Positions 1 through 64,000 of a stretch of DNA of 64,000 nt are shown piece after piece (the stretch's first letter is position 1; every line of letters starts with the position of its first letter). The stretch is taken from NCBI RefSeq assembly GCF_029868855.1, contig NZ_JARWOV010000111.1:1-64000 (forward strand), read 5' to 3'. Source of the DNA: Nocardia carnea (GTDB lineage: Bacteria > Actinomycetota > Actinomycetes > Mycobacteriales > Mycobacteriaceae). The translations under genes and the position numbers were made by a program. A model generated the notes under the pieces. It was not told the origin of the DNA, ran no database searches, and worked only from the letters and a program-made list of their open reading frames with translations.

Positions 1-762
1 CCCGAGCAGGCGCGCGCTGGCCGGGGCTATCTGCCCGGCCACCGTGTAGCGCTCGGGGGCCAGCCCCCAGCTTAAACCCGCCGGGCGGGTGCGGGGCCGC
101 GCGATGCGCGCGTCCTCCGGGATCCAGGTGTCGATGCTCACCGCGGCGGTGTCCAGGGGACCGGCACCGAGCTTTCGGTAGGGCTCGCCGACCTGCACCT
201 GTGATACCGGCACCACGGCCAGCGCGACATTGCCCGATTCGGTGGCCGGTTCGTCGCCGAGGCTGCGCCCGACGACGAACATGTAATCGGCGATCGGCGA
301 GAGCGAAACGAACTTCTTGTGCCCGACGACCCGGTAGCCGCCGCTCTCCGGCTCGATCCGGGTCCGGGCGTTCTGCAGGTCCGAGCCGCCGGATTCCTCC
401 GACGCCGCGATGCACAGCACTTTCTCGACCACGATCGCCTCCTCGGCGAGTTGCCGCAGGAAATCGGTGCGCCCGAATCGGCGGAGCACGGCGATCGCCG
501 AATCGTGCAGGCTCACTCCGACGCCGATGGCCGCCGAACCGAGCGCGCCGAGCTCGCGGGCCAGCGCGAAATGGTCGCCGAGGTCGGTGACCTTGCGGTC
601 GTTCCATTTCCGGGCGAACACGCCCTGGGCACCGAGATGGTCGAGCAGGACCCGCGGGAACTTGTTGTCCTGTTCGGCCTGTTCGGTCCACTCGACCACC
701 TGGGCGTCGAAGGCGCGGGCGAGCAGATCGGAATACGAGCCGGCGGGCGCGGCGACGGTCAT
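1..762 (-). CDS. Acyl-CoA/acyl-ACP dehydrogenase, partial (C-terminus off the left edge)
   Basis: The reverse strand from an ATG at 762 stays open to base 1, giving the first 254 residues of a protein that continues outside the window. The family signatures CIAASEESGGSDLQ and a following VVGHKKFVSLSP segment match the substrate/FAD-binding middle domain of acyl-CoA dehydrogenases (FadE). The ATG overlaps the stop of the upstream acyl carrier protein gene (ATGA), so the two are translationally coupled. In mycobactin biosynthesis MbtN (a FadE14-type dehydrogenase) introduces the alpha,beta double bond into an acyl chain held on the carrier MbtL. The same ACP plus dehydrogenase pairing here suggests that this enzyme desaturates the siderophore's fatty acyl group; that role is inferred. 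Confidence 0.85.
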   Translation of the reverse strand, partial: MTVAAPAGSYSDLLARAFDAQVVEWTEQAEQDNKFPRVLLDHLGAQGVFARKWNDRKVTDLGDHFALARELGALGSAAIGVGVSLHDSAIAVLRRFGRTDFLRQLAEEAIVVEKVLCIAASEESGGSDLQNARTRIEPESGGYRVVGHKKFVSLSPIADYMFVVGRSLGDEPATESGNVALAVVPVSQVQVGEPYRKLGAGPLDTAAVSIDTWIPEDARIARPRTRPAGLSWGLAPERYTVAGQIAPASARLLG

Positions 763-1007
763 GCGGATGCGCCGGACTTGGCGCGGATCAGGTCCTCCAG
801 ATCACCGACCGACGCGGCCTCGGCCATCTCCCGCTCGGTGAGTTTGACGCCCAGGCGCTCTTCGATGGCTACGACGCCGATGGCGAAGGCGACCGAGTCG
901 ATACCGAGGTCCTCGACCAGGAGCGATTCCCGGTCGAGGTCGGTGAGCGACAGGTCGAGATCTTCTTCCAGAATGCTGTGCAGCACGTCGCGAATTCGGT
1001 CGGACAT
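759..1007 (-). CDS. Acyl carrier protein (MbtL-like)
   Basis: An 82-residue acidic protein with the phosphopantetheine attachment motif LGIDSVAF (Ser38), the usual length and helical pattern for a free-standing ACP. It lies between the hydroxylase gene (170 bp upstream) and the acyl-CoA dehydrogenase, with which it overlaps by 4 bases. A ribosome binding site GAGGAG lies just before the ATG at 1007. By analogy with MbtL in mycobactin synthesis it should carry the long acyl chain that is desaturated and then moved to a hydroxylamine nitrogen by an N-acyltransferase. The matching transferase in this locus is the C-terminal domain of the NRPS at 9761-13765. Confidence 0.88.
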   Translation of the reverse strand: MSDRIRDVLHSILEEDLDLSLTDLDRESLLVEDLGIDSVAFAIGVVAIEERLGVKLTEREMAEAASVGDLEDLIRAKSGASA

Positions 1008-1057
1008 CTAGAAACTCCTCATTGAATATTCGGATCCGCCGGCGCGGGGCCGGCGTT

Positions 1058-1082
1058 GTCCCTCTGGTGAGACCGGAGGGAC
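1058..1082 (-). other. RNA hairpin in the hydroxylase-ACP gap
   Basis: Seven-base perfect arms GTCCCTC (1058-1064) and GAGGGAC (1076-1082) enclose an 11-base loop. A second GC-rich inverted repeat (GCCGG/CCGGC) lies at about 1039-1055. No T-run follows, so an RNA-processing or attenuation element between nmo and the ACP pair is more likely than a full terminator. This 170-bp gap is the largest between genes 1-9 of the leftward operon. Confidence 0.4.
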
Positions 1083-1177
1083 GCCACTGGTGGTGAGCGT
1101 CCGGCGAACCGGCACGGCGACCGTGCACGGCCTCGGACGCACAGGGCGAGGCATAGCTGACAAAGGGTGCCGGCCCC

Positions 1178-2491
1178 CTATTCGACGACCTCCTCGCCGG
1201 TGACCCCGAAGCTGGTGAACGCGGTATTCCGCGGAATGCGATAGACCTCGCGCCCGGTCACGGTGTTGAGGATCTTGGCGTTGCGCACAGCACCGATGTC
1301 CAGGTTCGGCGCGGAGACACCGTGGCTGTGTTCCTCGGCATTGGCCACGAACAACCGGCCCCGCAGCGCGTCGTCGGCGCTCACCGCATGGTTGTTCTCG
1401 ACCACCAGACGGCCGCGCGAATCACGTCGCAGGTGCTCTTCCACCGGACCGAGGAAGTCGGTCCTGCGGGGCCGGTAACCGGTGGCCGCGATAACCAGGT
1501 CGGTGGTGTGTGCGATCTTCAGTCCGGTGTCCCGGTGCTCGCCCCGGACCCGGAGGCGGCCGTCGGGCAGCGTATCGAGTCCCTCGACCGCGACACCGTT
1601 ACGCAGCTCCACCGGCTGCGGCTTCTCCAGCAACTGACGTCGGTAGAGCAGATCGTGCAGGCGTTCCAAGGTATCGGTGGAGACGCCCTTGTGGAACTGC
1701 CAGTGCCCGGCCCGCACTCGATCGCGGGTGGCCTCCGGCAGGCTGTGGAAGTAGTCCATGTACGCCGGCGTGGTCATTTCCAAGGACAGCTTGGTGAAAT
1801 CCAATGGCGCGAACCACGGGGTGCGGGTCCACCAGCGCACAGCCGGACCGCCGCGAAGATTCTCTTCCAGCAGGTCGATGACGATTTCTGCGCCGGACTG
1901 ACCGGAGCCGATCACGGTCACGGCCGCCGCGCAATGAGCGGTGTCGCGGTGGTACAGGTAGTGCGCGCTGTGTACCACCGCGGAGGATTCGGTCGAAAGC
2001 GGCTGCGGGATGGACGGTTCGGTTCCCACACCGACTACCACATGCTCTGCGTACAGCATCGAGGTGGTGCCGCGACCGGACAGCGACACCTCGAAGTGCC
2101 CGCGGTCGCCGTCCCAGCGCACTGCGTCCACGGTGGTACCGAACCGCAGCGAGTCCAGCTTCCCGGCTGCCCACAGCAGGTACGCCTCGTACTCGCGGCG
2201 GGTCGGGAACCAGTCCTCACGCACCAGGAACGGGTACAGGCGGTCGACGTCGGCCAGATAGGCCAGGAACGACAGCGGGTGCGTCGGATCGACCAGGGAG
2301 ACCAGATCGGACAGGAAACTGACCTGTAGTTTCGCCTCGTCGAAGAGGAGGCCGGGATGCCAGCGGAATTCCTCGGCGGAGTCGACCACGAGGATGTCGA
2401 GGCCGTCGACCGTCGAGGCCATGGCCGCCAACGACAGGTTGAACGGCCCGCAGCCGATACCCAGTACGTCGACTTTCCGGATATCACTCAT
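1178..2491 (-). CDS. L-lysine/cadaverine N-hydroxylase (siderophore N-monooxygenase)
   Basis: A 437-residue flavoprotein of the IucD/MbtG/DesB family. Near the N-terminus is the FAD-binding motif GIGCGPFNLSLAAM (about residues 11-24), and VIGSGQSGAEIVIDLL (about 190-205) is the NADPH-binding site; the family's ATGY motif is seen as VIAATGYRPR. These enzymes hydroxylate the terminal amine of ornithine, lysine or cadaverine to build hydroxamates. The ATG at 2491 lies inside the end of the decarboxylase gene (8-base overlap), so the two are coupled. The decarboxylase next door argues for cadaverine, as in desferrioxamine synthesis (DesA/DesB), rather than lysine as in mycobactin; the sequence alone cannot settle the substrate. 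Confidence 0.9.
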   Translation of the reverse strand: MSDIRKVDVLGIGCGPFNLSLAAMASTVDGLDILVVDSAEEFRWHPGLLFDEAKLQVSFLSDLVSLVDPTHPLSFLAYLADVDRLYPFLVREDWFPTRREYEAYLLWAAGKLDSLRFGTTVDAVRWDGDRGHFEVSLSGRGTTSMLYAEHVVVGVGTEPSIPQPLSTESSAVVHSAHYLYHRDTAHCAAAVTVIGSGQSGAEIVIDLLEENLRGGPAVRWWTRTPWFAPLDFTKLSLEMTTPAYMDYFHSLPEATRDRVRAGHWQFHKGVSTDTLERLHDLLYRRQLLEKPQPVELRNGVAVEGLDTLPDGRLRVRGEHRDTGLKIAHTTDLVIAATGYRPRRTDFLGPVEEHLRRDSRGRLVVENNHAVSADDALRGRLFVANAEEHSHGVSAPNLDIGAVRNAKILNTVTGREVYRIPRNTAFTSFGVTGEEVVE

Positions 2492-4025
2492 GGATCTTCA
2501 CCATCTCGTCGTGATCGCGACGCAGACCTTCGGACTCCACTTCCAGCCCGATACGCAGCAGTTCGTCGAACAGGGCATCGATATCCTGCTCGGTGGTTTC
2601 CGGGTTGAGCAGGGTGAGCTTCACACAGGTCCGCGGCTCGCCCTCGCCGTGGACGGATACTCGGGTACGGCCGATGAGCGCCTTACCGGTACTGATCAGG
2701 CGACGGCGCAGTTCCCCGTTCACCTGGTCGAGGTCGAGATCCTCGCAGCGGTAGCGGAACACGACCGTGGTCATGGTGACGGGTGCGACGAGCTCGAGCT
2801 GCGGTTCGGTCACGATACGACGCTCGGCATGGCGGGCGAGATCGTGGCAGGTGTCGAGCATCGCGCCCAGTCCGCTGCGGCCGTAGGCGAGAAAGGTGGC
2901 CAGGACCTTGAGCACATCGGGGCGGCGCGTGGTCTGCAAGGTCTGGCCGAGCAGACCGCCGAAGCCGGCCTCGATATCGTCGTCCGGGTTGAGGTAGGCC
3001 ACCGACCGGTTCAGCGCGGAGAATCGCTGCTGATCGGCCAGCAGCAGCACACTGGCGGCGGCCGGTTGCCAGCCGACCTTGTGCAGGTCCAGTGTCACCG
3101 AGTCGGCCCGTTCGAGGCCGGTGAGCAGCCCGGCGAGCTTATCGGAGAACAACGTGCCGAAACCGTATGCGGCATCGACGTGCAGCCAGACGTCGTGGCG
3201 CGCCGCGATACGGGCGATCTCCGGCAACGGATCGACGGAACCGAAGTCGGTGGTCCCTGCCGTGGCCACGATCGCAACCGGGGTGTGACTCTCGGCGAGC
3301 CCGGTGAGCAACTCGTCGAGGGCCTCCGGGATCATCCGGTGCGCGGAATCGACCGGAACGCCGATCGCTGCACTCTCGCCGAGACCGAGTGCCGCGCACG
3401 CGCGGTGCACGGAGAAATGCGCGATCTGCGAACACAGCACCACCGGGCGGGGCAAACCGCTCACGCCGTTGCTGCGGGTATCGATGCCGAGCCGGGCGGC
3501 GCTGTAGTCGCGAGCGATCAGCAGCGCGAGCAGGTTCGAGTAGGAGCCACCGGGGCCGAAGACGCCACCGGACCTTTCGGTGAAACCGGCCAGCTTGGCG
3601 AGTGCGCTGACGGTCCATTTCTCGATGGCCAGCGTTGCCGGTCCCGAATCGTAGGTATCCAGCGAGGCGTTGGTGGCACTGGCCAGCGCATCGGCGATCA
3701 CCGCCACCCGCAGCGAGGGCGGCTGCAGGTGTGCCGCCGCATGCCGGTGGGTGAGGTCCAGGCCGTAGGCGGCGATCAGTTCGGCCACCCGGTTCAGCGC
3801 CGCGTCCTCCCCCGCCCCGTGGTGCGGAACCTGCTCCGGGCCCAGCTGCTCGGCCACGGCGTGGAGCACGGCAGCCGGATCTCCCCACGGCAGCGGTGCG
3901 CCGTGATGCCGGGATTCGACCGGACCGGCCAATTGCGCGAGGCCGTGGCCGATTGCCGTCCACCCATCTCCCGGCGTGGCGAACTTGGATCTCTGTCTTC
4001 GTGGGAATGCGATTTTCTCTGACAC
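2484..4025 (-). CDS. Group II PLP-dependent amino acid decarboxylase (probable lysine decarboxylase)
   Basis: A 513-residue pyridoxal-phosphate decarboxylase of the DDC/GAD/DesA type. The cofactor Lys is in DLHKVGWQPAAAS (about residue 330), preceded by a conserved VHVDAAYGFG segment. The N-terminal PLP-site stretch RSGGVFGPGGSYSNLLAL fits the family's T/S-SGGSxAN signature. In desferrioxamine pathways the homologous DesA converts lysine to cadaverine. Its overlap with the N-hydroxylase gene suggests it supplies the diamine that is then N-hydroxylated. Other diamine substrates (ornithine, 2,4-diaminobutyrate) remain possible. A 92-bp gap separates it from the condensation-domain gene upstream. 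Confidence 0.87.
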   Translation of the reverse strand: MSEKIAFPRRQRSKFATPGDGWTAIGHGLAQLAGPVESRHHGAPLPWGDPAAVLHAVAEQLGPEQVPHHGAGEDAALNRVAELIAAYGLDLTHRHAAAHLQPPSLRVAVIADALASATNASLDTYDSGPATLAIEKWTVSALAKLAGFTERSGGVFGPGGSYSNLLALLIARDYSAARLGIDTRSNGVSGLPRPVVLCSQIAHFSVHRACAALGLGESAAIGVPVDSAHRMIPEALDELLTGLAESHTPVAIVATAGTTDFGSVDPLPEIARIAARHDVWLHVDAAYGFGTLFSDKLAGLLTGLERADSVTLDLHKVGWQPAAASVLLLADQQRFSALNRSVAYLNPDDDIEAGFGGLLGQTLQTTRRPDVLKVLATFLAYGRSGLGAMLDTCHDLARHAERRIVTEPQLELVAPVTMTTVVFRYRCEDLDLDQVNGELRRRLISTGKALIGRTRVSVHGEGEPRTCVKLTLLNPETTEQDIDALFDELLRIGLEVESEGLRRDHDEMVKIHE

Positions 4026-4117
4026 GGGTAGCCCATCGACTCGGATATGGATAGCGACTGCGTTCGTCTTCCGTCCGTCCCCACGCGGCGCGGCGAAGCG
4101 GTTTTCGACTGTGTGAT

Positions 4118-5590
4118 CTAGGTGGTTGCGGCGGTGGTTTCGCGGACGGTCCGAACGAGTTCGTTCAGCGGGCGGTCCAACGCATGTGGAATAGCTGCGA
4201 CGATCGCGGAGACCACAACGCCCGCACTGCGGGCGAGATCGGGGCCGACCGCATCCGGCTGGTAATCGACCTCCAGGTGGACGCGTTCGTCGGCGCCGCG
4301 TTCGAAGGCCAGCGTGAGCGGATAGTTGCCGACGCCGTGGAATACGGATTCGTAGTTCACCGGGCCGCGATCCGGCACCGGGATGCCGCGCAGTGGCGCG
4401 TTCCGCACGGACGCCATGATCTCGGCGACAGGGAAGCGCCCGCCCGCGGTGCGCAGTGCGGTGAGCACGGTGCCGTAGTCGACAGTGGCGAACTCCATCG
4501 CCCGGTACACCACCGAAACCGCCGCGCGCAGTGAATCACGCACGCTCGCTGCCGGGTCGAAGCGGAAGCGCATCGGGACGATGTTGCCGCTGTAACCGAC
4601 CCGGTCGGGGCCGTCATCGGGGTCACGGTTGTCGGCGGGCACGAGCAGGACGTGGTCGGCGGCGCCGGTGAGCGCGTACACGCTCACGGCGCATACTCCG
4701 ATGAGAAGTGCGTTGAGGGTGGCGCCGGCTTCGCGGGCGACACCGTCCAACGCCTCGATGCCCGCGGGCTCGATCGGTGTTCCGAGGCGGATACCGGCGG
4801 CATCGACGAGCGGTGCGAGCCAGCTCTGCTCGGCGCTGTCACCGGGCAACTCACCCGACAGCGGGTACCGGACGTCGGCGGCCGCCCAGGTGTCCTGGGC
4901 GTGCCGCAGTGCCCGGTCGATCTCGTCGGGACTCGCGACCGTCGCAGGGCGGGCCGGCCGGCCGGTGACGGCGGGCCAGGAACCGGAGACCAGCGTACCC
5001 AGCAGCAATGGCCAGGAGGTGTCGTCCACAGCGAGGTGATGGACGACCAGCGCCACCGTGACCGCACCGTCGGCATCCGCGAAGATCCGCGCCCGCAACG
5101 GCGGCTCCCTGGTCAGGTCGAACGGCGCCTGCGCCAATGCTTCGGCCGCCGCTCGGATCTGCTCGCGGCCGATCGGTGTGCCTGTAGCGGTGAGTGCGGC
5201 GTGCGGTGGCAGTGTGCCCCATTCCCAGACGGCGCCGGGCTCGGCCCAGCGGCCGGTGTGCTCGATGGCCTCCCGGCGCGGATCGCCCGCTGCCCCGGTG
5301 ACGATCACCGAGCTGAGCACCGCCGCATTACGCACCATGACCTCGAACGCGGCGATCACCGAGCCGATCGTATGGGAGCCGGTGAAATCCAGGATGAGGC
5401 CGATATTGTGGGATATCGAATCCGGGTCGAGCTGGTAGATCTTCCACATCCGGCGTTCGGCGACGGCGAGACCGCCGGTGGAAACCGTCTCGGCGGTCGC
5501 GGGGCTCGCCGCCGGACCGGCGCCGGCTCCCGCGACAGCCAGGCGCCGGCGCAGGACTTCCAGTCGCGCGTCGGTCAGTAGGTTCGTCAT
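4118..5590 (-). CDS. Free-standing NRPS condensation-domain protein
   Basis: A 490-residue protein consisting of one condensation domain. The active-site motif is [12 protein letters not shown], matching HHxxxDG with a D in the last position, and a latch-like region [11 protein letters not shown]-type sequence (seen as [14 protein letters not shown]) lies in the C-terminal half. No carrier or adenylation domain is attached. The ATG at 5590 overlaps the stop of the acylase gene (ATGA). It probably forms the amide between the aryl-oxazoline held on the NRPS carrier and a free diamine or hydroxamate amine, taking the place of a terminating thioesterase, which the NRPS lacks. That role is inferred. 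Confidence 0.85.
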
Positions 5591-7935
5591 ATTTCTTCCT
5601 GCTTCGGGGACTGCTCAGCTGTTGCGGGCACTGCGTGTGCGAGCCGCAACGTCCCGGCGATCCGGGTGAATTCGTCGCGCCGCACCGCGGTTGCCCGCAG
5701 CGTCGTCCAGTCGCTGACGATGTCGATCAGCTCGCCCTGTGCCCAGAGCGGCGCCTGATCCTCGAACCAGGCGGAACGTGGATCGCCGCTCACGCCCAGC
5801 GGCACGATCCACCGGCTCGCGTCACGGTCGGCCAGGTCCCATGCATAGCGAGCGGCCGATCCGACGCCGCAGGCATGGGAGAAGCCCACCGCACTGCCAT
5901 TGGCCATGACGCACTCAGCATCCCCGCCCAGCGGTTGTGGTCGCGGGCGGAGCTGCCGTGCGACCTCGGGGTGCTTCGGTGTCGCGCCGACGAGGTCCCA
6001 CCCGTGGATCGGAGCGAGTACATGCACACTCCCCCACGTCGGAAGCTGCGCTTCGGCGCCGGCAGCTTCCGCGACCGTTTCGAGTGCGCCGGTGACCAGC
6101 CGGGTGATATCCACGCCCAGCACCCCGGCACCGGCGACCACCGATTCCAGTGCGGCCGCGATCCGGGTCTGCGCCACGAACCACGGGGTGAAGGTGGCGC
6201 CGAAACCGTGCGGCGCGGCGAGCCCGGACAGCGCGGGGTCCGCGGCGATCGCCCGGACCAGGTGAGCTCGCACTTCGGCGAACAGATACGCCTCGGTACT
6301 GGCGGCGTGCATCCGGCGGTCCCATTCCAGCAGCCGTCCACGCAACCGGTCGGCGCCCGCACTCAGCCCGGTCAGCGGCGGTAGCAGGCGCAACAATGCG
6401 TCGGCCGCACCGTTGTGCACATCGGCATGGACGCGTTCGCAATCGGCCACCGTCATGGCCGGTGCGTCCGCGAGGAGAGCATCGATGCGGTCGGCTCGAT
6501 GTGGCGGCACGGTCTCGGTGGTGGTCGGCTGCAGCGGAATCGTCTCCGGGATGCGCTGGTTGGCGATCACCGAATAGCCGGGCACGAGGGCATCGAACTG
6601 CTCGTCGCGTACCGACTCGGTGACGTATCCACGCCACTGGTAGCGCTCGTCCCAGCCGGGCACCGGCAGCCAGTAGTTCTCCGGGGCCCGCCGTGGGAAC
6701 TTTCCGGTGACGTGGTGGGTGAGCCGCCCGGCGGCGTCGGCGACGACGATCCGGTTGACGGGCTCGACCCACCGGGTGAGGGCTCGTTCCACATCGGCGG
6801 TGTTCTCGGCGAACAGCACATCCAGTGCGGCGTCGAAAGTAGTCCCGGGGTCGGTGAGCATGGGCGTGCGCAGGCTCACCGCGAACGAGGCGTCCGGACC
6901 GCCGAATACGACCGCGCCGTTCCCCGTGGTGATGATCTCGATCTCGACCGGGTCGCCGTCACGCACGAGAATCCGCTCGGTTCTGGTCTCGGCCGGGCGG
7001 CGGCCGGTGGCGGTGTCCGCGAGCACGTCGGTCTCGGCCCGGGTGAGGCGTTCGATATAGAGATCCTGGTAGTCGGCCATCCCATTGGTGATGCCCCAGG
7101 CCACGGTGCCCGCGTGGGCGAAATGCGGCGTACCGGGTACCCCGGCGAAGGCGAAGCCGACAATGTCGAATTCCGGTGCCGCCAAATGGAACTGCTGGTA
7201 GATACCGGGCAGTTCCAGGAACCTGTGCGGGTCGCCGGCGATCACCGGCGCCCCGGTCGCGGTGCGGGCACCGGCGACGCCCCAGGCATTGCTACCGGAC
7301 AGGGCATCGCCGAACGACCGTGTCGCCGAGGCGCTCCGCTCGGGCCCGGCGGGGATATTCGCCAGCAGTTCGGTGAGGAACGCGTCGTCCGGATACTCGG
7401 GCACGGTGTCTCCGGCCGGATCCACGCCCTCGCAATCGAACAGGGTCAATGCGTCGCGGCCGAGTGCGCGCACCGCGTGCAATCGCCACAGCTTGGTGAG
7501 AAAACGGCCGAACAGGATGTGGTGCATGAGGAATACCGCGATCGGTGTCCACGGCTGCCAGGGCGCCGGACGATGCGCGAGTTCGGTCAGCTCCGGGGTA
7601 TCGGCCGTATCGAGAGTGCTGTTGACGCCATCGGCATAGGCCGCGAGAAGGGAGCGGCTACGCGCCGAGGAGGCCTGGTAGATCCGGCGGGCGGCACGTT
7701 CCATTCCGGAGCGGCGGGCAAACGCGTCCCATTCGACGGTGTCGGCACCGAAAACCTCGGCGGTGCGTCCTTCGGCGCGCAGCCGCAGGAATTCGATCTG
7801 CCAGGCGCGGTCGATACCGCACGCATATCCCTGACCGAACAGTGCGGCCTCGGCCGAATCCGCGGTGATATGCGGGATACCCCGTGGGTCCCGGATGATT
7901 TCCAGAGGGGGTCTGCCGTTGTCTGCGGTGCTCAC
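5587..7935 (-). CDS. Penicillin acylase family N-terminal-nucleophile hydrolase
   Basis: A 782-residue protein of the penicillin acylase/PvdQ family. The predicted autocleavage and catalytic serine is Ser215 in [11 protein letters not shown], with the family's NPH-type loop seen as IAGDPHRF and the downstream [16 protein letters not shown] segment. The short alpha chain (about 214 residues) followed by a long beta chain fits the family. No signal peptide is visible, unlike periplasmic PvdQ and secreted penicillin acylases, so it probably acts in the cytoplasm. The GTG start at 7935 was chosen because it overlaps the stop of the IucA-type gene (GTGA). PvdQ removes a fatty acyl group during pyoverdine maturation; here deacylation or acyl transfer on a siderophore intermediate is plausible but unproven. 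Confidence 0.87.
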
Positions 7936-9764
7936 GCGGCATGCACCTCCGCACCGGAGGCCGCCGCGGCCGCGGAACGATGCCCGGCGATGGGATTCAC
8001 CAGCGCATGCTCGTTGTCCACCAGCGTCGAGTACGAGTCGCCGAGGTTCACCATGCGTCTGTTGTTCGACAGTTGCAGGCGATTCATATGAATGGCCGGG
8101 AAGCTGGGCGCGAACAGATCCCATTTTTCGAAGCGATCGGCCAGATCCGGATGCCGGGCCTGGAATTCGGCGACGCTGTGCGCGACGGTGGCCCAGAACT
8201 CGCCGTCGGTGACCAGCCCGCTCTCGTGCAGCAGCAATGCGAGGTGGCGCAGGAAATCGTCGAACACATCCGAGAGCACACCCAGATTGCGGATTTCGTC
8301 GGCTTCCTCGGTCACCGCCCGACGGCAGGTCTCCGGAATATCGCCGGGGGCATCGAATATGCAGATCTCCTCACCGATGTCCTTGAGGATTGCGCGCACC
8401 GGTACCCCGCCGTCGAGTACGAGGATCAGGTTCTCGCCGTGCGGAGAGAACTTGAACTCGTAGCGATAGAGGAGATAGATGATCGGGTGCAGATAGGCCC
8501 GCAGATATCGGGCCAGCCACTCCTGCGCGGCAATACCCGATTTCCGGATGAACGCGCCGACCAGCGGGATACCGTCGTGGTCGATATGCAGCAGTGCTGC
8601 CATGGTGGTCAGCTGCTCGTGTTCGGCGACGCGGGCGATGGGACTTTCCCGCCACAGCGCGCTCAGCAGCTTGCGGTACTCCGAACCCGGCCGGGTGATC
8701 GCGGTGAACGTGGTGTTGCGATAGCCGATGGCGGCGACCTCGTAGATCATCTCGAAACCGATCGAGCCCAGATAAGGGTCGCCGTGTACCCGACTGCGGA
8801 CCCAGTCGTTGATCAGCGGGGTGGTGCGCATGTAGTCGGCGGACATACCTCGGGTGAAACCCATATTGACGATCGACAGCGCCGTTTTCACGTAGTGGCG
8901 CGTCGGAACCGACACATTGAACACGGTCCGGATGGACTGCTGCGGCTGGTACTGATCCGGTCCCGCGCCCAGCGGCACGATCCGGCCTTCCGCGATATCG
9001 ACCGCGTAGATCCGTGCGATCTTCTCCACCCACTGCCACGGATGTACCGGCATGTAGTAATAGGAGGCCGGGTCGAGCCCTTGCCCGGTGAGCACTCGAT
9101 CGAATCGGGCCAGGGTGTCCGCACCGAGTTCATCGCGCACCAGGCTGTCGTAGTCGATACCCGACATCGCGGCGAAATCGGTGTTCGCCCGCAGCACCGC
9201 GACCCAGGCCAGCGCGAAACGACCGCCCGACTCCGGTGCGTACCGCTCGATATCGTCGGCGCTGAATCCGAGCCGGCCCGCATTCGCGACAAGGCACGGA
9301 TGACCCTCGGTCATCGTCTTTTCGATGGTCTGGAAATCCGCGACCGCCAGGTCTGCCGCCGGGATACGCCGCGAATCGGGCCGATTCATACTGATCGACG
9401 CGGTGTTGGTGAGCTCCTCGAGGTATTCCGGGAGAGCGTCGATCGGGATGCCGAGGCTGCCGCTCAGATCGACGATCAGGTCGATCGAGTCGACAGGCAG
9501 TTGCTCGCCGTTACGGATTCGCCGCAGCGATGCCGCGTCGATACACCAGCTGTCGAGTGACAGAACCTCGGCGCGGAACCGATATTCGGTCTCGTGATCG
9601 TCGGAATGGACCACATACTCGCCCGGAGACAACTCGGCGGGCCGCACGAACCGTTCATGACAGAACTCGGCCAGTATCTTCCTGGCGAGCCGGGTGTTGT
9701 ACACCTGTCGGTACGAGTAAGCAGGAGCAGGCGCCTCGACGGCACCCCGGACATCGATACTCAC
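7932..9764 (-). CDS. IucA/IucC family siderophore synthetase (NIS, DesD-like)
   Basis: A 610-residue NRPS-independent siderophore synthetase. Visible family blocks are [26 protein letters not shown], the ATP-site stretch [19 protein letters not shown] and [12 protein letters not shown]. The C-terminal part resembles the FhuF-like ferric reductase region. These enzymes adenylate a carboxylate (citrate, or succinyl-hydroxycadaverine in DesD) and couple it to an amine or hydroxylamine. The GTG start at 9764 overlaps the NRPS stop. With the decarboxylase and N-hydroxylase it completes a desferrioxamine-like set, so it probably links N-succinyl-N-hydroxycadaverine to a second diamine; substrate assignment is inferred. 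Confidence 0.93.
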
Positions 9765-12700
9765 AACTCGACCTCTCCGGCCACCAGGGTGCGGCCGTTA
9801 TCGGTCACCCGGGCGAAATCGTCTCGGGTGCAGTAGCTGAGCCGGGCGGTCTTACCGGAGACCTCGATATCGCCGGCCACCCGGAAACCGACGGCGGCAT
9901 TGAGCCGCTGCACATCGGTGTTGCGCACATCCGGTTCGACCACCACACGACGGGCACCGGCCTCGAAGAAGGCGGTGCGCATGATGTGCAGCATGACCGC
10001 GCCGGTGAAACCGGGCAGGCGACGCTCGCTGCTGGAGACCAGCAGATGCATGCCGATATCGCCGGGTTCGTACACATAGCCGGTACCCGGCTGGGCCAGA
10101 TCGCTGGTCAGCGGGTTGTACAACTCGAAGAGGAACTGGCGTTCACCTTCGAAATACCCGATGCGCATGCCGAAGCGCGGATCCGGATCGGCGCCGGCGT
10201 CGCGGATCAGCTTCTCCACATCGGCGAGTGAGCTGTTCAGCATGTCCCAGTAGTGGGACTTGGGGTGGTTGAGCCAGCGGTGCACGGATTCCAGATCGCG
10301 GTCCACATCGATTCTGCGGGATTGGAAGTGATAGGTCGTAGCGCCGTCACCGGCCTCGGCCCGGACCTGCTCGTCGGACAGGCGCGCCACCTCGAGGAAG
10401 ATCTCGGCGACCTGCGCGGTCCGCGTGCCTTCCAGTTCGACCAGTCGTTCGGCCAGCGCCGCCAGGGTGCGACGCCGGAAGATATCGGACACCGTCAGGC
10501 GCGGCACGTCCAGCCACTGGCGAACCTGTGCAACGAACGCCGTGGCCAGCACGGAATCACCACCGAGAGCGATGAAATCGTCGGTGACCCCGATCGGGCG
10601 GGTACTCAGCAACTCGCCGAGCACGGTGACCAGCGCGGTCTCCAGCGGGGTACGGGGAGCAACCGATTCCCCCCGATCGGCGGCCGTGACCAGGGTGCCG
10701 ATCGCGGCGCGATCGTATTTGCCGTTCGAGGTCAACGGCAGCTCGTCGAGCACGGTTACGGTCCGCGGAATCATATGCGCGGGCAGCACCTCGGCGAGTG
10801 CTTCGCGGATCGCCGTTCCGTCCGGGCTGCCGGCCGTCACCGCCGCGCGCAGTTCGTTTCCGTCCGACCAGGCCACCGCGGCGGTGACGGCATCCAGCGT
10901 CAGCAGTCCGGCCTCGACCTCGCCGAGTTCCACTCGATAGCCGCGGATCTTGACCATATGGTCGGCACGGCCGAGGAAGTCGAGGAAGCCGCCGGGCAGG
11001 TAGCGCACCATATCTCCGGTGCGGTACCAGCGGATGCCGTCGTATTCCACGAACCTGTCGGCGGTGCGCTCCGGGTCGCCCCGGTAACCGTCGGCCACGC
11101 CCGCACCACCGATCCACAACTCGCCGGGGACGAGATCGGGCCGGTCCCGGCCGGTCCCATCGACCGACCGGCAGCGCACACCGTCCAGCGGGACCCCGTA
11201 GGGCACGAAAGCCGCGCCCGCGGGCACATCCCGTGCCTCGCAGATGGTCGAGTGGATCGCGGTCTCGGTGGTGCCGCCGAGACCGGCGACCCGGCAGGTC
11301 GGTAGCTGCTGCGCGACCCGGTCGAGCAGGGCGACGGCGACCTTGTCGCCGCCCATGATGATCGCCCGCAGCGACGCGGGCAGGGGCGCCAGGTCCAACA
11401 GCATGCCCAGGATCGACGGCACACAGTTGAGCACGGTGACCGCGCGGTCCCGCAGCAGCCGGGACCATTCGTCGACCTTGGTGTCCTCGTCGGCCCCCGG
11501 GACCACCACGGCGCCGCCGACGGCGAGCAAACCGAAGATGTCGAAGACGGAGAGATCGAATTCCAGCGACGAGACCAGCAGGCTGCGGTCCTCGGGACCG
11601 AGACCGTATCGCCCGGTCAGGTCGGTGAGGGTGGCGACCGCGGCGCGATGAGGTACCTCGACCCCCTTGGGCTGTCCGGTCGAGCCCGAGGTGAACAGGA
11701 TGTAGGCGAGTGCATCCGGCGAGACCGGCACCGGCTCGGCGGCCGTGGCGGTACGCGCGGTCGCCAGGGCGAGAACGCGGTTCGGCGAATCAGCCCAGCG
11801 CGCAGGCCGATCGGTGAGCACGGCGGCCGGAGTCGCGACCGCCGCGATCCGCTCTCGGCGCACCCGCGGCTGCGTGGGCGCCATCGGCACATAGGTGGCA
11901 CCGGCGGTCAGCACACCGAGCGCCGCGAGGATCTGGTCACCGCCCTTCGGCAGGTCGACGATCACGGTGTCGCCGGCGCGCACGCCCGCGGCGTGCAGGG
12001 CGCCCGCAATGCGTCGAGCCTCGGCGGCGGCTTCTGCGTGCGTCCATGTCCGGGCGTCGGTGATGATGGCGGGTGCATCCCCGCGGTGGTCGGCCGCGGC
12101 CAGGAAGTGCCCGTGCAGAGTCCCGTCGAAGAACTCGGTCGCGGGCAGTGGTCGCTCGGCCCTTCGCCGTTGCGCCCGAACCTCGTCCGGCACCGGATCG
12201 GGCGCGGCGCCGTCCCACTCCCCCGCGATCAGCAGGTCCAGCAGGCGCACATAGTAGGCGAACATCTTCTGCGCGGTCCGCAGGTCGAGATCGGAAGCGC
12301 GCACGTCCCAGTTCAGCAGCAGTCCGCCCGAGACCTCGGTGATCTGGGCGTCCAGCAGCACTTGCGGGCCCTGGGAGACGATCCAGGAGGGCTCGCCGAG
12401 TACTTCGGTGACGGCTTGCGAGAAGAGTTCGCCGAGACCCAGCGCACTGGTGAAAACCACCGGCGACACCACCGGTTCGCCGCGTCGGCGGCTGAGTTCG
12501 CGCAATACGTCCAGGCCGCCGAAACTGCCGTGCGCGGCGGCCTCGTGCATCGCGGCACGCATCTGCCCGGCCCGCTCGGCCAGGGACGCGGGGGCGCGCA
12601 GATCGGCATCGACCACGAGCGAGGAAGTGAAGTCGCCGACCACCTTGTCGACATCGGCGTGCGCCATGTCCCGGTCGAACAGCGGGACGGTGAGCAGGAA

Positions 12701-13765
12701 GCGCGGGGTAGCCGAGTACGCGCCGACGGCCTCCGCGAAAACGGCCGCCACCGCGGCCGCGGGTGTCACGCCACGGCGATGCGCGTGTTCCTCCAGGCGG
12801 CGCCGGTCGTCGGCATCGATGGTGTGATGCAGCCGCACGGTGGCGGGGTCACGGTCGGTCCGGTCCGCGTTCACCGGTAGTTCCGGGGGGCCCGGCAGAT
12901 CGGCGATCTTCCGCTGCCACCAGGCGATATCCTCGGCGCGGGCGGTACGGGCAGCGCGCTGCGCCGACAGCTCCGGGAAGGTCACGCCCAGCTCCGGCAG
13001 TTCCTCGCCCCGGTAGAGACGGGCCAGATCGTCGACGAGCACCCGGTAGCTCATGGCATCGGCGGCGATCATGTCCACATCCAGGTGCACCCGCGAACCG
13101 CCGTCTGGGAGCCGGGTCAGTTCGACGCGCAGCACCTCGCCGTCCTCGATCGCCAGCGCGCGGTGCGTACCCTCGCTCCGGCGGCGTTCCAGGATCCCGG
13201 CGGCGTTCTGCGGAGTTTCCGACCGCAGATCGTGTACCGCAACAACATCCGCGGACTGGCCGATGATCTGCCGCCCGTCGGGCAGCACCCGCAGCCGCAG
13301 CATGGGATGACGCGCCACCAATGCTGCCGCGGCCGTCCGGAAACGTCCGGGATCGAGCTCGCGGCCATCGAACTCCACGTAGAGGTGTGCGGCCACACCA
13401 CCGTAGGCGAGGCCGTGGGAGCGACCTATCCAATACGCGTGCTGCATCGGCGCCAAGGGGAAGGGCTGCTCGATATCGATTTCGACGGCGGGATCGTGGG
13501 CAGAGCCGCGCTGATCCGGATCGTCGCCGGATCGCAAGAGCTCCGACCACGCACCGATCGTCGGCGCTGCGGCGAGCCGGGCGAAGTCGATATCCAGTCC
13601 CCGCTTACGCCACTGGCCGGCCAGGCGCATCATGCGCAGCGAGTCCAGACCCTGGGCGATCAGGTCGGTGTCCAGCTCGAGAGACTCCGGTGAAATATCC
13701 AGGATCGCTCCCACTTCTGCCCGGATATCGATATCCGCACCCGTCTCGGGACGAGCAACCACCAT
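9761..13765 (-). CDS. NRPS: aryl carrier-cyclisation-adenylation-carrier fused to siderophore N-acyltransferase
   Basis: A 1334-residue multidomain enzyme. Domains in order: aryl carrier (about 10-85, Ser42 in QGLDSLRM); heterocyclisation domain (about 98-520) with the Cy motif DMIAAD at 231-236; adenylation domain (about 540-1020, [12 protein letters not shown]); carrier (about 1040-1110, ALGGDSVLA); and a C-terminal GNAT domain of the IucB/MbtK type (about 1125-1334). The adenylation pocket reads approximately D-L-F-N-I-G-L-I-H-K, closest to threonine codes. It should load salicylate on the aryl carrier and build a hydroxyphenyl-(methyl)oxazoline, while the GNAT acylates a hydroxylamine. 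ATG 13765 is chosen over a TTG at 13780 because the latter sits inside the ribosome binding site GAGAGG. No thioesterase is present. Confidence 0.92.
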
Positions 13766-13816
13766 GGGAACGCCTCTCAAAGATCAACAACTTGCAAATT
13801 AGCTTACCCTAATAAT

Positions 13817-13835
13817 TTAGGACAGGCTAACCTAT
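13817..13835 (-). promoter_or_regulatory. IdeR/DtxR-type iron box before the NRPS operon
   Basis: TTAGGACAGGCTAACCTAT matches 16 of 19 positions of the IdeR consensus TTAGGTTAGGCTAACCTAA. It lies 52 bp before the NRPS start, where a repressor would cover the promoter. A weaker, overlapping half-match begins at 13799 (TTAGCTTACCCTAATAATT). Iron-replete repression of the leftward siderophore operon is the expected effect. Confidence 0.8.
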
Positions 13836-13916
13836 CTTTGAAAGAGCTGGGTGTTGCGTGAAAACCGCTGCGCCGCAGCGCAACAACGGCCTCACATGCG
13901 ACAAGGCAATTAGAAT

Positions 13917-13935
13917 GAAGTGCAGCCTAACCTAA
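13917..13935 (-). promoter_or_regulatory. Second, weaker IdeR-like box
   Basis: GAAGTGCAGCCTAACCTAA keeps the conserved right half GCCTAACCTAA and matches about 12-13 of 19 consensus positions. It is 82 bp further from the NRPS start than the strong box, a spacing compatible with two IdeR sites acting on one promoter region. Confidence 0.5.
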
Positions 13936-13942
13936 TTTCTAC

Positions 13943-13978
13943 TTCGGCGCGGTCGCTCACTGCTACCCTCGCGCCGAA
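13943..13978. terminator. Hairpin downstream of irtB (9-bp stem)
   Basis: Arms TTCGGCGCG (13943-13951) and CGCGCCGAA (13970-13978) are perfectly complementary with an 18-base loop. It sits between irtB and the NRPS promoter boxes, and with the hairpin at 13985-14012 it probably ends irtB transcription. Confidence 0.45.
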
Positions 13979-13984
13979 CAGAAC

Positions 13985-14012
13985 GGGGCACCCGCCTACC
14001 GACGGATGCCCC
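13985..14012 (-). terminator. Probable irtB terminator hairpin
   Basis: GGGGCA (13985-13990) pairs with TGCCCC (14007-14012), and the stem is extended inward by CCG/CGG across one mismatch. It starts 25 bp past the irtB stop. No T-run is visible, which is common for high-GC actinomycete terminators. Confidence 0.55.
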
Positions 14013-14036
14013 GCCCGATGAAGACAGATCCTGCGG

Positions 14037-15791
14037 TCAGCGCGAGCCCACCGTCGCGGGGTCTGCACTGATCCGCCACCCGGCAGCCTCGTGTTGCTGC
14101 GCCCAGAACTCGGCGAAACGACCATTGGCAGCGCGCAATTCCTCGACTGTGCCGTCCTCGGCGATCCGGCCCTCATCCAGGAACAGCACCCGGTCCGCGC
14201 CCGCGATGGTGGCGAGCCGATGCGTCACCACCACACGCGTCCGCTGCTGCGGGTCGCCGGTGATGGCGGCCACCACCGCGGCCTCGTTCTCCGCGTCGAG
14301 CGCACTGGTGCCCTCGTCCACGAGCAACACCGAAGACGGCTTCAGCAGTGCCCGCGCAATCGACACCCGCTGACGTTCGCCGCCCGACAACGCGGCACCC
14401 GCCTCCCCGACCATGGTGTCCAGCCCGTCCGGCAGCCGCTTCGCGAACTCGTCGACCCGGGCCAGGCGCAACGCCTGCGCCAACCGTTCCGGATCGGTCT
14501 CCGGGACGCCCGCCAGGACGTTCTCCCGGATGGTGCCGGCGAACAGATACGGTTGCTGGAATACCATGCCGGCCACTGCCGGACGGTCCGCGGCATCGAG
14601 AGCACCGCGGTCCACACCGGCAACGGTGACGCTGCCGGACGTGGGCGCTTCCAAGCCCGATATCAGTGCGAGCAGTGTGCTCTTACCGGACCCCGACGGC
14701 CCGACCACCGCCGTCACCTTGCCGGCTTCGAATTCGATATCGAGATCATCCAGCACCGGTTCGGCGCCATACGCGAAGGACACAGTGCGCAACGCCACCG
14801 AGGCGGGCTCATCGGCGTCGTGCACCGCCGTGCGGTTTCGCTCCGGTTCGGGCACCTCTACGACGGTGCGGATATCGCGCAGTGCACCACGACTGGTTTC
14901 CAGCGCAGTCGCGAGATCACCGAACGCGGCGAACGGTTCCAGGAACCGCACGACCACCACGATCAGCGCGACGGCCTCGGGAATCCCGATGGTGCCCGAC
15001 ACCGCCAGCCATGCGACGGTTCCCGCCATCACCAGGAGGGCGATCTGGCCGGCCAGACCGAACAGCACCTGCCCCGGAATATTCAACAGCAGCAACCGGG
15101 TCGTCGCACCGTGCTGGGCGGACAGTGCCGCACCGGTCTCATTGCGTGCCGGCTCGACACGCCGCGCCGCACGCAACGCGGCCTGAGTGCGAGCGAACTC
15201 GAGAATGCGCTCGGTGAGCACGCTGTTGGCTTCCCTGGACACTGTGGTCGCCCGCCGGGTGAGCAGGTTGGTCAGCCAGAGCGAACCCAGCATCAACGGC
15301 AGTGCGAGTAGCGCGACCAGGCCCAGCTGCCACGCGACCGGCATCAGCGCGACGGCGATCGCGACCGGTAGCGCGACAGCTTGGAACAGCGGCGTCACCA
15401 GGTATCCCACCAGGCCCACGAGGTCCGGGCCGGTGGTGGCGATCGCGCGCCGTGTGATTGCCGAGTTGTCCTCGGTGAACCAGCGCAGCGGAATTCGCGC
15501 CACCTGCGCAGATACCGACCGCTGGGCATTGTCGAGTAGATGGAATCCCAGATCGAAACCGATCCGCGAGGTGATCGTGTCCACGATCCAGCCGGCGGCG
15601 ACGACGAGGGTCGATACCCCCACCCACCGCCACGCATCGGCCGGGGTGTCCCCGAACAGTTCCGTGACCAGCGGCACCACCAGGACCACGGCGATCGCCC
15701 GCAGGATCACCGAAACGATCAGCAGACCGAGATATCCGGTGGTCCGGCTGCGCTGCTCGGCCGGCAGCAGGCTCATCATGGTGCGGATCAT
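14037..15791 (-). CDS. irtB: Siderophore ABC importer, membrane-ATPase half (IrtB-like)
   Basis: A 584-residue half-transporter: an exporter-fold transmembrane domain (residues about 1-300) followed by an ATPase domain with Walker [10 protein letters not shown], signature LSGGERQRV and Walker [13 protein letters not shown]. The start [10 protein letters not shown] was chosen because it matches mycobacterial IrtB starts and because ATG 15791 overlaps the irtA stop (ATGA). In Mycobacterium, IrtB forms a heterodimer with IrtA that imports Fe-carboxymycobactin/mycobactin despite an exporter-like fold. Gene order irtA-irtB and the neighbouring siderophore genes support the same role here, in the cytoplasmic membrane. 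Confidence 0.92.
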
Positions 15792-18475
15792 CGGGCGATC
15801 TCCTTCACATCGGCGCCGGCATTCCACAGCTGCCGGTAGCGGCCCTCGGCGGCGAGGAGTTCGGTGTGCGTCCCGGATTCGGCGATCCGGCCACCTTCCA
15901 GGACCACGATCCGATCGACTTCGGTGATCGTGCGCAGCCGGTGCGCGATAACCAGCACCGTCCGCCCGATGGTCAGCCGGTTGAGCGCCTGCTGAACGAG
16001 ATACTCGGACTCCGGGTCGGCATACGCGGTCGCCTCGTCCAGCACCAGCACCTGGGTGTCGGCCAGCAGCGCCCGAGCAATGGTGAGCCGCTGCCGTTCA
16101 CCGCCGGACATTGTGCTGTCGGCACCCAGCATCGTGTCGTATCCCCGCGGCAACCGCAGGATTCTGTCGTGGATCTGTGCGTCGCGCGCGGCACGCTCGA
16201 TCGCGTCATCGGACGCATCCGGTACCGCCAGGGCGATATTCTCCCGCACCGTACCGCGTACCAGCTGGGTGTCCTGGAAAACGAAGCCGACCTGCGCGTA
16301 CAGCTCATCCGGCGGCAGTGTCGCGATATCGCGGCCACCCACCCGGATCGCACCGGAACCCACGTCGTAGAAGCGGGCCAACAGTGCGGCCAGAGTGGAC
16401 TTTCCGGCGCCGGAGGAACCGACGAGCGCGGTGACCGTGCCGGGTTCCAGCGTGAGCGAGATGTTCTCGACCACCGGCGCTCCCGGGCGATAGCCGAAGG
16501 TCACCTCGTCGAACACCACCCGGCCCGGCTCGTCTGCCGGACCCGCCGGCCCGGATCGCACCTCGAGCTCGTCGGTGTCCAAGACGACCTGGATCTTCTG
16601 CGCCGCCTCCCGGCCCTCCCGCAAGCCCATCATTCCGTAGCCGATGCCGAGCAGGCGCGAGCCGAATGTGGTGCCCAGGAACAGGAACGGCAACAGATCC
16701 ACCGGATCCATGCCGTCCGCGACTATCAGCGCGGTTCCCGCCACCAGGATCAGCCACAGGAATGTGACCGGCCGGGTGATCAGGTCCATCGCCGACTTCT
16801 TGCCGACGAACGGCCGCTGCCAGCCGTCCAGGAACGCGATGTACTGATCCAGGCTCCGCCGGAACGGCGAAGCGGCCGAACCACCGAACACCCGGATCAC
16901 CGGCTGGCCGTCCATATAGGAGGTCGCCTCGCGCTTCATCCGTTCGCTCCAGCGCTGCGCCTGCATCGTCTTCGGCCCCGATGTCGCCATCATCGTCATC
17001 ATCGTGAATATGTAGGCCAGGATCGGTATCAGCAGCACCAGACCCATTCGCCAGTCCACGAAGAACAGGTAGACCAGCACTGCGAGAGGCGCCACCACCG
17101 CGGCCACCGCATCGACCACCGCATGCGTGATCAGATAGTGCAGCGACAGCGTGTCACCGTTGATCAGCTTGTCCACCTGGCCCGAACTGCGCGCGGTGAA
17201 CCAGCCCAGCGGCAGCTTCGCCAGTTTGCCCAGCAACCGGCCGCGCAGATCACGACTGAACCGCGCGTCGACCGAATGCAGCCACAGTTGCAGCGCCGAT
17301 TCCAGCAATGTGCCCAGACCGAACAGCCCGAGCGCCCACAGGCCGAGCCGCCACAGCGTGTCGCTTCCACTGCCCGCGAGCAGTTCCCACGCCAGTTCCA
17401 CCAGCAGTACATAAGGCGCCAGTTGGATCAGCGTAACGAAGAATTGCAGGATCCCCGCCACGTACAGCTTCGGTTTGACGTCGGCGAACAAGCGGCTGCC
17501 CGCCTGGGAGCGCCATCTCCCGGTCCGGACGGATCGCGCGGGCTGCGCCGAGCCGTCCACGGCAACCTGCGCCGCCGGGACCGCACCGGGTGCCGATTCG
17601 ACGCCGGCAGCCGCCGGCACCGCCTCTGCGGGCGCCTTCGACACGGCACTGTCCGAAGCATTGCCGAGGGCCGTACTCTCCGCTGTTCCGGCCGGGAGAC
17701 CGGCGGCCGCCGCGGCACGTTCTTCGGCGCCGCGCTCTTTGCCCATCGCCCGGCCGTGCACCCAGTACGCCTGCGCGTACACATCGGTCTTGGGAAAACC
17801 GAATTCCTTCACCCGCGCCCGGAGGTGCTTGAGGGCCTTCGATTCCGGCCCCATCCAGGCGTACCAGTTCGACCAGTCCCGCACTTCCAGGGCTGCCGCC
17901 AGGGCCTCCTCCGAGGTCCGCGGGACCCAGTGCACCCGCGCCAGCGGGTGGTGGACCAGCGGGATCAGCAGATCGTCGTCGTGATGCTGTTCCAGGTAGA
18001 CCTCGACGGCCACCTGATGCGGTACCGCCGCCAGGATCGTATTGATCGCCGGAACAGAGGCCGAGTCACCGATCAGCAGATAGCCGGCCGGTGGATCATC
18101 CGACACCGAGAATCCTCGCGACCCGAACGAGGTCACCTCGATGGTCTCACCGCCGGTGACGTTCACCGCCCACGCCGAGGCCGGCCCCGCGGGCTCGTGC
18201 AGGACGAAATCCACCGCGAACCGGCCGGGTGAATCCGGGTCGACTTCCGCGATCGTGTATCCGCGCTGGAACTCCGCGTCCGAACCCTTGTTGTCGGGAA
18301 ACCACATCCGCAGCCACGCCGTCGGTTCGACATCGATATCCGCCAACAATGTCGGCGCATTCAGCCAGACCCGGCGCATCCGCGGTGTCAATTGCTCCGC
18401 ACCCGAGACGGTGGCGGTGTGGTACTGAACGCCGAAGGCATTCAGTACCACACCTTGAAATCCTCTACGCGCCAT
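15788..18475 (-). CDS. irtA: Siderophore ABC importer with N-terminal ferric-siderophore-reductase domain (IrtA-like)
   Basis: An 895-residue fusion. Residues about 1-270 form a FAD-binding siderophore-interacting (SIP) domain that starts [16 protein letters not shown] and contains [12 protein letters not shown] and [12 protein letters not shown]. An Ala-rich linker is followed by an exporter-type membrane domain and an ATPase with Walker [10 protein letters not shown], signature MSGGERQRL and Walker [16 protein letters not shown]. This layout is diagnostic of IrtA, which both transports and reduces the ferric siderophore. ATG 18475 gives the IrtA-like N-terminus; an upstream in-frame start at 18601 adds unrelated sequence. 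It is transcribed divergently from the salicylate synthase, from an iron-box-containing region. Confidence 0.94.
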
Positions 18476-18602
18476 TGCGGTGTGTGTCCTCCGATACCAG
18501 ACTCGATGACCGTCGCGGTCACCGCCGAACAACACGGCGCACGAGTCGGGCGCACCGGCCGTACGCCGCCTTCCGTCTCCCGGCCGGGACACGTTCGACA
18601 AC

Positions 18603-18621
18603 TTTGGTTAGCCTACACATA
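18603..18621. promoter_or_regulatory. IdeR-like half-box in the irtA-mbtI divergent region
   Basis: TTTGGTTAGCCTACACATA preserves the core GGTTAGCCTA and matches about 13 of 19 IdeR consensus positions. It is 128 bp before the irtA ATG, so it probably belongs to the leftward irtAB promoter. Confidence 0.5.
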
Positions 18622-18691
18622 CCCGCGGCGCCGGAACAGATCCGAAGCAGCAGCCCTTTCGTACTGCACAGCAAGGCATACTCGATTGAAG

Positions 18692-18710
18692 TAAGGCTAT
18701 GCTAGCCTAA
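18692..18710. promoter_or_regulatory. IdeR-type iron box before salicylate synthase
   Basis: TAAGGCTATGCTAGCCTAA matches 15 of 19 positions of the IdeR consensus. It lies 34 bp before the salicylate synthase start, over the expected promoter, and would couple salicylate supply to iron starvation. Confidence 0.75.
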
Positions 18711-18744
18711 CTTTCCGCAGTCGGGCATGAACCTTGGAGGACCG

Positions 18745-20058
18745 TTGTCGATCACGGATGAGCGCTCGCAGGCGGGCTATGTGACCGATCCGGTGGCGGC
18801 GGTGGCAGGGTTGGCGGGGGCCGACCTGTTCGGCGAATACGTGGTGTACGAACGCCCGGGCGAGTGGGTGTTCGCGGCCGATCCGATCGGCACTGTCGAA
18901 CTGGGCGTCGAGGATCTACGCGTCGAATGGGATGGGCGCAGCAGCACCCGCCGGTGGACCGGCAGGCCCGCAAGCGCCCTCGATGTGGCGCTCCGCGCAT
19001 TACCGGTGGATGGACGGAACATCTACGGCTGGATCGGGTTCGAATTCTGCGCCTGGGCGCTGGAGGCCACCGCACATGTGGCAACGCCCACGACACTGGC
19101 GCATCTGATGATTCCACGTATCGAGGTCCGGATCGCGACGTCCGGAATCCGGATCTCCGGTGCGACACCCGCCGAGACCCGGGCGATCCACGATCTCGTC
19201 GCCGCCGCGCAGGACAGTGTGCCGCCGCTGCCGCATCCGACCGATATCCGCAGCGATCGGACCGGCTACCGCGAACGAGTGGCCGAGGCGGCCGCGGAAA
19301 TCCGGAAAGGCCGCTACCGGAAGGTAATACTGTCGCGGAAGGTCGAGCTACCCTTCATGGTCGACATACCGGCCACCTACCGGCTCGGCCGCGCACACAA
19401 CACCCCCGCTCGATCTTTTCTGCTGCGGCTGGGTGGGCTCGCGGCGGCGGGATTCAGCCCGGAATTGGTCGTTTCGGTCGACGACGGCCGCGTGATCACC
19501 ACCAAACCGGTGGCAGGCACCCGGCGCTTCGGCCGCAGCCACGCGGCCGATCTCGCCGCGCGCGCGGATCTGCTCGGCGATCCCAAAGAGATCGCCGAAC
19601 ACGCGATGTCGGTGAACACCTCTTTCACCGAGATCAGCGCGATCGCCGCACCCGGCACACCGGCCATCATCGATTTCATGACAGTGCGCGAACGCGGCAG
19701 TGTCCAGCACCTCACCTCCACCGTCCGCGGCCTGCTCACCGCCGACCGCACCGGCTGGGACGCCCTGGAAGCCCTGTTCCCGGCGGTCACCGCCGCGGGT
19801 ATCCCGAAACGCGAAGGCGTCGATGCCATCTTCCGGCTCGACCGCGATCCGCGCGGATTGTATTCCGGTGCGGTGCTCAATATTTCACCCTCCGGCTCAC
19901 TGGAGGCCACGCTGGTACTCCGTGCGGTCTACCAAACCGTCCACGGCGCCTGGCTGCGCGCCGGGGCGGGGATCATCGAACAGTCCACACCCGAGCGCGA
20001 ATTCGAGGAGACCTGCGAGAAACTCGAAAGTATCGCACCATACGTCGTCGCGGCATAA
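18745..20058 (+). CDS. mbtI: Salicylate synthase (MbtI-like, chorismate-utilising)
   Basis: A 437-residue chorismate-binding enzyme close to MbtI/Irp9 in length. Visible active-site regions are GRYRKVILSRKV (the family's general-base Lys), EHAMSVNTSF, PRGLYSGAV and the metal-binding C-terminal GAGIIEQSTPEREFEE. It converts chorismate to salicylate via isochorismate, giving the aryl cap for the siderophore. An ATG at 18727 would extend the protein by six residues, but a strong ribosome binding site (GGAGG, 18736-18740) lies inside that extension, so TTG 18745 is preferred. It is transcribed divergently from irtA with an IdeR box between them. Confidence 0.92.
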   Translation: MSITDERSQAGYVTDPVAAVAGLAGADLFGEYVVYERPGEWVFAADPIGTVELGVEDLRVEWDGRSSTRRWTGRPASALDVALRALPVDGRNIYGWIGFEFCAWALEATAHVATPTTLAHLMIPRIEVRIATSGIRISGATPAETRAIHDLVAAAQDSVPPLPHPTDIRSDRTGYRERVAEAAAEIRKGRYRKVILSRKVELPFMVDIPATYRLGRAHNTPARSFLLRLGGLAAAGFSPELVVSVDDGRVITTKPVAGTRRFGRSHAADLAARADLLGDPKEIAEHAMSVNTSFTEISAIAAPGTPAIIDFMTVRERGSVQHLTSTVRGLLTADRTGWDALEALFPAVTAAGIPKREGVDAIFRLDRDPRGLYSGAVLNISPSGSLEATLVLRAVYQTVHGAWLRAGAGIIEQSTPEREFEETCEKLESIAPYVVAA

Positions 20059-20145
20059 CCGAGCGACGGCACCGAACCGGCGCTCACCTGCCGGTCACGG
20101 AATCCCGTACCCGATCGGCTGCGCCGGCCCGATATACCTCGTTCG

Positions 20146-21759
20146 TCATCCCTCGGCGCGCAGGGCCTTCTTGTCGATCTTGCCGACCGCGGTCGTGGGC
20201 AGGCCGTCGGCACGACGCAGCACATCGGGAAGCTTGTACGTGGCCAGGCCCCGGTCGGTCAAGAAGGTCTTGATCTCGGACAGCGTCGGCATGTCACCAC
20301 TGACAACCAGGACGGCACAGACCTTCTCACCGAGCGCGGCATCGGGCAGCCCGACGGCAGCAGCATGGCGGACCGCCGGATGAGCGAGCAGATGCTCCTC
20401 GAGCTCGTCGCAGGAGACGTTCTCACCGCCGCGATTGATGACGTCCTTGATGCGGCCGGAAACAACGAGATGACCACTGGGCAGGCGGCGCACCAGATCG
20501 CCGCTGCGGTAGTAGCCGTCCGGAGTGAAAGCGCGGGCGTTGTGCTCGGGGGCCCGGTAGTAGCCACGAATCGTGTAGGGCCCCTTGGTGAGCAGCTCAC
20601 CCTCCGCTCCGGGAGCGACGTCATTGCCGTCACCGTCGACGACACGGATCTCGTCGGCCGCAGACAGCGGCCGCCCCTGCGTGGCGTGCACCAACTCGTC
20701 CGGATCGTCGAGGCGGGTGAAGTTGAGCAGCCCTTCGGCCATGCCGAACACCTGCTGCAGCCGCGCCCGGAGCGCAGGCTCGACCTCGCGAGCGTTCACC
20801 TCGGCCAGGCGGGCACCACCGACTTGCAGCAACCGCAACGAGGACAGATCGGCCTCCTCCCATTCGACTGCCGCACACCACAGTTGCGCAATCGGCGGTA
20901 CGACCGCGGTAACGGTCACCCGGTTCTGTTCGATCGCAGCGAATGCGTTCTCCGGACTGGGCTCGGTGACGAAGGCTACTGCGCCACCCACCGCGACCGT
21001 GCCGAGGATGCCGGGACAGGCGAGCGGGAAGTTGTGCGCGGCGGGAAGTGCCGCCAGGTACACGTCGTCCTCGGTCAGTTCACAGACCTCTGCGCTGGCG
21101 GTCGCGTTGTAGACATAATCGTCATGGGTGCGGGCGATCAGCTTCGGGAGCCCGGTGGTACCGCCGGAAACCAGCATGAGCGCTATATCGCCCGGATCGA
21201 CCGCGGGGAGCGAATCGCCCTCGCGCGGCACGGACTTCAGATCGACGAACGGGCCGGGGTCGCCGAGCACCAGCACGTGCCGCAGCGACGGCACTGCCGC
21301 TCGGACCTCGGCGGCCAACTCTCGGTAATCGAAGCCACCCATCCGGTCCGCGACAATGTAGCCGACCGCTTCGGAAAGCCGCGCCAGATGCTCGATCTCG
21401 CTACGCCGATGCGCGGGCAGCGTGAGCACCGGAATCATCCCGGCCCGCAACAGCCCGAACAACACCGGCACGAACTCGACCACATTCGGCAACTGCACCA
21501 CGACCCGGTCTCCAGGCTCGATTCCGAGCGCACGTAACCCGTGTGCCATCCGATCGGCCTCCGCATCCAGCGTCGCGTAGGTGCGCGCCTCGGCGCCGAG
21601 CAGCGCGGTCCGATGCGGATACCGCCGGGCGGTCTCACGCAGCAGCTCACCGAGCGAGCGTCCCTGCCAATAACCAGCTCTGCGGTACTCCGCGGCCTGC
21701 TCGACGGGAAAGGGAACGTAGCCGTCGCGATGGGCGGTCGAGGTGATAGGGGGAATCAC
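20146..21759 (-). CDS. Salicyl-AMP ligase (MbtA/YbtE-type aryl adenylation enzyme)
   Basis: A 537-residue stand-alone aryl-acid AMP ligase. Core motifs are SGGTTGLPKLI (A3), FGMAEGLLNFT (A5), YYRSGDLVRR (A7) and GRIKDVINRGGENVS (A8, with the later lysine of A10 near the C-terminus in AVGKIDKKAL). The pocket reads AHNFPLACPG. The Cys at the position of Ser240 of the DHB ligase DhbE is the residue associated with salicylate rather than 2,3-dihydroxybenzoate, in line with the nearby salicylate synthase. It should charge the aryl carrier of the NRPS at 9761-13765. GTG 21759 is preferred because GAAAGG lies six bases before it; in-frame sequence back to 22020 has no family similarity. Confidence 0.9.
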   Translation of the reverse strand: MIPPITSTAHRDGYVPFPVEQAAEYRRAGYWQGRSLGELLRETARRYPHRTALLGAEARTYATLDAEADRMAHGLRALGIEPGDRVVVQLPNVVEFVPVLFGLLRAGMIPVLTLPAHRRSEIEHLARLSEAVGYIVADRMGGFDYRELAAEVRAAVPSLRHVLVLGDPGPFVDLKSVPREGDSLPAVDPGDIALMLVSGGTTGLPKLIARTHDDYVYNATASAEVCELTEDDVYLAALPAAHNFPLACPGILGTVAVGGAVAFVTEPSPENAFAAIEQNRVTVTAVVPPIAQLWCAAVEWEEADLSSLRLLQVGGARLAEVNAREVEPALRARLQQVFGMAEGLLNFTRLDDPDELVHATQGRPLSAADEIRVVDGDGNDVAPGAEGELLTKGPYTIRGYYRAPEHNARAFTPDGYYRSGDLVRRLPSGHLVVSGRIKDVINRGGENVSCDELEEHLLAHPAVRHAAAVGLPDAALGEKVCAVLVVSGDMPTLSEIKTFLTDRGLATYKLPDVLRRADGLPTTAVGKIDKKALRAEG

Positions 21760-22051
21760 GTTATGCCTTTCAGGTACGAACACGGGAGCCTCTGCGGATT
21801 TCAGGATTCGATGATCAGCCCGCCCTCCGAGGTCCACCAACCCCGGCGACCCGTCCGAAACAAACGGGCACCGGGCTCGTAGGGATCGTGGCAAGCCCGA
21901 CCGGAGTCGGCTGCGCCGACGAACCACGCAGCCCCGCGAACCCATCCAGCCGGCCGAACAGTTCGCCATAGGTGACCACATCACCACCGCTCCGTCCTCA
22001 CTGCTCGGCACGGCCACCACCGAACCCCGACCTCCATCGCCCGCAATTTGC
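21760..22051 (-). other. Long leader between iron box and ligase start, with adenylation-like fragments
   Basis: About 290 bp separate the IdeR box from the chosen ligase start. On the reverse strand this stretch shows a fragment GDVVTYGELFGRLDGFAGLR in one frame and, in another, ARLFRTGRRGWWTSEGGL ending at a stop. Both recall adenylation-domain motifs (TYxELxxRxN..LA and RTGDxGRWxxDGxLE). They look like degraded remains of a second AMP-ligase, but the match is short. Confidence 0.3.
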
Positions 22052-22070
22052 TTAGGCTAAGCTAACATCT
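22052..22070 (-). promoter_or_regulatory. IdeR-like box upstream of the salicyl-AMP ligase
   Basis: TTAGGCTAAGCTAACATCT matches 14 of 19 IdeR consensus positions, with the central GCTAA core intact. It is the only iron box between the ligase and the divergent hydrolase, and it implies a transcript with an unusually long (about 290-base) leader. Confidence 0.65.
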
Positions 22071-22338
22071 AGCCCGGGGTCACGGGCAGGCAACCCGAAA
22101 TCGGGCGACACCCTCCGTTGCCGAGAGGTCCGGTACCACCTCGGCGGCACAGGTGACCGGTCTCGGCACGCCGGCACCCCTACTGACGGACCGATGCTCA
22201 TGCGTGCACCGACAACCGAACTCGACCCCGCTCGACGACGGGTTCGTGCAACACACAATGCGGTCCACGCTCGACACGGTGGGACTCCGCGAGCACTCGA
22301 AGCTCCACAGTTGACGCCGTAACACTCGCGGCGGTAAC

Positions 22339-22366
22339 TTCCATTACGGCCTGGAACGTAACGGAA
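22339..22366 (+). promoter_or_regulatory. Inverted repeat overlapping the hydrolase ribosome binding site
   Basis: TTCCATTACG (22339-22348) and CGTAACGGAA (22357-22366) pair at 9 of 10 positions around an 8-base spacer. The right arm overlaps the ribosome binding site GGAAGG, which starts at 22364, ahead of ATG 22377. It could be a repressor operator or an RNA hairpin that hides the ribosome binding site. Confidence 0.5.
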
Positions 22367-22376
22367 GGCGTGGTCG

Positions 22377-23270
22377 ATGCGTAGTGATGTGGAATTCCGC
22401 AGTGGCGGACTCACCCTGCGCGGGTGGCTGTATCGGCCGGACGCTCGCACCGGCGCCGTCCCGCTGGTGGTGATGACCCATGGATTCGCCGGGGTCAAAG
22501 AATGGGTCGCACCGTTCGCCGAGGTACTCAGCGCCGCCGGACTCGCCTGCCTGGTCTACGACCATCCCGGATTCGGCACCTCCGACGGCCTGCCCCGCTT
22601 CGAAGTGGACCCGGCCGCACAGATCGAGGGCTACCGCGACGCGGTGACCCACGCGCAGACCCTCGACGGAATCGATACCGACCGGATCGGAATCTGGGGC
22701 ACCAGCTACGCCGGCGCCCATGTCCTGGTCGTCGCGGCCACCGACCGCCGCGTCCGGGCCGTGGTCTCCCAGGTCCCACTGACCAACGGCTGGGCGACCT
22801 TCGGCCGCCTCGTACCGTCGACCATGCTGCCGGCCGTACATCAGGCCATCGCCGCGGATCGATCGGCCCGCGCCGCGGGCGAACCCCACCAGTTGATCAA
22901 GGCCGCCTCCGACGACCCCACCGAACTGGTCGCCATGCCGGGCACCGAGGTCTACGAATGGCTGATGGCCAACGGCCCCCAGGTACCCACCTGGCGCAAC
23001 GAGGTCTCGCTCTCCAGCATCGACAAATTCCAAAGCTACGCACCCGAAGCATTCCTGCGCCGCATCTCCCCGACCCCACTGCTGATGGTGATCGCCGAAC
23101 AAGACACCCTCACCCCCAGCGATATCGCACTCCAGAGCTACGCCGACGCCCTGGAGCCCAAACAGCTCGCACTGATCCCCGGTGGCCACTTCGCGGTGTA
23201 CGAGGACCGATTCGACCAGGCCTCCTCGGCCGCCCGCGACTTCTTTCTGGCGACACTCACCGACCGGTGA
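22377..23270 (+). CDS. Alpha/beta hydrolase (dienelactone-hydrolase/X-Pro-peptidase-like fold)
   Basis: A 297-residue single-domain hydrolase. The oxyanion region is MTHGFAGVKEW, the nucleophile elbow is WGTSYAGAH (Ser at about residue 120), the acid is probably in IAEQDTLTP and the His in GGHFAVYED near the C-terminus. Relatives of this type include uncharacterised hydrolases annotated as X-Pro dipeptidyl-peptidase or acetylxylan esterase-like; the substrate is unknown. It is divergent from the siderophore ligase and about 100 bp upstream of the LuxR-family regulator, on the same strand. The ribosome binding site overlaps a long inverted repeat, so its expression may be tightly controlled. 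Confidence 0.85.
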   Translation: MRSDVEFRSGGLTLRGWLYRPDARTGAVPLVVMTHGFAGVKEWVAPFAEVLSAAGLACLVYDHPGFGTSDGLPRFEVDPAAQIEGYRDAVTHAQTLDGIDTDRIGIWGTSYAGAHVLVVAATDRRVRAVVSQVPLTNGWATFGRLVPSTMLPAVHQAIAADRSARAAGEPHQLIKAASDDPTELVAMPGTEVYEWLMANGPQVPTWRNEVSLSSIDKFQSYAPEAFLRRISPTPLLMVIAEQDTLTPSDIALQSYADALEPKQLALIPGGHFAVYEDRFDQASSAARDFFLATLTDR

Positions 23271-23369
23271 CGGTCCGACTCGCACGATATCCGGGTCGAG
23301 GGACCCTCCCCTCGTCCAACGCCGCGGCGCGAGCGGTGACCCCTCGATCAGGAAGGGCAGGCTGGCCGC

Positions 23370-26072
23370 GTGCTGCACGGTCGAGATGATGTCGTCGAAC
23401 AGATCGAAGCACTCATCGACGACAGTCGAGAAGGTCGCGGCAATTCACTACTGATCACCGGCGGACCCGGCCAGGGCAAGACCACAATCCTGGAGCATGC
23501 CGCGAATTCGGCCGGTGAAGAGTGCATCATTCTGCGTTGCCGCGGAACCGAGCATGAAGCAGACTTGCGGTACGGAGGTCTGCACCAGCTGCTCGCACCG
23601 ATACCCGACGCGGTAAGAGCAGTACCGGAGCCGGTCCGCGCCGCCTCGGCTACGGCGGCGGGCACCGGCCCTTTCCAGCAGGACGACAACAGCCACCAGG
23701 TAGGCCTCGGGTTACTCGCGCTCTGGTCGGGGCTCGCAACCGAACGCCCGGTACTCCTCCTGATCGACGACGCGCACTGGTGGGATCAGCCTTCGATGCA
23801 CGCACTCGCCTTCGCCACACGCCGGCTCGTCGCGCACCGGGTGACGGTACTCGTGGCTTCTCGTACCCGAGGCAATACCTACGGACTGCCCGAGAAAGTG
23901 CTGATGCCACTGAGCAGAGATGACTCGAAAGTCCTGTTGCTCGAGCGGTTTCCCGGGCTGCCGGCCGACACACGTGAACGAGTTCTCGACACCGCGGCCG
24001 GCAATCCGTCAGCCCTGCTCCAACTGCCCGGCGCGAACAGCGACCTCCCTACGCTGGGACCGCTGGCACTGACCGGCCACCTGCAACGCGAGTACGAACG
24101 CGATATCGTCGCCCTCCCCGAGGACACCCGGATCGCCCTGCTGGTCGTAGCCGCCGATTGCAGTGGAAGTCTGAGCGTCGCCGTGCGCGTACTCACCGAA
24201 CTCGGTTCGACCGCCGCGGCGCTCGATGCCGCGGAACGAATCGGCGTCGTCGGCATTTCGGGATACTCGATCGCTTTCCGGCATCCGCTCGAACGAGCGG
24301 CCGCCTACCGGGTGGCTCCCTACAGCATGCGACTGTTCATCCACGCCACCATTGCGGCGTGTATCGAGGACCCCGAGTTACAGGCTTGGCATCTGGCCGC
24401 CGCTGCGACCGCACCCGACGAAGCCACGGCAATCGCCCTGGACGCGGTCGCCGAGAACGCACGGAGCAAGACCGACTACCGGCGCGCGGCAATCGCCTCC
24501 GAACATGCGGGCCGCCTCTCGTCCGCCCAGGACGTTCGTCACGACCGGCTGCTGGCGGCCTTGGAAGCCAATATCGAGGCCGGGCAGGCCGACCGTGCCC
24601 TCGGCTTGGCAGATGAGATCGCTACATACGAGGGCGGTTACGCGGACAGGGCACGCCTGTCCGCGGCACGTGGCCGAATACTCTCCGCCCAGGGGGACCC
24701 GCGCGGCGCGTACGACGCATTCACTCGTGCCGCACACCTGTATCCCGCGGATCCGGATACCGCGGCACGTATGCACCTCTACGCGGCGGGAGCTGTGTGG
24801 CCGGACCCGGATCCGTCCCGGATGCTCACCACCAGGGCCGAAGTGCAAACCCTTGCCCTCGGTGCCGGACGCCACGGATACCTGACCGTCCTGGACGGCC
24901 AGATCGCTCTCCACAATGGCAGTGGAGACCCGGCGCAAACGGTTCGTACCGTCCGCAGCGCCCTCCGCCTCGGCCGGTCCCGGTTTGCCGAGGACCATTC
25001 GATCCGGTTCGTCCTCGCCGTACAAGCCATGAGCGCGGGTGAGATCGACGATGCTCGCGCCGACTTGATCGAACTGAACACCCTGTGCCGCGAGCGCGGG
25101 ATGGCGGGGCGTCTCCCAATCGTCGGTATCGCACTCGGCGCTGTCGAAACACTGCTCGGCCACTTCCGGAAGGCGGAAACCGCACTCTCCGACAGTCTTC
25201 GGACGGCCCGCGAGATCGGCCAACCCGACCGCGCCGGTCGCGCCGGTGCCGGACTGGCGGTACTCGCTGCCGTGCGTGGTGAACACGACCTCTGCCGAAG
25301 ACTTGCCGAGGAGAATCTTCCCGGGGCACCTTCTCGCTTCGATACGACCAGCTCGGTGAACGCCCGGTGGGCCTTGGGCCTCCTCGACTTGGGTTACGGA
25401 CGGCATGAGGCGGCGATGGCCCACTTCGAAACGGCGTCCGACCATCGAGACCGGGCAATCGGCTGCTGGATTCCGCTGATCAGCGATCACATCGAAGCGG
25501 CGGCCCGGTGCGATCCGGCGCAGGCTGCCGAACAGATGTCGCTGCTGGAACGGTGGTATGCCGCCAACTCCGCATCCTGGATCGAAGCGCAGTTCCTCCG
25601 TTGCCGCGGAGTACTCGAGCAGGACGGGGCCGCATTCGCACAGGCACTGACCCTGCACGCCGAGGCGCACCGCTGGTTCGACCATGCCCGTACCGGCCTC
25701 CTCTACGGCGAATGGCTGCGCCGTGAGCGCCTCACGTTGAAGGCACGTGCAGTACTCCAAGCGGCGATGACTACTTTCCTCCGTCTCGGCGCCCTACCGT
25801 GGGCCGACAGGGCGCGTACGGAACTGCGCGCGGCAGGCGAAGGAACAGACAGCCACGCGGACGCCGTATCCGCACGGTTGACTCCGCAAGAGTTACAGGT
25901 CGTACGGCTCGCTGCCGGCGGGGCAACCAACCGGCAGATCGCCGCTCGGTTGCAGATCAGTCCCAAGACCGTCTCTCATCACCTCTACCGCGCCTTTCCC
26001 AAACTCGGTATCAGCAATCGACGTGCGTTGGCTCGGCTTCCACTCGGCCTCGACGATCCATCGAACGTCTGA
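23370..26072 (+). CDS. Large ATP-binding LuxR-family (LAL) transcriptional regulator
   Basis: A 900-residue regulator of the MalT/LAL type. An N-terminal AAA-like ATPase has Walker A GGPGQGKTT (residues 31-39) and Walker B VLLLIDDAHWWD (about 130). A long helical middle region resembles TPR repeats. The C-terminus (about 835-895) is a LuxR helix-turn-helix, LTPQELQVVRLAAGGATNRQ followed by SPKTVSHHLYRAF. LAL proteins often activate natural-product clusters. This one lies 255 bp upstream of the RiPP precursor on the same strand, which makes the RiPP operon its likely target, though the upstream hydrolase or siderophore genes are alternatives. The GTG at 23370 is the first start in frame. Confidence 0.9.
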   Translation: MLHGRDDVVEQIEALIDDSREGRGNSLLITGGPGQGKTTILEHAANSAGEECIILRCRGTEHEADLRYGGLHQLLAPIPDAVRAVPEPVRAASATAAGTGPFQQDDNSHQVGLGLLALWSGLATERPVLLLIDDAHWWDQPSMHALAFATRRLVAHRVTVLVASRTRGNTYGLPEKVLMPLSRDDSKVLLLERFPGLPADTRERVLDTAAGNPSALLQLPGANSDLPTLGPLALTGHLQREYERDIVALPEDTRIALLVVAADCSGSLSVAVRVLTELGSTAAALDAAERIGVVGISGYSIAFRHPLERAAAYRVAPYSMRLFIHATIAACIEDPELQAWHLAAAATAPDEATAIALDAVAENARSKTDYRRAAIASEHAGRLSSAQDVRHDRLLAALEANIEAGQADRALGLADEIATYEGGYADRARLSAARGRILSAQGDPRGAYDAFTRAAHLYPADPDTAARMHLYAAGAVWPDPDPSRMLTTRAEVQTLALGAGRHGYLTVLDGQIALHNGSGDPAQTVRTVRSALRLGRSRFAEDHSIRFVLAVQAMSAGEIDDARADLIELNTLCRERGMAGRLPIVGIALGAVETLLGHFRKAETALSDSLRTAREIGQPDRAGRAGAGLAVLAAVRGEHDLCRRLAEENLPGAPSRFDTTSSVNARWALGLLDLGYGRHEAAMAHFETASDHRDRAIGCWIPLISDHIEAAARCDPAQAAEQMSLLERWYAANSASWIEAQFLRCRGVLEQDGAAFAQALTLHAEAHRWFDHARTGLLYGEWLRRERLTLKARAVLQAAMTTFLRLGALPWADRARTELRAAGEGTDSHADAVSARLTPQELQVVRLAAGGATNRQIAARLQISPKTVSHHLYRAFPKLGISNRRALARLPLGLDDPSNV

Positions 26073-26327
26073 GGGCAGGCCCGGTCAACAGTCCGATACG
26101 ACCGATCCGACGAATGGGCGAACGACCGATACCGCCGGCGGAAGTACCGCCGTAGCGTTGCCGATGGGCGCTACATCGCAGACGCTCGGACACCACAACA
26201 TTCCCGGCCGCAGATGGGCCCCAACCGATTCGGGCAAGCTTCCCACTTCCGTGCCGCTCAGTAGACAGCTGTGCGATGTACGAACCAGCGCGGGGGCCGT
26301 CCGGCAACACTCAAAGAAAGGCATATC

Positions 26328-26525
26328 ATGCCCCTTCCTACCCTTCCGGGCGCCGCCGCCGGCGCCGGCCTCGCCGAGCTCAGCGCACAGTGGAGCGGAT
26401 CGGCGTCCGTACCGGATGTCCTGCGTGCGCATCTGGTCTCCTCGGACGCACGTAACCGTGGAAACTTCAATTCCTTCATCGAGAACAAGGGCAACTTCAA
26501 CTCGTTCATCGAACCGGGCGTCTGA
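26328..26525 (+). CDS. Putative RiPP precursor peptide with two NFNSFIE modules
   Basis: A 65-residue peptide. Residues 1-43 form an Ala/Leu-rich leader. Residues 44-53 (RGNFNSFIEN) and 54-63 (KGNFNSFIEP) are a tandem repeat, followed by GV and the stop. The ATG at 26328 has AAAGAAAGG just before it. Each repeat contains F-N-S, the FxS type of motif linked with FxsB-family radical SAM enzymes, and also F-I-E as a second aromatic-x-x triad. The FxsB-like maturase gene follows by 71 bp and an MFS gene comes next. In the described FxsA group the motif is C-terminal (FxSxx-COOH); here it is duplicated and internal. Crosslink positions are inferred, not seen. Confidence 0.75.
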   Translation: MPLPTLPGAAAGAGLAELSAQWSGSASVPDVLRAHLVSSDARNRGNFNSFIENKGNFNSFIEPGV

Positions 26526-26539
26526 ACCCTGTACATCCC

Positions 26540-26565
26540 GTCCCGGCGCGCACCCGCGCCGGGAC
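26540..26565 (+). other. Strong hairpin between precursor and radical SAM gene
   Basis: GTCCCGGCGCG (26540-26550) and CGCGCCGGGAC (26555-26565) form a perfect 11-bp stem with a 4-base loop CACC, 15 bases after the precursor stop. No T-run follows. Such hairpins after RiPP precursor genes commonly stabilise the precursor message or act as partial terminators, so that peptide is made in excess over the maturase. Confidence 0.65.
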
Positions 26566-26596
26566 ACCGGACGCCGGAAACTGCGAGGAAGTCGGT

Positions 26597-27832
26597 ATGA
26601 ACGCGAGCGTGGAATTCACCCAGGGCACACCGGCGGAGGAGTGGCCGGCCGGCGAGCGGCATGCCCGGGAAATCCGCGAAGCCCGGCCGCACAGTCTGCC
26701 GTTCACTCAGTTCGTCGTGAAGATCCACAGCCGGTGCAATCTCGCCTGTGACTACTGCTACGTCTACGAGATGTCGGATCAGAGCTGGAAAGACCAGCCC
26801 AGAACCATGTCGGATCAGATCTTCGACTACGCCTGCACGATGATCCGCGACCACGCCGCGCACTTCGCGCTGCCCGAGGTGAGCGTGGTTTTCCACGGCG
26901 GCGAGCCGCTGCTCGTCGGGCGCGCGTCGTTGGAACGTTTCGCGCGACGTGCCCGCGAGATCGTGGAACCGGCAACGCGAATCCGGCTCGGGATGCAGAC
27001 CAACGGCGTTCTCCTCGACACCGAATTCCTCGATATCTGTTCTCGGCACAACGTGCAGATCGGCGTAAGCCTGGACGGTGACGAGCGCGGCCACGACCGG
27101 CACCGGAAATACCGCCGGGGTGCCGGTAGCTACGCCGATGTCAGCGCCGGACTCCAGCTCCTGACCCAGCCTGCATATCGGCACCTGTACTCGGGCCTGC
27201 TCTGCACGATCGATATCGACAACGATCCACTCGACACCTACGAGGCGCTGCTGGACTTCGGACCGCCCGCCCTGGATCTGCTCCTACCCCACGGCAACTG
27301 GTCCACCCCGCCCCCGGGACGCACCACCGACCGGACCCGGGCGCCGTACGCCGATTGGCTCATCGCGATCTTCGATCGTTGGTATGGCGCCCCTGTCGCC
27401 GAGACCCGCATCAGGCTCTTCGACGAAGTGATCGAGTTGCTGTTCGGCGGCACCGGCGCCTCGGAGTCGGTGGGCCTCGCGCCGGTCCAGCTCGCCGTGA
27501 TCGAAACCGACGGCAGCCTGGAACAGGTCGATGCCTTGAAATCGGCCTTTGCGGGCGCCGCCCGAATCGAGGGCGGAACCGGCGGGAACGCGCTCGACCG
27601 GGCGATTCACGAACCCGCGGTGATCGCTCGGCAGATCGGTGTCGAGGCGCTGGGTGCCGAGTGCCGCGCCTGTCCGATCCACCGTGTCTGCGGTGCGGGG
27701 CATTACGCTCATCGTTACCGGGCCGGAAGCGGGTTCCGGAACCCATCGGTGTACTGCGCCGATCTCGAAAAGCTGATCCGGCATATCGAGTCCCGGATCC
27801 GGGCCGATCTGCAGGCCGCGACGGGCCGATGA
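26597..27832 (+). CDS. Radical SAM/SPASM peptide maturase, FxsB-like
   Basis: A 411-residue radical SAM enzyme. The 4Fe-4S motif is CNLACDYCYVYE (CxxxCxxC, about residues 50-57), and the following sequence SDQSWKDQPRTMS plus GGEPLL and SLDGDERGHDRHRKYRRGAG are typical of the FxsB family. The C-terminal SPASM-type cysteines lie in CRACPIHRVCGAGHYAHRYR and SVYCADLEKLI. FxsB relatives form three-residue cyclophane crosslinks between an aromatic side chain and a beta carbon two residues away. The protein lacks the extra HExxH domain fused in some FxsB proteins. It ends in an ATGA overlap with the MFS gene, so maturase and exporter are coupled. Confidence 0.88.
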   Translation: MNASVEFTQGTPAEEWPAGERHAREIREARPHSLPFTQFVVKIHSRCNLACDYCYVYEMSDQSWKDQPRTMSDQIFDYACTMIRDHAAHFALPEVSVVFHGGEPLLVGRASLERFARRAREIVEPATRIRLGMQTNGVLLDTEFLDICSRHNVQIGVSLDGDERGHDRHRKYRRGAGSYADVSAGLQLLTQPAYRHLYSGLLCTIDIDNDPLDTYEALLDFGPPALDLLLPHGNWSTPPPGRTTDRTRAPYADWLIAIFDRWYGAPVAETRIRLFDEVIELLFGGTGASESVGLAPVQLAVIETDGSLEQVDALKSAFAGAARIEGGTGGNALDRAIHEPAVIARQIGVEALGAECRACPIHRVCGAGHYAHRYRAGSGFRNPSVYCADLEKLIRHIESRIRADLQAATGR

Positions 27833-29037
27833 GCCGTTCCGGCGTCCTCGGGAACCGGAATTTCGTACTGCTGTGGTCCGGGAACGCGATCTCGCTCATC
27901 GGATTCCACGGAGTCCGCATCGCCTATCCACTACTGGCACTTGCGATAACCGGGTCGGCGGCGCTGGCCGGATGGGTCGGATTCGCGATCTCACTACCTG
28001 CCCTGCTGTTCCAGGTCCCGGCCGGAATCGCCGCCGACCGGTGGGATCGCCGGACCATCATGATCGTCTGCCAGACAGCTGGGCTCATCGCGGCCGGCTC
28101 GGCTTGGCTGGTCGTCGCACTCGATCTGCCCGAGCCGGGCCTGCTTCTTATAGCCGCCGCCTTCGTGGAAGGCACCGCCTTCGTATTCTTCGGAATGAGC
28201 GAGCTGGCCATGATCCGGGATATCGTGGATATCTCGCAACGGCCGACGGCATTCTCGCTCTTCGAGGCCGAACAACCTATTGCCCTGGTCCTCGGCCGGG
28301 CCGTCGGCGCGGCCGCGTACGGTATCGCCCGATGGGTGCCGTTCGCCGCCGACGCCGTCACCTATCTCGTCTGCCTGTGCACCCTGTCCTCGATCGAGGT
28401 TGCCCCGGCACGGCGGCGCCGTGATCCCGAGGTACCGGAACCCGCCCCGGCGACGCTGCGAACCGGGACTCAGCTGGTCCTCAGCGATCCTTTTCTCCGC
28501 AGTTCCACCGTGATCAGCGGATTGTCGAATATCGTCATCCAGGTCGTCATCCTCCTGATCATCGTCGATATCGAACGATCGGAGCGGCCCGTCTGGGTGG
28601 CCGGCGTCGTGCTGGGCGCCGCCGGCACAGGCGGCATCATCGGCTCCGCCGTTGCGGCCGGACTGGCGAACCGATTCGGCGCGCAGCAGCTGTATCGCTG
28701 GTCGCTGTGGTGCTGGGCGGGATTGATGATCCCCATCGCGCTGAGTGCACACCCGCTGGTGGTCGGTGCGGCTTGGTTCGGTATCGGCGCGGTCGGCGTC
28801 GTGGTGAATGTGGCACTGACCTTGTTTCGGGTGGAACGAATTCCCGAGGAAGTCCTGGGCCGAGCGGTCGGCGTGGTGTCGATGCTGACCGACGGTGCGG
28901 TTGCATTCGGTGCCATGATCGCGGGCTTTCTGCTCAGCGTTTTCGACACGACGGCCACCGGATGGATGATGGTCGCCGCCATGTTCACGCTCGCAGTGGC
29001 CGGCAGACGGGAGTCTCCCACCCTACGGCGGGAGTGA
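27829..29037 (+). CDS. MFS transporter (probable exporter of the RiPP)
   Basis: A 402-residue polytopic membrane protein with about 10-12 hydrophobic segments. It opens with NFVLLWSGNAISLIGFHGVR and has the MFS loop motif GIAADRWDRRTIMIV after the second segment, as in the MFS_3/enterobactin-exporter-like group. ATG 27829 overlaps the maturase stop, a strong sign of joint function. Export, and immunity through export, of the matured peptide is the simplest role. The C-terminus ends in a short charged tail. A siderophore-exporter role is a weaker alternative, since this protein group also includes EntS-type exporters. Confidence 0.87.
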   Translation: MSRSGVLGNRNFVLLWSGNAISLIGFHGVRIAYPLLALAITGSAALAGWVGFAISLPALLFQVPAGIAADRWDRRTIMIVCQTAGLIAAGSAWLVVALDLPEPGLLLIAAAFVEGTAFVFFGMSELAMIRDIVDISQRPTAFSLFEAEQPIALVLGRAVGAAAYGIARWVPFAADAVTYLVCLCTLSSIEVAPARRRRDPEVPEPAPATLRTGTQLVLSDPFLRSSTVISGLSNIVIQVVILLIIVDIERSERPVWVAGVVLGAAGTGGIIGSAVAAGLANRFGAQQLYRWSLWCWAGLMIPIALSAHPLVVGAAWFGIGAVGVVVNVALTLFRVERIPEEVLGRAVGVVSMLTDGAVAFGAMIAGFLLSVFDTTATGWMMVAAMFTLAVAGRRESPTLRRE

Positions 29038-29090
29038 CCGGGTCTGTCTGTGTTCGGCACGGTGAAGACGCAGCGAGAGACAAACATGCC

Positions 29091-29109
29091 GTTGCCGGGC
29101 AACTATAAT
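29091..29109 (+). promoter_or_regulatory. Promoter -10 element next to a 13-bp palindrome
   Basis: TATAAT at 29104-29109 abuts a perfect palindrome GTTGCCGGGCAAC (29091-29103). The start of the next gene is 60 bp downstream. The palindrome would sit in the spacer between -35 and -10, a common repressor position. No clear -35 hexamer was found. Confidence 0.45.
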
Positions 29110-29168
29110 CCGGGCCGGAGTCCATGACTGGTCGGGAGAGCCCGTCCGAGCCCGGAGGGGTGACGCTG

Positions 29169-29966
29169 ATGACTGGTTCTCCGCACGGATCCGGTGACCG
29201 GCCGAGTGTGGGAGATACTGATTTCCCTGTGTGGCAAACGGGACAAGGGCATCGGCCACAGCAGCAGCCTCTGCCGCCGGCGTATCCGCCGCCACCGACC
29301 GGGCGCGGAACATCGGGGCCGATCGTCGTCGGTGCTGTCGGGTCGGCGGTGGTGGTGCTGGTGGTCGGCGTGGTGGCCGGTGTGATCCTGGGCAGCCGAA
29401 ACAGCGAAAGCGTCCCCACCGCGACCCCGGAACCTGCGACCTACTCTATGAAGGCGATCACCGATGCGTGCGATCTGGTCGACCCCACGCCGTTGACCAG
29501 GTGGGCGTCCACGCCGCGCGCCGATCCTGTACATGAGGAAACCTCGGCTTCCGGCAACTTCGGCAACCTGCAGTGCAGTGTCTACTACGACAATTCGACC
29601 GGCGACGAATTTCCCATGAACACCGCCATGATGCGGGTGCGGGCCGACGTCACAAACGGTTCCGCCGCGCGAAAGTACGACCATTGCACACGCACGACCG
29701 CCGAACTCACCGATGACGGATCGGAGGTCACGTCCGGTTCGTTCACCGGAATCGGCACCCGGGGCTACTGGCAGTTCGAAGCCGACAATTTCGGTGGCAT
29801 CGTCGACGCCGAATACGGGGTGTGCATCTTGGACGGTGGTGCTGCGGTGCAGGTGCAGATCGAACTCTCCTGGGAGAAGGATTCCCCCGTGGTGGGTCGC
29901 GACGAACTCGATACGGTCGCCAGGGCCCAGGCCCGTAAGGTGCTCGACGGCCTGCGACAGAACTAG
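29169..29966 (+). CDS. Single-pass membrane protein with DUF3558-like extracellular domain (paralogue 1)
   Basis: A 265-residue protein. The N-terminus is Pro/Gln-rich and cytoplasmic, one hydrophobic helix follows (about residues 45-72, GPIVVGAVGSAVVVLVVGVV), and the rest is predicted extracellular. The outer domain contains TDACDLVDPTPLTRW and conserved Cys residues (CSVYYDN, DHCTRT, GVCILDG), recalling DUF3558 proteins of actinomycetes. ATG 29169 is chosen over 29124 because GGAGGGG lies eight bases before it. A paralogue follows directly. Function is unknown; cell-envelope proteins of this kind are common in Nocardia and Mycobacterium. Confidence 0.72.
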   Translation: MTGSPHGSGDRPSVGDTDFPVWQTGQGHRPQQQPLPPAYPPPPTGRGTSGPIVVGAVGSAVVVLVVGVVAGVILGSRNSESVPTATPEPATYSMKAITDACDLVDPTPLTRWASTPRADPVHEETSASGNFGNLQCSVYYDNSTGDEFPMNTAMMRVRADVTNGSAARKYDHCTRTTAELTDDGSEVTSGSFTGIGTRGYWQFEADNFGGIVDAEYGVCILDGGAAVQVQIELSWEKDSPVVGRDELDTVARAQARKVLDGLRQN

Positions 29967-30080
29967 GAAGATCGGCCTGGTGAAGACTTTTCAGCGGCTA
30001 CTCGGCCAACGCCGCAGTAGGATCGGCGCGGCACGGAAGGTCGGCGGGGAGCACGTCGAGGAATCGAGGGGCGGCAAGAG

Positions 30081-30959
30081 ATGACGGACCCTCGACACGA
30101 ACCGGGCCGGCCGCTCCCAGCCACCGCCGACCCCACCGAACAGCAACCGCATTTCTCGAAAGGCGACGAGACAGACCACGTCACAGAGCACGTCCGGCCC
30201 GGACAGGGATACCAGCCGCCGCCACCGCGGTTCATGCCCTCACCGCCCGGCCCAGGCAAAGCGGGCCTGATCGCCGCCGGTGTCGTCGGGCTGGTGCTGG
30301 TGCTGGCCGCGGGTGTGGTGATCGGTGTCCTCATCGCCGGCGGCGGCAGTGAACCCCGGTCCGCCGCTGCCGCGGCATCCTCCAGTGCCCCGGCCGGGCC
30401 GCCCAGTGCCGCCACCACCACAACGCCCGCGGCTGCGGGAACGTATTCGATGAACGGGATCACCGATGCGTGCGACCTGGTCGATCCCACCCCGTTGCAC
30501 AAGTGGTCGTCCACACCGGACCGAGCGCCCTACCATCACGAAACTCCGCCCAGCGATGACGATCCCGGCAGTCTGTCATGCCAGTTCAGCTACAAAAGCC
30601 AATCGGGTGACGGCGTCCACTGGAATCAAGCGGCCATCGATCTCCAGGTCGAGTTCACCGCCGCCGGAGCCTCACCCGCCTATGACGAGTGGAAACACGA
30701 GGACACCACCGCGCCCGGTGTGCATTCCGGCGAAGTCACCGGGATCGGCTCCCAGGGTTACTGGCACACCGCGACCGGGAACACCACTCATACCACCGGA
30801 CTGGACTACGTCGTATGCGTGCAGGACGACAATGTCTCGCTGCGCGTACGAATCCCCATCCTGCGCCAGCACGGCGAGTCCCTGCCCAGCCCGGACGAGC
30901 TCGGCGTGATCGCCCGAAACCAAGCCCGGCAGGCTCTGGACGGACTGAAGCGCGAGTAA
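30081..30959 (+). CDS. Single-pass membrane protein with DUF3558-like extracellular domain (paralogue 2)
   Basis: A 292-residue paralogue of the preceding protein with the same layout: a Pro-rich cytoplasmic segment, one transmembrane helix (about 58-88), an Ala/Ser/Pro/Thr-rich linker and an outer domain with YSMNGITDACDLVDPTPLHK and GTRGYW/GSQGYW-type motifs. The C-terminal IARNQARQALDGLKRE matches the ARAQARKVLDGLRQN end of paralogue 1. The 114-bp gap and same direction suggest tandem duplication. The extracellular domains have diverged considerably, while the TDACDLVDPTPL block is nearly unchanged. Function unknown. Confidence 0.75.
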   Translation: MTDPRHEPGRPLPATADPTEQQPHFSKGDETDHVTEHVRPGQGYQPPPPRFMPSPPGPGKAGLIAAGVVGLVLVLAAGVVIGVLIAGGGSEPRSAAAAASSSAPAGPPSAATTTTPAAAGTYSMNGITDACDLVDPTPLHKWSSTPDRAPYHHETPPSDDDPGSLSCQFSYKSQSGDGVHWNQAAIDLQVEFTAAGASPAYDEWKHEDTTAPGVHSGEVTGIGSQGYWHTATGNTTHTTGLDYVVCVQDDNVSLRVRIPILRQHGESLPSPDELGVIARNQARQALDGLKRE

Positions 30960-30974
30960 CCACGGCCGATCGGC

Positions 30975-31380
30975 AAGTCCGTGGCGTCCCGCAAGGTGCC
31001 GATCAGCACGGGATCGGACGGGCTGCCGATCAACGGGTCTGGTGGCAAGACCTACCACGCGCGTTTCCTACCCCCGGAGGTCAGTGAGTTCTGGTCGTTC
31101 ACCGTCTACGGCAGCGATGACCGGCTCATGGGCGCACAACGCGGTCGACCGGCACAGCCGCGGCGACCGCACCCCGGTCCCCGATATCGACGGCTATTAC
31201 ACACTCGAACTCGGCGCCGACGCCGCAACCCATGCAGACAACCCGAACTTCCTGCCGATTCCGGAGAAGGACGCTTACCTGATCTTGCGGATGTACGGAC
31301 CGAGCACAGCGGTGCAGAACGGCGAGTACGCGATGCCGACCTTCGCGGTGGAGCCAGCGTGCGCAATCGGTGATGTCTGA
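30975..31380 (+). pseudogene. Truncated, frameshifted DUF1254/DUF1214 protein remnant
   Basis: One frame reads PINGSGGKTYHARFLPPEV and SEFWSFTVYGSDDRLM, then a single-base shift at about 31130 moves the similarity to the next frame, AHNAVDRHSRGDRTPVPDID with YLILRMYGPSTAVQNGEY, ending at 31380. Together these match the C-terminal DUF1214 domain (FWSxTxYdxdxxLvxNxxdRxSxGDRTP...). The N-terminal half of the family is absent, because the remnant begins immediately after the paralogue 2 stop. So it is both truncated and frameshifted, and it marks a past rearrangement breakpoint. Confidence 0.7.
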
Positions 31381-31518
31381 TGCCGCCTATAGGTGGATAT
31401 CGGCGGCGGTGCAGATCGGGAAGTGGTCGTATCCGCAGGTTTTGGTGTCGTGACATCGATTGTGTTACGGGAAGGCGGGTGCCGCAGCAACGCCGGTCGA
31501 TGCTCTACGGGAAATTCA

Positions 31519-32070
31519 TCAGAGGTCGGGCACCGGGGCAACGAATCGTTGGACCATGCGCCGTTCGGCCGCTGAATCGGGAAGCGGCCAGGCCAGTAGT
31601 GCGAGCACGATCCGCACGATCCATTGCGCCGCCTCGGCGTCCGGCGTCATCCGGGCAAGAGTGGATGCGATATTGCTCAGTTCCGGTGCGGTGGAAAGTA
31701 TTTCGTCGGTAGCGGCGGATCGGTGCCGGGTGAGCCACTGTTTCAGCGTGGGGTCAGCACGGATGGCGGCCACGGCGGCGAGAACGGCTTCCACCATCCG
31801 TCGAGATCCCTGGAAAGGTTCGATGGCCACGGTGACCCGCTCGGCCACCGTCGCGGCGGCCTTCGCGAGCACCGCATGGACGAGCTCGGTCTTCCCCCCG
31901 GCATGCCGGTACAGCGTCGCACGGGAACACCCCGCCGCGGTAGCTATATCGTCGATGGTGACGTTGTCGATGCCCCGTTCGAGGAACAGGGCCGCGGCGG
32001 TCCTTTCGATCCGGTCCGCAGCGATCGCGCGACGGTCACCTCCAGCGAGCCAATCCACACCACTTCTCAC
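31519..32070 (-). CDS. TetR-family transcriptional regulator
   Basis: A 183-residue regulator. The N-terminal helix-turn-helix reads IERTAAALFLERGIDNVTID followed by AAGCSRATLYRHAGGKTELV. The C-terminal ligand-binding part is not recognisable. It is divergent from the P450 gene at 32308. A perfect 17-bp palindrome lies 34 bp before its start and a second 19-bp inverted repeat about 92 bp before the P450 start, so autoregulation plus P450 control is likely. Confidence 0.88.
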   Translation of the reverse strand: MRSGVDWLAGGDRRAIAADRIERTAAALFLERGIDNVTIDDIATAAGCSRATLYRHAGGKTELVHAVLAKAAATVAERVTVAIEPFQGSRRMVEAVLAAVAAIRADPTLKQWLTRHRSAATDEILSTAPELSNIASTLARMTPDAEAAQWIVRIVLALLAWPLPDSAAERRMVQRFVAPVPDL

Positions 32071-32103
32071 CTACTCGACCCTTCCATCCTAGTTTGGCCG
32101 CAC

Positions 32104-32120
32104 CGTCTCATCATGAGACG
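32104..32120. promoter_or_regulatory. Perfect 17-bp palindrome, candidate TetR operator
   Basis: CGTCTCAT, a central C, then ATGAGACG: a perfect 8+1+8 inverted repeat located 34 bp before the TetR start. Its size and position are typical of a TetR autoregulatory operator. Confidence 0.65.
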
Positions 32121-32197
32121 TAAATACGATACTGTCCAACCTTGATCTCAGAACTTCGCAGGTCATATCGGTGTGATTTTCAGAAGCGCCGGCAAGT

Positions 32198-32216
32198 TGT
32201 ATCCGCGGGGGATACA
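32198..32216. promoter_or_regulatory. 19-bp inverted repeat near the P450 promoter
   Basis: TGTATCC (32198-32204) and GGATACA (32210-32216) are perfect arms around a 5-base spacer GCGGG. It differs in sequence from the palindrome at 32104, so the two may bind different regulators. Confidence 0.55.
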
Positions 32217-32307
32217 TCATGTCTCAGTTCGAGATGGTGATTGTTCCGAGTGCCACTCACCATCGACGCTGGTGACCACATTCGGCCACCGACCCCCGGA
32301 GTGAACA

Positions 32308-33531
32308 ATGACCTCGGCACAGGCGATCGATGTATTCGATCCCGACCACCTCGACAACCCGTACCCGCTGTATCGGCTGCTCCGCGAGCAGGCACCGGTG
32401 TATCAGGTACCGGGCACCGATTTCTTCCTGGTCTCCACCGGGGAACTGCTCATCGAAGCCGCGGCGCGGACCACGGATTTCTCCTCCAACCTGACCGCTG
32501 TGCTGGTCCGGGAACCGGACGGGTCGGCCGCGACGTTCGATATCGACGCCGGCGGGCAGGCCGTGCATGTGTTGGCGACGGCCGACGATCCGGTCCATGC
32601 GGCGCACCGCAAACTGGTCGCGCCCGTTCTCGCCAAACGAATCCGCACCCTGGGCGGAACGGTCGATGCGCTGGTCGACCGGTTATGGCGGCGGGAAGTC
32701 CGCGCCGGGCACATCGACTGGGCCACCGGCATGGCCGATCGCCTTCCGCTCGCGGTCGTCGCCGACCTCATCGGCCTTCCCGAATCCGACCGGCCCCAAC
32801 TGCTGAGCTGGGCCTACGACTCCACGGAGATGCTGGGCGGAGTCGTTCCCGCCGAACGTCTACCGCAACTGATGACCTCCGCCGCCGAACTCGCCGGCTA
32901 CCTGCACACCGCCTTCGCCGCGGCCAAGGCACAGCCCGGCGCACACGACGACAACCTGCTCGGTGTGCTTGCCGCCGGGGCCCGCGCCGGCCAGGTCGAA
33001 GACCACGTCGCCGTCCTGATCCTCATACAGCTCGTCGGGGCAGGCGGCGAATCCACCGCCGGGCTCATCGCCAACGCAGCCCGCATACTCGCCTCCGACC
33101 CCGAACTTCAACAGCAGGTACGCGAACAACCAGCCCTGATCCCCGCCTTACTCGACGAGACACTGCGGCTGGAGTCACCGTTCCGCGGCCACCACCGGCA
33201 CGTCACCGCCGACACCCGCCTCGGCGACCTCGACCTACCGGCGGGCAGTCACCTGCTGCTGCTCTGGGGCGCCGCCAACCGCGACCCCGCCACCTTCCCC
33301 GACCCCGACACCCTCGATCTGCACCGGCCGAACCAACGCACCCACCTGGCCTTCGGCAAAGGCGCCCATTACTGCATCGGTTCAGCACTGGCCAAGCTCG
33401 AAGCCAGTGCCGCGCTCACTACCTTGCTCGACAACACCCGCCGGTTCACCCTGGACGAAGACGCTCGGCCGCGATGGCTACCCAGCCTCTTCGTCCGCCG
33501 CCACCTCACCCTGCCTCTCCGGATCGACTGA
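32308..33531 (+). CDS. Cytochrome P450
   Basis: A 407-residue soluble bacterial P450. The I-helix oxygen-binding motif is LVGAGGESTAGLIA, the K-helix is ETLRLESP, and the haem Cys loop is FGKGAHYCIGSALAKLE. The ribosome binding site GGAG lies six to seven bases before ATG 32308. It is alone on its strand, divergent from a TetR gene with two palindromes in between, suggesting ligand-induced expression, for instance by its substrate. No ferredoxin or reductase gene is adjacent. Substrate unknown. Confidence 0.93.
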   Translation: MTSAQAIDVFDPDHLDNPYPLYRLLREQAPVYQVPGTDFFLVSTGELLIEAAARTTDFSSNLTAVLVREPDGSAATFDIDAGGQAVHVLATADDPVHAAHRKLVAPVLAKRIRTLGGTVDALVDRLWRREVRAGHIDWATGMADRLPLAVVADLIGLPESDRPQLLSWAYDSTEMLGGVVPAERLPQLMTSAAELAGYLHTAFAAAKAQPGAHDDNLLGVLAAGARAGQVEDHVAVLILIQLVGAGGESTAGLIANAARILASDPELQQQVREQPALIPALLDETLRLESPFRGHHRHVTADTRLGDLDLPAGSHLLLLWGAANRDPATFPDPDTLDLHRPNQRTHLAFGKGAHYCIGSALAKLEASAALTTLLDNTRRFTLDEDARPRWLPSLFVRRHLTLPLRID

Positions 33532-33657
33532 CACCCACCTATCGACCACCGGCAGGCCGGCGACGTCCCGATGGACTCGCCGGGCGGTGGCCCTCGAACT
33601 CACCGAGTCCGGACGGCCCGGCCTGTGTGCATCAATCGCTGAAGAGATACCTGGTCG

Positions 33658-34824
33658 TCATTCCGAAGGCGCCGGAACGAACCCTTCCGGCCACCTCGTG
33701 CTGCTGTCGTAGCTGATTCCGGTGAGGTCCGCACCGTTCAGGGAGGCGCCGCTGAGGTCCGCACCGGAGAGATCCGCACCCTCGAGTAATGCGTTGGTGA
33801 GGTTCGCTCCGGTTAGGTCGGCATCGGTGAGGTCCGCTTCGGAGAGGCTCGCGCGGGTGAGGTTCGCGTTTTCCAGGTCCGCACCGGAGATGTTCGCACG
33901 GGTGAGGTCGGCTCGGGTGAGATTCGCACCCGTGAGGAACGCGTCGGAGAGGTCGGACCAGGAGAGGTCGGCCTCGGTGAGGTTCGCTTGGATGAGGCTC
34001 GCGGACAACAGCTCCGCGCCGACGAGGTTCGCACGGGTGAGCTCCGCGGAGCCGAGGGCGGCGACGGTGAGGAACGCGTTGGAGAGATTCGCTTCGGTGA
34101 GGCGCGCATTGTCGAGGTATGCGCCGACAAGGACGGCGTTCGTCAGGTTGGCGCCGGCAAGCTGCGGCGCGGCACTGCCGGGACCTGACTTCCTGGAGTC
34201 CCAGGCCTCGGGCAAGCAGGCCCGGCCGAGATTCAGTGCGTTCACCGGGTCATCGTGTGTGATATCGCGGCGCGAGATAACCGTCAGTGCCGTTTCGACA
34301 TCGGCAGGTAAGGCCTTTCGGGGGGCGGCGGGATCGAAGCCCGGCGGCTCTACCCCCGGAACATCGGTGAAGTACCTGGCACATGCCGCGTTGTGCGCGT
34401 GGGTCTGAAGAAACGAGCTCAGCAGAGCGAAAACGGTGGGGTGATCGCCCGGTGAGTCTTTCGCGAGCTGTTCGAGCAGATAGATCCCCGAGAGACGGAC
34501 GTTGATCTTGTCGGAAGCCAGTTGTTCCGCAGCGAGCCGGAAACGGTCGGTGGTCGCGGTTCGCTGAGCCAGGGATTGCTGGTCGTTGGACACCTTCAGC
34601 GACTCACCCGAGAACCACAGCGCGGCGACCGCCGCCACCGACGCACCGAGCGTCGCGAATATGGTCGCCATCGCCCCCAGCTTCGCCCAGCCCGGCCAGT
34701 GAAAAAACCTGCTCAACCGAGAGGGCTCAGCAACCGGTTCGGGCGAGGGCGGTGGTCTCAGAGATCGGCCCTGGCCTGCGACGACAGGACGGTTACGAGC
34801 GAGTCGAAGATCCCCCGTGGTCAT
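33658..34824 (-). CDS. Membrane-anchored pentapeptide-repeat protein
   Basis: A 388-residue protein. One hydrophobic helix (about residues 50-70, AMATIFATLGASVAAVAALW) precedes a region with RLSGIYLLEQLAKDSPGDHP, which recurs in actinomycete pentapeptide proteins. From about residue 210 to 370 there is an uninterrupted run of A(N/D)LxxA units (SLIQANLTEADLSW is a sample), forming a quadrilateral beta-helix. ATG 34824 is chosen because GGAAGG lies just before it. Pentapeptide proteins include DNA mimics that protect gyrase (MfpA/Qnr). It is divergent from a GyrB-like protein, an intriguing but unproven link; the membrane anchor argues against simple DNA mimicry. Confidence 0.88.
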   Translation of the reverse strand: MTTGDLRLARNRPVVAGQGRSLRPPPSPEPVAEPSRLSRFFHWPGWAKLGAMATIFATLGASVAAVAALWFSGESLKVSNDQQSLAQRTATTDRFRLAAEQLASDKINVRLSGIYLLEQLAKDSPGDHPTVFALLSSFLQTHAHNAACARYFTDVPGVEPPGFDPAAPRKALPADVETALTVISRRDITHDDPVNALNLGRACLPEAWDSRKSGPGSAAPQLAGANLTNAVLVGAYLDNARLTEANLSNAFLTVAALGSAELTRANLVGAELLSASLIQANLTEADLSWSDLSDAFLTGANLTRADLTRANISGADLENANLTRASLSEADLTDADLTGANLTNALLEGADLSGADLSGASLNGADLTGISYDSSTRWPEGFVPAPSE

Positions 34825-35016
34825 CAGAATCCTTCCGAAACTGTTCTCCTCCAACGTATCCGAACCGAGAACCGAGGGCCACGTCATCGCGCAGTTCGCA
34901 CATTCTCTCGGGCATCAGGAGTAGGACGGGGGTCAGCAAGCCGCCGTCATGACCGATCGCACCGCAGAGCTCGGCACACCTTGCCCACAGGCGCAGCCAC
35001 TACCCAGACTTCTCTG

Positions 35017-35688
35017 GTGAACACGCCGCAGCGAGCCGAATGGCCGAGCACAACACATAACTGGGCCACCGAGGTGGATACCGCGCATGTGCAGCGCATC
35101 CGCCGCGACCCGGAGACCATGGCACCCGGTGGCCTACCACATCTGATCCTCGAGGTCGTCGCCTACGCGGCCGACGAAGCCGAAGCCACCGGCAGCGGTC
35201 GGTGCCTCATCGTCCTGCATCCGGACGGTTCGGTGTCGGTCTCCGACGAAGGCCGAGGCACCGACACCCGGACCGATGACCGAGGGCGCCCGATCAAAAA
35301 ACCGATCATGTCAACGAAAGACCTGCGATTCTTCGACCACCCCGAAACGCAAACCCTCCCGGACCGGCACCCCCGCCGCGGTATCTCCGTCGTCTCAGCC
35401 CTGAGCACGTGGCTCGTCCACACCAACCGCCGCCGCACCGGCGCCTGGACCCAGCGCTACGAACACGGCATCCCGGTGAGTGACCTCCTGCCCGTCGACA
35501 CCACCGGCCCGACCGGAACAACAGTCCACTTCCTTCCGGACCCGGACCTACCGATCGGCAATGCCCTGAACACCCCGGACCTGCTGGAGATGGCGAACTC
35601 CTGGCCTCACCTTTCGACCGCGATCGACGACGCCCGAGCATCGCGGCAACTTCAGGGCCCGAAGGACCAGGGAGGCACGCCGACCTAA
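35017..35688 (+). CDS. GyrB-like (GHKL) ATPase-domain protein with degenerate N-box
   Basis: A 223-residue protein resembling only the N-terminal ATPase portion of DNA gyrase B: GGLPHLILEVVAYAADEAEA aligns with GyrB GLHHLVxEVVDNAxDEA, and DGSVSVSDEGRG with DGSVxVxDxGRG. The ATP-binding Asn of the N-box (DNA) is replaced (AYA), so ATP binding may be lost or altered. The DxGxG motif and catalytic Glu position are kept. The transducer, TOPRIM and DNA-binding parts are absent. GTG 35017 matches the start of the similarity. It is divergent from the pentapeptide-repeat gene. Function unknown. Confidence 0.7.
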   Translation: MNTPQRAEWPSTTHNWATEVDTAHVQRIRRDPETMAPGGLPHLILEVVAYAADEAEATGSGRCLIVLHPDGSVSVSDEGRGTDTRTDDRGRPIKKPIMSTKDLRFFDHPETQTLPDRHPRRGISVVSALSTWLVHTNRRRTGAWTQRYEHGIPVSDLLPVDTTGPTGTTVHFLPDPDLPIGNALNTPDLLEMANSWPHLSTAIDDARASRQLQGPKDQGGTPT

Positions 35689-35881
35689 CGCCCGTGGTTG
35701 CCGATTCCGGCGTCACCACAGCCGGGCGGTGGCTACGTCCATGGATAGAGACGGCGGTTGTCCATCGATTCCGACGGCTGTCGGGGCTGGTTTCGAGATC
35801 GAGCGTCCGTGAACTTCGACGGCACTATGGGGGTGGGAATCGAATGCGCCCCGAATGGGGCCGCGTCGGGGCCTGAACCAT

Positions 35882-36466
35882 CTATAGCGGAAGTTCGAAT
35901 GTCAGGCCGAACTGGGCGCCCAGTCTACCGAGAGCCTGCGGGTCCCCGAAAACGATTACCTCGCTGAGGTATTCGTCGTAGGAGTCCAAGTCCACGGAAC
36001 AGAATTGTTCTACGAGGTCGGTGGTCAGGCCGGAGAGGTAGGTGGCGAAGACGAGCGAAGCCTCGATGTTCTCCTGCTCGTGGCCGGGGTACACCGGCCA
36101 CCACTCGGTGGCGCCGTTGCAGTCGAACCGCAGCTCCCATGTCGTGTCACCCTCGACCAGCCGGACGTTGCCGATGGTCACCATGCCGCGACTGCAGGCG
36201 GCGAGTGACTGCAGTTCGGACTCGTACTGTTGTCGCCGCTCTTCGTCGGTGTACGTGTTGATGTGGCGAAACGCCTTGTGGTCGAAGATGTAGCCGATCC
36301 CCAGGTCCAAGAGCAGGCTGAGCACGGCGGCCTGTTCAGTGTCTTCGTAGTAGCTCAGCGGCTCGTCCCGCGAGTTCACCAGGCAGGTCGGAAGGGTGTC
36401 GGGGTCGACAAGACCGAGTTCGACGATCAGGTCCACGACCTCACCCACGGTGCGTTCGGAATTCAT
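35882..36466 (-). CDS. Hypothetical acidic protein
   Basis: A 194-residue acidic protein with no family recognised. It has no signal peptide or membrane segment. Composition (many Glu/Asp, WELRFDCNGATEWWP) and size resemble immunity or SUKH-like proteins, but no diagnostic motif was found. ATG 36466 follows a GAAGGA ribosome binding site; a further upstream start at 36508 lacks one. The neighbouring gene (36717-37292) runs in the same direction. Confidence 0.7.
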   Translation of the reverse strand: MNSERTVGEVVDLIVELGLVDPDTLPTCLVNSRDEPLSYYEDTEQAAVLSLLLDLGIGYIFDHKAFRHINTYTDEERRQQYESELQSLAACSRGMVTIGNVRLVEGDTTWELRFDCNGATEWWPVYPGHEQENIEASLVFATYLSGLTTDLVEQFCSVDLDSYDEYLSEVIVFGDPQALGRLGAQFGLTFELPL

Positions 36467-36716
36467 CGAGTCCTTCTCTGGGCCTTCGCGGTCGGGCAAT
36501 ACCGCCATACGATCTCACCCAGCTCCGACAGATTTCGGATCCTCCGGTTGGGGCCGGAGAAACATGCGCGTGCGTTGGCGCGGCGAGCCGAAGACCTCAC
36601 CGCAGCAGTAAGCAGAGCCGAAGACATGCTCTACGGCGAGGGGCCCGTCGAATAACCACCCATTCATGGACACCGTGGTGTTGTGCATCGCCGGCGCGGT
36701 CGATCCGCGCCGTGCC

Positions 36717-37292
36717 TCACTTCGAGGGGCTGCTTGCCGACGTCGAGTGAATCGCACCAGGGGCTTCGGGTTGCCAGTCCTGCCACCGCGGAATCCACCA
36801 GCGGTCCCCGTGGTTCAGTGCGGAAGCGACGCGCTCTGCCTCGCGCCACACCTCGTCGGCTTCCTCTGTGGTGAGCCGGCCCTCGGCAACCTGCTTCGCG
36901 ACGTCGTCCCGGTCTTTCCACTGCCATTCGCTGTCCCCGACAACGATATCGAGGCCGTGATCGTCGGTGTCGAAGTAGCCGGCGCCGCGGTGGAAGGGCT
37001 TCTCGAAGTTGATGTACCAGTGGTCGAACCGGCCATGGCGGAAGAACGCCCACACCGAGTAGGCGTCGCCGGGCCGGTACAGCTGCAACACATTGCTGCC
37101 GGCCCAGCGGTCCTGGCCTGACCACGGATGCGGACCGAAGGGATGCGGCGGAAACGTGAACGGGGTGCCGTCCTCGATCCAGACGGCGAGGACATCATCA
37201 TCGGCGATCACTCGTACCGGCATCGTCATCCACATACGGTCGTGCAAGACTTCGCGTCGCTGCACCGTGGACCCGACCGCGAACCTGGGCAT
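36717..37292 (-). CDS. DUF402-domain protein
   Basis: A 191-residue protein whose middle matches DUF402: VWAFFRHGRFDHWYINFEKP and a following YFDTDDHGLDIVVGD-type sequence, the strands that carry the metal-binding acidic residues in this family. Members include nucleoside di/triphosphatases and the ribonuclease FAU-1 relatives. The C-terminus ends in a Ser-rich tail. ATG 37292 or GTG 37301 could be the start; ATG was chosen. Confidence 0.85.
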   Translation of the reverse strand: MPRFAVGSTVQRREVLHDRMWMTMPVRVIADDDVLAVWIEDGTPFTFPPHPFGPHPWSGQDRWAGSNVLQLYRPGDAYSVWAFFRHGRFDHWYINFEKPFHRGAGYFDTDDHGLDIVVGDSEWQWKDRDDVAKQVAEGRLTTEEADEVWREAERVASALNHGDRWWIPRWQDWQPEAPGAIHSTSASSPSK

Positions 37293-37374
37293 GGTAGCCA
37301 CGTTAGCCTGCCCGCATCGATGGTCCGCACCCGTAGGCGCGCGCTGCAGCCCGTCCCGGGATTCGTTGTTCGGG

Positions 37375-37941
37375 TCAGAGGCCTGGCCCGGCCGCGTAAA
37401 CGGTTGAGCCGCCGAACTCGAGCCGGTAGACCGCAGGCATCGGCATCGTCTGCTGGAACGCCCAGCTGACGCCAGAGCAACCGAGCCCGATCAGCGCTCG
37501 CGCGATGAACGTGCCGTGACTGCCGATGATGGCAGGTCGCCCCTGAAGGCCGTCGACGATATCGGTCAGTGTGTGGACCGCACGCTCGGTGAGTTCCTGC
37601 AGGCTTTCGGTACCCGGGCGCGACCACTGCGGGTGAGCCCAGCTCTGCGCGTAATGGCGCGCATAGTCGGGAGTTGGTTCGACTCCTGAATGCCACTCTC
37701 GTAGCCGCGGGTCGGTGTGGATCCGTAGGTTCCATTGCCGGGCCGCAGGTTCGAGGGTTTGGACCGAGCGCAGGTAAGGGCTCGATATGACCGCGCTGGG
37801 GTCGAGTTCGGCGAGGGAACCAGCGAGCTGGTTCGCCTGGGCCCTGCCTATGTCGGTCAACGGCCGCTGGTACTCGTTGGGCCCGTTCGGTGTGGGAGAG
37901 ACAGACTGAGCGTGCCGCACCAGGAAGATCGTGGACCTCAC
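37375..37941 (-). CDS. Histidine phosphatase family (phosphoglycerate-mutase-like) protein
   Basis: A 188-residue protein with the catalytic RHG-type motif as FLVRHAQS near the N-terminus (His10), the conserved SSPYLRSVQTLEPAA segment, the acid residue region LREWHSG and the second catalytic His in GSHGTFIARAL. It is likely a small soluble phosphatase; the substrate cannot be told. It sits upstream of and divergent from the serine hydrolase at 38419. Confidence 0.88.
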   Translation of the reverse strand: MRSTIFLVRHAQSVSPTPNGPNEYQRPLTDIGRAQANQLAGSLAELDPSAVISSPYLRSVQTLEPAARQWNLRIHTDPRLREWHSGVEPTPDYARHYAQSWAHPQWSRPGTESLQELTERAVHTLTDIVDGLQGRPAIIGSHGTFIARALIGLGCSGVSWAFQQTMPMPAVYRLEFGGSTVYAAGPGL

Positions 37942-38418
37942 GGGTGAAGTGTTTCAGCATTCTGTTTGCGGCGCCGCGTGCCCGCTTGTTTCCCGATACG
38001 ACAAGGGCTGACCCGCGCGTCCTGGGAGGCTCGGGCGTTCATCACACGGGCGCGCTGCGCTGTAAACGCCTCCAAGGGTGCGACCGTCACCTCGGCCCCG
38101 ACCATCGTGTACGGCTCCAACACACCGACAGCGGGCCGTCCATGTGTTTCACATGCACCTCGACGCCGCCCGAACCGGTCTCCGGCAACATATCCGCTGC
38201 CAGGGCAGCTACACGGATCGTGCCGCGCATACCTGGCAGCGCCCGAAGATCCATTTCCCTCACCCGCTGGGGTGCGGCGACCCAACAGCTCCAAGTGGCT
38301 ACCACATCGAACGATAGTGATCTGGATCACTGTTGAGGCTGACCGTAGGTCAGGGTGGAAGCTCGGCGCAGCGGCGCGACGCCGACTCGGACGTAACCGG
38401 CACGAAGGAGCAACCACC
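37942..38418. other. 477-bp non-coding gap
   Basis: No convincing gene. The reverse strand shows two short coding-like stretches in different frames (one containing GTIRVAALAADMLPETGSGG, another PYTMVGAEVTVAPLEAF) that may be remains of one small gene. The right end carries the palindrome at 38316. Confidence 0.35.
38316..38331. promoter_or_regulatory. 16-bp palindrome before the serine hydrolase
   Basis: AGTGATC, TG, GATCACT: perfect 7-bp arms with a 2-base centre, 87 bp before ATG 38419. The position fits an operator for the hydrolase gene, possibly used by the downstream MerR regulator or a distant GntR-type one. Confidence 0.5.
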
Positions 38419-39606
38419 ATGTCCAACACCCTTTCCGATCAGGACAAGAGCGCCCTGCGGGCTGCCCCGGTAGTGGCAGCTGCTACCGGGCCGGATCGCC
38501 CGGAGCTGCAGCAGGCGATCGAGAAGATCGTCGATTCCGGAGTAGCCGGTATCACGCTGCGCGTGCACGACGAGCGCGGCGAATGGGTCGGCAGTGCCGG
38601 GGTAGCCGAGCTGGGCGGGACCGCGAAGCCGCCGATCGACGGGCATGTCCGGATCGGCAGCAACACCAAGACCTTCACCGCGACGCTGGTGTTGCAGTTG
38701 GCGGCTGAGGGAAAGATCGGACTGGATGTCCCGGCGGTGGAGTACCTGCCCGAGTTCCCGCTCGATACGCGGATCACGGTGCGGATGCTGTTGCAGCACA
38801 CCAGCGGGGTGTTCAACTTCACCGGCGAGGTGTACGCCGACGGGACGGTCGTGCACGGGGTCCCTGTCCCCTTCGGCGCCACGGGCAAAGAGTGGGTGGA
38901 CAACCGGTTCCGGACCTACCGGCCGCAGGAGCTGGTGGAGTTGGCGTTGTCCAGGCCGGCGCGGTTCGAGCCGGGCGCGGGCTGGAGTTATTCCAACACC
39001 AATTATGTGCTGGCCCGGTTGCTGATCGAGAAGGTCACCGGCCGCTCGCTCGCCGAGGAGATGCAGCGGCGGATTCTGGGGCCACTCGGACTGGCGGGCA
39101 CCGTGGTGCCGGACGCCTCACCGGAGATCCCCGAGCCGCACGCGCACACCTACTACCGGTACGAGGACGCCGGCCGGCAGAAGACGATCGACATCACCCG
39201 ATACAACCCCTCCTGGGTCTCCACCGGCGGAGACATGATCTCGACCACCCAGGACCTGCACACCTTCATCGCCGCGCTGAACGGTGGCACGCTCCTGCCG
39301 GCCGAAGTGCTGGCCGAAATGCGCACACCGCAACCGACGGGTATCCCGAACATGGATTACGGCCTGGGCGTATTCGTGGTGACCACGGAGGACGGCGGCA
39401 CCCTCATCTCCCACAACGGCGGCAACGTGGGCGCCGCGGCACTGATGTACAGCACGCCCGACGGCGGCAAGACCCTGACCGCGGCCCTGAACTACGTGGA
39501 CGACGCCGACATGTCCCTCGCAGCCGCATTCCGGAACTCCCAGCAAATACTCGTCGACGCGGTGTTCTGCGCCGGACACACCGAACCGGCGCAACCGGCG
39601 GACTGA
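38419..39606 (+). CDS. Serine beta-lactamase/D-alanyl-D-alanine carboxypeptidase-like hydrolase
   Basis: A 395-residue beta-lactamase superfamily (class C/DD-peptidase-like) protein. The catalytic SxxK motif is GSNTKTFTA (Ser81, Lys84), the YxN motif is in GWSYSNTNYVLA, and the third motif region is LISHNGGNVGAAA (HxG type). No signal peptide is evident, so an esterase or peptidase in the cytoplasm is as likely as cell-wall function. ATG 38419 follows GAAGGAG. A MerR gene follows, separated by a strong hairpin. Confidence 0.9.
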   Translation: MSNTLSDQDKSALRAAPVVAAATGPDRPELQQAIEKIVDSGVAGITLRVHDERGEWVGSAGVAELGGTAKPPIDGHVRIGSNTKTFTATLVLQLAAEGKIGLDVPAVEYLPEFPLDTRITVRMLLQHTSGVFNFTGEVYADGTVVHGVPVPFGATGKEWVDNRFRTYRPQELVELALSRPARFEPGAGWSYSNTNYVLARLLIEKVTGRSLAEEMQRRILGPLGLAGTVVPDASPEIPEPHAHTYYRYEDAGRQKTIDITRYNPSWVSTGGDMISTTQDLHTFIAALNGGTLLPAEVLAEMRTPQPTGIPNMDYGLGVFVVTTEDGGTLISHNGGNVGAAALMYSTPDGGKTLTAALNYVDDADMSLAAAFRNSQQILVDAVFCAGHTEPAQPAD

Positions 39607-39626
39607 ATGCACGACTCGTCCACATA

Positions 39627-39666
39627 CTCGTGCTCGGCGACGGTGTGCGTAGTCGCCGAGCACGAG
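39627..39666 (+). terminator. Perfect 15-bp hairpin between serine hydrolase and merR
   Basis: CTCGTGCTCGGCGAC (39627-39641) and GTCGCCGAGCACGAG (39652-39666) are perfectly complementary around a 10-base loop. It begins 21 bp after the hydrolase stop and ends 20 bp before the merR ATG. It could be the hydrolase terminator, or an operator for MerR itself. Confidence 0.6.
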
Positions 39667-39685
39667 CACACGACAGGATGAACAG

Positions 39686-40471
39686 ATGAGGCACGGAGTC
39701 ACGATCGGGCAGGCGGCAGCGTTCGTCGGCGTCACGGTGAAGACGGTCCGGCATTACCACAAGCTCGGACTGGTCGAGGAGCCGGAACGCGACAGCTCCG
39801 GTTACCGGCGGTACGGATCGGCAGAGTTGTTGCAGCTGGTCCAGGTCCGGACACTGGCCACCGCCGGCGTACCGCTGGCCGAGATCGGACCTGTGCTCGA
39901 CGCCGACGCCGAACAGTTCGCCGCCGCTCTTGCCGCCGCCGAGCGGCGCCTGACCGATCAGATCGCGGACCTGTCCGCCCGGCGCGACACGCTGCACCGG
40001 CTCGCCGACAGCAACCGAGCCCTGCTACCCGACCGGGCCTGCGCGATCCTGGACCGCATGTCCGGTCTCGGCTTCGGTCCCGACTACGTGACAGCCCAAC
40101 GCGAGGCCCTGGTACTGACCCGGGCGCTGGTCCCGGAGGGCTTCGACGGTTTCCTGACCCAGCTCGAACACCGGCTCGACGACCCCGGGTACATCGACCT
40201 GACCAAACGCGCTGCGGAGGCCGAGAGCTGGGAGCCGGACGACCCCAGGATCGAAGAACTTGCGGCCGCCATGGCAGACCACTACCTGGCCAACCCCGCA
40301 CTGCTGGACAATCCCACCGGCCCGCATATCTGGGCCAACGCCGCCACCCAGTACCGGCTGATCAACAACCACCGCGAAGACCAGGCACCGATCTCGGCCC
40401 GGCTGACCGCGCTCACCGAGACGAAACTCCGCGCCGCCGGCATCTACATCCCCAGGCCGAACTCCTCCTGA
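39686..40471 (+). CDS. MerR-family transcriptional regulator
   Basis: A 261-residue regulator with a MerR helix-turn-helix at the N-terminus: TIGQAAAFVGVTVKTVRHYH then KLGLVEEPERDSSGYRRY. A dimerisation helix follows (about 80-115). The C-terminal 140 residues form an effector domain of the TipA/uncharacterised kind, ending in GPHIWANAATQYRLI and a short tail. It is downstream of and on the same strand as the serine hydrolase, which it may regulate. Confidence 0.9.
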   Translation: MRHGVTIGQAAAFVGVTVKTVRHYHKLGLVEEPERDSSGYRRYGSAELLQLVQVRTLATAGVPLAEIGPVLDADAEQFAAALAAAERRLTDQIADLSARRDTLHRLADSNRALLPDRACAILDRMSGLGFGPDYVTAQREALVLTRALVPEGFDGFLTQLEHRLDDPGYIDLTKRAAEAESWEPDDPRIEELAAAMADHYLANPALLDNPTGPHIWANAATQYRLINNHREDQAPISARLTALTETKLRAAGIYIPRPNSS

Positions 40472-40891
40472 CCACGCCGTGCGGGGACGGCGGCGGCGAT
40501 GAGCGTGTCGAGGGCCTGCCGAGATACCTGGAGCCGGGTGATGGCGTGCTCGATCCGAGCGTGTTCCCGGCGCAGTTGGGCGATCATTCCCGGGCACGGT
40601 GACGGTGCGAGTTCTTCGGCCTCGCCGTGTACGCAATGCAGAATCCCGGCGATGACGGTGGTGGTCAGGCCCGCGGCGAGTAGCGATCGGATATGCGCCA
40701 CCGTGGTGATATCGGACTCGGTGTAGTCGCGGTAGCCGTTGGAGCGACGCGCCGGTCGGAGCAAACCCCTGGTCCTCGTAGTACCTACGGCAGGTGATCA
40801 GGTTGGGCGAGGAAACGCTCAGCGCTTTCGCAGAGGCAGAATTCACCTCGCCCACAGACGAGCCTCGCCGGCTTTGCTTGTCCCTGGTCAT
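40444..40891 (-). pseudogene. Frameshifted second MerR-family regulator
   Basis: The reverse strand encodes CRRYYEDQG in one frame, and the continuation LLRPARRSNGYRDYTESDIT with VAHIRSLLAAGLTTTVIAGI in the next. Removing one T at about 40768 joins them into the MerR hallmark RYYEDQGLLRPARRSNGYRDY region. The stretch upstream of YYEDQG is also poorly conserved, so this looks like a decaying gene rather than a sequencing error, although an error is possible. Its 3' end overlaps the tail of the intact MerR gene by 28 bp. Confidence 0.72.
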
Positions 40892-41340
40892 TCAGTATGC
40901 CGAGCACAACTGGCGAATCCGCCATTACCACGCGGCACCAGCCCCAGCGCAGCTTTCGCTATGACCCGTAATGTATTGCGACGCCATAACACATCGGCCG
41001 GCCTGGCTCTTCAGAGATCCGGTTCTCGCAAACCCCAGGAAATCCCGGCGACGGTCCCGATCGAGCAGCGATCGGCGCGTTCGGGGTTCCATTGTTCGTG
41101 ACCACCGCCGCGAGCGCGGATGTGTGGCAGCCGGTGTTTCCCTCCCTTTGCCCGACGGCTGGTTCAGGGGCCGGCCTTGGCGATCTCGTCCCAGCCGTGG
41201 GTGGAGGCCCGGTGGCGAGGACGGCCGTGGCAGCGCCACCCGAACCGTACGTCTGATGGCGCGGCTTTCGACGGCCTCGCCGTCGCGCGACCGGAGCTGA
41301 CCTCAGCCGCTACTACCGCCCCGGCGAGCCCGGTCGCCTT
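40892..41340. other. 450-bp stretch without a recognisable gene
   Basis: Open frames here are short, Arg/Ser-rich and typical of non-coding high-GC DNA; no family motif was found. It separates the MerR remnant from the operator region of the next hydrolase. Confidence 0.4.
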
Positions 41341-41361
41341 TTCTTGACTGACAATCAAGAA
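41341..41361 (+). promoter_or_regulatory. Operator-like inverted repeat 1 (TTCTTG-N-CAAGAA)
   Basis: TTCTTGA (41341-41347), 7-base spacer, TCAAGAA (41355-41361). It shares its outer hexamers and spacing with the repeat at 41384, and lies 78 bp before the hydrolase start. Confidence 0.6.
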
Positions 41362-41383
41362 GTCCATATCGTGGCCGGAACAA

Positions 41384-41408
41384 GTTTCTTGGGTGTCGTC
41401 CAAGAAAC
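41384..41408 (+). promoter_or_regulatory. Operator-like inverted repeat 2 (TTCTTG-N-CAAGAA)
   Basis: GTTTCTTGG (41384-41392), 7-base spacer, CCAAGAAAC (41400-41408): perfect 9-bp arms, 30 bp before the hydrolase GTG. Two copies of one site 45 bp apart centre to centre imply cooperative binding by one regulator, perhaps the TetR protein encoded convergently at 42597. Confidence 0.68.
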
Positions 41409-41438
41409 CGTCCGGGCAGATAGGCGGAGGGAAATATC

Positions 41439-42563
41439 GTGAACCATGGCGAATCGAGCGCTCGGATGGGAGAGGGACTGCAGTTCGGTCGGCATGATGT
41501 TTCCTTCATCTCAGGGGGACAGCGATGTGCGGCCTGGCTGTACAGCCCGTCGGGTTCGGTGTCGCGGCGTCCGCTGGTGATCATGGGGCACGGGCTGGGT
41601 GCGGTGCGGCAGATGCGGTTGGACGCCTTCGCCGAGCGCTTCGCCGCTGCGGGTTGGTCGGTGCTGGTGTTCGACTACCGTCATCTCGGTGCCAGCGAAG
41701 GTGCACCGCGCCAACTGCTCGATATCGGCAGACAGCTCGCCGACTGGCATGCCGCCCTGGCATATGCGCGGTCGCTGCCGGAGGTCGATACCGACAGGAT
41801 TGCGTTGTGGGGCAGTTCTTTCGGCGGTGGTCACGTGCTGCAGGTTGCTTCTCGGGATCCGCGGGTGGCGGCGGTGGTGGCCCAGTGTCCGTTCACCGAC
41901 GGACCGGCCTCGTTGCGGTCGCGGCTACGGGCCGGACCGCTGAGTGCGGTGGCTCTGACCGCACTGGGCGTAGTCGACACCGTCGGCTCGTGGATCGGCG
42001 CGAAGCCACTACTGGTGCCGATGGCGGGCGCGTCGTGGATGCCGGCGTTCGTGGCCTCACCCGATGCGGTCGCCGGAGCTTCGGAATTGCTACCTGCCGG
42101 GACCCGGTTGTCCCGGCGCACCAGCACGCTACTGGCACGGTTGCCCTCGTTTCGGGCGCAGGTGTCGAAGAACATCGTCATGACCGCCGTCGAGGACGGC
42201 GCCGAGCACCCGACGATGGTGGGCCGTGACAGCATGTGGGGAGTCCTGCGGGGCGCCGACGGCGATTTCGACGCCGCCAACGCAATCGCCGCCCGCCTGG
42301 TCCTACGATTGCCGCTGTATCGGCCCGGGCGCGCCATGGCCCGCACCACCACACCGACACTGCTGTGCGTATGCGACCACGATGCCGCGGCCCCCGCGAA
42401 AACCACACTGCGCCGCGCCGGAGGCTTGGCCCATGTCGACGTCCGGACCTATCCCTGTGACCACTTCGACATCTATGTAGGCCCGGTCTTCGAACGGGCG
42501 GTCAGCGACCAGATCCATTTCCTGGCCACACAATTCGGTGACGCCGCGGCCACCGCGCCGTAG
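41439..42563 (+). CDS. Alpha/beta hydrolase
   Basis: A 374-residue hydrolase related to the one at 22377 but longer. Oxyanion region MGHGLGAVRQ, nucleophile elbow WGSSFGGGH (Ser about residue 127), acid in CVCDHDAAAP, His in PCDHFDIY. The middle cap domain (about 165-280) contains ASWMPAFVASPDAVAG. GTG 41439 follows GGAGGG with good spacing. Two matching inverted repeats lie upstream and a TetR gene is convergent downstream, so it is probably an inducible esterase/lipase-type enzyme; the substrate is unknown. Confidence 0.88.
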   Translation: MNHGESSARMGEGLQFGRHDVSFISGGQRCAAWLYSPSGSVSRRPLVIMGHGLGAVRQMRLDAFAERFAAAGWSVLVFDYRHLGASEGAPRQLLDIGRQLADWHAALAYARSLPEVDTDRIALWGSSFGGGHVLQVASRDPRVAAVVAQCPFTDGPASLRSRLRAGPLSAVALTALGVVDTVGSWIGAKPLLVPMAGASWMPAFVASPDAVAGASELLPAGTRLSRRTSTLLARLPSFRAQVSKNIVMTAVEDGAEHPTMVGRDSMWGVLRGADGDFDAANAIAARLVLRLPLYRPGRAMARTTTPTLLCVCDHDAAAPAKTTLRRAGGLAHVDVRTYPCDHFDIYVGPVFERAVSDQIHFLATQFGDAAATAP

Positions 42564-42596
42564 CAGGCGCGATCGTCGAGACCGGATCGGAAACGG

Positions 42597-43157
42597 TCAG
42601 CCGGCCGTAACGGCGATGCCACGCGCACTGTGCAGGAGCGTCTCGATCACCGCACGTTTGCGGGAGTCCTCCCCCGGGTGCATCAGCAATCCCTCGACGA
42701 CGAAAACCCCGATCTCGACCATCGCCGCCAGCTCGTCCTCGGCAACCCCGATCTCGGCCAGATCGACCATGAACAACGCCTCGGCCACCGTGTGGAACTG
42801 TTCGTGCCAATCCCGGACGGACTGCGATTCCTTGGCTCGGGCGTGCACTGTGGTCACCAACCGGCTCGCCTGTTCCAACTCGCCGACCACCCACAGCAAA
42901 CGATCGACCACATCGCGGGCGCCCATAGCACCGTAGCGATCCATCGCCTCGGCCAGCACCTCATCGAGCACCGCGATCAACACAGCGTCCTTGTCACGGA
43001 AATACCAGTACAGCGTGTTGGACACCACGCCCGCGTCCTGGGCGATCCGTGTCATCGACGTCGCGTCGTAGCCCTGCTCGGTGAACAACCGCCGAGCAGC
43101 GGCCACGATCTCGGCCCGCTTCTCCTCGCGATCTCGAGGACGTCTGTTTCGAGGCAT
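42597..43157 (-). CDS. TetR-family transcriptional regulator
   Basis: A 186-residue regulator. Helix-turn-helix: IVAAARRLFTEQGYDATSMT followed by AGVVSNTLYWYFRDKDAVLI. The N-terminus is basic (MPRNRRPRDREEKRAE), and ATG 43157 is chosen because homology starts there; the open frame extends upstream without similarity. It is convergent with the hydrolase at 41439 (33-bp gap) and is the closest candidate to bind the two TTCTTG-N7-CAAGAA sites. Confidence 0.88.
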   Translation of the reverse strand: MPRNRRPRDREEKRAEIVAAARRLFTEQGYDATSMTRIAQDAGVVSNTLYWYFRDKDAVLIAVLDEVLAEAMDRYGAMGARDVVDRLLWVVGELEQASRLVTTVHARAKESQSVRDWHEQFHTVAEALFMVDLAEIGVAEDELAAMVEIGVFVVEGLLMHPGEDSRKRAVIETLLHSARGIAVTAG

Positions 43158-43765
43158 CTCCGGTCCCGACTCGTCGCTGTTACACCGCGGCCCGAGCCTA
43201 TCCCGGACATTCCTCGAGTATGCGGCGGGTGCCCACCCCATAGCCGGCAGTTGCGTTGGAAGAAGCTGCTGCGCGGGCGAGCGGCTGCACCCGTTCGCGG
43301 ACCCCATCCACGAACGAGTGCGCCGATGCCGCCGGGTGAGCGCGCCGGCAGTCCGTATCGATATGAGTGGCGAGTCGAAGGCGAGGTCGCTGTCGATCTC
43401 ACCGGCCGGCAAGGTGTCATGGCACGCGCGATCGCGTTTGGCCGGGACATGCCGGGGTAGGACGGCGCCATGCTGGTTCGAAACCTCGCCGGCGGGCCAT
43501 ACGACCTCGGACGCACCCCGGCCGACGTCGGCGCCGTGGTGCTCACCAGTGCGCATTTCGACCACGTCGGTTCCGACCGGCATGTGCACCGGACGTGGGA
43601 CGTGCCCGACTACACCCACGAAGGCGGTCGATCTCCGGCTGTCCACCCGTACCCGCTACAAGCGGGAACGCAACCCGCTGTCGATCCGATACGCATGCCG
43701 CGCCGCACCGCTGAGGCGCTCAGACCGCAGGGTCACCGGTCGATCACTCGAAAGGAGCAGGCGAG
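43158..43765 (+). other. 608-bp gap with a metallo-beta-lactamase-like fragment
   Basis: From 43470 the forward strand reads MLVRNLAGGPYDLGRTPADV then GAVVLTSAHFDHVGSDRHVH, recalling the metallo-beta-lactamase motif (xVVLTHxHxDHxG). The upstream part is cut by a stop at 43458 and the downstream part lacks the rest of the family. It is probably a gene remnant; the remaining sequence shows nothing. Confidence 0.4.
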
Positions 43766-44281
43766 GTGCATTATCTCGACAAGGCGAAACAAGAGCTGAC
43801 AACACTCGTCGGCAGAGCCGCGGGGTCGGTGAGCCGTGGCAGCAGCAGCCAAACCCTGACGATGCAATGTTCACGCGCAGCTGCGGAACAGTTGTGGCGT
43901 ACCCCTGAGGACCTGTCTCAGGTCTTCCGTGGAACGGCCGAGGTCCGCTCGACCGCCGCCGACCGCTACGCGTGGACAGTCGAGCGACCGGGCGAAGCGC
44001 CCCTCAGCTGGGAAAGCACACTCGTCACGACAGACAGCGGCCTGCGATTCGTCGATGCGAGCGATACCGACCTCGTGCAGATCGAGCTCGAGTTCGCGGC
44101 CGCGCCACACGAATCGGGCACCGAGGTCCGGATATCCGGCCGAGCGCCGCTACCGGAGCAGCTCACCGGCGCGGCGCTGTTCACGGTTCTCTATCGAGCG
44201 CGTGCGTTGTTGCAAACAGGCGAAGTCCCCACGCTCGAGCGCAACCCGAGCGCTCGCCACCGATCTGCCGAGGAGAAGTGA
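43766..44281 (+). CDS. SRPBCC-like small protein upstream of alcohol dehydrogenase
   Basis: A 171-residue soluble protein. The body has SRPBCC/START-like features (ETVERPGEAPLSWES-type strands, seen as WTVERPGEAPLSWESTLV, then VQIELEFAAAPHESGTEVRI), suggesting a ligand-binding or polyketide-cyclase-type fold. GTG 43766 follows AAGGAG by eight bases. The stop overlaps the ATG of the dehydrogenase gene (TGATG), so the two are coupled. In related actinomycetes this kind of small protein commonly precedes zinc-dependent alcohol dehydrogenases; its exact role is unknown. Confidence 0.75.
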   Translation: MHYLDKAKQELTTLVGRAAGSVSRGSSSQTLTMQCSRAAAEQLWRTPEDLSQVFRGTAEVRSTAADRYAWTVERPGEAPLSWESTLVTTDSGLRFVDASDTDLVQIELEFAAAPHESGTEVRISGRAPLPEQLTGAALFTVLYRARALLQTGEVPTLERNPSARHRSAEEK

Positions 44282-45450
44282 TGCGCGCGCTGTGCTGGAA
44301 CGGTGTCGACGACCTCGCGATCGAATCCGTACCCGACCCGGTGTTGGTGAATCCGCACGATGTGATCGTGCAGGTGGGTTTGACGACCACGTGCGGTTCG
44401 GACCTGCACTTCATCGACGGATATCTGCCGGGCATGCGGGCGGGCGACGTCTTCGGGCACGAGTTCATGGGTGAGGTCGTCGAGGCCGGCCGGGAGGTCA
44501 CCGCGACGAAGGTGGGTGCCCGAGTGGTCGTGCCCTCGTTCATCGGCTGCGGATCCTGCCGGTATTGCGAACGCGACCTGTATTCGGTGTGCGACACGAC
44601 CAACCCCAACGCCGCCCTGCAACAGCCCGTCCTCGGATATCCGACCGGCGGTATCTACGGCTACACCCACCCCTTCGGGGGATATCAGGGATCGCACGCA
44701 CAGTACATCCGCGTGCCGTTCGGCGATGTCAACTGCTTCACCGTCCCCGACGGCGTCACCGATGAACAGGCCCTGTTCTGCTCCGATGCCGTACCCACCG
44801 GTCTCATGGGCGCCGACTTCTGCGATATCGCCCCCGGCGACACAGTCGCGGTATGGGGCAGCGGCGGGGTGGGTTTGATGGCCGCGCATTCCGCCCGGCT
44901 GCTCGGCGCGGACCGCGTCGTCGTCATCGATCGGTTTCCCGAGCGACTCGCCCTGGCACAGGAGCGGTTCGACGCGGTCACGATCGACTACACACAGACC
45001 GACAGCGTCCAGGAGACACTGCGGGAGCTCACCGGCGGCCGCGGCCCGGACGCGTGTATCGACGCGGTCGGGATGGAGGCACACGGCACCGGCCTGCAAC
45101 AGGCCTACGACCGTGTCAAACAATTACTGCGTCTGGAAACCGACCGCGCCACACCGCTGCGCGAGGCAATTCTTGCCTGCGGTAAGGGCGGCGTGGTCTC
45201 TGTACTGGGCATCTACGGGCTCACCGACAAATTTCCGATGGGTGTGCTCACCAACAAGAGCCTCACGATCCGCACCGCCCAGCAACACGGACAGCGATAC
45301 ATGCCGCGGATGTTCGACTACATCCAGCAGGGCGACCTCGACCCGTCCTACCTGATCACCCATGACATGCCGCTGGAGGACGCTGTGCGAGGCTACGAGC
45401 TGTTCAAGACAAAAGAACAAGGATGTATCCGGGCGGTTTTCCGGCCGTGA
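44281..45450 (+). CDS. Zinc-dependent alcohol dehydrogenase (MDR family)
   Basis: A 389-residue medium-chain dehydrogenase. Catalytic zinc ligands fit Cys38 (TTCGSDLHF) and His60-Glu61 (GHEFMGEVVEAG); the structural-zinc Cys cluster is CGSCRYCERDLYSVC. The Rossmann motif is VWGSGGVGLMAA. The subfamily resembles formaldehyde dehydrogenase/threonine-dehydrogenase-type glutathione-independent enzymes by length and by the FPMGVLTNKSLTIRT region. It is coupled to the SRPBCC-like gene upstream and by GTGA to the DUF1360 gene downstream, making a three-gene operon. Substrate unknown. Confidence 0.92.
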   Translation: MRALCWNGVDDLAIESVPDPVLVNPHDVIVQVGLTTTCGSDLHFIDGYLPGMRAGDVFGHEFMGEVVEAGREVTATKVGARVVVPSFIGCGSCRYCERDLYSVCDTTNPNAALQQPVLGYPTGGIYGYTHPFGGYQGSHAQYIRVPFGDVNCFTVPDGVTDEQALFCSDAVPTGLMGADFCDIAPGDTVAVWGSGGVGLMAAHSARLLGADRVVVIDRFPERLALAQERFDAVTIDYTQTDSVQETLRELTGGRGPDACIDAVGMEAHGTGLQQAYDRVKQLLRLETDRATPLREAILACGKGGVVSVLGIYGLTDKFPMGVLTNKSLTIRTAQQHGQRYMPRMFDYIQQGDLDPSYLITHDMPLEDAVRGYELFKTKEQGCIRAVFRP

Positions 45451-45938
45451 GCGCCTCTCCTTCGCTGGGCGGCCGGGCCCTGATGATCGCCGGCTACGCG
45501 ATGGTTGTCGCGGCGGTAACGCTGCTGGGCGGTCTCACCGGCCGGCGACTCCCCCACGGTATGAGTGCCGGCGACCTGGTCCGCACGGCTTTCGCGGCAC
45601 ACAAACTGTCCCGCCTGGTGACCAAGGGCGCCGTCACCGCGCCGGTGCGGGCCCCGTTCACGAGTCCGAGCGGTGACGGCGGACCGGGCGAGGTGATGGA
45701 GCAGCCGAAACGCGGAAACGGTGCGGTGGGTAGCATCGGAGAGCTTCTCAGCTGCCCGTTCTGCTTCGACGTCTGGATCATCACCGCGTTGACCATCGGC
45801 CAGGTCTTCGCTCCCCGGGCGACCCGCACCGTGATCGACGGGGCAGCAGCCCTGGCCGGCGCGGACTTCCTGCATCTGGTCTACGCCAGTGCCCAGCAGA
45901 TCGCCGAAGGCGAACTGCCGATGGCCTCCCACTCTTGA
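45447..45938 (+). CDS. DUF1360 membrane protein
   Basis: A 163-residue protein with hydrophobic segments at the N-terminus (about 10-30), the middle and near residue 125-145. Its DUF1360 hallmarks are AAHKLSRLVTKGAVTAPVRA near the first third and LLSCPFCFDVWI with its CxxC-like pair. The GTG at 45447 overlaps the dehydrogenase stop (GTGA). DUF1360 proteins are uncharacterised; the operon setting suggests a link to the redox enzyme upstream. Confidence 0.82.
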   Translation: MSASPSLGGRALMIAGYAMVVAAVTLLGGLTGRRLPHGMSAGDLVRTAFAAHKLSRLVTKGAVTAPVRAPFTSPSGDGGPGEVMEQPKRGNGAVGSIGELLSCPFCFDVWIITALTIGQVFAPRATRTVIDGAAALAGADFLHLVYASAQQIAEGELPMASHS

Positions 45939-45988
45939 TTCCCGCGACCCATGATGCAGCGGGTGTTGTCGGCAGGTGAGCCCGACCG

Positions 45989-46429
45989 TCAGCGGCGGGA
46001 ATCCTGCCCCACATGGAAACGCTCGTTGTAGATGCGCAGCGCTTCCTCGACCACGCCCATAGAGACCGGCGCGAGCGCAATAGGGTCGGCGATCAACGGC
46101 TCATGGTCAGGACCGAAGCCGGCGACCCGACCGGTCAACAGCCACGGGAAACGGTCCCGCTCCTCACCGAGTTCGGCATATTTGCACAATCTGCGCGCGA
46201 TCCAATCACGCGCCGGGCGCGGCCACCAGGGCTCCGGGGTCACGACGGTGACAGATAGCCCCGGCAGATCCACATCGGCCTCGAAATCGTGACTGGGACC
46301 TTCCGCATCACGTGCCGGTCCGTGTGAATACCGCAGGTAGATCACCTCGTCACGATCCGCGACCAACGCACACAGTTCATCGAAATGCCCAATGCTCTGC
46401 TCCAGCTCCCAGAGATCGTCCGCCGCCAT
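45989..46429 (-). CDS. DUF6098-like small hypothetical protein
   Basis: A 146-residue soluble protein: the region DEVIYLRYSHGPARDAEGPS and the C-terminal ALAPVSMGVVEEALRIYNER are typical of actinomycete DUF6098 proteins, often found near stress or redox genes. ATG 46429 starts the conserved MAADDLWELEQ sequence. Function unknown. It is convergent with the DUF1360 gene. Confidence 0.75.
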   Translation of the reverse strand: MAADDLWELEQSIGHFDELCALVADRDEVIYLRYSHGPARDAEGPSHDFEADVDLPGLSVTVVTPEPWWPRPARDWIARRLCKYAELGEERDRFPWLLTGRVAGFGPDHEPLIADPIALAPVSMGVVEEALRIYNERFHVGQDSRR

Positions 46430-46570
46430 AGCCCGACGATAACCAGCGGTCGACCGAGACCCTCCACGGTGCCTCGCCCGAGCCGCTGAGCAGGCCAATG
46501 ACCCCCGCAGCCGATATCGCCGCTGTGCAGATGATGATGGAGGTGGCCCGCGGACTGCCCGACAGGGATA

Positions 46571-47512
46571 TCAGTGGCGAAGCGCGCACAGCATCGCGGT
46601 CGCGAGCTCGACGACGTACCGTGCGCCCGAGCCGTCGGGATCCTGGTCGGGATCGTAGATCGCGATGCTCGCGCCCACGCAGCCCGGTTCGGCGACGGCC
46701 GAGGTCACGAGTTCGGTGAGCTGTGTGCGCGAGAGCCCGCCCGGTTCGTCGGGGAAGCCCGCGATCCCTTGCGCCGGGAACTCCGCGGGGTCGAGGACAT
46801 CAACGTCGATGTGCAGCCACCACCCCGGGGTCGATTTCCGCACATGCGCGACGGCCGCTCGGCTCGACGCCGAGGGAGCGGCGGCCGTCTCGGCAGCGTT
46901 GCGCTTCCACACCCCGAGATCGGCGAGAGTCCCGATGTTCAGCTCCCGCCGCCACTCGTCGTCGCGCTGTCCGAGCAGCGCGAGCAATTCACGGCCCAGC
47001 GCGGGAAGGCCGGTGGTCACGGGCCCGTTCAAACCGCGCGCGGTCAGACCGACCAGCATCCCGATCTCGGAGTTCGCCACCTCCCCGTCTTCCGAGGCGT
47101 CCAGCGGCGTGGTGTCTTCGTGTCCGTCGACATGGAGGAGGCCGACGGTCCCGAGCACGTCGCGGGCACCGCGGACCGCGCCGACGAGCGCGGAGCAGTC
47201 ACCTCCGACCACGAGTGGAAACCGCCTGTCCCGGAGCGCGGCGGATACCGCCGAAGCCAGCCGGCCTTGGATGTCGACGACGGCGACTTCGTTGAGGAGG
47301 CCGTTGGGTCCACGTTCGGCGGACTGCTCGGCCGGTGTGAGGTCTCCGAGGTCGTCGAGCGGGAGCGGGGAATCGATATCGGCGAGGCCGGCGCGCCGCA
47401 GCGCCGCTGCGGCGACGGTCTGGTTGCCCTTGCGGGCGTACCCGTCGAACGCGACTCCTATGAGTGCTACGCGGCGAGGCGGGTCGATCCGGGTGGCGGA
47501 GGGAGCGGTCAT
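46571..47512 (-). CDS. Arginase/agmatinase/formiminoglutamase-family protein
   Basis: A 313-residue ureohydrolase-fold protein. Metal-site motifs are VVGGDCSALVG (usually GGDHS; His replaced by Cys), LLHVDGHEDTT (family DAHxD) and HIDVDVLDPAEFPAQG (DxDxxDP). The Cys in the first motif occurs in a subset of the family and makes classical arginase activity uncertain. ATG 47512 follows GGAAGG. It is 60 bp downstream of and on the same strand as the antiporter gene. Confidence 0.87.
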   Translation of the reverse strand: MTAPSATRIDPPRRVALIGVAFDGYARKGNQTVAAAALRRAGLADIDSPLPLDDLGDLTPAEQSAERGPNGLLNEVAVVDIQGRLASAVSAALRDRRFPLVVGGDCSALVGAVRGARDVLGTVGLLHVDGHEDTTPLDASEDGEVANSEIGMLVGLTARGLNGPVTTGLPALGRELLALLGQRDDEWRRELNIGTLADLGVWKRNAAETAAAPSASSRAAVAHVRKSTPGWWLHIDVDVLDPAEFPAQGIAGFPDEPGGLSRTQLTELVTSAVAEPGCVGASIAIYDPDQDPDGSGARYVVELATAMLCALRH

Positions 47513-47572
47513 CGCAGCCTTCCGAGCGTTCGTCGGCGTCCGGTGTCGTGGCAGAACCAAGTGTAGAACCGA

Positions 47573-48868
47573 TCAGCGTCCGGGCCGCACCTCGGGCGGA
47601 AGGATCCGAGGTTGCACCTCGGGCAGCACGCGAGACCGCGGATGCGCCAGCGGCATGAGCACCCCGGTCATTGCCGTTGTCACCAGCGCCATAACCACCA
47701 TCACTGAATACAGCGCGGTATCGAGGAGACCCAGTCGAAGTCCTACGGACAGCGCGATGAGCTCGGTGAGCCCCCTGGTGTTGAGCAGGATCGCGAGAGT
47801 AGCCGAAGACCGCACGCGGATACCGCTCATACGGGCACCGGCGTAGGTGCCGAGACCCTTGCCGCCGATGGCAACCAACAGCACGAGGGCCAGTTCGCCC
47901 AGTACGGAGCCATCGATCTCGGAAAGGTCTACGGCCAACCCCGCGACAGCAAAGAACACCGGCAGCAGCAGCGAAGCAGCGCGTCGAACCCACGGCAGCG
48001 CCCATTCGTGCACGCTGTCCCAGTTTCGGCGCGGCACAGCCACACCGAAGAGAAAGGCCCCGAAGACCAGGTGCAGCCCCATCCACTCGGTGGCCCCGGC
48101 GGACAAGGCCAACCCGGCCGCGACCACAGCCAGTACACCGGCACCCCACCGCGGCGTGATCGTGGACCGGCCTCGATTCCAGCGCTCCCCCAGCCGAGTC
48201 AGTGCAGGTCGCACCACCATGATGAGCAGCGCGGCGAACGGCACTACGAAAAGAATCTGCCACAGCGCGACCGCCCCGCCGGCCATCGCGGCTACGACTG
48301 CGAGCAGTGTCCACGCCAGAACGTCACCCACTGCCGCACAAGCCAGTGCGAGCGCACCGATCCGGGTTTCCATCAGCCCGCGGTCGCCCAGGATGCGGGC
48401 CAGCACGGGAAATGCAGTGACCGACATCGCGGTTCCCATGAACAGCGCGAAGGTCAGGCGATGCTCACCGGGGTGGTTGTCGACCAGATACAGCGCCAGC
48501 GCGGCCCCCAGCACAAAAGGCGCCGCCATGGAACCCAGGGCAACCCGGGCCACCGCTTTCCCCTGCCCCCGCAACAACTTCTCGTTCAATTCCGCGCCGA
48601 CGAGAAACATGAAAAGCACAACGCCCGCGTCCGCGAGGATCCGCAGGGAAGGGCGCACCTCGGCCGGGAACAGCAGCCGAGTCAGCTCACCACCGAACAA
48701 CGTCGGGCCGAGCAGAATTCCTGCACAGATCTCACCGACCACGGCCGGTTGGCCGGCCCGCTCGGCGAGCCACCCGGCAAGTCGAGCCACCGCGAGGATC
48801 AGCGCGAACACCACCAGCAGACGCAACAGCACATCCGGAGTCACCGAGCCCACCCGTTCACCGGGCAA
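47573..48868 (-). CDS. Cation:proton antiporter (CPA2/KefB type)
   Basis: A 431-residue polytopic membrane protein with about 12-13 helices and the CPA2 motifs GQPAVVGEICAGILLGPTLF near the N-terminus, DAGVVLFMFLVGAELN, and NTRGLTELIALSVG in the second half. It probably exchanges Na+ or K+ for protons across the cytoplasmic membrane. The longest frame starts at a TTG (48868); GTGs at 48853 or 48844 are equally possible starts. It is divergent from the methyltransferase, sharing a region with Fur/Zur-like boxes, but these lie over 180 bp from its start. Confidence 0.88.
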   Translation of the reverse strand: MPGERVGSVTPDVLLRLLVVFALILAVARLAGWLAERAGQPAVVGEICAGILLGPTLFGGELTRLLFPAEVRPSLRILADAGVVLFMFLVGAELNEKLLRGQGKAVARVALGSMAAPFVLGAALALYLVDNHPGEHRLTFALFMGTAMSVTAFPVLARILGDRGLMETRIGALALACAAVGDVLAWTLLAVVAAMAGGAVALWQILFVVPFAALLIMVVRPALTRLGERWNRGRSTITPRWGAGVLAVVAAGLALSAGATEWMGLHLVFGAFLFGVAVPRRNWDSVHEWALPWVRRAASLLLPVFFAVAGLAVDLSEIDGSVLGELALVLLVAIGGKGLGTYAGARMSGIRVRSSATLAILLNTRGLTELIALSVGLRLGLLDTALYSVMVVMALVTTAMTGVLMPLAHPRSRVLPEVQPRILPPEVRPGR

Positions 48869-49050
48869 ACCGTTGCACCGACGCCGTTGTGCTGTCGGCC
48901 CACTCCGTCACCGCGACAATTCCGTCGATCACGACCCGAGGCGATATGACCTGTGCTGGACCCACACGGCCGGGCGAACCCTCTCGAAAGCCGGAGCTCT
49001 ACCGAAGGTCCGGCTGCCGACGCGCGCCGAACCGCGCCCTCCACCATCAT

Positions 49051-49075
49051 ATTGAAAATGATAATGCTTTCCAAT
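49051..49075. promoter_or_regulatory. Fur/Zur-like box 1
   Basis: An AT-rich 25-bp imperfect palindrome in GC-rich DNA, starting ATTGAAAATGATAATG and ending CTTTCCAAT. The TGAAAATGATAAT core resembles Zur boxes of actinomycetes (TGAAAATGATTTTCA type) and Fur-family sites generally, not IdeR sites. It may act on the antiporter, the methyltransferase or both. Confidence 0.55.
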
Positions 49076-49185
49076 AGACGGTTGTCGAGTGGTACCGATC
49101 CCCGGCGAGCCCCCCTGCGACCACAGCCCTGAATCACCGGAACGGCGACATCGCAAACCCTTTCACCGACATCGAATCACCCGCA

Positions 49186-49206
49186 TAATGATAATCTTTT
49201 TCATTA
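49186..49206 (+). promoter_or_regulatory. Fur/Zur-like box 2 upstream of the methyltransferase
   Basis: TAATGA (49186-49191) and TCATTA (49201-49206) flank a 9-base AT-rich centre TAATCTTTT, a 21-bp inverted repeat with the TGATAATC core of Fur-family operators. It is 41 bp before ATG 49248, in the promoter position. Confidence 0.62.
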
Positions 49207-49247
49207 AGCAGTCGCGTGGCTGCGGTCCCGAAGCAGGAGAGATGTGC

Positions 49248-49961
49248 ATGGACGACTTCTACTCGCCGGTCGCCGAGTTCTACGACCTGGTCCCCCGCGC
49301 TCACGCCGAAGGCGAAGCCGCCCTGCGGAAGATACTGGCCGAGGTCGATCCGAGCGCGGGTTCGGTGGTCGATATCGGGGCGGGCACCGGGCGTACCTGC
49401 CGCATCGTCGCCGAGGTGCTGCCGACGGCGAAAATCCTTGCCTGCGAACCCGCACCCGCAATGCGGGCGGTCCTGACCCACGATGTCGTCGCCGACGACG
49501 ACCTGCGACGGCGCGTCACCATCGTGGCCGAACCGGCGGAATCGGTCGTCCTGCCCGACTCGATCTCGGCATTGATCGTCTTCGGAGTTCTCGGGCATAT
49601 CGGAGCCGAACAGCGCCGCGCACTGTGGGATCGAGTACTCCCCCGGCTCGCACCCGGAGCGCCGGTACTGGTGGAACTGCTGCCCGTCACCCGCCCTACG
49701 ACGTTGCCCAGAATGGAACTGGCCCGGGAGCAGATCGGCGACCTCGTCTACGAAGGGTCACTCGAGGCCGAACCGGCCGGCGGTGACCTGATCCGAATGA
49801 CCTCCACGTGGCAGATCAGCGGCGATGCGGCGCCTACCCGGGTGGTCCGGAATGTCAGCGAATGGCATACGTTCGGCATCGAGGATCTGGCTGCGGAGAC
49901 CGGGCTGGCCGGGGAACAGCTCACCGCACAGGCCGGGGTCCTGCGCGCTCCACGCAGCTGA
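49248..49961 (+). CDS. SAM-dependent methyltransferase (class I)
   Basis: A 237-residue methyltransferase. Motif I is SVVDIGAGTGRTCR, the acidic loop is ILACEPAPAMRA, and ISALIVFGVLGHI is the post-II region. A C-terminal beta-rich part (SLEAEPAGGDLIRMTSTW...) resembles the lids of small-molecule methyltransferases. ATG 49248 is preferred over 49242 for ribosome-binding-site spacing from GGAG. It is convergent with the P450 that ends the second metallophore operon and has a Fur/Zur-like box before it, so it is probably a tailoring or resistance gene of that locus under metal control. Confidence 0.88.
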   Translation: MDDFYSPVAEFYDLVPRAHAEGEAALRKILAEVDPSAGSVVDIGAGTGRTCRIVAEVLPTAKILACEPAPAMRAVLTHDVVADDDLRRRVTIVAEPAESVVLPDSISALIVFGVLGHIGAEQRRALWDRVLPRLAPGAPVLVELLPVTRPTTLPRMELAREQIGDLVYEGSLEAEPAGGDLIRMTSTWQISGDAAPTRVVRNVSEWHTFGIEDLAAETGLAGEQLTAQAGVLRAPRS

Positions 49962-49968
49962 GCCGGGT

Positions 49969-50001
49969 GGATGTACCCGCAGTCCTGCCGCGGGTACATC
50001 C
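49969..50001. terminator. Bidirectional terminator hairpin
   Basis: GGATGTACCCGC (49969-49980) and GCGGGTACATCC (49990-50001) are a perfect 12-bp stem with a 9-base loop, placed exactly between the convergent methyltransferase and P450 stops. Confidence 0.75.
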
Positions 50002-50011
50002 GCCCCGTACG

Positions 50012-51304
50012 TCAGCGTTTCTCGTCGATTCGCACCGTGATGCCACCGCTCGGGTGCATCCCGATCAAGCCCACGGGCCGCGCATCGGTCGTGATCAGTT
50101 CACCGTCGACTCCGCGCGCAATGGCGACGAACGCGGCTTTGATCGCCATGGTGGCGAAGTTGGCACCGATACAGCGATGCGGGCCTACCCCGAACGGCAG
50201 GAACTCGTGCGGCGCCGGGCGGTGATAATGCTCGGAACCGGGGTCCCAGCGGAGCGGGTCGAACCGTTCCGGTTCCCGCCATACCGAGTCCAGCCGATGA
50301 GTGTGAAACGGACTGAAGAGCAACAGATCCCCGGGGACGAATACCTGCCCGGCCAGGGTGAATTCCTCCGCAACCCGCCGGGAAATGACCGCCGTGGCGG
50401 GGTAGAGCCGCATGGTCTCGGATACGAGGTGGTCCACTCCGGGTGGCCCGGGCCCGGTCACGGGGCGATCGGCGACAGCGGCGGCGATCGCCGTCCAGAG
50501 CGGACGATCGCGCAGCGTGCAGAACAGCATCCACGACAGCTGCGCCGCCGTGGTTTCGGCTCCGGCCTCGAGCAGGCTGACCAATTGGTCGGTGATCTCG
50601 TCGCCGGTGAGCCGGTCGTCGTCGACCCCGCGCAGCAACACACCGAGGACGTCGTCACCCGATTCCTCCTGTTCGCCGCGCCGCTCGATCTCGGCGATCA
50701 CCCAGCGGTGGACCGAGGAACGGGCCAGCAGGGCCCGGCGCCAGACGGGTGACCCCGAACCGCGCTCGATACTGCCGCCGACCACATCGGTGTCGATGGC
50801 GCGGTGGATATCCTGCAGCCAATCGACCAAGCCTTCGGACCTTTCCACGGCGGCGCTGCCGAAAAGGCTCTCCAGGGTGGCCAGTCGCATGGCCCGGCGT
50901 AGCGCGGGGTACACGTCGATGACCGTGCCCGGTACCCATTCCGCCATGGCATTCTCGATATGCCGGGTCACCGTATCGAGATGCTCGGAGACCCGGCGCG
51001 CGGTGAATGCCGGGGTGACCAGCCGGCGCAGCCGCCGGTGCCGGTCACCGTCGTTGACCAGTAGCGCGGACCGACCGGTCAGCGGGGCCAGCCCGGCGAA
51101 TGCCGCTTCCCAGCTGAAGAGGTGACTGCTCGCGAGGATGAATGCACTGGCTTCGGTGCCGAGAGCGAGCCGGAAGCGCATCGGTCCGGCGCCGAGTGTG
51201 GAGATTGCTCCGTTCTCTCGGTACAGCCGCTGCATCGTGGTGTACGGGTCGGCCGAGAACGCCTGCAGGTCGGCCAGTTCACGTGGCGAATCGGTGGTGG
51301 TCAT
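50012..51304 (-). CDS. Cytochrome P450 of the second metallophore operon
   Basis: A 430-residue P450. I-helix motif LEAGAETTAAQLSW, K-helix SETMRLYP, and haem loop FLPFGVGPHRCIGANFA. ATG 51304 overlaps the reductase stop (ATGA), placing it last in a coupled operon. The Streptomyces coelibactin locus likewise carries a P450 beside cysteine-type NRPSs and a thiazolinyl imide reductase. It is likely to oxidise a ring or aryl carbon of the metallophore, for example to aromatise a thiazoline or hydroxylate the starter; not testable from sequence. Confidence 0.93.
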   Translation of the reverse strand: MTTTDSPRELADLQAFSADPYTTMQRLYRENGAISTLGAGPMRFRLALGTEASAFILASSHLFSWEAAFAGLAPLTGRSALLVNDGDRHRRLRRLVTPAFTARRVSEHLDTVTRHIENAMAEWVPGTVIDVYPALRRAMRLATLESLFGSAAVERSEGLVDWLQDIHRAIDTDVVGGSIERGSGSPVWRRALLARSSVHRWVIAEIERRGEQEESGDDVLGVLLRGVDDDRLTGDEITDQLVSLLEAGAETTAAQLSWMLFCTLRDRPLWTAIAAAVADRPVTGPGPPGVDHLVSETMRLYPATAVISRRVAEEFTLAGQVFVPGDLLLFSPFHTHRLDSVWREPERFDPLRWDPGSEHYHRPAPHEFLPFGVGPHRCIGANFATMAIKAAFVAIARGVDGELITTDARPVGLIGMHPSGGITVRIDEKR

Positions 51305-52464
51305 CGGGCATCACCGGTCCGCGGCGGACCCGCAGCGAGCAGTTCCGGCAGCGGCACCGGCGTGGGGGTGTCCGGCCGGATCAGCTCCGGCTGCCCGAGA
51401 ACCGTCGTGAGTCGTTGCCATAGGGCAGTTACGGTCATCGCCCATTGGCCGGCGCCGGGAGACCGGCGCGGATCCGCGATATCGGCGCGCAACCGGCCGA
51501 GAGCTACCCGGATACCGCCCGGCCAGAGTTCATCGAAAACCGCCTGGAACGTCGGCCCGGCCGCCGGGCCGATGATCCGAGTGCTCGGCACATCCAACCG
51601 TTCGGTGCCGGGTCCGGACATGACAAGGCGTCCGGTCGCGTCGCGATCGGTGTGCAGCCGCGGGCTCCACAGCACCGGACCGTGGGTATCGGCCAGGGAC
51701 AGCACGCCGCCTTCGAACGCGATCGCGACCCGGTGCAACAGGAGTGCGTGATTGTCCGGGTCGGCGGGGTGGATCTGGTTCTGCACCCGCAACGACACCG
51801 GAACACCCCCGATCACCGCGGCCAGCTGGGTGTAGGGCATCGGCGGATCGGCCAGTGCGGCCACCTCCGGGGCGACGGGTGCGGGGTCGCCGATCGCCCA
51901 CGGCCGGAGCCGGCCGACGGCCCGGCCGATGATATCGAGCAGCGAATACACCACCTGACCACCGGCCGCGGCATCCACATGCAACGGCCGCTGCCGCTCA
52001 CGCAGGATCTCGGCGGCCCGCAGAAACTGCTCGACCGGCTCCAGATACGGATAGAAGGAGTTCAGCCGGTAGCAGACGCCGTTCTCCCGGGCGGTCCGCA
52101 GGCAGTCGGTGAGCTCATCGGGGTGCAGCAGATGCTCCTGCAATACATGGATACCGCGGCTCATCAGGCTCTGCGCCAGTTTCGCGCCGTCACCGCCGGC
52201 GGCGCCGGCCCGCACCGCGACACAGGCGATATCGATATCGCCGGGCACCTGTTCGACACCCAGGTAATGCGGTACCCCATAGGATTCCGCGTACGCCAGC
52301 GACGCAGCGCTACCGCGCGAGACGATACCCGCGAGCTCGACCTCCGGGTCTTCGCGCACCGCGTGCAGATACACCCGGCCGAAGGACGTACCGCATACGA
52401 CCACTTTCGGTGGTCCGGGCTGCGCGCCGCTGCGCCCGCTCGATACTTGCGGCGATTCGTTCAC
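51301..52464 (-). CDS. Thiazolinyl imide reductase (Irp3/PchG-like)
   Basis: A 387-residue Gfo/Idh/MocA-fold oxidoreductase matching the Irp3/YbtU/PchG group: NADP-binding KVVVCGTSFGRVYLHAV near residue 20, VSRGSAASLAYAESYGVP, and LQEHLLHPDELTDCLRTAR with YRLNSFYPYLEPVEQFLRAA. These enzymes reduce an NRPS-bound thiazoline to thiazolidine with NADPH. Its presence with cysteine-type cyclisation NRPSs predicts at least one thiazolidine ring in the product. The GTG start at 52464 overlaps the dehydrogenase stop. Confidence 0.92.
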   Translation of the reverse strand: MNESPQVSSGRSGAQPGPPKVVVCGTSFGRVYLHAVREDPEVELAGIVSRGSAASLAYAESYGVPHYLGVEQVPGDIDIACVAVRAGAAGGDGAKLAQSLMSRGIHVLQEHLLHPDELTDCLRTARENGVCYRLNSFYPYLEPVEQFLRAAEILRERQRPLHVDAAAGGQVVYSLLDIIGRAVGRLRPWAIGDPAPVAPEVAALADPPMPYTQLAAVIGGVPVSLRVQNQIHPADPDNHALLLHRVAIAFEGGVLSLADTHGPVLWSPRLHTDRDATGRLVMSGPGTERLDVPSTRIIGPAAGPTFQAVFDELWPGGIRVALGRLRADIADPRRSPGAGQWAMTVTALWQRLTTVLGQPELIRPDTPTPVPLPELLAAGPPRTGDAR

Positions 52465-53597
52465 AGGCTACCGATCTCCATGGGTTCATCGTGGGCGTGC
52501 TGATGGGTCCGGAATACGGGCAATGCCCCGAGGGCGGCCACGGCATCGAGTAGTCCGCGGGGGTCGAGGACCTCGTCGGCGTAGTGCAGACCCGCCGCGA
52601 TCTTCCCGGCCAGCACCGCCTCGACCGCGTATGCGGCCGTGGCGGCGGTGAGTTCGAAACTGCTCGGCGTGCGCAACACCGCGGTGTCGGTACGGCCCGG
52701 CCGGTGCACCGTGAACGCCATCAGATAGAAGGGGGCGAGACCGGCCAGATCGAGCCCGGCCGCCGCGCCGATCTCGGCGGCGACGGCGGCCAGCGTGGCC
52801 GGGTCGCTTCCCACGCGGCCGCGGAGCCGGGTCAGCGTGAGCCGCAGCGCACTGCCCACGAACACGTTGTACCAGTGGAGATCGTCGAGTCCGGTCGTCC
52901 GGGCGAGCCGTTCGGCATCGGCGGTCAGGAACGGCATCGTGGTCACCCGGCCGGGGAACCCGGCGACCTCCACATCCTCGCGTACCGGCAGCGCATTGCG
53001 CCGGCGGCAGCCACCCGACCACGCGGCAAGCGTTTCGCCGTACCAGTGGCCGGCGGCCGCGCCGTCGGAACTGTCCAGCGACAGGGCGAGATCGCCCGCG
53101 GAGGCCGCCGCGAACGGCTCGATACCGCCCGCGTAGACGACCAGCCGAGCGCCGGTGAGATCGTCGGCCAGCAGCCGGGGGACGATATTGGCCAGGCCGG
53201 GCAACATACCGGCGGACAACACCGCGGTCCGCTCGCCGGTCACCAGCGGCGACCCGTCCAGCAGCCGATAGGCCGGCCCGTCCCCGGAAACATCGACATA
53301 GTCGCTCCCGGCCGTCAACGCGGCCCGCGCCACCCGGTCCACCAACAGATACGACGGGCCCGCGCAGTTGAGGACCAGCCGCGCTCCCGCGCAGAACCGG
53401 GCAAGCGATGCCGGATCGTCGGCGTCCACGCGCCGTACCTCGGCCCCGGGCGGTACGGGCCCGGACGCGACCCCGCCGATAGTGCGCGCGCCGAGCCGCA
53501 CTTCGCCGATACCGAGCCGGGTGAGCATCCGCACCGCCGCCCGCCCGACCACTCCGGTGGCGCCGAGCACGGCCACCGGGCCCGTCGCAGCGGTCAC
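52461..53597 (-). CDS. Saccharopine-dehydrogenase-like oxidoreductase in the metallophore operon
   Basis: A 378-residue NAD(P)-binding protein with AVLGATGVVGRAAVRMLTRL at the N-terminus and NCAGPSYLLVDRVARAALTA, as in the saccharopine dehydrogenase-like/trans-enoyl reductase group. The last residues include THQHAHDEPME, a His-rich stretch that could bind metal. GTGA overlaps on both sides tie it to the NRPS upstream and the reductase downstream. Its reaction is unknown: reduction of an imine or carbonyl on the chain, or an opine-type condensation, are possibilities. It is not part of the yersiniabactin or pyochelin core sets. Confidence 0.8.
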   Translation of the reverse strand: MTAATGPVAVLGATGVVGRAAVRMLTRLGIGEVRLGARTIGGVASGPVPPGAEVRRVDADDPASLARFCAGARLVLNCAGPSYLLVDRVARAALTAGSDYVDVSGDGPAYRLLDGSPLVTGERTAVLSAGMLPGLANIVPRLLADDLTGARLVVYAGGIEPFAAASAGDLALSLDSSDGAAAGHWYGETLAAWSGGCRRRNALPVREDVEVAGFPGRVTTMPFLTADAERLARTTGLDDLHWYNVFVGSALRLTLTRLRGRVGSDPATLAAVAAEIGAAAGLDLAGLAPFYLMAFTVHRPGRTDTAVLRTPSSFELTAATAAYAVEAVLAGKIAAGLHYADEVLDPRGLLDAVAALGALPVFRTHQHAHDEPMEIGSL

Positions 53598-56500
53598 GGT
53601 CGCGGCTCGCTGCCGGTCTCGGGAAGTGGTGCGAGGATCCGGGCCGCCACGTCGGCGGCATGGGTCGCGGACATACTGGTGAGGTGGTCGCCGGGGATTT
53701 CCGCGATGACCAGTGCACCGAGTGCGATCCGCGACCAGAAGCGGTCCACCTCCGCCCGCGTACCCATCAGCGTCGCGGTACCGCTGTTGCTCAGCACCCG
53801 CACCGGACCGAAGTAGGGCTCGGCGTGGTGCGCGCCCATGGCCCGCAGGTTGTGCGCAAAAATATCGAACTGCGTGCGGAATTCCGCCGCCGGAAGTTCC
53901 TTCGACCGGTACGGTCCGGTTCCCGAGGTGGCCGCGGTGCGCAGTGCGGTGAGGCGATCGGTGCGCGGTACGGAGGCCAGCTCCCGGAATTTCGCCGCCA
54001 GCGGCGCCGAGTCGCCGTTCAGCGCGGTGAGTGCCCCGGCGGGAACTCGGTCCGGGGTGCTATCCAGGATTGTGCGCAGTGCGGTATCGATCGCCGCGGT
54101 GTGGGCGGGGAATCCGACCGTGGCCGGGTCGACGCCGATGGATTGGGCGAAAACGTATTCGGTCAGCAGCTCGTCGTGCACCGCGGGCGGTTGATAGGAG
54201 CCGATCACGGTGAGCTCGTCCACCGTCGCTCCCGACTCGGTCAGCGTGCGCGCGATCTCGGCGGCGAGCAGACCGCCGACCGAGTATCCGATGATCCGGA
54301 ACCGGTTGTCGTGTTCGAGCAGTTCGGTCGCGTAATCGGCAGCCTGCCGAGCGATCACGGTGTCCGCCGGAAGATTCAGGTATTTCGCCGGATCGGTGAC
54401 TTCGAGCCCGAGCAGGGCGCCGGGATGCGCTGCCCGCAGATGCGGAAGCAGCGCATCGTACGGCGACAGTGTGCCGGTGCCACCGTGGACGAGCACCCAG
54501 GTGCCGGCGTCGTGGCCGGGCCGGCCGCCCAGGGACCGCACCGCGCTCTGCGCGGGCGCCGTCTCGGCGGGTGCCTGCGCACTGTGGCGGCGGGCGGCGA
54601 GGGCGGCGACGGTGGGATTGCGCAGCACATCGCGCAGCAGTTCCTGCCATTCGATATCGGCGACCTCGGGGACCCGGTCCCGCAGTTTCCCGACCATCTG
54701 CGACAGCAACAGCGAATCGCCGCCCAGGGTATAGAAATTCTGGTCGCGACCGACCTTCGGAACGCCGAGCATCTCCTGCCACAGTTGCGCGATCCGTTCC
54801 TCGATCTCGTCCGCGGGCGCGACGAACTCGGAATCGGCGCCGGCGGCCGGAGCCGCGGCGGCGCGCGCGGCCAGTGCCGCCCGGTCAAGTTTGCCGTTGG
54901 CCGAACGCGGTAGCGCATCCAGCAGATTCAGCTCGTCCGGCACCATATGATCGGGCAGCAGCGCCGCGACATGCTCGGTGAGCTGCTGTTCGGTCACGGT
55001 GCTGCGCTCACCTTTGAACCGGGCGACGAATACGCCCTGCCCGGAGGCCGCCAGCGGTGCGTCCTCGGCGGGCAGCACCCGGATATGGTCGGCACCGGCG
55101 GTGTCGAGCTGGCGCAACCATTGATCGCGGGTGAAGAATGCCTGGCCGGTGCCCGCGCGGACGTCGGTGAATGCGGTGAGTTCGCTGAAGAATTCGAACT
55201 CCATCGACACCAGCAGGGCATAGTTGTGCTGGCGGGTGGGTTCGAGGAATATCAGCCAGCCGCCCGGCGCGAGCACGCCGCGCAGTCGCGCCAGCACTTC
55301 GCCGGCGTTCACCGAATTGTGCAGCACATTCGCGCACAGGATGACATCGGCCGAGTTGGGCCGCAGGCCCTGGCCGGACGCGTCGGTGTTGATATCGAAG
55401 CGTCCGTAGCGCACCCACGGATAGTCCGCGAACTTCGTGCGGGCCTCGCCGAGGAAATACTCCGAGATATCGGTGAACAGGTAGTCCGGTTCGAACTCGG
55501 CCAGCGCGGGAATCAGATCGGTACTGGTACCGGCGATACCCGCACCGACCTCCAGCATCCGCAGCGTATGCGGTGACTGCCGGGCGATCTCGCGCACAGT
55601 GTCGATCACGATGCGATGGGAACTGCGTGCCACCAGGTTCGTGCGGTAGACAGCGTGCGCCGCACCGGGCTTGCCTGCGGGGAACAGCAATTCGCGCACA
55701 TCGAGCGCGCCGCGCAGCAGATCGTCCAGCCGGCTGCTGCAGGCACGGATATAGGACAGGGTCTCGCTGCCGTAACCGACGATCTCTTCCAGCTCGTCGA
55801 TACGCTTCCACGCCGCCTCCACCGCATGCGGGCCCGCGGCGATCAGATCGTGGTAGCGGCCGGTGCCCGGATCGTGCACCACCGCACCCCCGTCCGCGAG
55901 GGCGGTCAGCCAGCGCTTCAGCAGGCCGTGCTGTCGCTCGGAAACACCGGTGGCCGCGGCGATCTCGGTGAGGTCGTGCGAACGCTCACGATCATCGAAC
56001 AGGCCGCATCCGCGCAGCTGGGCGGCGATGGACAGCATGGCCATCTCGTCGACTGCCTGCATCAGCGCGACGAATGCATCCCCGTCGACCTCCCGCTGCG
56101 CGGCGGCAGCGGCATTCTCGGCGGTGGCCAGCACCTCGGCGGCGGGCGCACCGGGCACCTGCGCGCCGGAGGCGTCGGTCGCGATCTCGGCGTAACCGAG
56201 CAGCCGAGCGCCCGGGCTCTGGCCATCGACCAGCACCGCGGCATCCGCCACCGCGGGATGGCGCCGCAGCGCGGACTCGACCTCGCCCAGCTCGACCCGG
56301 TGGCCGCGGATCTTTACCTGGGTGTCTTCGCGGCCGAGGAATTCGAGCCGGCCGTCCGGGTGGAAGCGGCCGAGGTCGCCGGTGCGGTACAGGCGAGCAC
56401 CGGTGCGCGGATGCCGGATGAACCGCCGCGCGGTCAGCTCGTCGTCACCCAGGTAGCCCTCGGCCAATCCGAGACCACCGAGGTAGATCTCACCGGTGAC

Positions 56501-59098
56501 GAGATCGGGACATTCCTGCAGTGCACCGTCGAGCACCTGCACGGTCTGATTGCGCAGCGGGATGCCGTAGGGAATGCTGCGCCACTGCGGGTCGATATCG
56601 CCCACCGGGTGGTGGATGGACCAGATGGCGGCCTCGGTGGCGCCCCCCAAACCGATCACGCTCAGGTCCGGGTGGTTCACGCGCAACCGGTCGGGCAGAT
56701 CCAAGGGGATCCAGTCACCGGACAGCAGCACCAGCCGCAACGATTCGGCGCGGGCCCCGGGAGTGGATTCCAGGACGTCCAGCAGCATCTGGAGCTGTCC
56801 CGGCACGCTGTTCCACAGGGTTACCGAATGCTGTTGCACGAGTTCGAGCCAGTGCGACGGGTCGGCCGCACGGTCCTGGTCGGGCAGCACCACGGCACCG
56901 CCGGCCGCGAGCACGCCGAAGATATCCCAGACCGACAGGTCGAATGCCAGGCTCGCGACACCGAGTACCCGGTCGCCTGAGGTCAGCGCGAATCGCTCGT
57001 CGATATCGTCGATCGTGTTGGCCGCGGCCCGGTGGGTGACGACCACGCCCTTCGGTTCGCCGGTGGAGCCGGAGGTGTAGATGACATAGGCCGGAGCGCC
57101 GGGATCACCGGCGACGTCGGGCAGGGTGTCGCTATCCGGAGTCAGGTCGACGGCCACCGGTCGCGCGGCTGCGGGGATTTCGCCGGAGTCACGCAGCCAC
57201 GATTGGGTGAGCACCACCTCGGCCCCGGCGCGGTCGATGATCCGTTCCCGGCGCGCCATCGGCTGGGTTACCGCGATCGGCACGTAGGCGGCACCGAGCA
57301 CCGACGTCGCGAGCACGGCCACGACCTGTTCGGGCCCCGTCTCCATCAGGACGGCCACCCGGTCACCGGGCTGTACACCGGCTTCGCGGAGGGCGGCAGC
57401 GGCCCCGGCGACGCGGCGGCGCAGCTCCGCGAAGCCGAGCACGGTGTCCCGGTGGATCACCGCGGGCGCTGCCGGATCCGTCTCGGCCCGCGCCAGAATC
57501 CGCTGATGCAGCACACGTGGCGCTACATCGGCGGCGGTGTCGTTGTAGTTGTCGCGATGCCGACGCTGCGTGAACGGGAGGGCGACCGGATGCTGCTCCG
57601 TCCACGCCTCGGGTGTTTCGGCCAATCGGGTGACAAGGTCCACGAACGCCGCGAATGCCTCGGCGGCGGTATCGCCGGCCAGGACGTCGCGGCGGATATC
57701 CCAGGCGATCATCAGACCGTTGTCGTAGGAGGTGACCTGGCAGTCGAGCCACACCTGTGGAGTGCGGGTGATGCCGCGCAGAATCCGGCCCCGATTCTCC
57801 CGAGCGTCGCGATCGCCACTGCCGAGCGTGCTGGTGAACACCACGGGCATGAGTACCGGATTGCCCGCGCGGCGGGTGAGCTCGCTGAGTACCTCGACAC
57901 CGTCGAAGAGCCGGTGATCGAGGTCGGTGAACAACTGGGCAGCGATGCCGCGGGCCCGATCGGCGAAGGTGTCCTGCGCGTCGAGGTCGATGCCGAGCAG
58001 GTTCACCGAGGTGAAATCGCCGAGCACCGCGCCGATCTCGGCATGTGCCGGGAGCCGGTTGAACACCGGCAGGTTCAGGGTGAATTGCCGCTTCCGGCTC
58101 CAGCGCCCGATGACCTCGGCGTAGGCGGCGAGGACCGCGCCGGAGGGTGTCAGGTCGTGCGGGGTCGCGTGGCGGGCCAATCCGTCCAGAACAGAGCCCG
58201 GCAGCCAGTGGTGCAGCCGGAAGAAACCGGGAGCGGTGTTCGATCCGGTACCGTCGCCGGCCACCTGGGTGGGCAGCTCGGGCGCGGCGGGCAAGCTGTC
58301 GATCCGTGTCTGCCAGTATTCGCGATCCCGCTGGTAGCGCGGTCCGTTCCGGAGCTGCTGCACACCCAGGAGGTAGTCGCGGAAACCGATTCCCGGTGCG
58401 GGCCGCGGCACCGCGTCGTTCCCGGCTTCGTGGACGAGTTCGTCGAGTTCGGACAGCAGCAGTTGCAGACTCGCGGCATCCACGACCAGCAATTCGACCA
58501 GCAGGTGCAGAACGCACCCGGTGTCGGTGCGGGTCAGGCGCAGGGCGAACAACGGCCAGGTATCCGGCGCGCCGGCCGGGCCCAGCAGGTCATCGCGTTG
58601 CCGGTCGAGTACGGCATCGACCTGTGCGGAGTGTTGGCCCCGGACGTCGGTCACCGGGATCTCGTAGTGCGGTACGGTCGCCGCGATCTGCTGGTAGCCG
58701 TCGCTGTGCACGGTCGCCCGCAGCATGTCGTGGCGCCGCACGAGCGCGTTCCATGCCGCCTCCACGCTGCCGGGCTCGACGCCGCCGTAGGAGATTTCCA
58801 GATAGCTCGCACAGGCGACACCACCGAAGGCATAGGTGGGGTCGCGACCGATCAGGTAGGCCTGTTGTACCGGGGTCAGCGGGAACGGCTCGTGCGCGGC
58901 GGCCGTATCGGCGGATACGCTGATGACAGTCTGGTCGCGTGCGAGGTATTCCAGGACCGCCGGTTTGTTCGCCACCAGTTTCTCCCGGTCCGCGGCGGTC
59001 AGCACGCCCTGGGGAGCGCGGAACCGCAACTGTTCACCGTCGGCCCACAGGTGAACTCCTCGCTGTCGTAGATCGGTTATCAGGTCGGGGACGTTCAC
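53594..59098 (-). CDS. NRPS: docking-cyclisation-adenylation(methyltransferase)-carrier-thioesterase (PchF-like)
   Basis: 1834 residues, close to PchF in length and layout. A TubC-like docking domain (1-55, RQRGVHLWADGEQLRFRAP) precedes a cyclisation domain (about 65-500) whose DxxxxD motif has become ELLVVD (Glu202-Asp207). The adenylation domain (about 520-960) has the pocket D-L-W-N-L-S-L-I-W, a cysteine code. An embedded methyltransferase follows (LEVGAGIAGTS), then the rest of the adenylation domain (LPRSANGKLDRAA), a carrier (TLGGDSLLL) and a C-terminal thioesterase (nucleophile GYSVGGLLA, His in GDHLTSM). It should add, cyclise and N-methylate the last cysteine and release the product. 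GTG start 59098 overlaps the upstream NRPS stop. Confidence 0.93.
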   Translation of the reverse strand: MNVPDLITDLRQRGVHLWADGEQLRFRAPQGVLTAADREKLVANKPAVLEYLARDQTVISVSADTAAAHEPFPLTPVQQAYLIGRDPTYAFGGVACASYLEISYGGVEPGSVEAAWNALVRRHDMLRATVHSDGYQQIAATVPHYEIPVTDVRGQHSAQVDAVLDRQRDDLLGPAGAPDTWPLFALRLTRTDTGCVLHLLVELLVVDAASLQLLLSELDELVHEAGNDAVPRPAPGIGFRDYLLGVQQLRNGPRYQRDREYWQTRIDSLPAAPELPTQVAGDGTGSNTAPGFFRLHHWLPGSVLDGLARHATPHDLTPSGAVLAAYAEVIGRWSRKRQFTLNLPVFNRLPAHAEIGAVLGDFTSVNLLGIDLDAQDTFADRARGIAAQLFTDLDHRLFDGVEVLSELTRRAGNPVLMPVVFTSTLGSGDRDARENRGRILRGITRTPQVWLDCQVTSYDNGLMIAWDIRRDVLAGDTAAEAFAAFVDLVTRLAETPEAWTEQHPVALPFTQRRHRDNYNDTAADVAPRVLHQRILARAETDPAAPAVIHRDTVLGFAELRRRVAGAAAALREAGVQPGDRVAVLMETGPEQVVAVLATSVLGAAYVPIAVTQPMARRERIIDRAGAEVVLTQSWLRDSGEIPAAARPVAVDLTPDSDTLPDVAGDPGAPAYVIYTSGSTGEPKGVVVTHRAAANTIDDIDERFALTSGDRVLGVASLAFDLSVWDIFGVLAAGGAVVLPDQDRAADPSHWLELVQQHSVTLWNSVPGQLQMLLDVLESTPGARAESLRLVLLSGDWIPLDLPDRLRVNHPDLSVIGLGGATEAAIWSIHHPVGDIDPQWRSIPYGIPLRNQTVQVLDGALQECPDLVTGEIYLGGLGLAEGYLGDDELTARRFIRHPRTGARLYRTGDLGRFHPDGRLEFLGREDTQVKIRGHRVELGEVESALRRHPAVADAAVLVDGQSPGARLLGYAEIATDASGAQVPGAPAAEVLATAENAAAAAQREVDGDAFVALMQAVDEMAMLSIAAQLRGCGLFDDRERSHDLTEIAAATGVSERQHGLLKRWLTALADGGAVVHDPGTGRYHDLIAAGPHAVEAAWKRIDELEEIVGYGSETLSYIRACSSRLDDLLRGALDVRELLFPAGKPGAAHAVYRTNLVARSSHRIVIDTVREIARQSPHTLRMLEVGAGIAGTSTDLIPALAEFEPDYLFTDISEYFLGEARTKFADYPWVRYGRFDINTDASGQGLRPNSADVILCANVLHNSVNAGEVLARLRGVLAPGGWLIFLEPTRQHNYALLVSMEFEFFSELTAFTDVRAGTGQAFFTRDQWLRQLDTAGADHIRVLPAEDAPLAASGQGVFVARFKGERSTVTEQQLTEHVAALLPDHMVPDELNLLDALPRSANGKLDRAALAARAAAAPAAGADSEFVAPADEIEERIAQLWQEMLGVPKVGRDQNFYTLGGDSLLLSQMVGKLRDRVPEVADIEWQELLRDVLRNPTVAALAARRHSAQAPAETAPAQSAVRSLGGRPGHDAGTWVLVHGGTGTLSPYDALLPHLRAAHPGALLGLEVTDPAKYLNLPADTVIARQAADYATELLEHDNRFRIIGYSVGGLLAAEIARTLTESGATVDELTVIGSYQPPAVHDELLTEYVFAQSIGVDPATVGFPAHTAAIDTALRTILDSTPDRVPAGALTALNGDSAPLAAKFRELASVPRTDRLTALRTAATSGTGPYRSKELPAAEFRTQFDIFAHNLRAMGAHHAEPYFGPVRVLSNSGTATLMGTRAEVDRFWSRIALGALVIAEIPGDHLTSMSATHAADVAARILAPLPETGSEPRP

Positions 59099-62000
59099 AA
59101 AGCACCTTCTTCGAGGTCGATACCGGTGTGCGGTTGGTTGTCGCCGAGTCCGGCGATGGTCGGGGTGGTGAAGAATTCGCGCAGGGTCACGGAGATGCCG
59201 AGCTCCCGGCCGAGGCGACTCACCAGCCGGGTCGCCGACAGCGAATCACCACCCGCGCCGAAGAAACTCGTATGCCGGCCGGTCGGCTCGGTACCGAGCG
59301 TCTCCGCCCAGATCCGTGCTATCCGGGTCTCCAGTCCAGGACGGATCGGCTCGCGTGGCTCGGACACGTCCGGGCCGGCCGCTGTTTCGGCTCGCCGCGC
59401 CAAGGCGGCGTGGTCGACTTTCCCGTTGGCGGTCAGCGGCGGGTCGAGAAGCGGGAGGAGTTCGGGTATCCAGGCCGGAGGTAGACGATCGGCGAGGAAG
59501 CCCGGGAGGTCCTCGGGGAGCCGCGCCGGGTCGGCGCGCTCCGCCGCCGGTGCCTCCGGTTCGACGAAGGCGACCAGCCGCGCCTGGGCTCTTTGCCCGA
59601 CCGCGAGCGCGATTGCCCGCCGGACCTGCGGGTGAGCGGTGACGGCCTGCTCGATCTCACCGAGCTCGACGCGATGCCCGCGGATCTTGACCTGGCGATC
59701 GGCGCGGCCCAGGAACTCGAGAACACCATCCGGCCGGTACCGCCCCAGGTCTCCGGTCCGGTACCAGCGAATCCCGTCCTCGTCGAAAAACGAAGCCGCA
59801 GTGAGGTCGGGGCGACCCCGATAACCGCGGGCGACTCCGGCGCCACCGATCAACAACTCCCCGGGCACCCAATCCGGACGATCCCGACGGTTCTCGTCGA
59901 CCACCCGGAACTGTTGATTACGCAATGGACGACCGTACGGAATCGATATCCACTCCGGGTCCACGGTGTCGACTTCGAAGAAGTTCGACCAGATAGCCGC
60001 TTCCGTGGCACCACCCAGGGCGACGAAACGACAGTTCGCGGACAGATACCGGAGGCGGCCCGGCAAATCCAGGCCCACCCAGTCCCCGGAGACCAGCACC
60101 AGCCGCAGCGACGGGACCGGACCGGGTCCGGACTCGGCCACCGTGAGCAGCATGTCCAACATCGCCGGCACCGTGTTCCACACCGTCACACGGTGTTCGT
60201 GCACAAGTGCCAACCACCGGGCCGGGTCGCGCCGGTCCGCATCGGCGACGATCACCGCGCTGCCACCGGCCCCCAGCACACCGAACAGGTCGAACACCGA
60301 CAGATCGAAATCGACCGCCGCCACCGCCAGTACCCGGTCGTCCGGACCGAGCCGATAGCGATCGGCCACGTCGGCGAGGGTGTTCACCGCCTGTCCGTGC
60401 TCGATCTCCACTCCTTTCGGAACACCCGTGGAGCCGGAGGTGAAGATGACATAGGCGAGGTCGGTACCGCTGCCCCGGTATACCGGCGCAGGGTCGTGGT
60501 TCTGCGCATCCGCGAGAGCAACCACCACCGGCGCGGCGCCGTTTTCGCCGGTGCCGTTCAGGTGGGTGTGCTCAGCGGTGCCGGCCGGTCCGCCCGTACG
60601 GCTGCGATTCGCAACCATGGTGAATCGGGAGGTGTCATCGGTGAGTACGGCCGAAACGCTCGCCTGTTCCAGGATCGCGGTCCGGCGGCGAACCGGCTGG
60701 TCCACAGCGACCGGCACATAGGCGGCCCCCGCGGCCAGCACCCCGTACAGCGCCGCCACCTGCTCAGCGCCGCGAGGCGCGCATACCGCCACGGCAGCAC
60801 CGGGACGGACACCGTGCGCGGCCAGCAATGCCGCGATCCGGCGGCTGCGCTCGGCGAGCTCACCGAACGACACCGTGATGTCGCCGGCGACGAGTGCGAT
60901 GCGGCCGGGATCGACTGCCGCGATATCGAACATTCCCGTGTGCAACAACCGGGCCGGCTCGGGCGCGTTTGCGCCTTCGCCGAGGTGTGCACCGGAATCC
61001 ATCTCGTCCAGCGGACGCGGCCAAGCGGTGTCGTTGACGGCGTCACGCGTGGCTCGCTGCCGGACCGGAAACACGGGCAGCGCCGTGTCGAGGGGCTGGT
61101 CCCAATCCACCTCGGCCAGCCGGTTCAGCAGCCGGTGATAAGTGGCCAGCATGTCGTCGATCAGCCCGTCGGGGAACAGCTCGTCCACCGAATCCCAGCT
61201 GAGCAGCAACCCGTCAGGAAGTTCGATGACCTGGTGGTCGAGCCAGACCTGGGGAGTCTGTGTCCGTGTGTAATCCGGCCAGCGCACCGACCGGGCCAGT
61301 TCATCGTCGACACCCAGCATCGAGGTGAACACCACCGGCACCGGTTCGGCGGGTACCGCACTGTCCCGGGCGAGTTCGCGCAGTACACGCACGGCCGAGA
61401 CCTGCTGATGGTCCAGGTCACTCCACAACTGCTCCTGCAATCGCCGCACCCGCCCCGACCAGGACTCGTTCTCCCCAGGACGATCCGCCACCAGCAGCAG
61501 CGAACTGAAATCACCGACGACCCGCATGATGTCGGGATGCACGTCACGGCGGTCGAAACGGGTCAACGTCACCGTCAGGTCACGCTGCGCACTCCACCCC
61601 CCCAACACCCACGTATAACAAGCCAAAAGCACCACGCTAGGTGTCACACCCACACCACGAGCCCGCGCAACGATCCGGCTCCAAACCTCCGCATCCAGCC
61701 GAACTTCACGGCGGACGAAGCAAGGCCGCCGCACCGCCGCCGGTAACACCCGCAGCGGCAACTGCGGACCCGGCGGCAACTCCGGCAACCGTGACCGCCA
61801 ATACGACAACGCCGCCCGCACCTCGTCCTCCGACGGCGTGCAATCGCGCACGTAGTCACGGAATTCGATGGCCAACGGCGCCAGCTCGAGCCCCGGGTCC
61901 GTGTACCACCGGGTCCATTCGGAGATGAGCACCAGGGCACTCAGGCCGTCGACGACCAGGCTGTCGAAGACCACACACAGCCGGGACTTCGTGCCGTCAC

Positions 62001-64000
62001 GCAGGATCCGGATATCGAACAGCGGCCAGTGGGCGGCGTCCAGGGCCCCGCCGGCCATCTCTTCCCGCAATGCTGCGGCGGCGCCTTCGAAATCGCCGGC
62101 GGCATCGATGACCGGGATCCGGTACTCGGGAGCCTGTGGCAGGACCCGCTGTTCGCCGTCGGCGCCGACCACCGCACGCAACATCGCATGCCGCTCGATC
62201 ACCCGGTTCCAGGAGTGCGCCAACCGGTCCGCGTCCAGGCCGGGCCAGTCGTATTCGAAATACAACTGTGCGCCGATACCACCCAGATCGAAGTCGCCCG
62301 ACCGGCCCAGCCAGTACGCCACCTGGATATCGGTCAGACCGAAGGGGTCCAGTCGGTGCGCGGTATCGGCAGTCGACACCGGGGTGAGAGCGGCACTGCG
62401 CGACCGGTCGCCGGGTGCAGCAGTTGCGGTGTCGGTGCGGTGCTGGCCGAGTCCGGCGACGGTCGGGTCGGTGAAGAACTCGCGCAAGGTCACGCGGATG
62501 CCGATCTCCCGGGAAAGGCAGCTCACCAGACGGGTCGCCGACAGCGAATCACCGCCGGCAGCGAAGAAATTGGCATCCCGGCCGGGGAGTTCACCGCCGA
62601 GGATTTCTTGCCATATCCGCGCGATCCGGGTTTCGAGCCCGGGCCGGGCCGGCTCGCCCCGTTCGGCTCCGTCCCTACCGGCGGTGACCGCTTCGGCTCG
62701 CCGTACCAAAGCGGCGTGGTCGATCTTTCCGTTGCCGGTCAGTGGCGGGTCCGGCAATGCGATCAGTTCGGGCGCCCAGCCCGCCGGAACCCGATCGGCG
62801 AGGAAGCTCGCCATATCCGCAGGCAGTTCCGGTTCGACGAAGGCGACCAACCGCGTCCGGGCCCGTTCCCCCACTGCGAGCGCGATCGCCCGCCGGACCT
62901 GCGGGTGAGCGGTGACGGCCTGCTCGATCTCACCGAGTTCCACCCGATGCCCGCGGATCTTGACCTGGCGATCGGCGCGGCCCAGGAACTCGAGAACACC
63001 ATCCGGCCGGTATCGGCCCAGATCCCCGGTTCGGTACCAGCGTGTCCCGTCGTCATCGAAGAACGCGGCCGCAGTGAGTTCGGGGCTGCCGCGGTAGCCC
63101 CGGGCGACTCCGGCGCCACCGATCAGCAACTCGCCCGGCACCCAGTCGGGCCGGTCCCGGTCGTTCTCGTCGACCACCCGGAACCGCTGGTTGCGCAAGG
63201 GCCGACCGTAGGGAATCGATGTCCATTCCGGGTCCACGGTGCCGACTTCGAAGTAGTTCGACCAGATCGCCGCTTCGGTCGCGCCACCCAGAGCCACCAG
63301 GCGGCAACGCTCGGACAGGGCGGCGAGACGGCCCGGCAGGTCCAGTCCGACCCAGTCCCCGGACACCAGCGCCCACCGCAGCGCCGACGACAGTCCCGGC
63401 CCGGATTCCGCTGCCATGAGCAGCATGTCCAGCATTGCCGGCACCGTGTTCCACACCGTCACTGTGTGCTTACGCACCAGCTCGAGCCACCGGTCCGGGT
63501 CCCGCCGGTCCTCGTCCGCGACGATCACCGCGCTACCGCCGGCTCCCAGCACACCGAACAGGTCGAACACCGACAGATCGAAATCGACCGCCGCCACCGC
63601 CAGCACCCGGTCATCCACGCTGAGCCCGAAGCGATCCCGGATATCGGCCAGCGTGTTCACCGCCTGCCCGTGCTCGATTTCGACGCCCTTCGGGACACCG
63701 GTCGAACCCGACGTGAAGATCACGTACGCGAGGTCTCCACTGCTTCCGCGATGAACCGGTGCGGGCTCGTGTTCCTGGGCGTCCGCGATCGACACCACCG
63801 GCGCCCCACCGGCGTTCGGTTCGGCCGTCGGGAAGCGGGCAGTGTCGTCGGTGAGTACCGCGGCGACTCCGGCCTGTTGCAGGATCGCGGTCCGCCGCTG
63901 CGGCGGCTGGTCTCTCGCGATCGGGACATAGGCGGCCCCCGCCGCCAGCACTCCGTACAGCGCCGCCACCTGCGCCGTACCCCGCGCCGCGCATACCGCG
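59095..64000 (-). CDS. NRPS, partial: (adenylation)-carrier-cyclisation-adenylation-carrier
   Basis: The reverse-strand frame is open to the right edge, so the N-terminus is missing. The visible part starts inside an adenylation domain, then has a carrier (AAGGDSLSATRLV), a cyclisation domain with DSLVVD (DxxxxD intact), a second adenylation domain and a carrier (GAGGDSLSATRLV) at the C-terminus. Both adenylation pockets read D-L-F-N-L-S-L-I-W, one change from the cysteine code DLYNLSLIWK. Two cysteine modules here plus one downstream predict three sulfur heterocycles. The two adenylation domains are near-duplicates (see the repeat entries). Confidence 0.92.
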   Translation of the reverse strand, partial: AVCAARGTAQVAALYGVLAAGAAYVPIARDQPPQRRTAILQQAGVAAVLTDDTARFPTAEPNAGGAPVVSIADAQEHEPAPVHRGSSGDLAYVIFTSGSTGVPKGVEIEHGQAVNTLADIRDRFGLSVDDRVLAVAAVDFDLSVFDLFGVLGAGGSAVIVADEDRRDPDRWLELVRKHTVTVWNTVPAMLDMLLMAAESGPGLSSALRWALVSGDWVGLDLPGRLAALSERCRLVALGGATEAAIWSNYFEVGTVDPEWTSIPYGRPLRNQRFRVVDENDRDRPDWVPGELLIGGAGVARGYRGSPELTAAAFFDDDGTRWYRTGDLGRYRPDGVLEFLGRADRQVKIRGHRVELGEIEQAVTAHPQVRRAIALAVGERARTRLVAFVEPELPADMASFLADRVPAGWAPELIALPDPPLTGNGKIDHAALVRRAEAVTAGRDGAERGEPARPGLETRIARIWQEILGGELPGRDANFFAAGGDSLSATRLVSCLSREIGIRVTLREFFTDPTVAGLGQHRTDTATAAPGDRSRSAALTPVSTADTAHRLDPFGLTDIQVAYWLGRSGDFDLGGIGAQLYFEYDWPGLDADRLAHSWNRVIERHAMLRAVVGADGEQRVLPQAPEYRIPVIDAAGDFEGAAAALREEMAGGALDAAHWPLFDIRILRDGTKSRLCVVFDSLVVDGLSALVLISEWTRWYTDPGLELAPLAIEFRDYVRDCTPSEDEVRAALSYWRSRLPELPPGPQLPLRVLPAAVRRPCFVRREVRLDAEVWSRIVARARGVGVTPSVVLLACYTWVLGGWSAQRDLTVTLTRFDRRDVHPDIMRVVGDFSSLLLVADRPGENESWSGRVRRLQEQLWSDLDHQQVSAVRVLRELARDSAVPAEPVPVVFTSMLGVDDELARSVRWPDYTRTQTPQVWLDHQVIELPDGLLLSWDSVDELFPDGLIDDMLATYHRLLNRLAEVDWDQPLDTALPVFPVRQRATRDAVNDTAWPRPLDEMDSGAHLGEGANAPEPARLLHTGMFDIAAVDPGRIALVAGDITVSFGELAERSRRIAALLAAHGVRPGAAVAVCAPRGAEQVAALYGVLAAGAAYVPVAVDQPVRRRTAILEQASVSAVLTDDTSRFTMVANRSRTGGPAGTAEHTHLNGTGENGAAPVVVALADAQNHDPAPVYRGSGTDLAYVIFTSGSTGVPKGVEIEHGQAVNTLADVADRYRLGPDDRVLAVAAVDFDLSVFDLFGVLGAGGSAVIVADADRRDPARWLALVHEHRVTVWNTVPAMLDMLLTVAESGPGPVPSLRLVLVSGDWVGLDLPGRLRYLSANCRFVALGGATEAAIWSNFFEVDTVDPEWISIPYGRPLRNQQFRVVDENRRDRPDWVPGELLIGGAGVARGYRGRPDLTAASFFDEDGIRWYRTGDLGRYRPDGVLEFLGRADRQVKIRGHRVELGEIEQAVTAHPQVRRAIALAVGQRAQARLVAFVEPEAPAAERADPARLPEDLPGFLADRLPPAWIPELLPLLDPPLTANGKVDHAALARRAETAAGPDVSEPREPIRPGLETRIARIWAETLGTEPTGRHTSFFGAGGDSLSATRLVSRLGRELGISVTLREFFTTPTIAGLGDNQPHTGIDLEEGAL
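59610..60470. repeat. Adenylation-domain duplication, copy A
   Basis: About 860 bp encoding the core of the downstream adenylation domain. It is nearly identical over long stretches to copy B at 62883-63743 (shift about 3273 bp, one module). For example, about 60 bases around 59660-59720 are unchanged in both. Confidence 0.8.
62883..63743. repeat. Adenylation-domain duplication, copy B
   Basis: The matching half of the duplication, in the upstream adenylation domain. High DNA identity, not only protein similarity, implies recent duplication or gene conversion between modules of one NRPS gene. Confidence 0.8.

Follow-up and report, generated by a model that had tools for sequence, protein, structure and literature searches.

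The window, a 64,000 nt stretch of Nocardia DNA from a genome of 7.6 Mb (G000), contains a set of three open reading frames at positions 26328–29037 that encode a precursor peptide, an FxsB-family radical SAM enzyme and an MFS protein. The set represents a variant of the cyclophane system FxsA/FxsB in which the core is repeated, and this variant is real and conserved. A predicted cross-linking site that is normally present in single copy has been multiplied two to nine times in a small group of Nocardia; the chemistry of the rings is predicted. The favored reading, to which a probability of about 0.72 is given, is that of a multi-core FxsA-type RiPP operon in which each core module would receive one three-residue cyclophane between Phe and Ser, with a hairpin between the precursor and maturase genes and export by the MFS protein. 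The features of the locus are as follows.

23370–26072, + strand: large regulator of the AAA-LuxR type (LAL/MalT-like) that probably activates the operon (PF13191 AAA_16, PF00196 GerE)
26313–26321, + strand: ribosome-binding-site-like sequence AAAGAAAGG, 6 nt before the precursor start, read from the sequence
26328–26525, + strand: gene of the multi-core precursor peptide, 65 aa plus stop (8 other Nocardia species have a homologue at this place; alignment A1)
26457–26486, + strand: core module 1, RGNFNSFIEN, with the predicted crosslink F47-S49 at 26466–26474
26487–26516, + strand: core module 2, KGNFNSFIEP, with the predicted crosslink F57-S59 at 26496–26504
26540–26565, + strand: intergenic stem-loop with an 11 bp stem and a 4 nt loop, not followed by a T run (a hairpin is found in all 19 tested Nocardia gaps)
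26597–27832, + strand: FxsB-family radical SAM/SPASM maturase, 411 aa (TIGR04269, invariant cysteines, match to ChlB 9gmc)
27829–29037, + strand: predicted MFS exporter, with an ATGA overlap with the maturase gene (PF07690, PF05977)

The precursor gene is located upstream of the maturase gene at a spacing of 71 nt. A mechanical open reading frame search gives an alternative earlier start, a GTG at 26271, which would yield a chain of 84 aa. The start is taken as 26328 since the start codon, the preceding AAAGAAAGG and the starts of the homologues concur at this position. The GTG start of the AAA-LuxR gene at 23370 is uncertain. The first-pass annotation had described the precursor, maturase and MFS genes as a coupled operon. 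This is upheld; the MFS and maturase genes overlap, and the gene order is kept in nine species.

The two tandem 10-residue modules that had been proposed for the end of the precursor are borne out, and display the triads F47-N-S49-F-I-E52 and F57-N-S59-F-I-E62. None of 50,000 shuffles of the precursor sequence reaches the in-frame repeat of 8 residues, the longest being 7. The modules differ at 6 of 10 codons; four of the six differences are synonymous and the others are R/K and N/P. The motif is internal and duplicated, as was first noted, with the last FNSFI followed by EPGV, unlike the terminal motif of FxSxx-COOH peptides.

The assignment of the maturase to the FxsB type also stands. The protein scores 469.6 bits with the NCBIfam model TIGR04269 (FxsB; cut-off 370) over residues 36–398 of 411. 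The score with the YhhB model NF041707 is 368.9 bits, which is below its cut-off of 445, and the XyeB and GrrM/OscB models score far under their cut-offs. The cysteines of the SAM-cluster CX3CX2C motif (C47, C51 and C54) and of the SPASM region (C356, C359, C365 and C387) are invariant in 33 aligned sequences. The AlphaFold2 model of the maturase has a mean pLDDT of 87.7, and its best structural match is ChlB in entry 9gmc (Z 48.5, 1.8 Å over 368 residues, 35% identity), followed by sulfatase-maturating enzymes at Z 35. In the 9gmc entry, ChlB is bound to ChlA, its precursor, or to the ChlA leader. By its InterPro number, MscB is probably a member of the FxsB family. According to a review, MscB crosslinks the C4 of Phe to the Cβ of Ser (PMC11002830).

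The known systems resemble the locus in different respects. The FxSxx-COOH/FxsB system (TIGR04268/TIGR04269) shares the TIGR04269 maturase, the F-x-S-x-x core and the position of the precursor gene before the maturase gene. It differs in that its motif is terminal, whereas in the window precursor the motif occurs more than once, inside the chain, and a short tail follows. The window precursor lies adjacent to an FxsB gene, as TIGR04268 members do, but has neither the score nor the C-terminal FxSxx; it shows no NCBIfam match at an E-value of 1 or better (the TIGR04268 cut-off is 28 bits). Among six relatives compared with TIGR04268, a Pseudofrankia precursor scores 35.3 bits and one single-core Nocardia precursor gives a weak 16.5 bits, while another single-core and three repeated-core precursors are missed. 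Since the standard family model misses the window precursor, similar multi-core peptides may be overlooked.

ChlB, from the ChlA/ChlB(H) system, is the closest solved structure, and a title in the reference list of PMC12636437 calls it a multiple cyclophane synthase. In the same paper, ChlBH is a fusion of a radical SAM protein with an HExxH enzyme; at the window locus neither a domain nor a gene of this kind was found. The triceptides (MscB, XncB, OscB and YhhB), as presented in PMC11002830, share a small precursor, a SPASM radical SAM enzyme and triads of aromatic-x-residue type. The window precursor contains the aromatic-x-Ser triad, for which the ring bond is predicted, but differs by its repeated FNSFI core and by the sub-cut-off YhhB, XyeB and GrrM/OscB scores of its maturase. 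The VMAP-linked FxSxx processing systems have in common with the window an FxSxx peptide and a radical SAM/SPASM gene (PMC7159879). The window neighbors are instead AAA-LuxR and MFS genes, and a relative of the HExxH (zincin-like) protein that single-core Nocardia loci carry was not found in the genome. In TvgA/TvgB, one radical SAM enzyme modifies a repeated motif several times, as is proposed here, however the motif is TVGG and the chemistry is that of cyclopropylglycine (PMC9062424).

FxsB-like genes are present in 34 of 150 genomes of the genus at an E-value of 1e-60 or better. A scan of a collection of 84,980 species contributed the best 80 of 116 confirmed places, some of which are the same loci as in the genus set. 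The 134 tblastn pieces and fetched regions gave 112 maturase copies with distinct DNA. The flanks of these copies (at most 1.5 kb on each side, maturase strand) were scanned for an F-x-(S/T)-x-x core that recurs in identical form within 40 residues. Repeated cores are found near nine of the 112 copies; all nine are in Nocardia and all are in the precursor position. Two modules are present in the window, N. speluncae, N. rhamnosiphila, N. grenadensis and N. cyriacigeorgica, three in N. carnea, N. wallacei and genome G121, and nine in genome G118. The first-pass annotation had proposed as a test that homologues of the precursor, differing in the number of modules, should lie next to related maturase genes, and these were found, with 2, 3 or 9 modules. 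N. cyriacigeorgica is unique among the nine in that its final copy forms the C-terminus, FNSFI-COOH. The window maturase is 92% identical to the maturases of N. speluncae and N. carnea.

Related Nocardia maturases are accompanied by single-core precursors, some of them as tandem genes. Six Nocardia copies (L038, L019, L112, L013, L014 and L115) display no adjacent candidate precursor and were left out of the single-core precursor count; L112 is at a contig end. The copy in G010 (L119) was excluded as the maturase is cut by the contig end. The distant Nocardia copies L021 to L030, approximately 47%–50% identical, were part of the repeat scan and are outside of the neighbor counts given below. 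Nocardia species with 1, 2, 3 and 9 cores and related enzymes constitute a natural series on the processivity of FxsB, and also on the reach of the enzyme from the leader and the need for the C-terminal carboxylate of FxSxx. A report of repeated-core FxSxx peptides was not found among the open-access papers listed, which is a weak absence with subscription papers mostly outside the search.

The precursor profile A1 matches 19 of 148 genomes in the genus, 4 of 298 from the order and 3 of 394 from the class, all of these being Nocardia and including the window's own genome. By this profile, with 14 to 19 candidates scored per genome, no precursor was seen outside of Nocardia, a weak absence. In a tree of 38 maturases the nine repeated-core sequences are on one side of a branch, which requires 1 change (support 78/83), and the same branch is present in 79% of 200 bootstrap trees. 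A single origin of the repeated-core group thus appears likely from the sequences, though not certain with support that is moderate. Seven positions (Q38, K171, Y172, D181, E277, G287 and A313 in the window numbering) nearly separate the nine repeated-core maturases from the other 21 of Nocardia that were compared; neither set has more than one exception at any of them. The simplest history would be that a terminal FxSxx was first extended by a short tail, and that multiplication followed in a single group of Nocardia. A mobile origin of the window's operon was considered and set aside: relatives of the maturase are found on 19 of 72,556 plasmid records at an E-value of 1e-40, including one Nocardia plasmid, and nothing similar was seen for this operon.

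Phe1 and Ser3 are present in all 28 modules of the nine repeated-core precursors and in all 18 single-core Nocardia precursors. The pattern by which modules were counted fixes F, S and an Ile or Leu at position 5, and single-core candidates were likewise found with F-x-S patterns, so this invariance is partly by construction. No further degenerate unit was seen by eye in the nine repeated-core sequences. Position 2 is Asn in 23 modules and Ser in five, and position 4 is Phe in 21 and Ala in seven. Position 6 is Glu in 14, Ala in six, Ser in three, and Val, Asp, Gly, Thr or absent in one each, the absence being due to a module that stops after FNSFI. In an alignment of 21 Nocardia precursors the only invariant columns are Met1, F47 and S49. 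The pN/pS ratio, pooled across ten pairs from the five closest species, is 0.610 for the leader, 0.066 for the first module and 0.127 for the last. Purifying selection on the modules is much stronger than on the leader. Together with the module conservation, these ratios indicate that F-x-S is the part that matters and leave F-I-E without support.

This bears on the number of crosslinks, which had been given at first as up to two or four per peptide. The Phe-Ser site is kept as the predicted one, with F1 and S3 in 28/28 modules, and the second site at F-I-E is unsupported by conservation. Two crosslinks per module, Phe1-Ser3 and Phe4-Glu6, would give four cyclophanes in the window peptide. This is unlikely: although half of the modules have F-I-E, three others read FNSFIS and so repeat F-x-S, and related enzymes accept several third residues (PMC11002830), Phe4 is replaced by Ala in a quarter of the modules (7/28), position 6 varies between E, A, S, V, D, G, T and absence, and Glu at this position is found in 0/18 single-core precursors. 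An F-I-E crosslink was for these reasons (Ala at position 4 in 7/28, Glu at position 6 in only 14/28) rejected as the default.

It is also improbable that modification is confined to the most C-terminal module, with the upstream modules serving as spacers or decoys. The family motif is C-terminal, and G118 keeps FNSFI only in the last two of its nine modules, as this explanation would have it; the other seven read FNSAI. However the first module is at least as constrained as the last (0.066 vs. 0.127 in the five closest species), and F1 and S3 are retained in every module. Five consecutive units of the nine in G118 are identical in DNA, as is expected from recent unit-by-unit expansion.

Since FNSFI corresponds to the known FxSxx motif, shifted away from the terminus and present in several copies, one Phe-Ser cyclophane per module is the best reading and its predicted chemistry the most likely. 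In the proposed sequence of events, the AAA-LuxR protein would sense a signal and activate transcription. The precursor leader, by its conserved L-x-E-L...P-x-L-R region, would dock on the FxsB-type enzyme, by analogy with ChlB, which was crystallized with the leader of its own precursor. The enzyme may then link the Ser3 beta carbon to the Phe1 ring in each FNS triad. As judged from the family, this would produce one three-residue cyclophane (–2 Da) per module and thus two in the window peptide. The hairpin may hold the level of precursor mRNA above that of the enzyme mRNA. An unlinked protease would take off the leader and perhaps cut after the Arg/Lys before each GNFNSFI, and the MFS protein would export the product. 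No protease was identified in the operon. Of the 19 modules that are not from G118, 18 have Arg or Lys at the third position ahead of the core Phe. This basic residue is present in 0/9 modules of G118 (L122); it is also missing from the third module at locus L123. The Arg/Lys before GNFNSFI is possibly a cleavage signal. An array exported uncut is conceivable but doubtful. It would represent a linked poly-cyclophane and not a small product made in several copies, and each species would have its own number of rings (2 to 9) as a result of repeat expansion.

A hairpin is found in the gap between precursor and maturase genes (65–93 nt) at 19/19 tested Nocardia loci, nine repeated-core and ten single-core; L018, L040, L113, L116 and L117 (where the gap is 10 nt) were omitted. 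The shuffle p of the best helix is 0.03 or less in 17 of the 19, the exceptions being L031 (0.12) and L011 (0.35). Stretches of equal length from the upstream side and from within the maturase gene score lower than the helix in all comparisons but one (L011 upstream, 8 against 7). The inner 5′ arms of the 19 gaps average only 40% identity, thus pairing is kept while the sequence changes. The energy z-scores of the gaps, –0.9 to –4.5, are less clear-cut than the helix scores, and at four loci (L122, L012, L015 and L011) the stretch upstream of the precursor likewise has a z of at most –3.0. No Rfam family was found at gathering threshold in 22000–32000. A consensus terminator was discounted, as none is reported at the hairpin and there is no T run. 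The hairpin is probably an attenuator, a partial terminator or an mRNA-stability element.

Homologues of the AAA-LuxR protein at 500 bits or more are located upstream in 8/8 other repeated-core loci, which with the window gives 9/9. Among 18 other Nocardia loci the sole regulator match over 60 bits is 61.6 (L113), i.e. 62 bits or less throughout; L112, one of the 18, has only 313 bp upstream and is uninformative in this respect. PADLOC shows only a viperin-like radical SAM similarity and, where the AAA-LuxR protein has its HTH region, a match to a CARF protein. A link to defence, for which these two matches were the only indication, was not retained. The first-pass annotation had noted neither the AAA-LuxR gene, nor the intergenic hairpin, nor the missing HExxH hydroxylase.

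In each of the other eight repeated-core loci, no more than 27 nt separate the start of the MFS match from the maturase match, so that the MFS gene is directly downstream in 9/9. It is directly downstream also in the single-core loci L129 and L037, and at 86 nt in L127. In several single-core loci the maturase and MFS genes are separated by a gene of 1.8 kb. In L121 the intervening gene encodes a peptide beta-hydroxylase of the aKG-HExxH type, with 139.3 bits for TIGR04267 (cut-off 40). Relatives of this hydroxylase are found in 13 of 18 other Nocardia loci and, among the 70 loci from other genera (L041 to L110), in 42. The hydroxylase gene is found beside the maturase in 0/9 repeated-core loci, and five single-core or precursor-less loci are without it too. 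With the L121 protein as query, 13 of 20 Nocardia genomes matched and the whole genome of the window did not. Among the nine genomes with repeated cores, five, including that of the window, are without a match, and the other four match elsewhere in the genome.

As a hydroxylase gene accompanies many FxsB genes and was not found in the window's genome, the operon might be taken for a decaying or non-functional remnant, or the precursor reading frame as untranslated. This is very improbable in view of the ribosome-binding-site-like sequence, the strong purifying selection on the cores, the gene order common to nine species and the conserved hairpin. The nine repeated-core loci are apparently one lineage, therefore the absence of the hydroxylase is probably one correlated event and not nine. 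In G118 a nine-core system that lacks the hydroxylase gene coexists with a single-core system that has one, which permits a direct comparison of the two types within one genome.

The precursor gene at L122, the nine-core locus of Nocardia genome G118, contains an array of nine units of 33 nt each. The DNA of units 2 to 6 is identical, which suggests a recent expansion or homogenisation of the array. The same genome also carries L117, a single-core locus that has two near-identical single-core precursor genes and a HExxH hydroxylase gene; L122 is without an adjoining hydroxylase.

More distant Nocardia copies of FxsB are found at positions 3200505-3202892 of contig C1 in genome G121 (G121:C1:3200505-3202892) and at similar places in G119 and G120. 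These look like fused FxsB-hydroxylase proteins, because the open frames around them, which are 816 to 943 aa in length, also include a HExxH hydroxylase match.

Outside Nocardia, open reading frames precede the FxsB-like genes of Mycolicibacterium rhodesiae (L082) and of an actinobacterial MAG (L059). Both have the C-terminal end AFGAFNQHSSSPW and may represent a different precursor type.

Other genes in the window are as follows.

Other features of the window (coordinates, strand, description)
18727-20058, +, salicylate synthase (TIGR03494, 500.1 bits; cut-off 325.15)
20146-22020, -, dihydroxybenzoate-AMP ligase-like protein (643.1 bits, below the model cut-off of 723.55)
29124-29966 and 30081-30959, +, two neighbouring open reading frames, alike in sequence, with an apparent membrane segment
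33658-34887, -, pentapeptide-repeat protein (top model Alr5209 family, 105.1 bits, below the cut-off of 125)

The open reading frames at 29124-29966 and 30081-30959 are apparently tandem paralogues. The former gave no NCBIfam or Pfam match above cut-off and the latter no NCBIfam match at 1e-10. The salicylate synthase and ligase-like pair (18727-22020) is of the kind seen in siderophore clusters of the nocobactin or mycobactin type.
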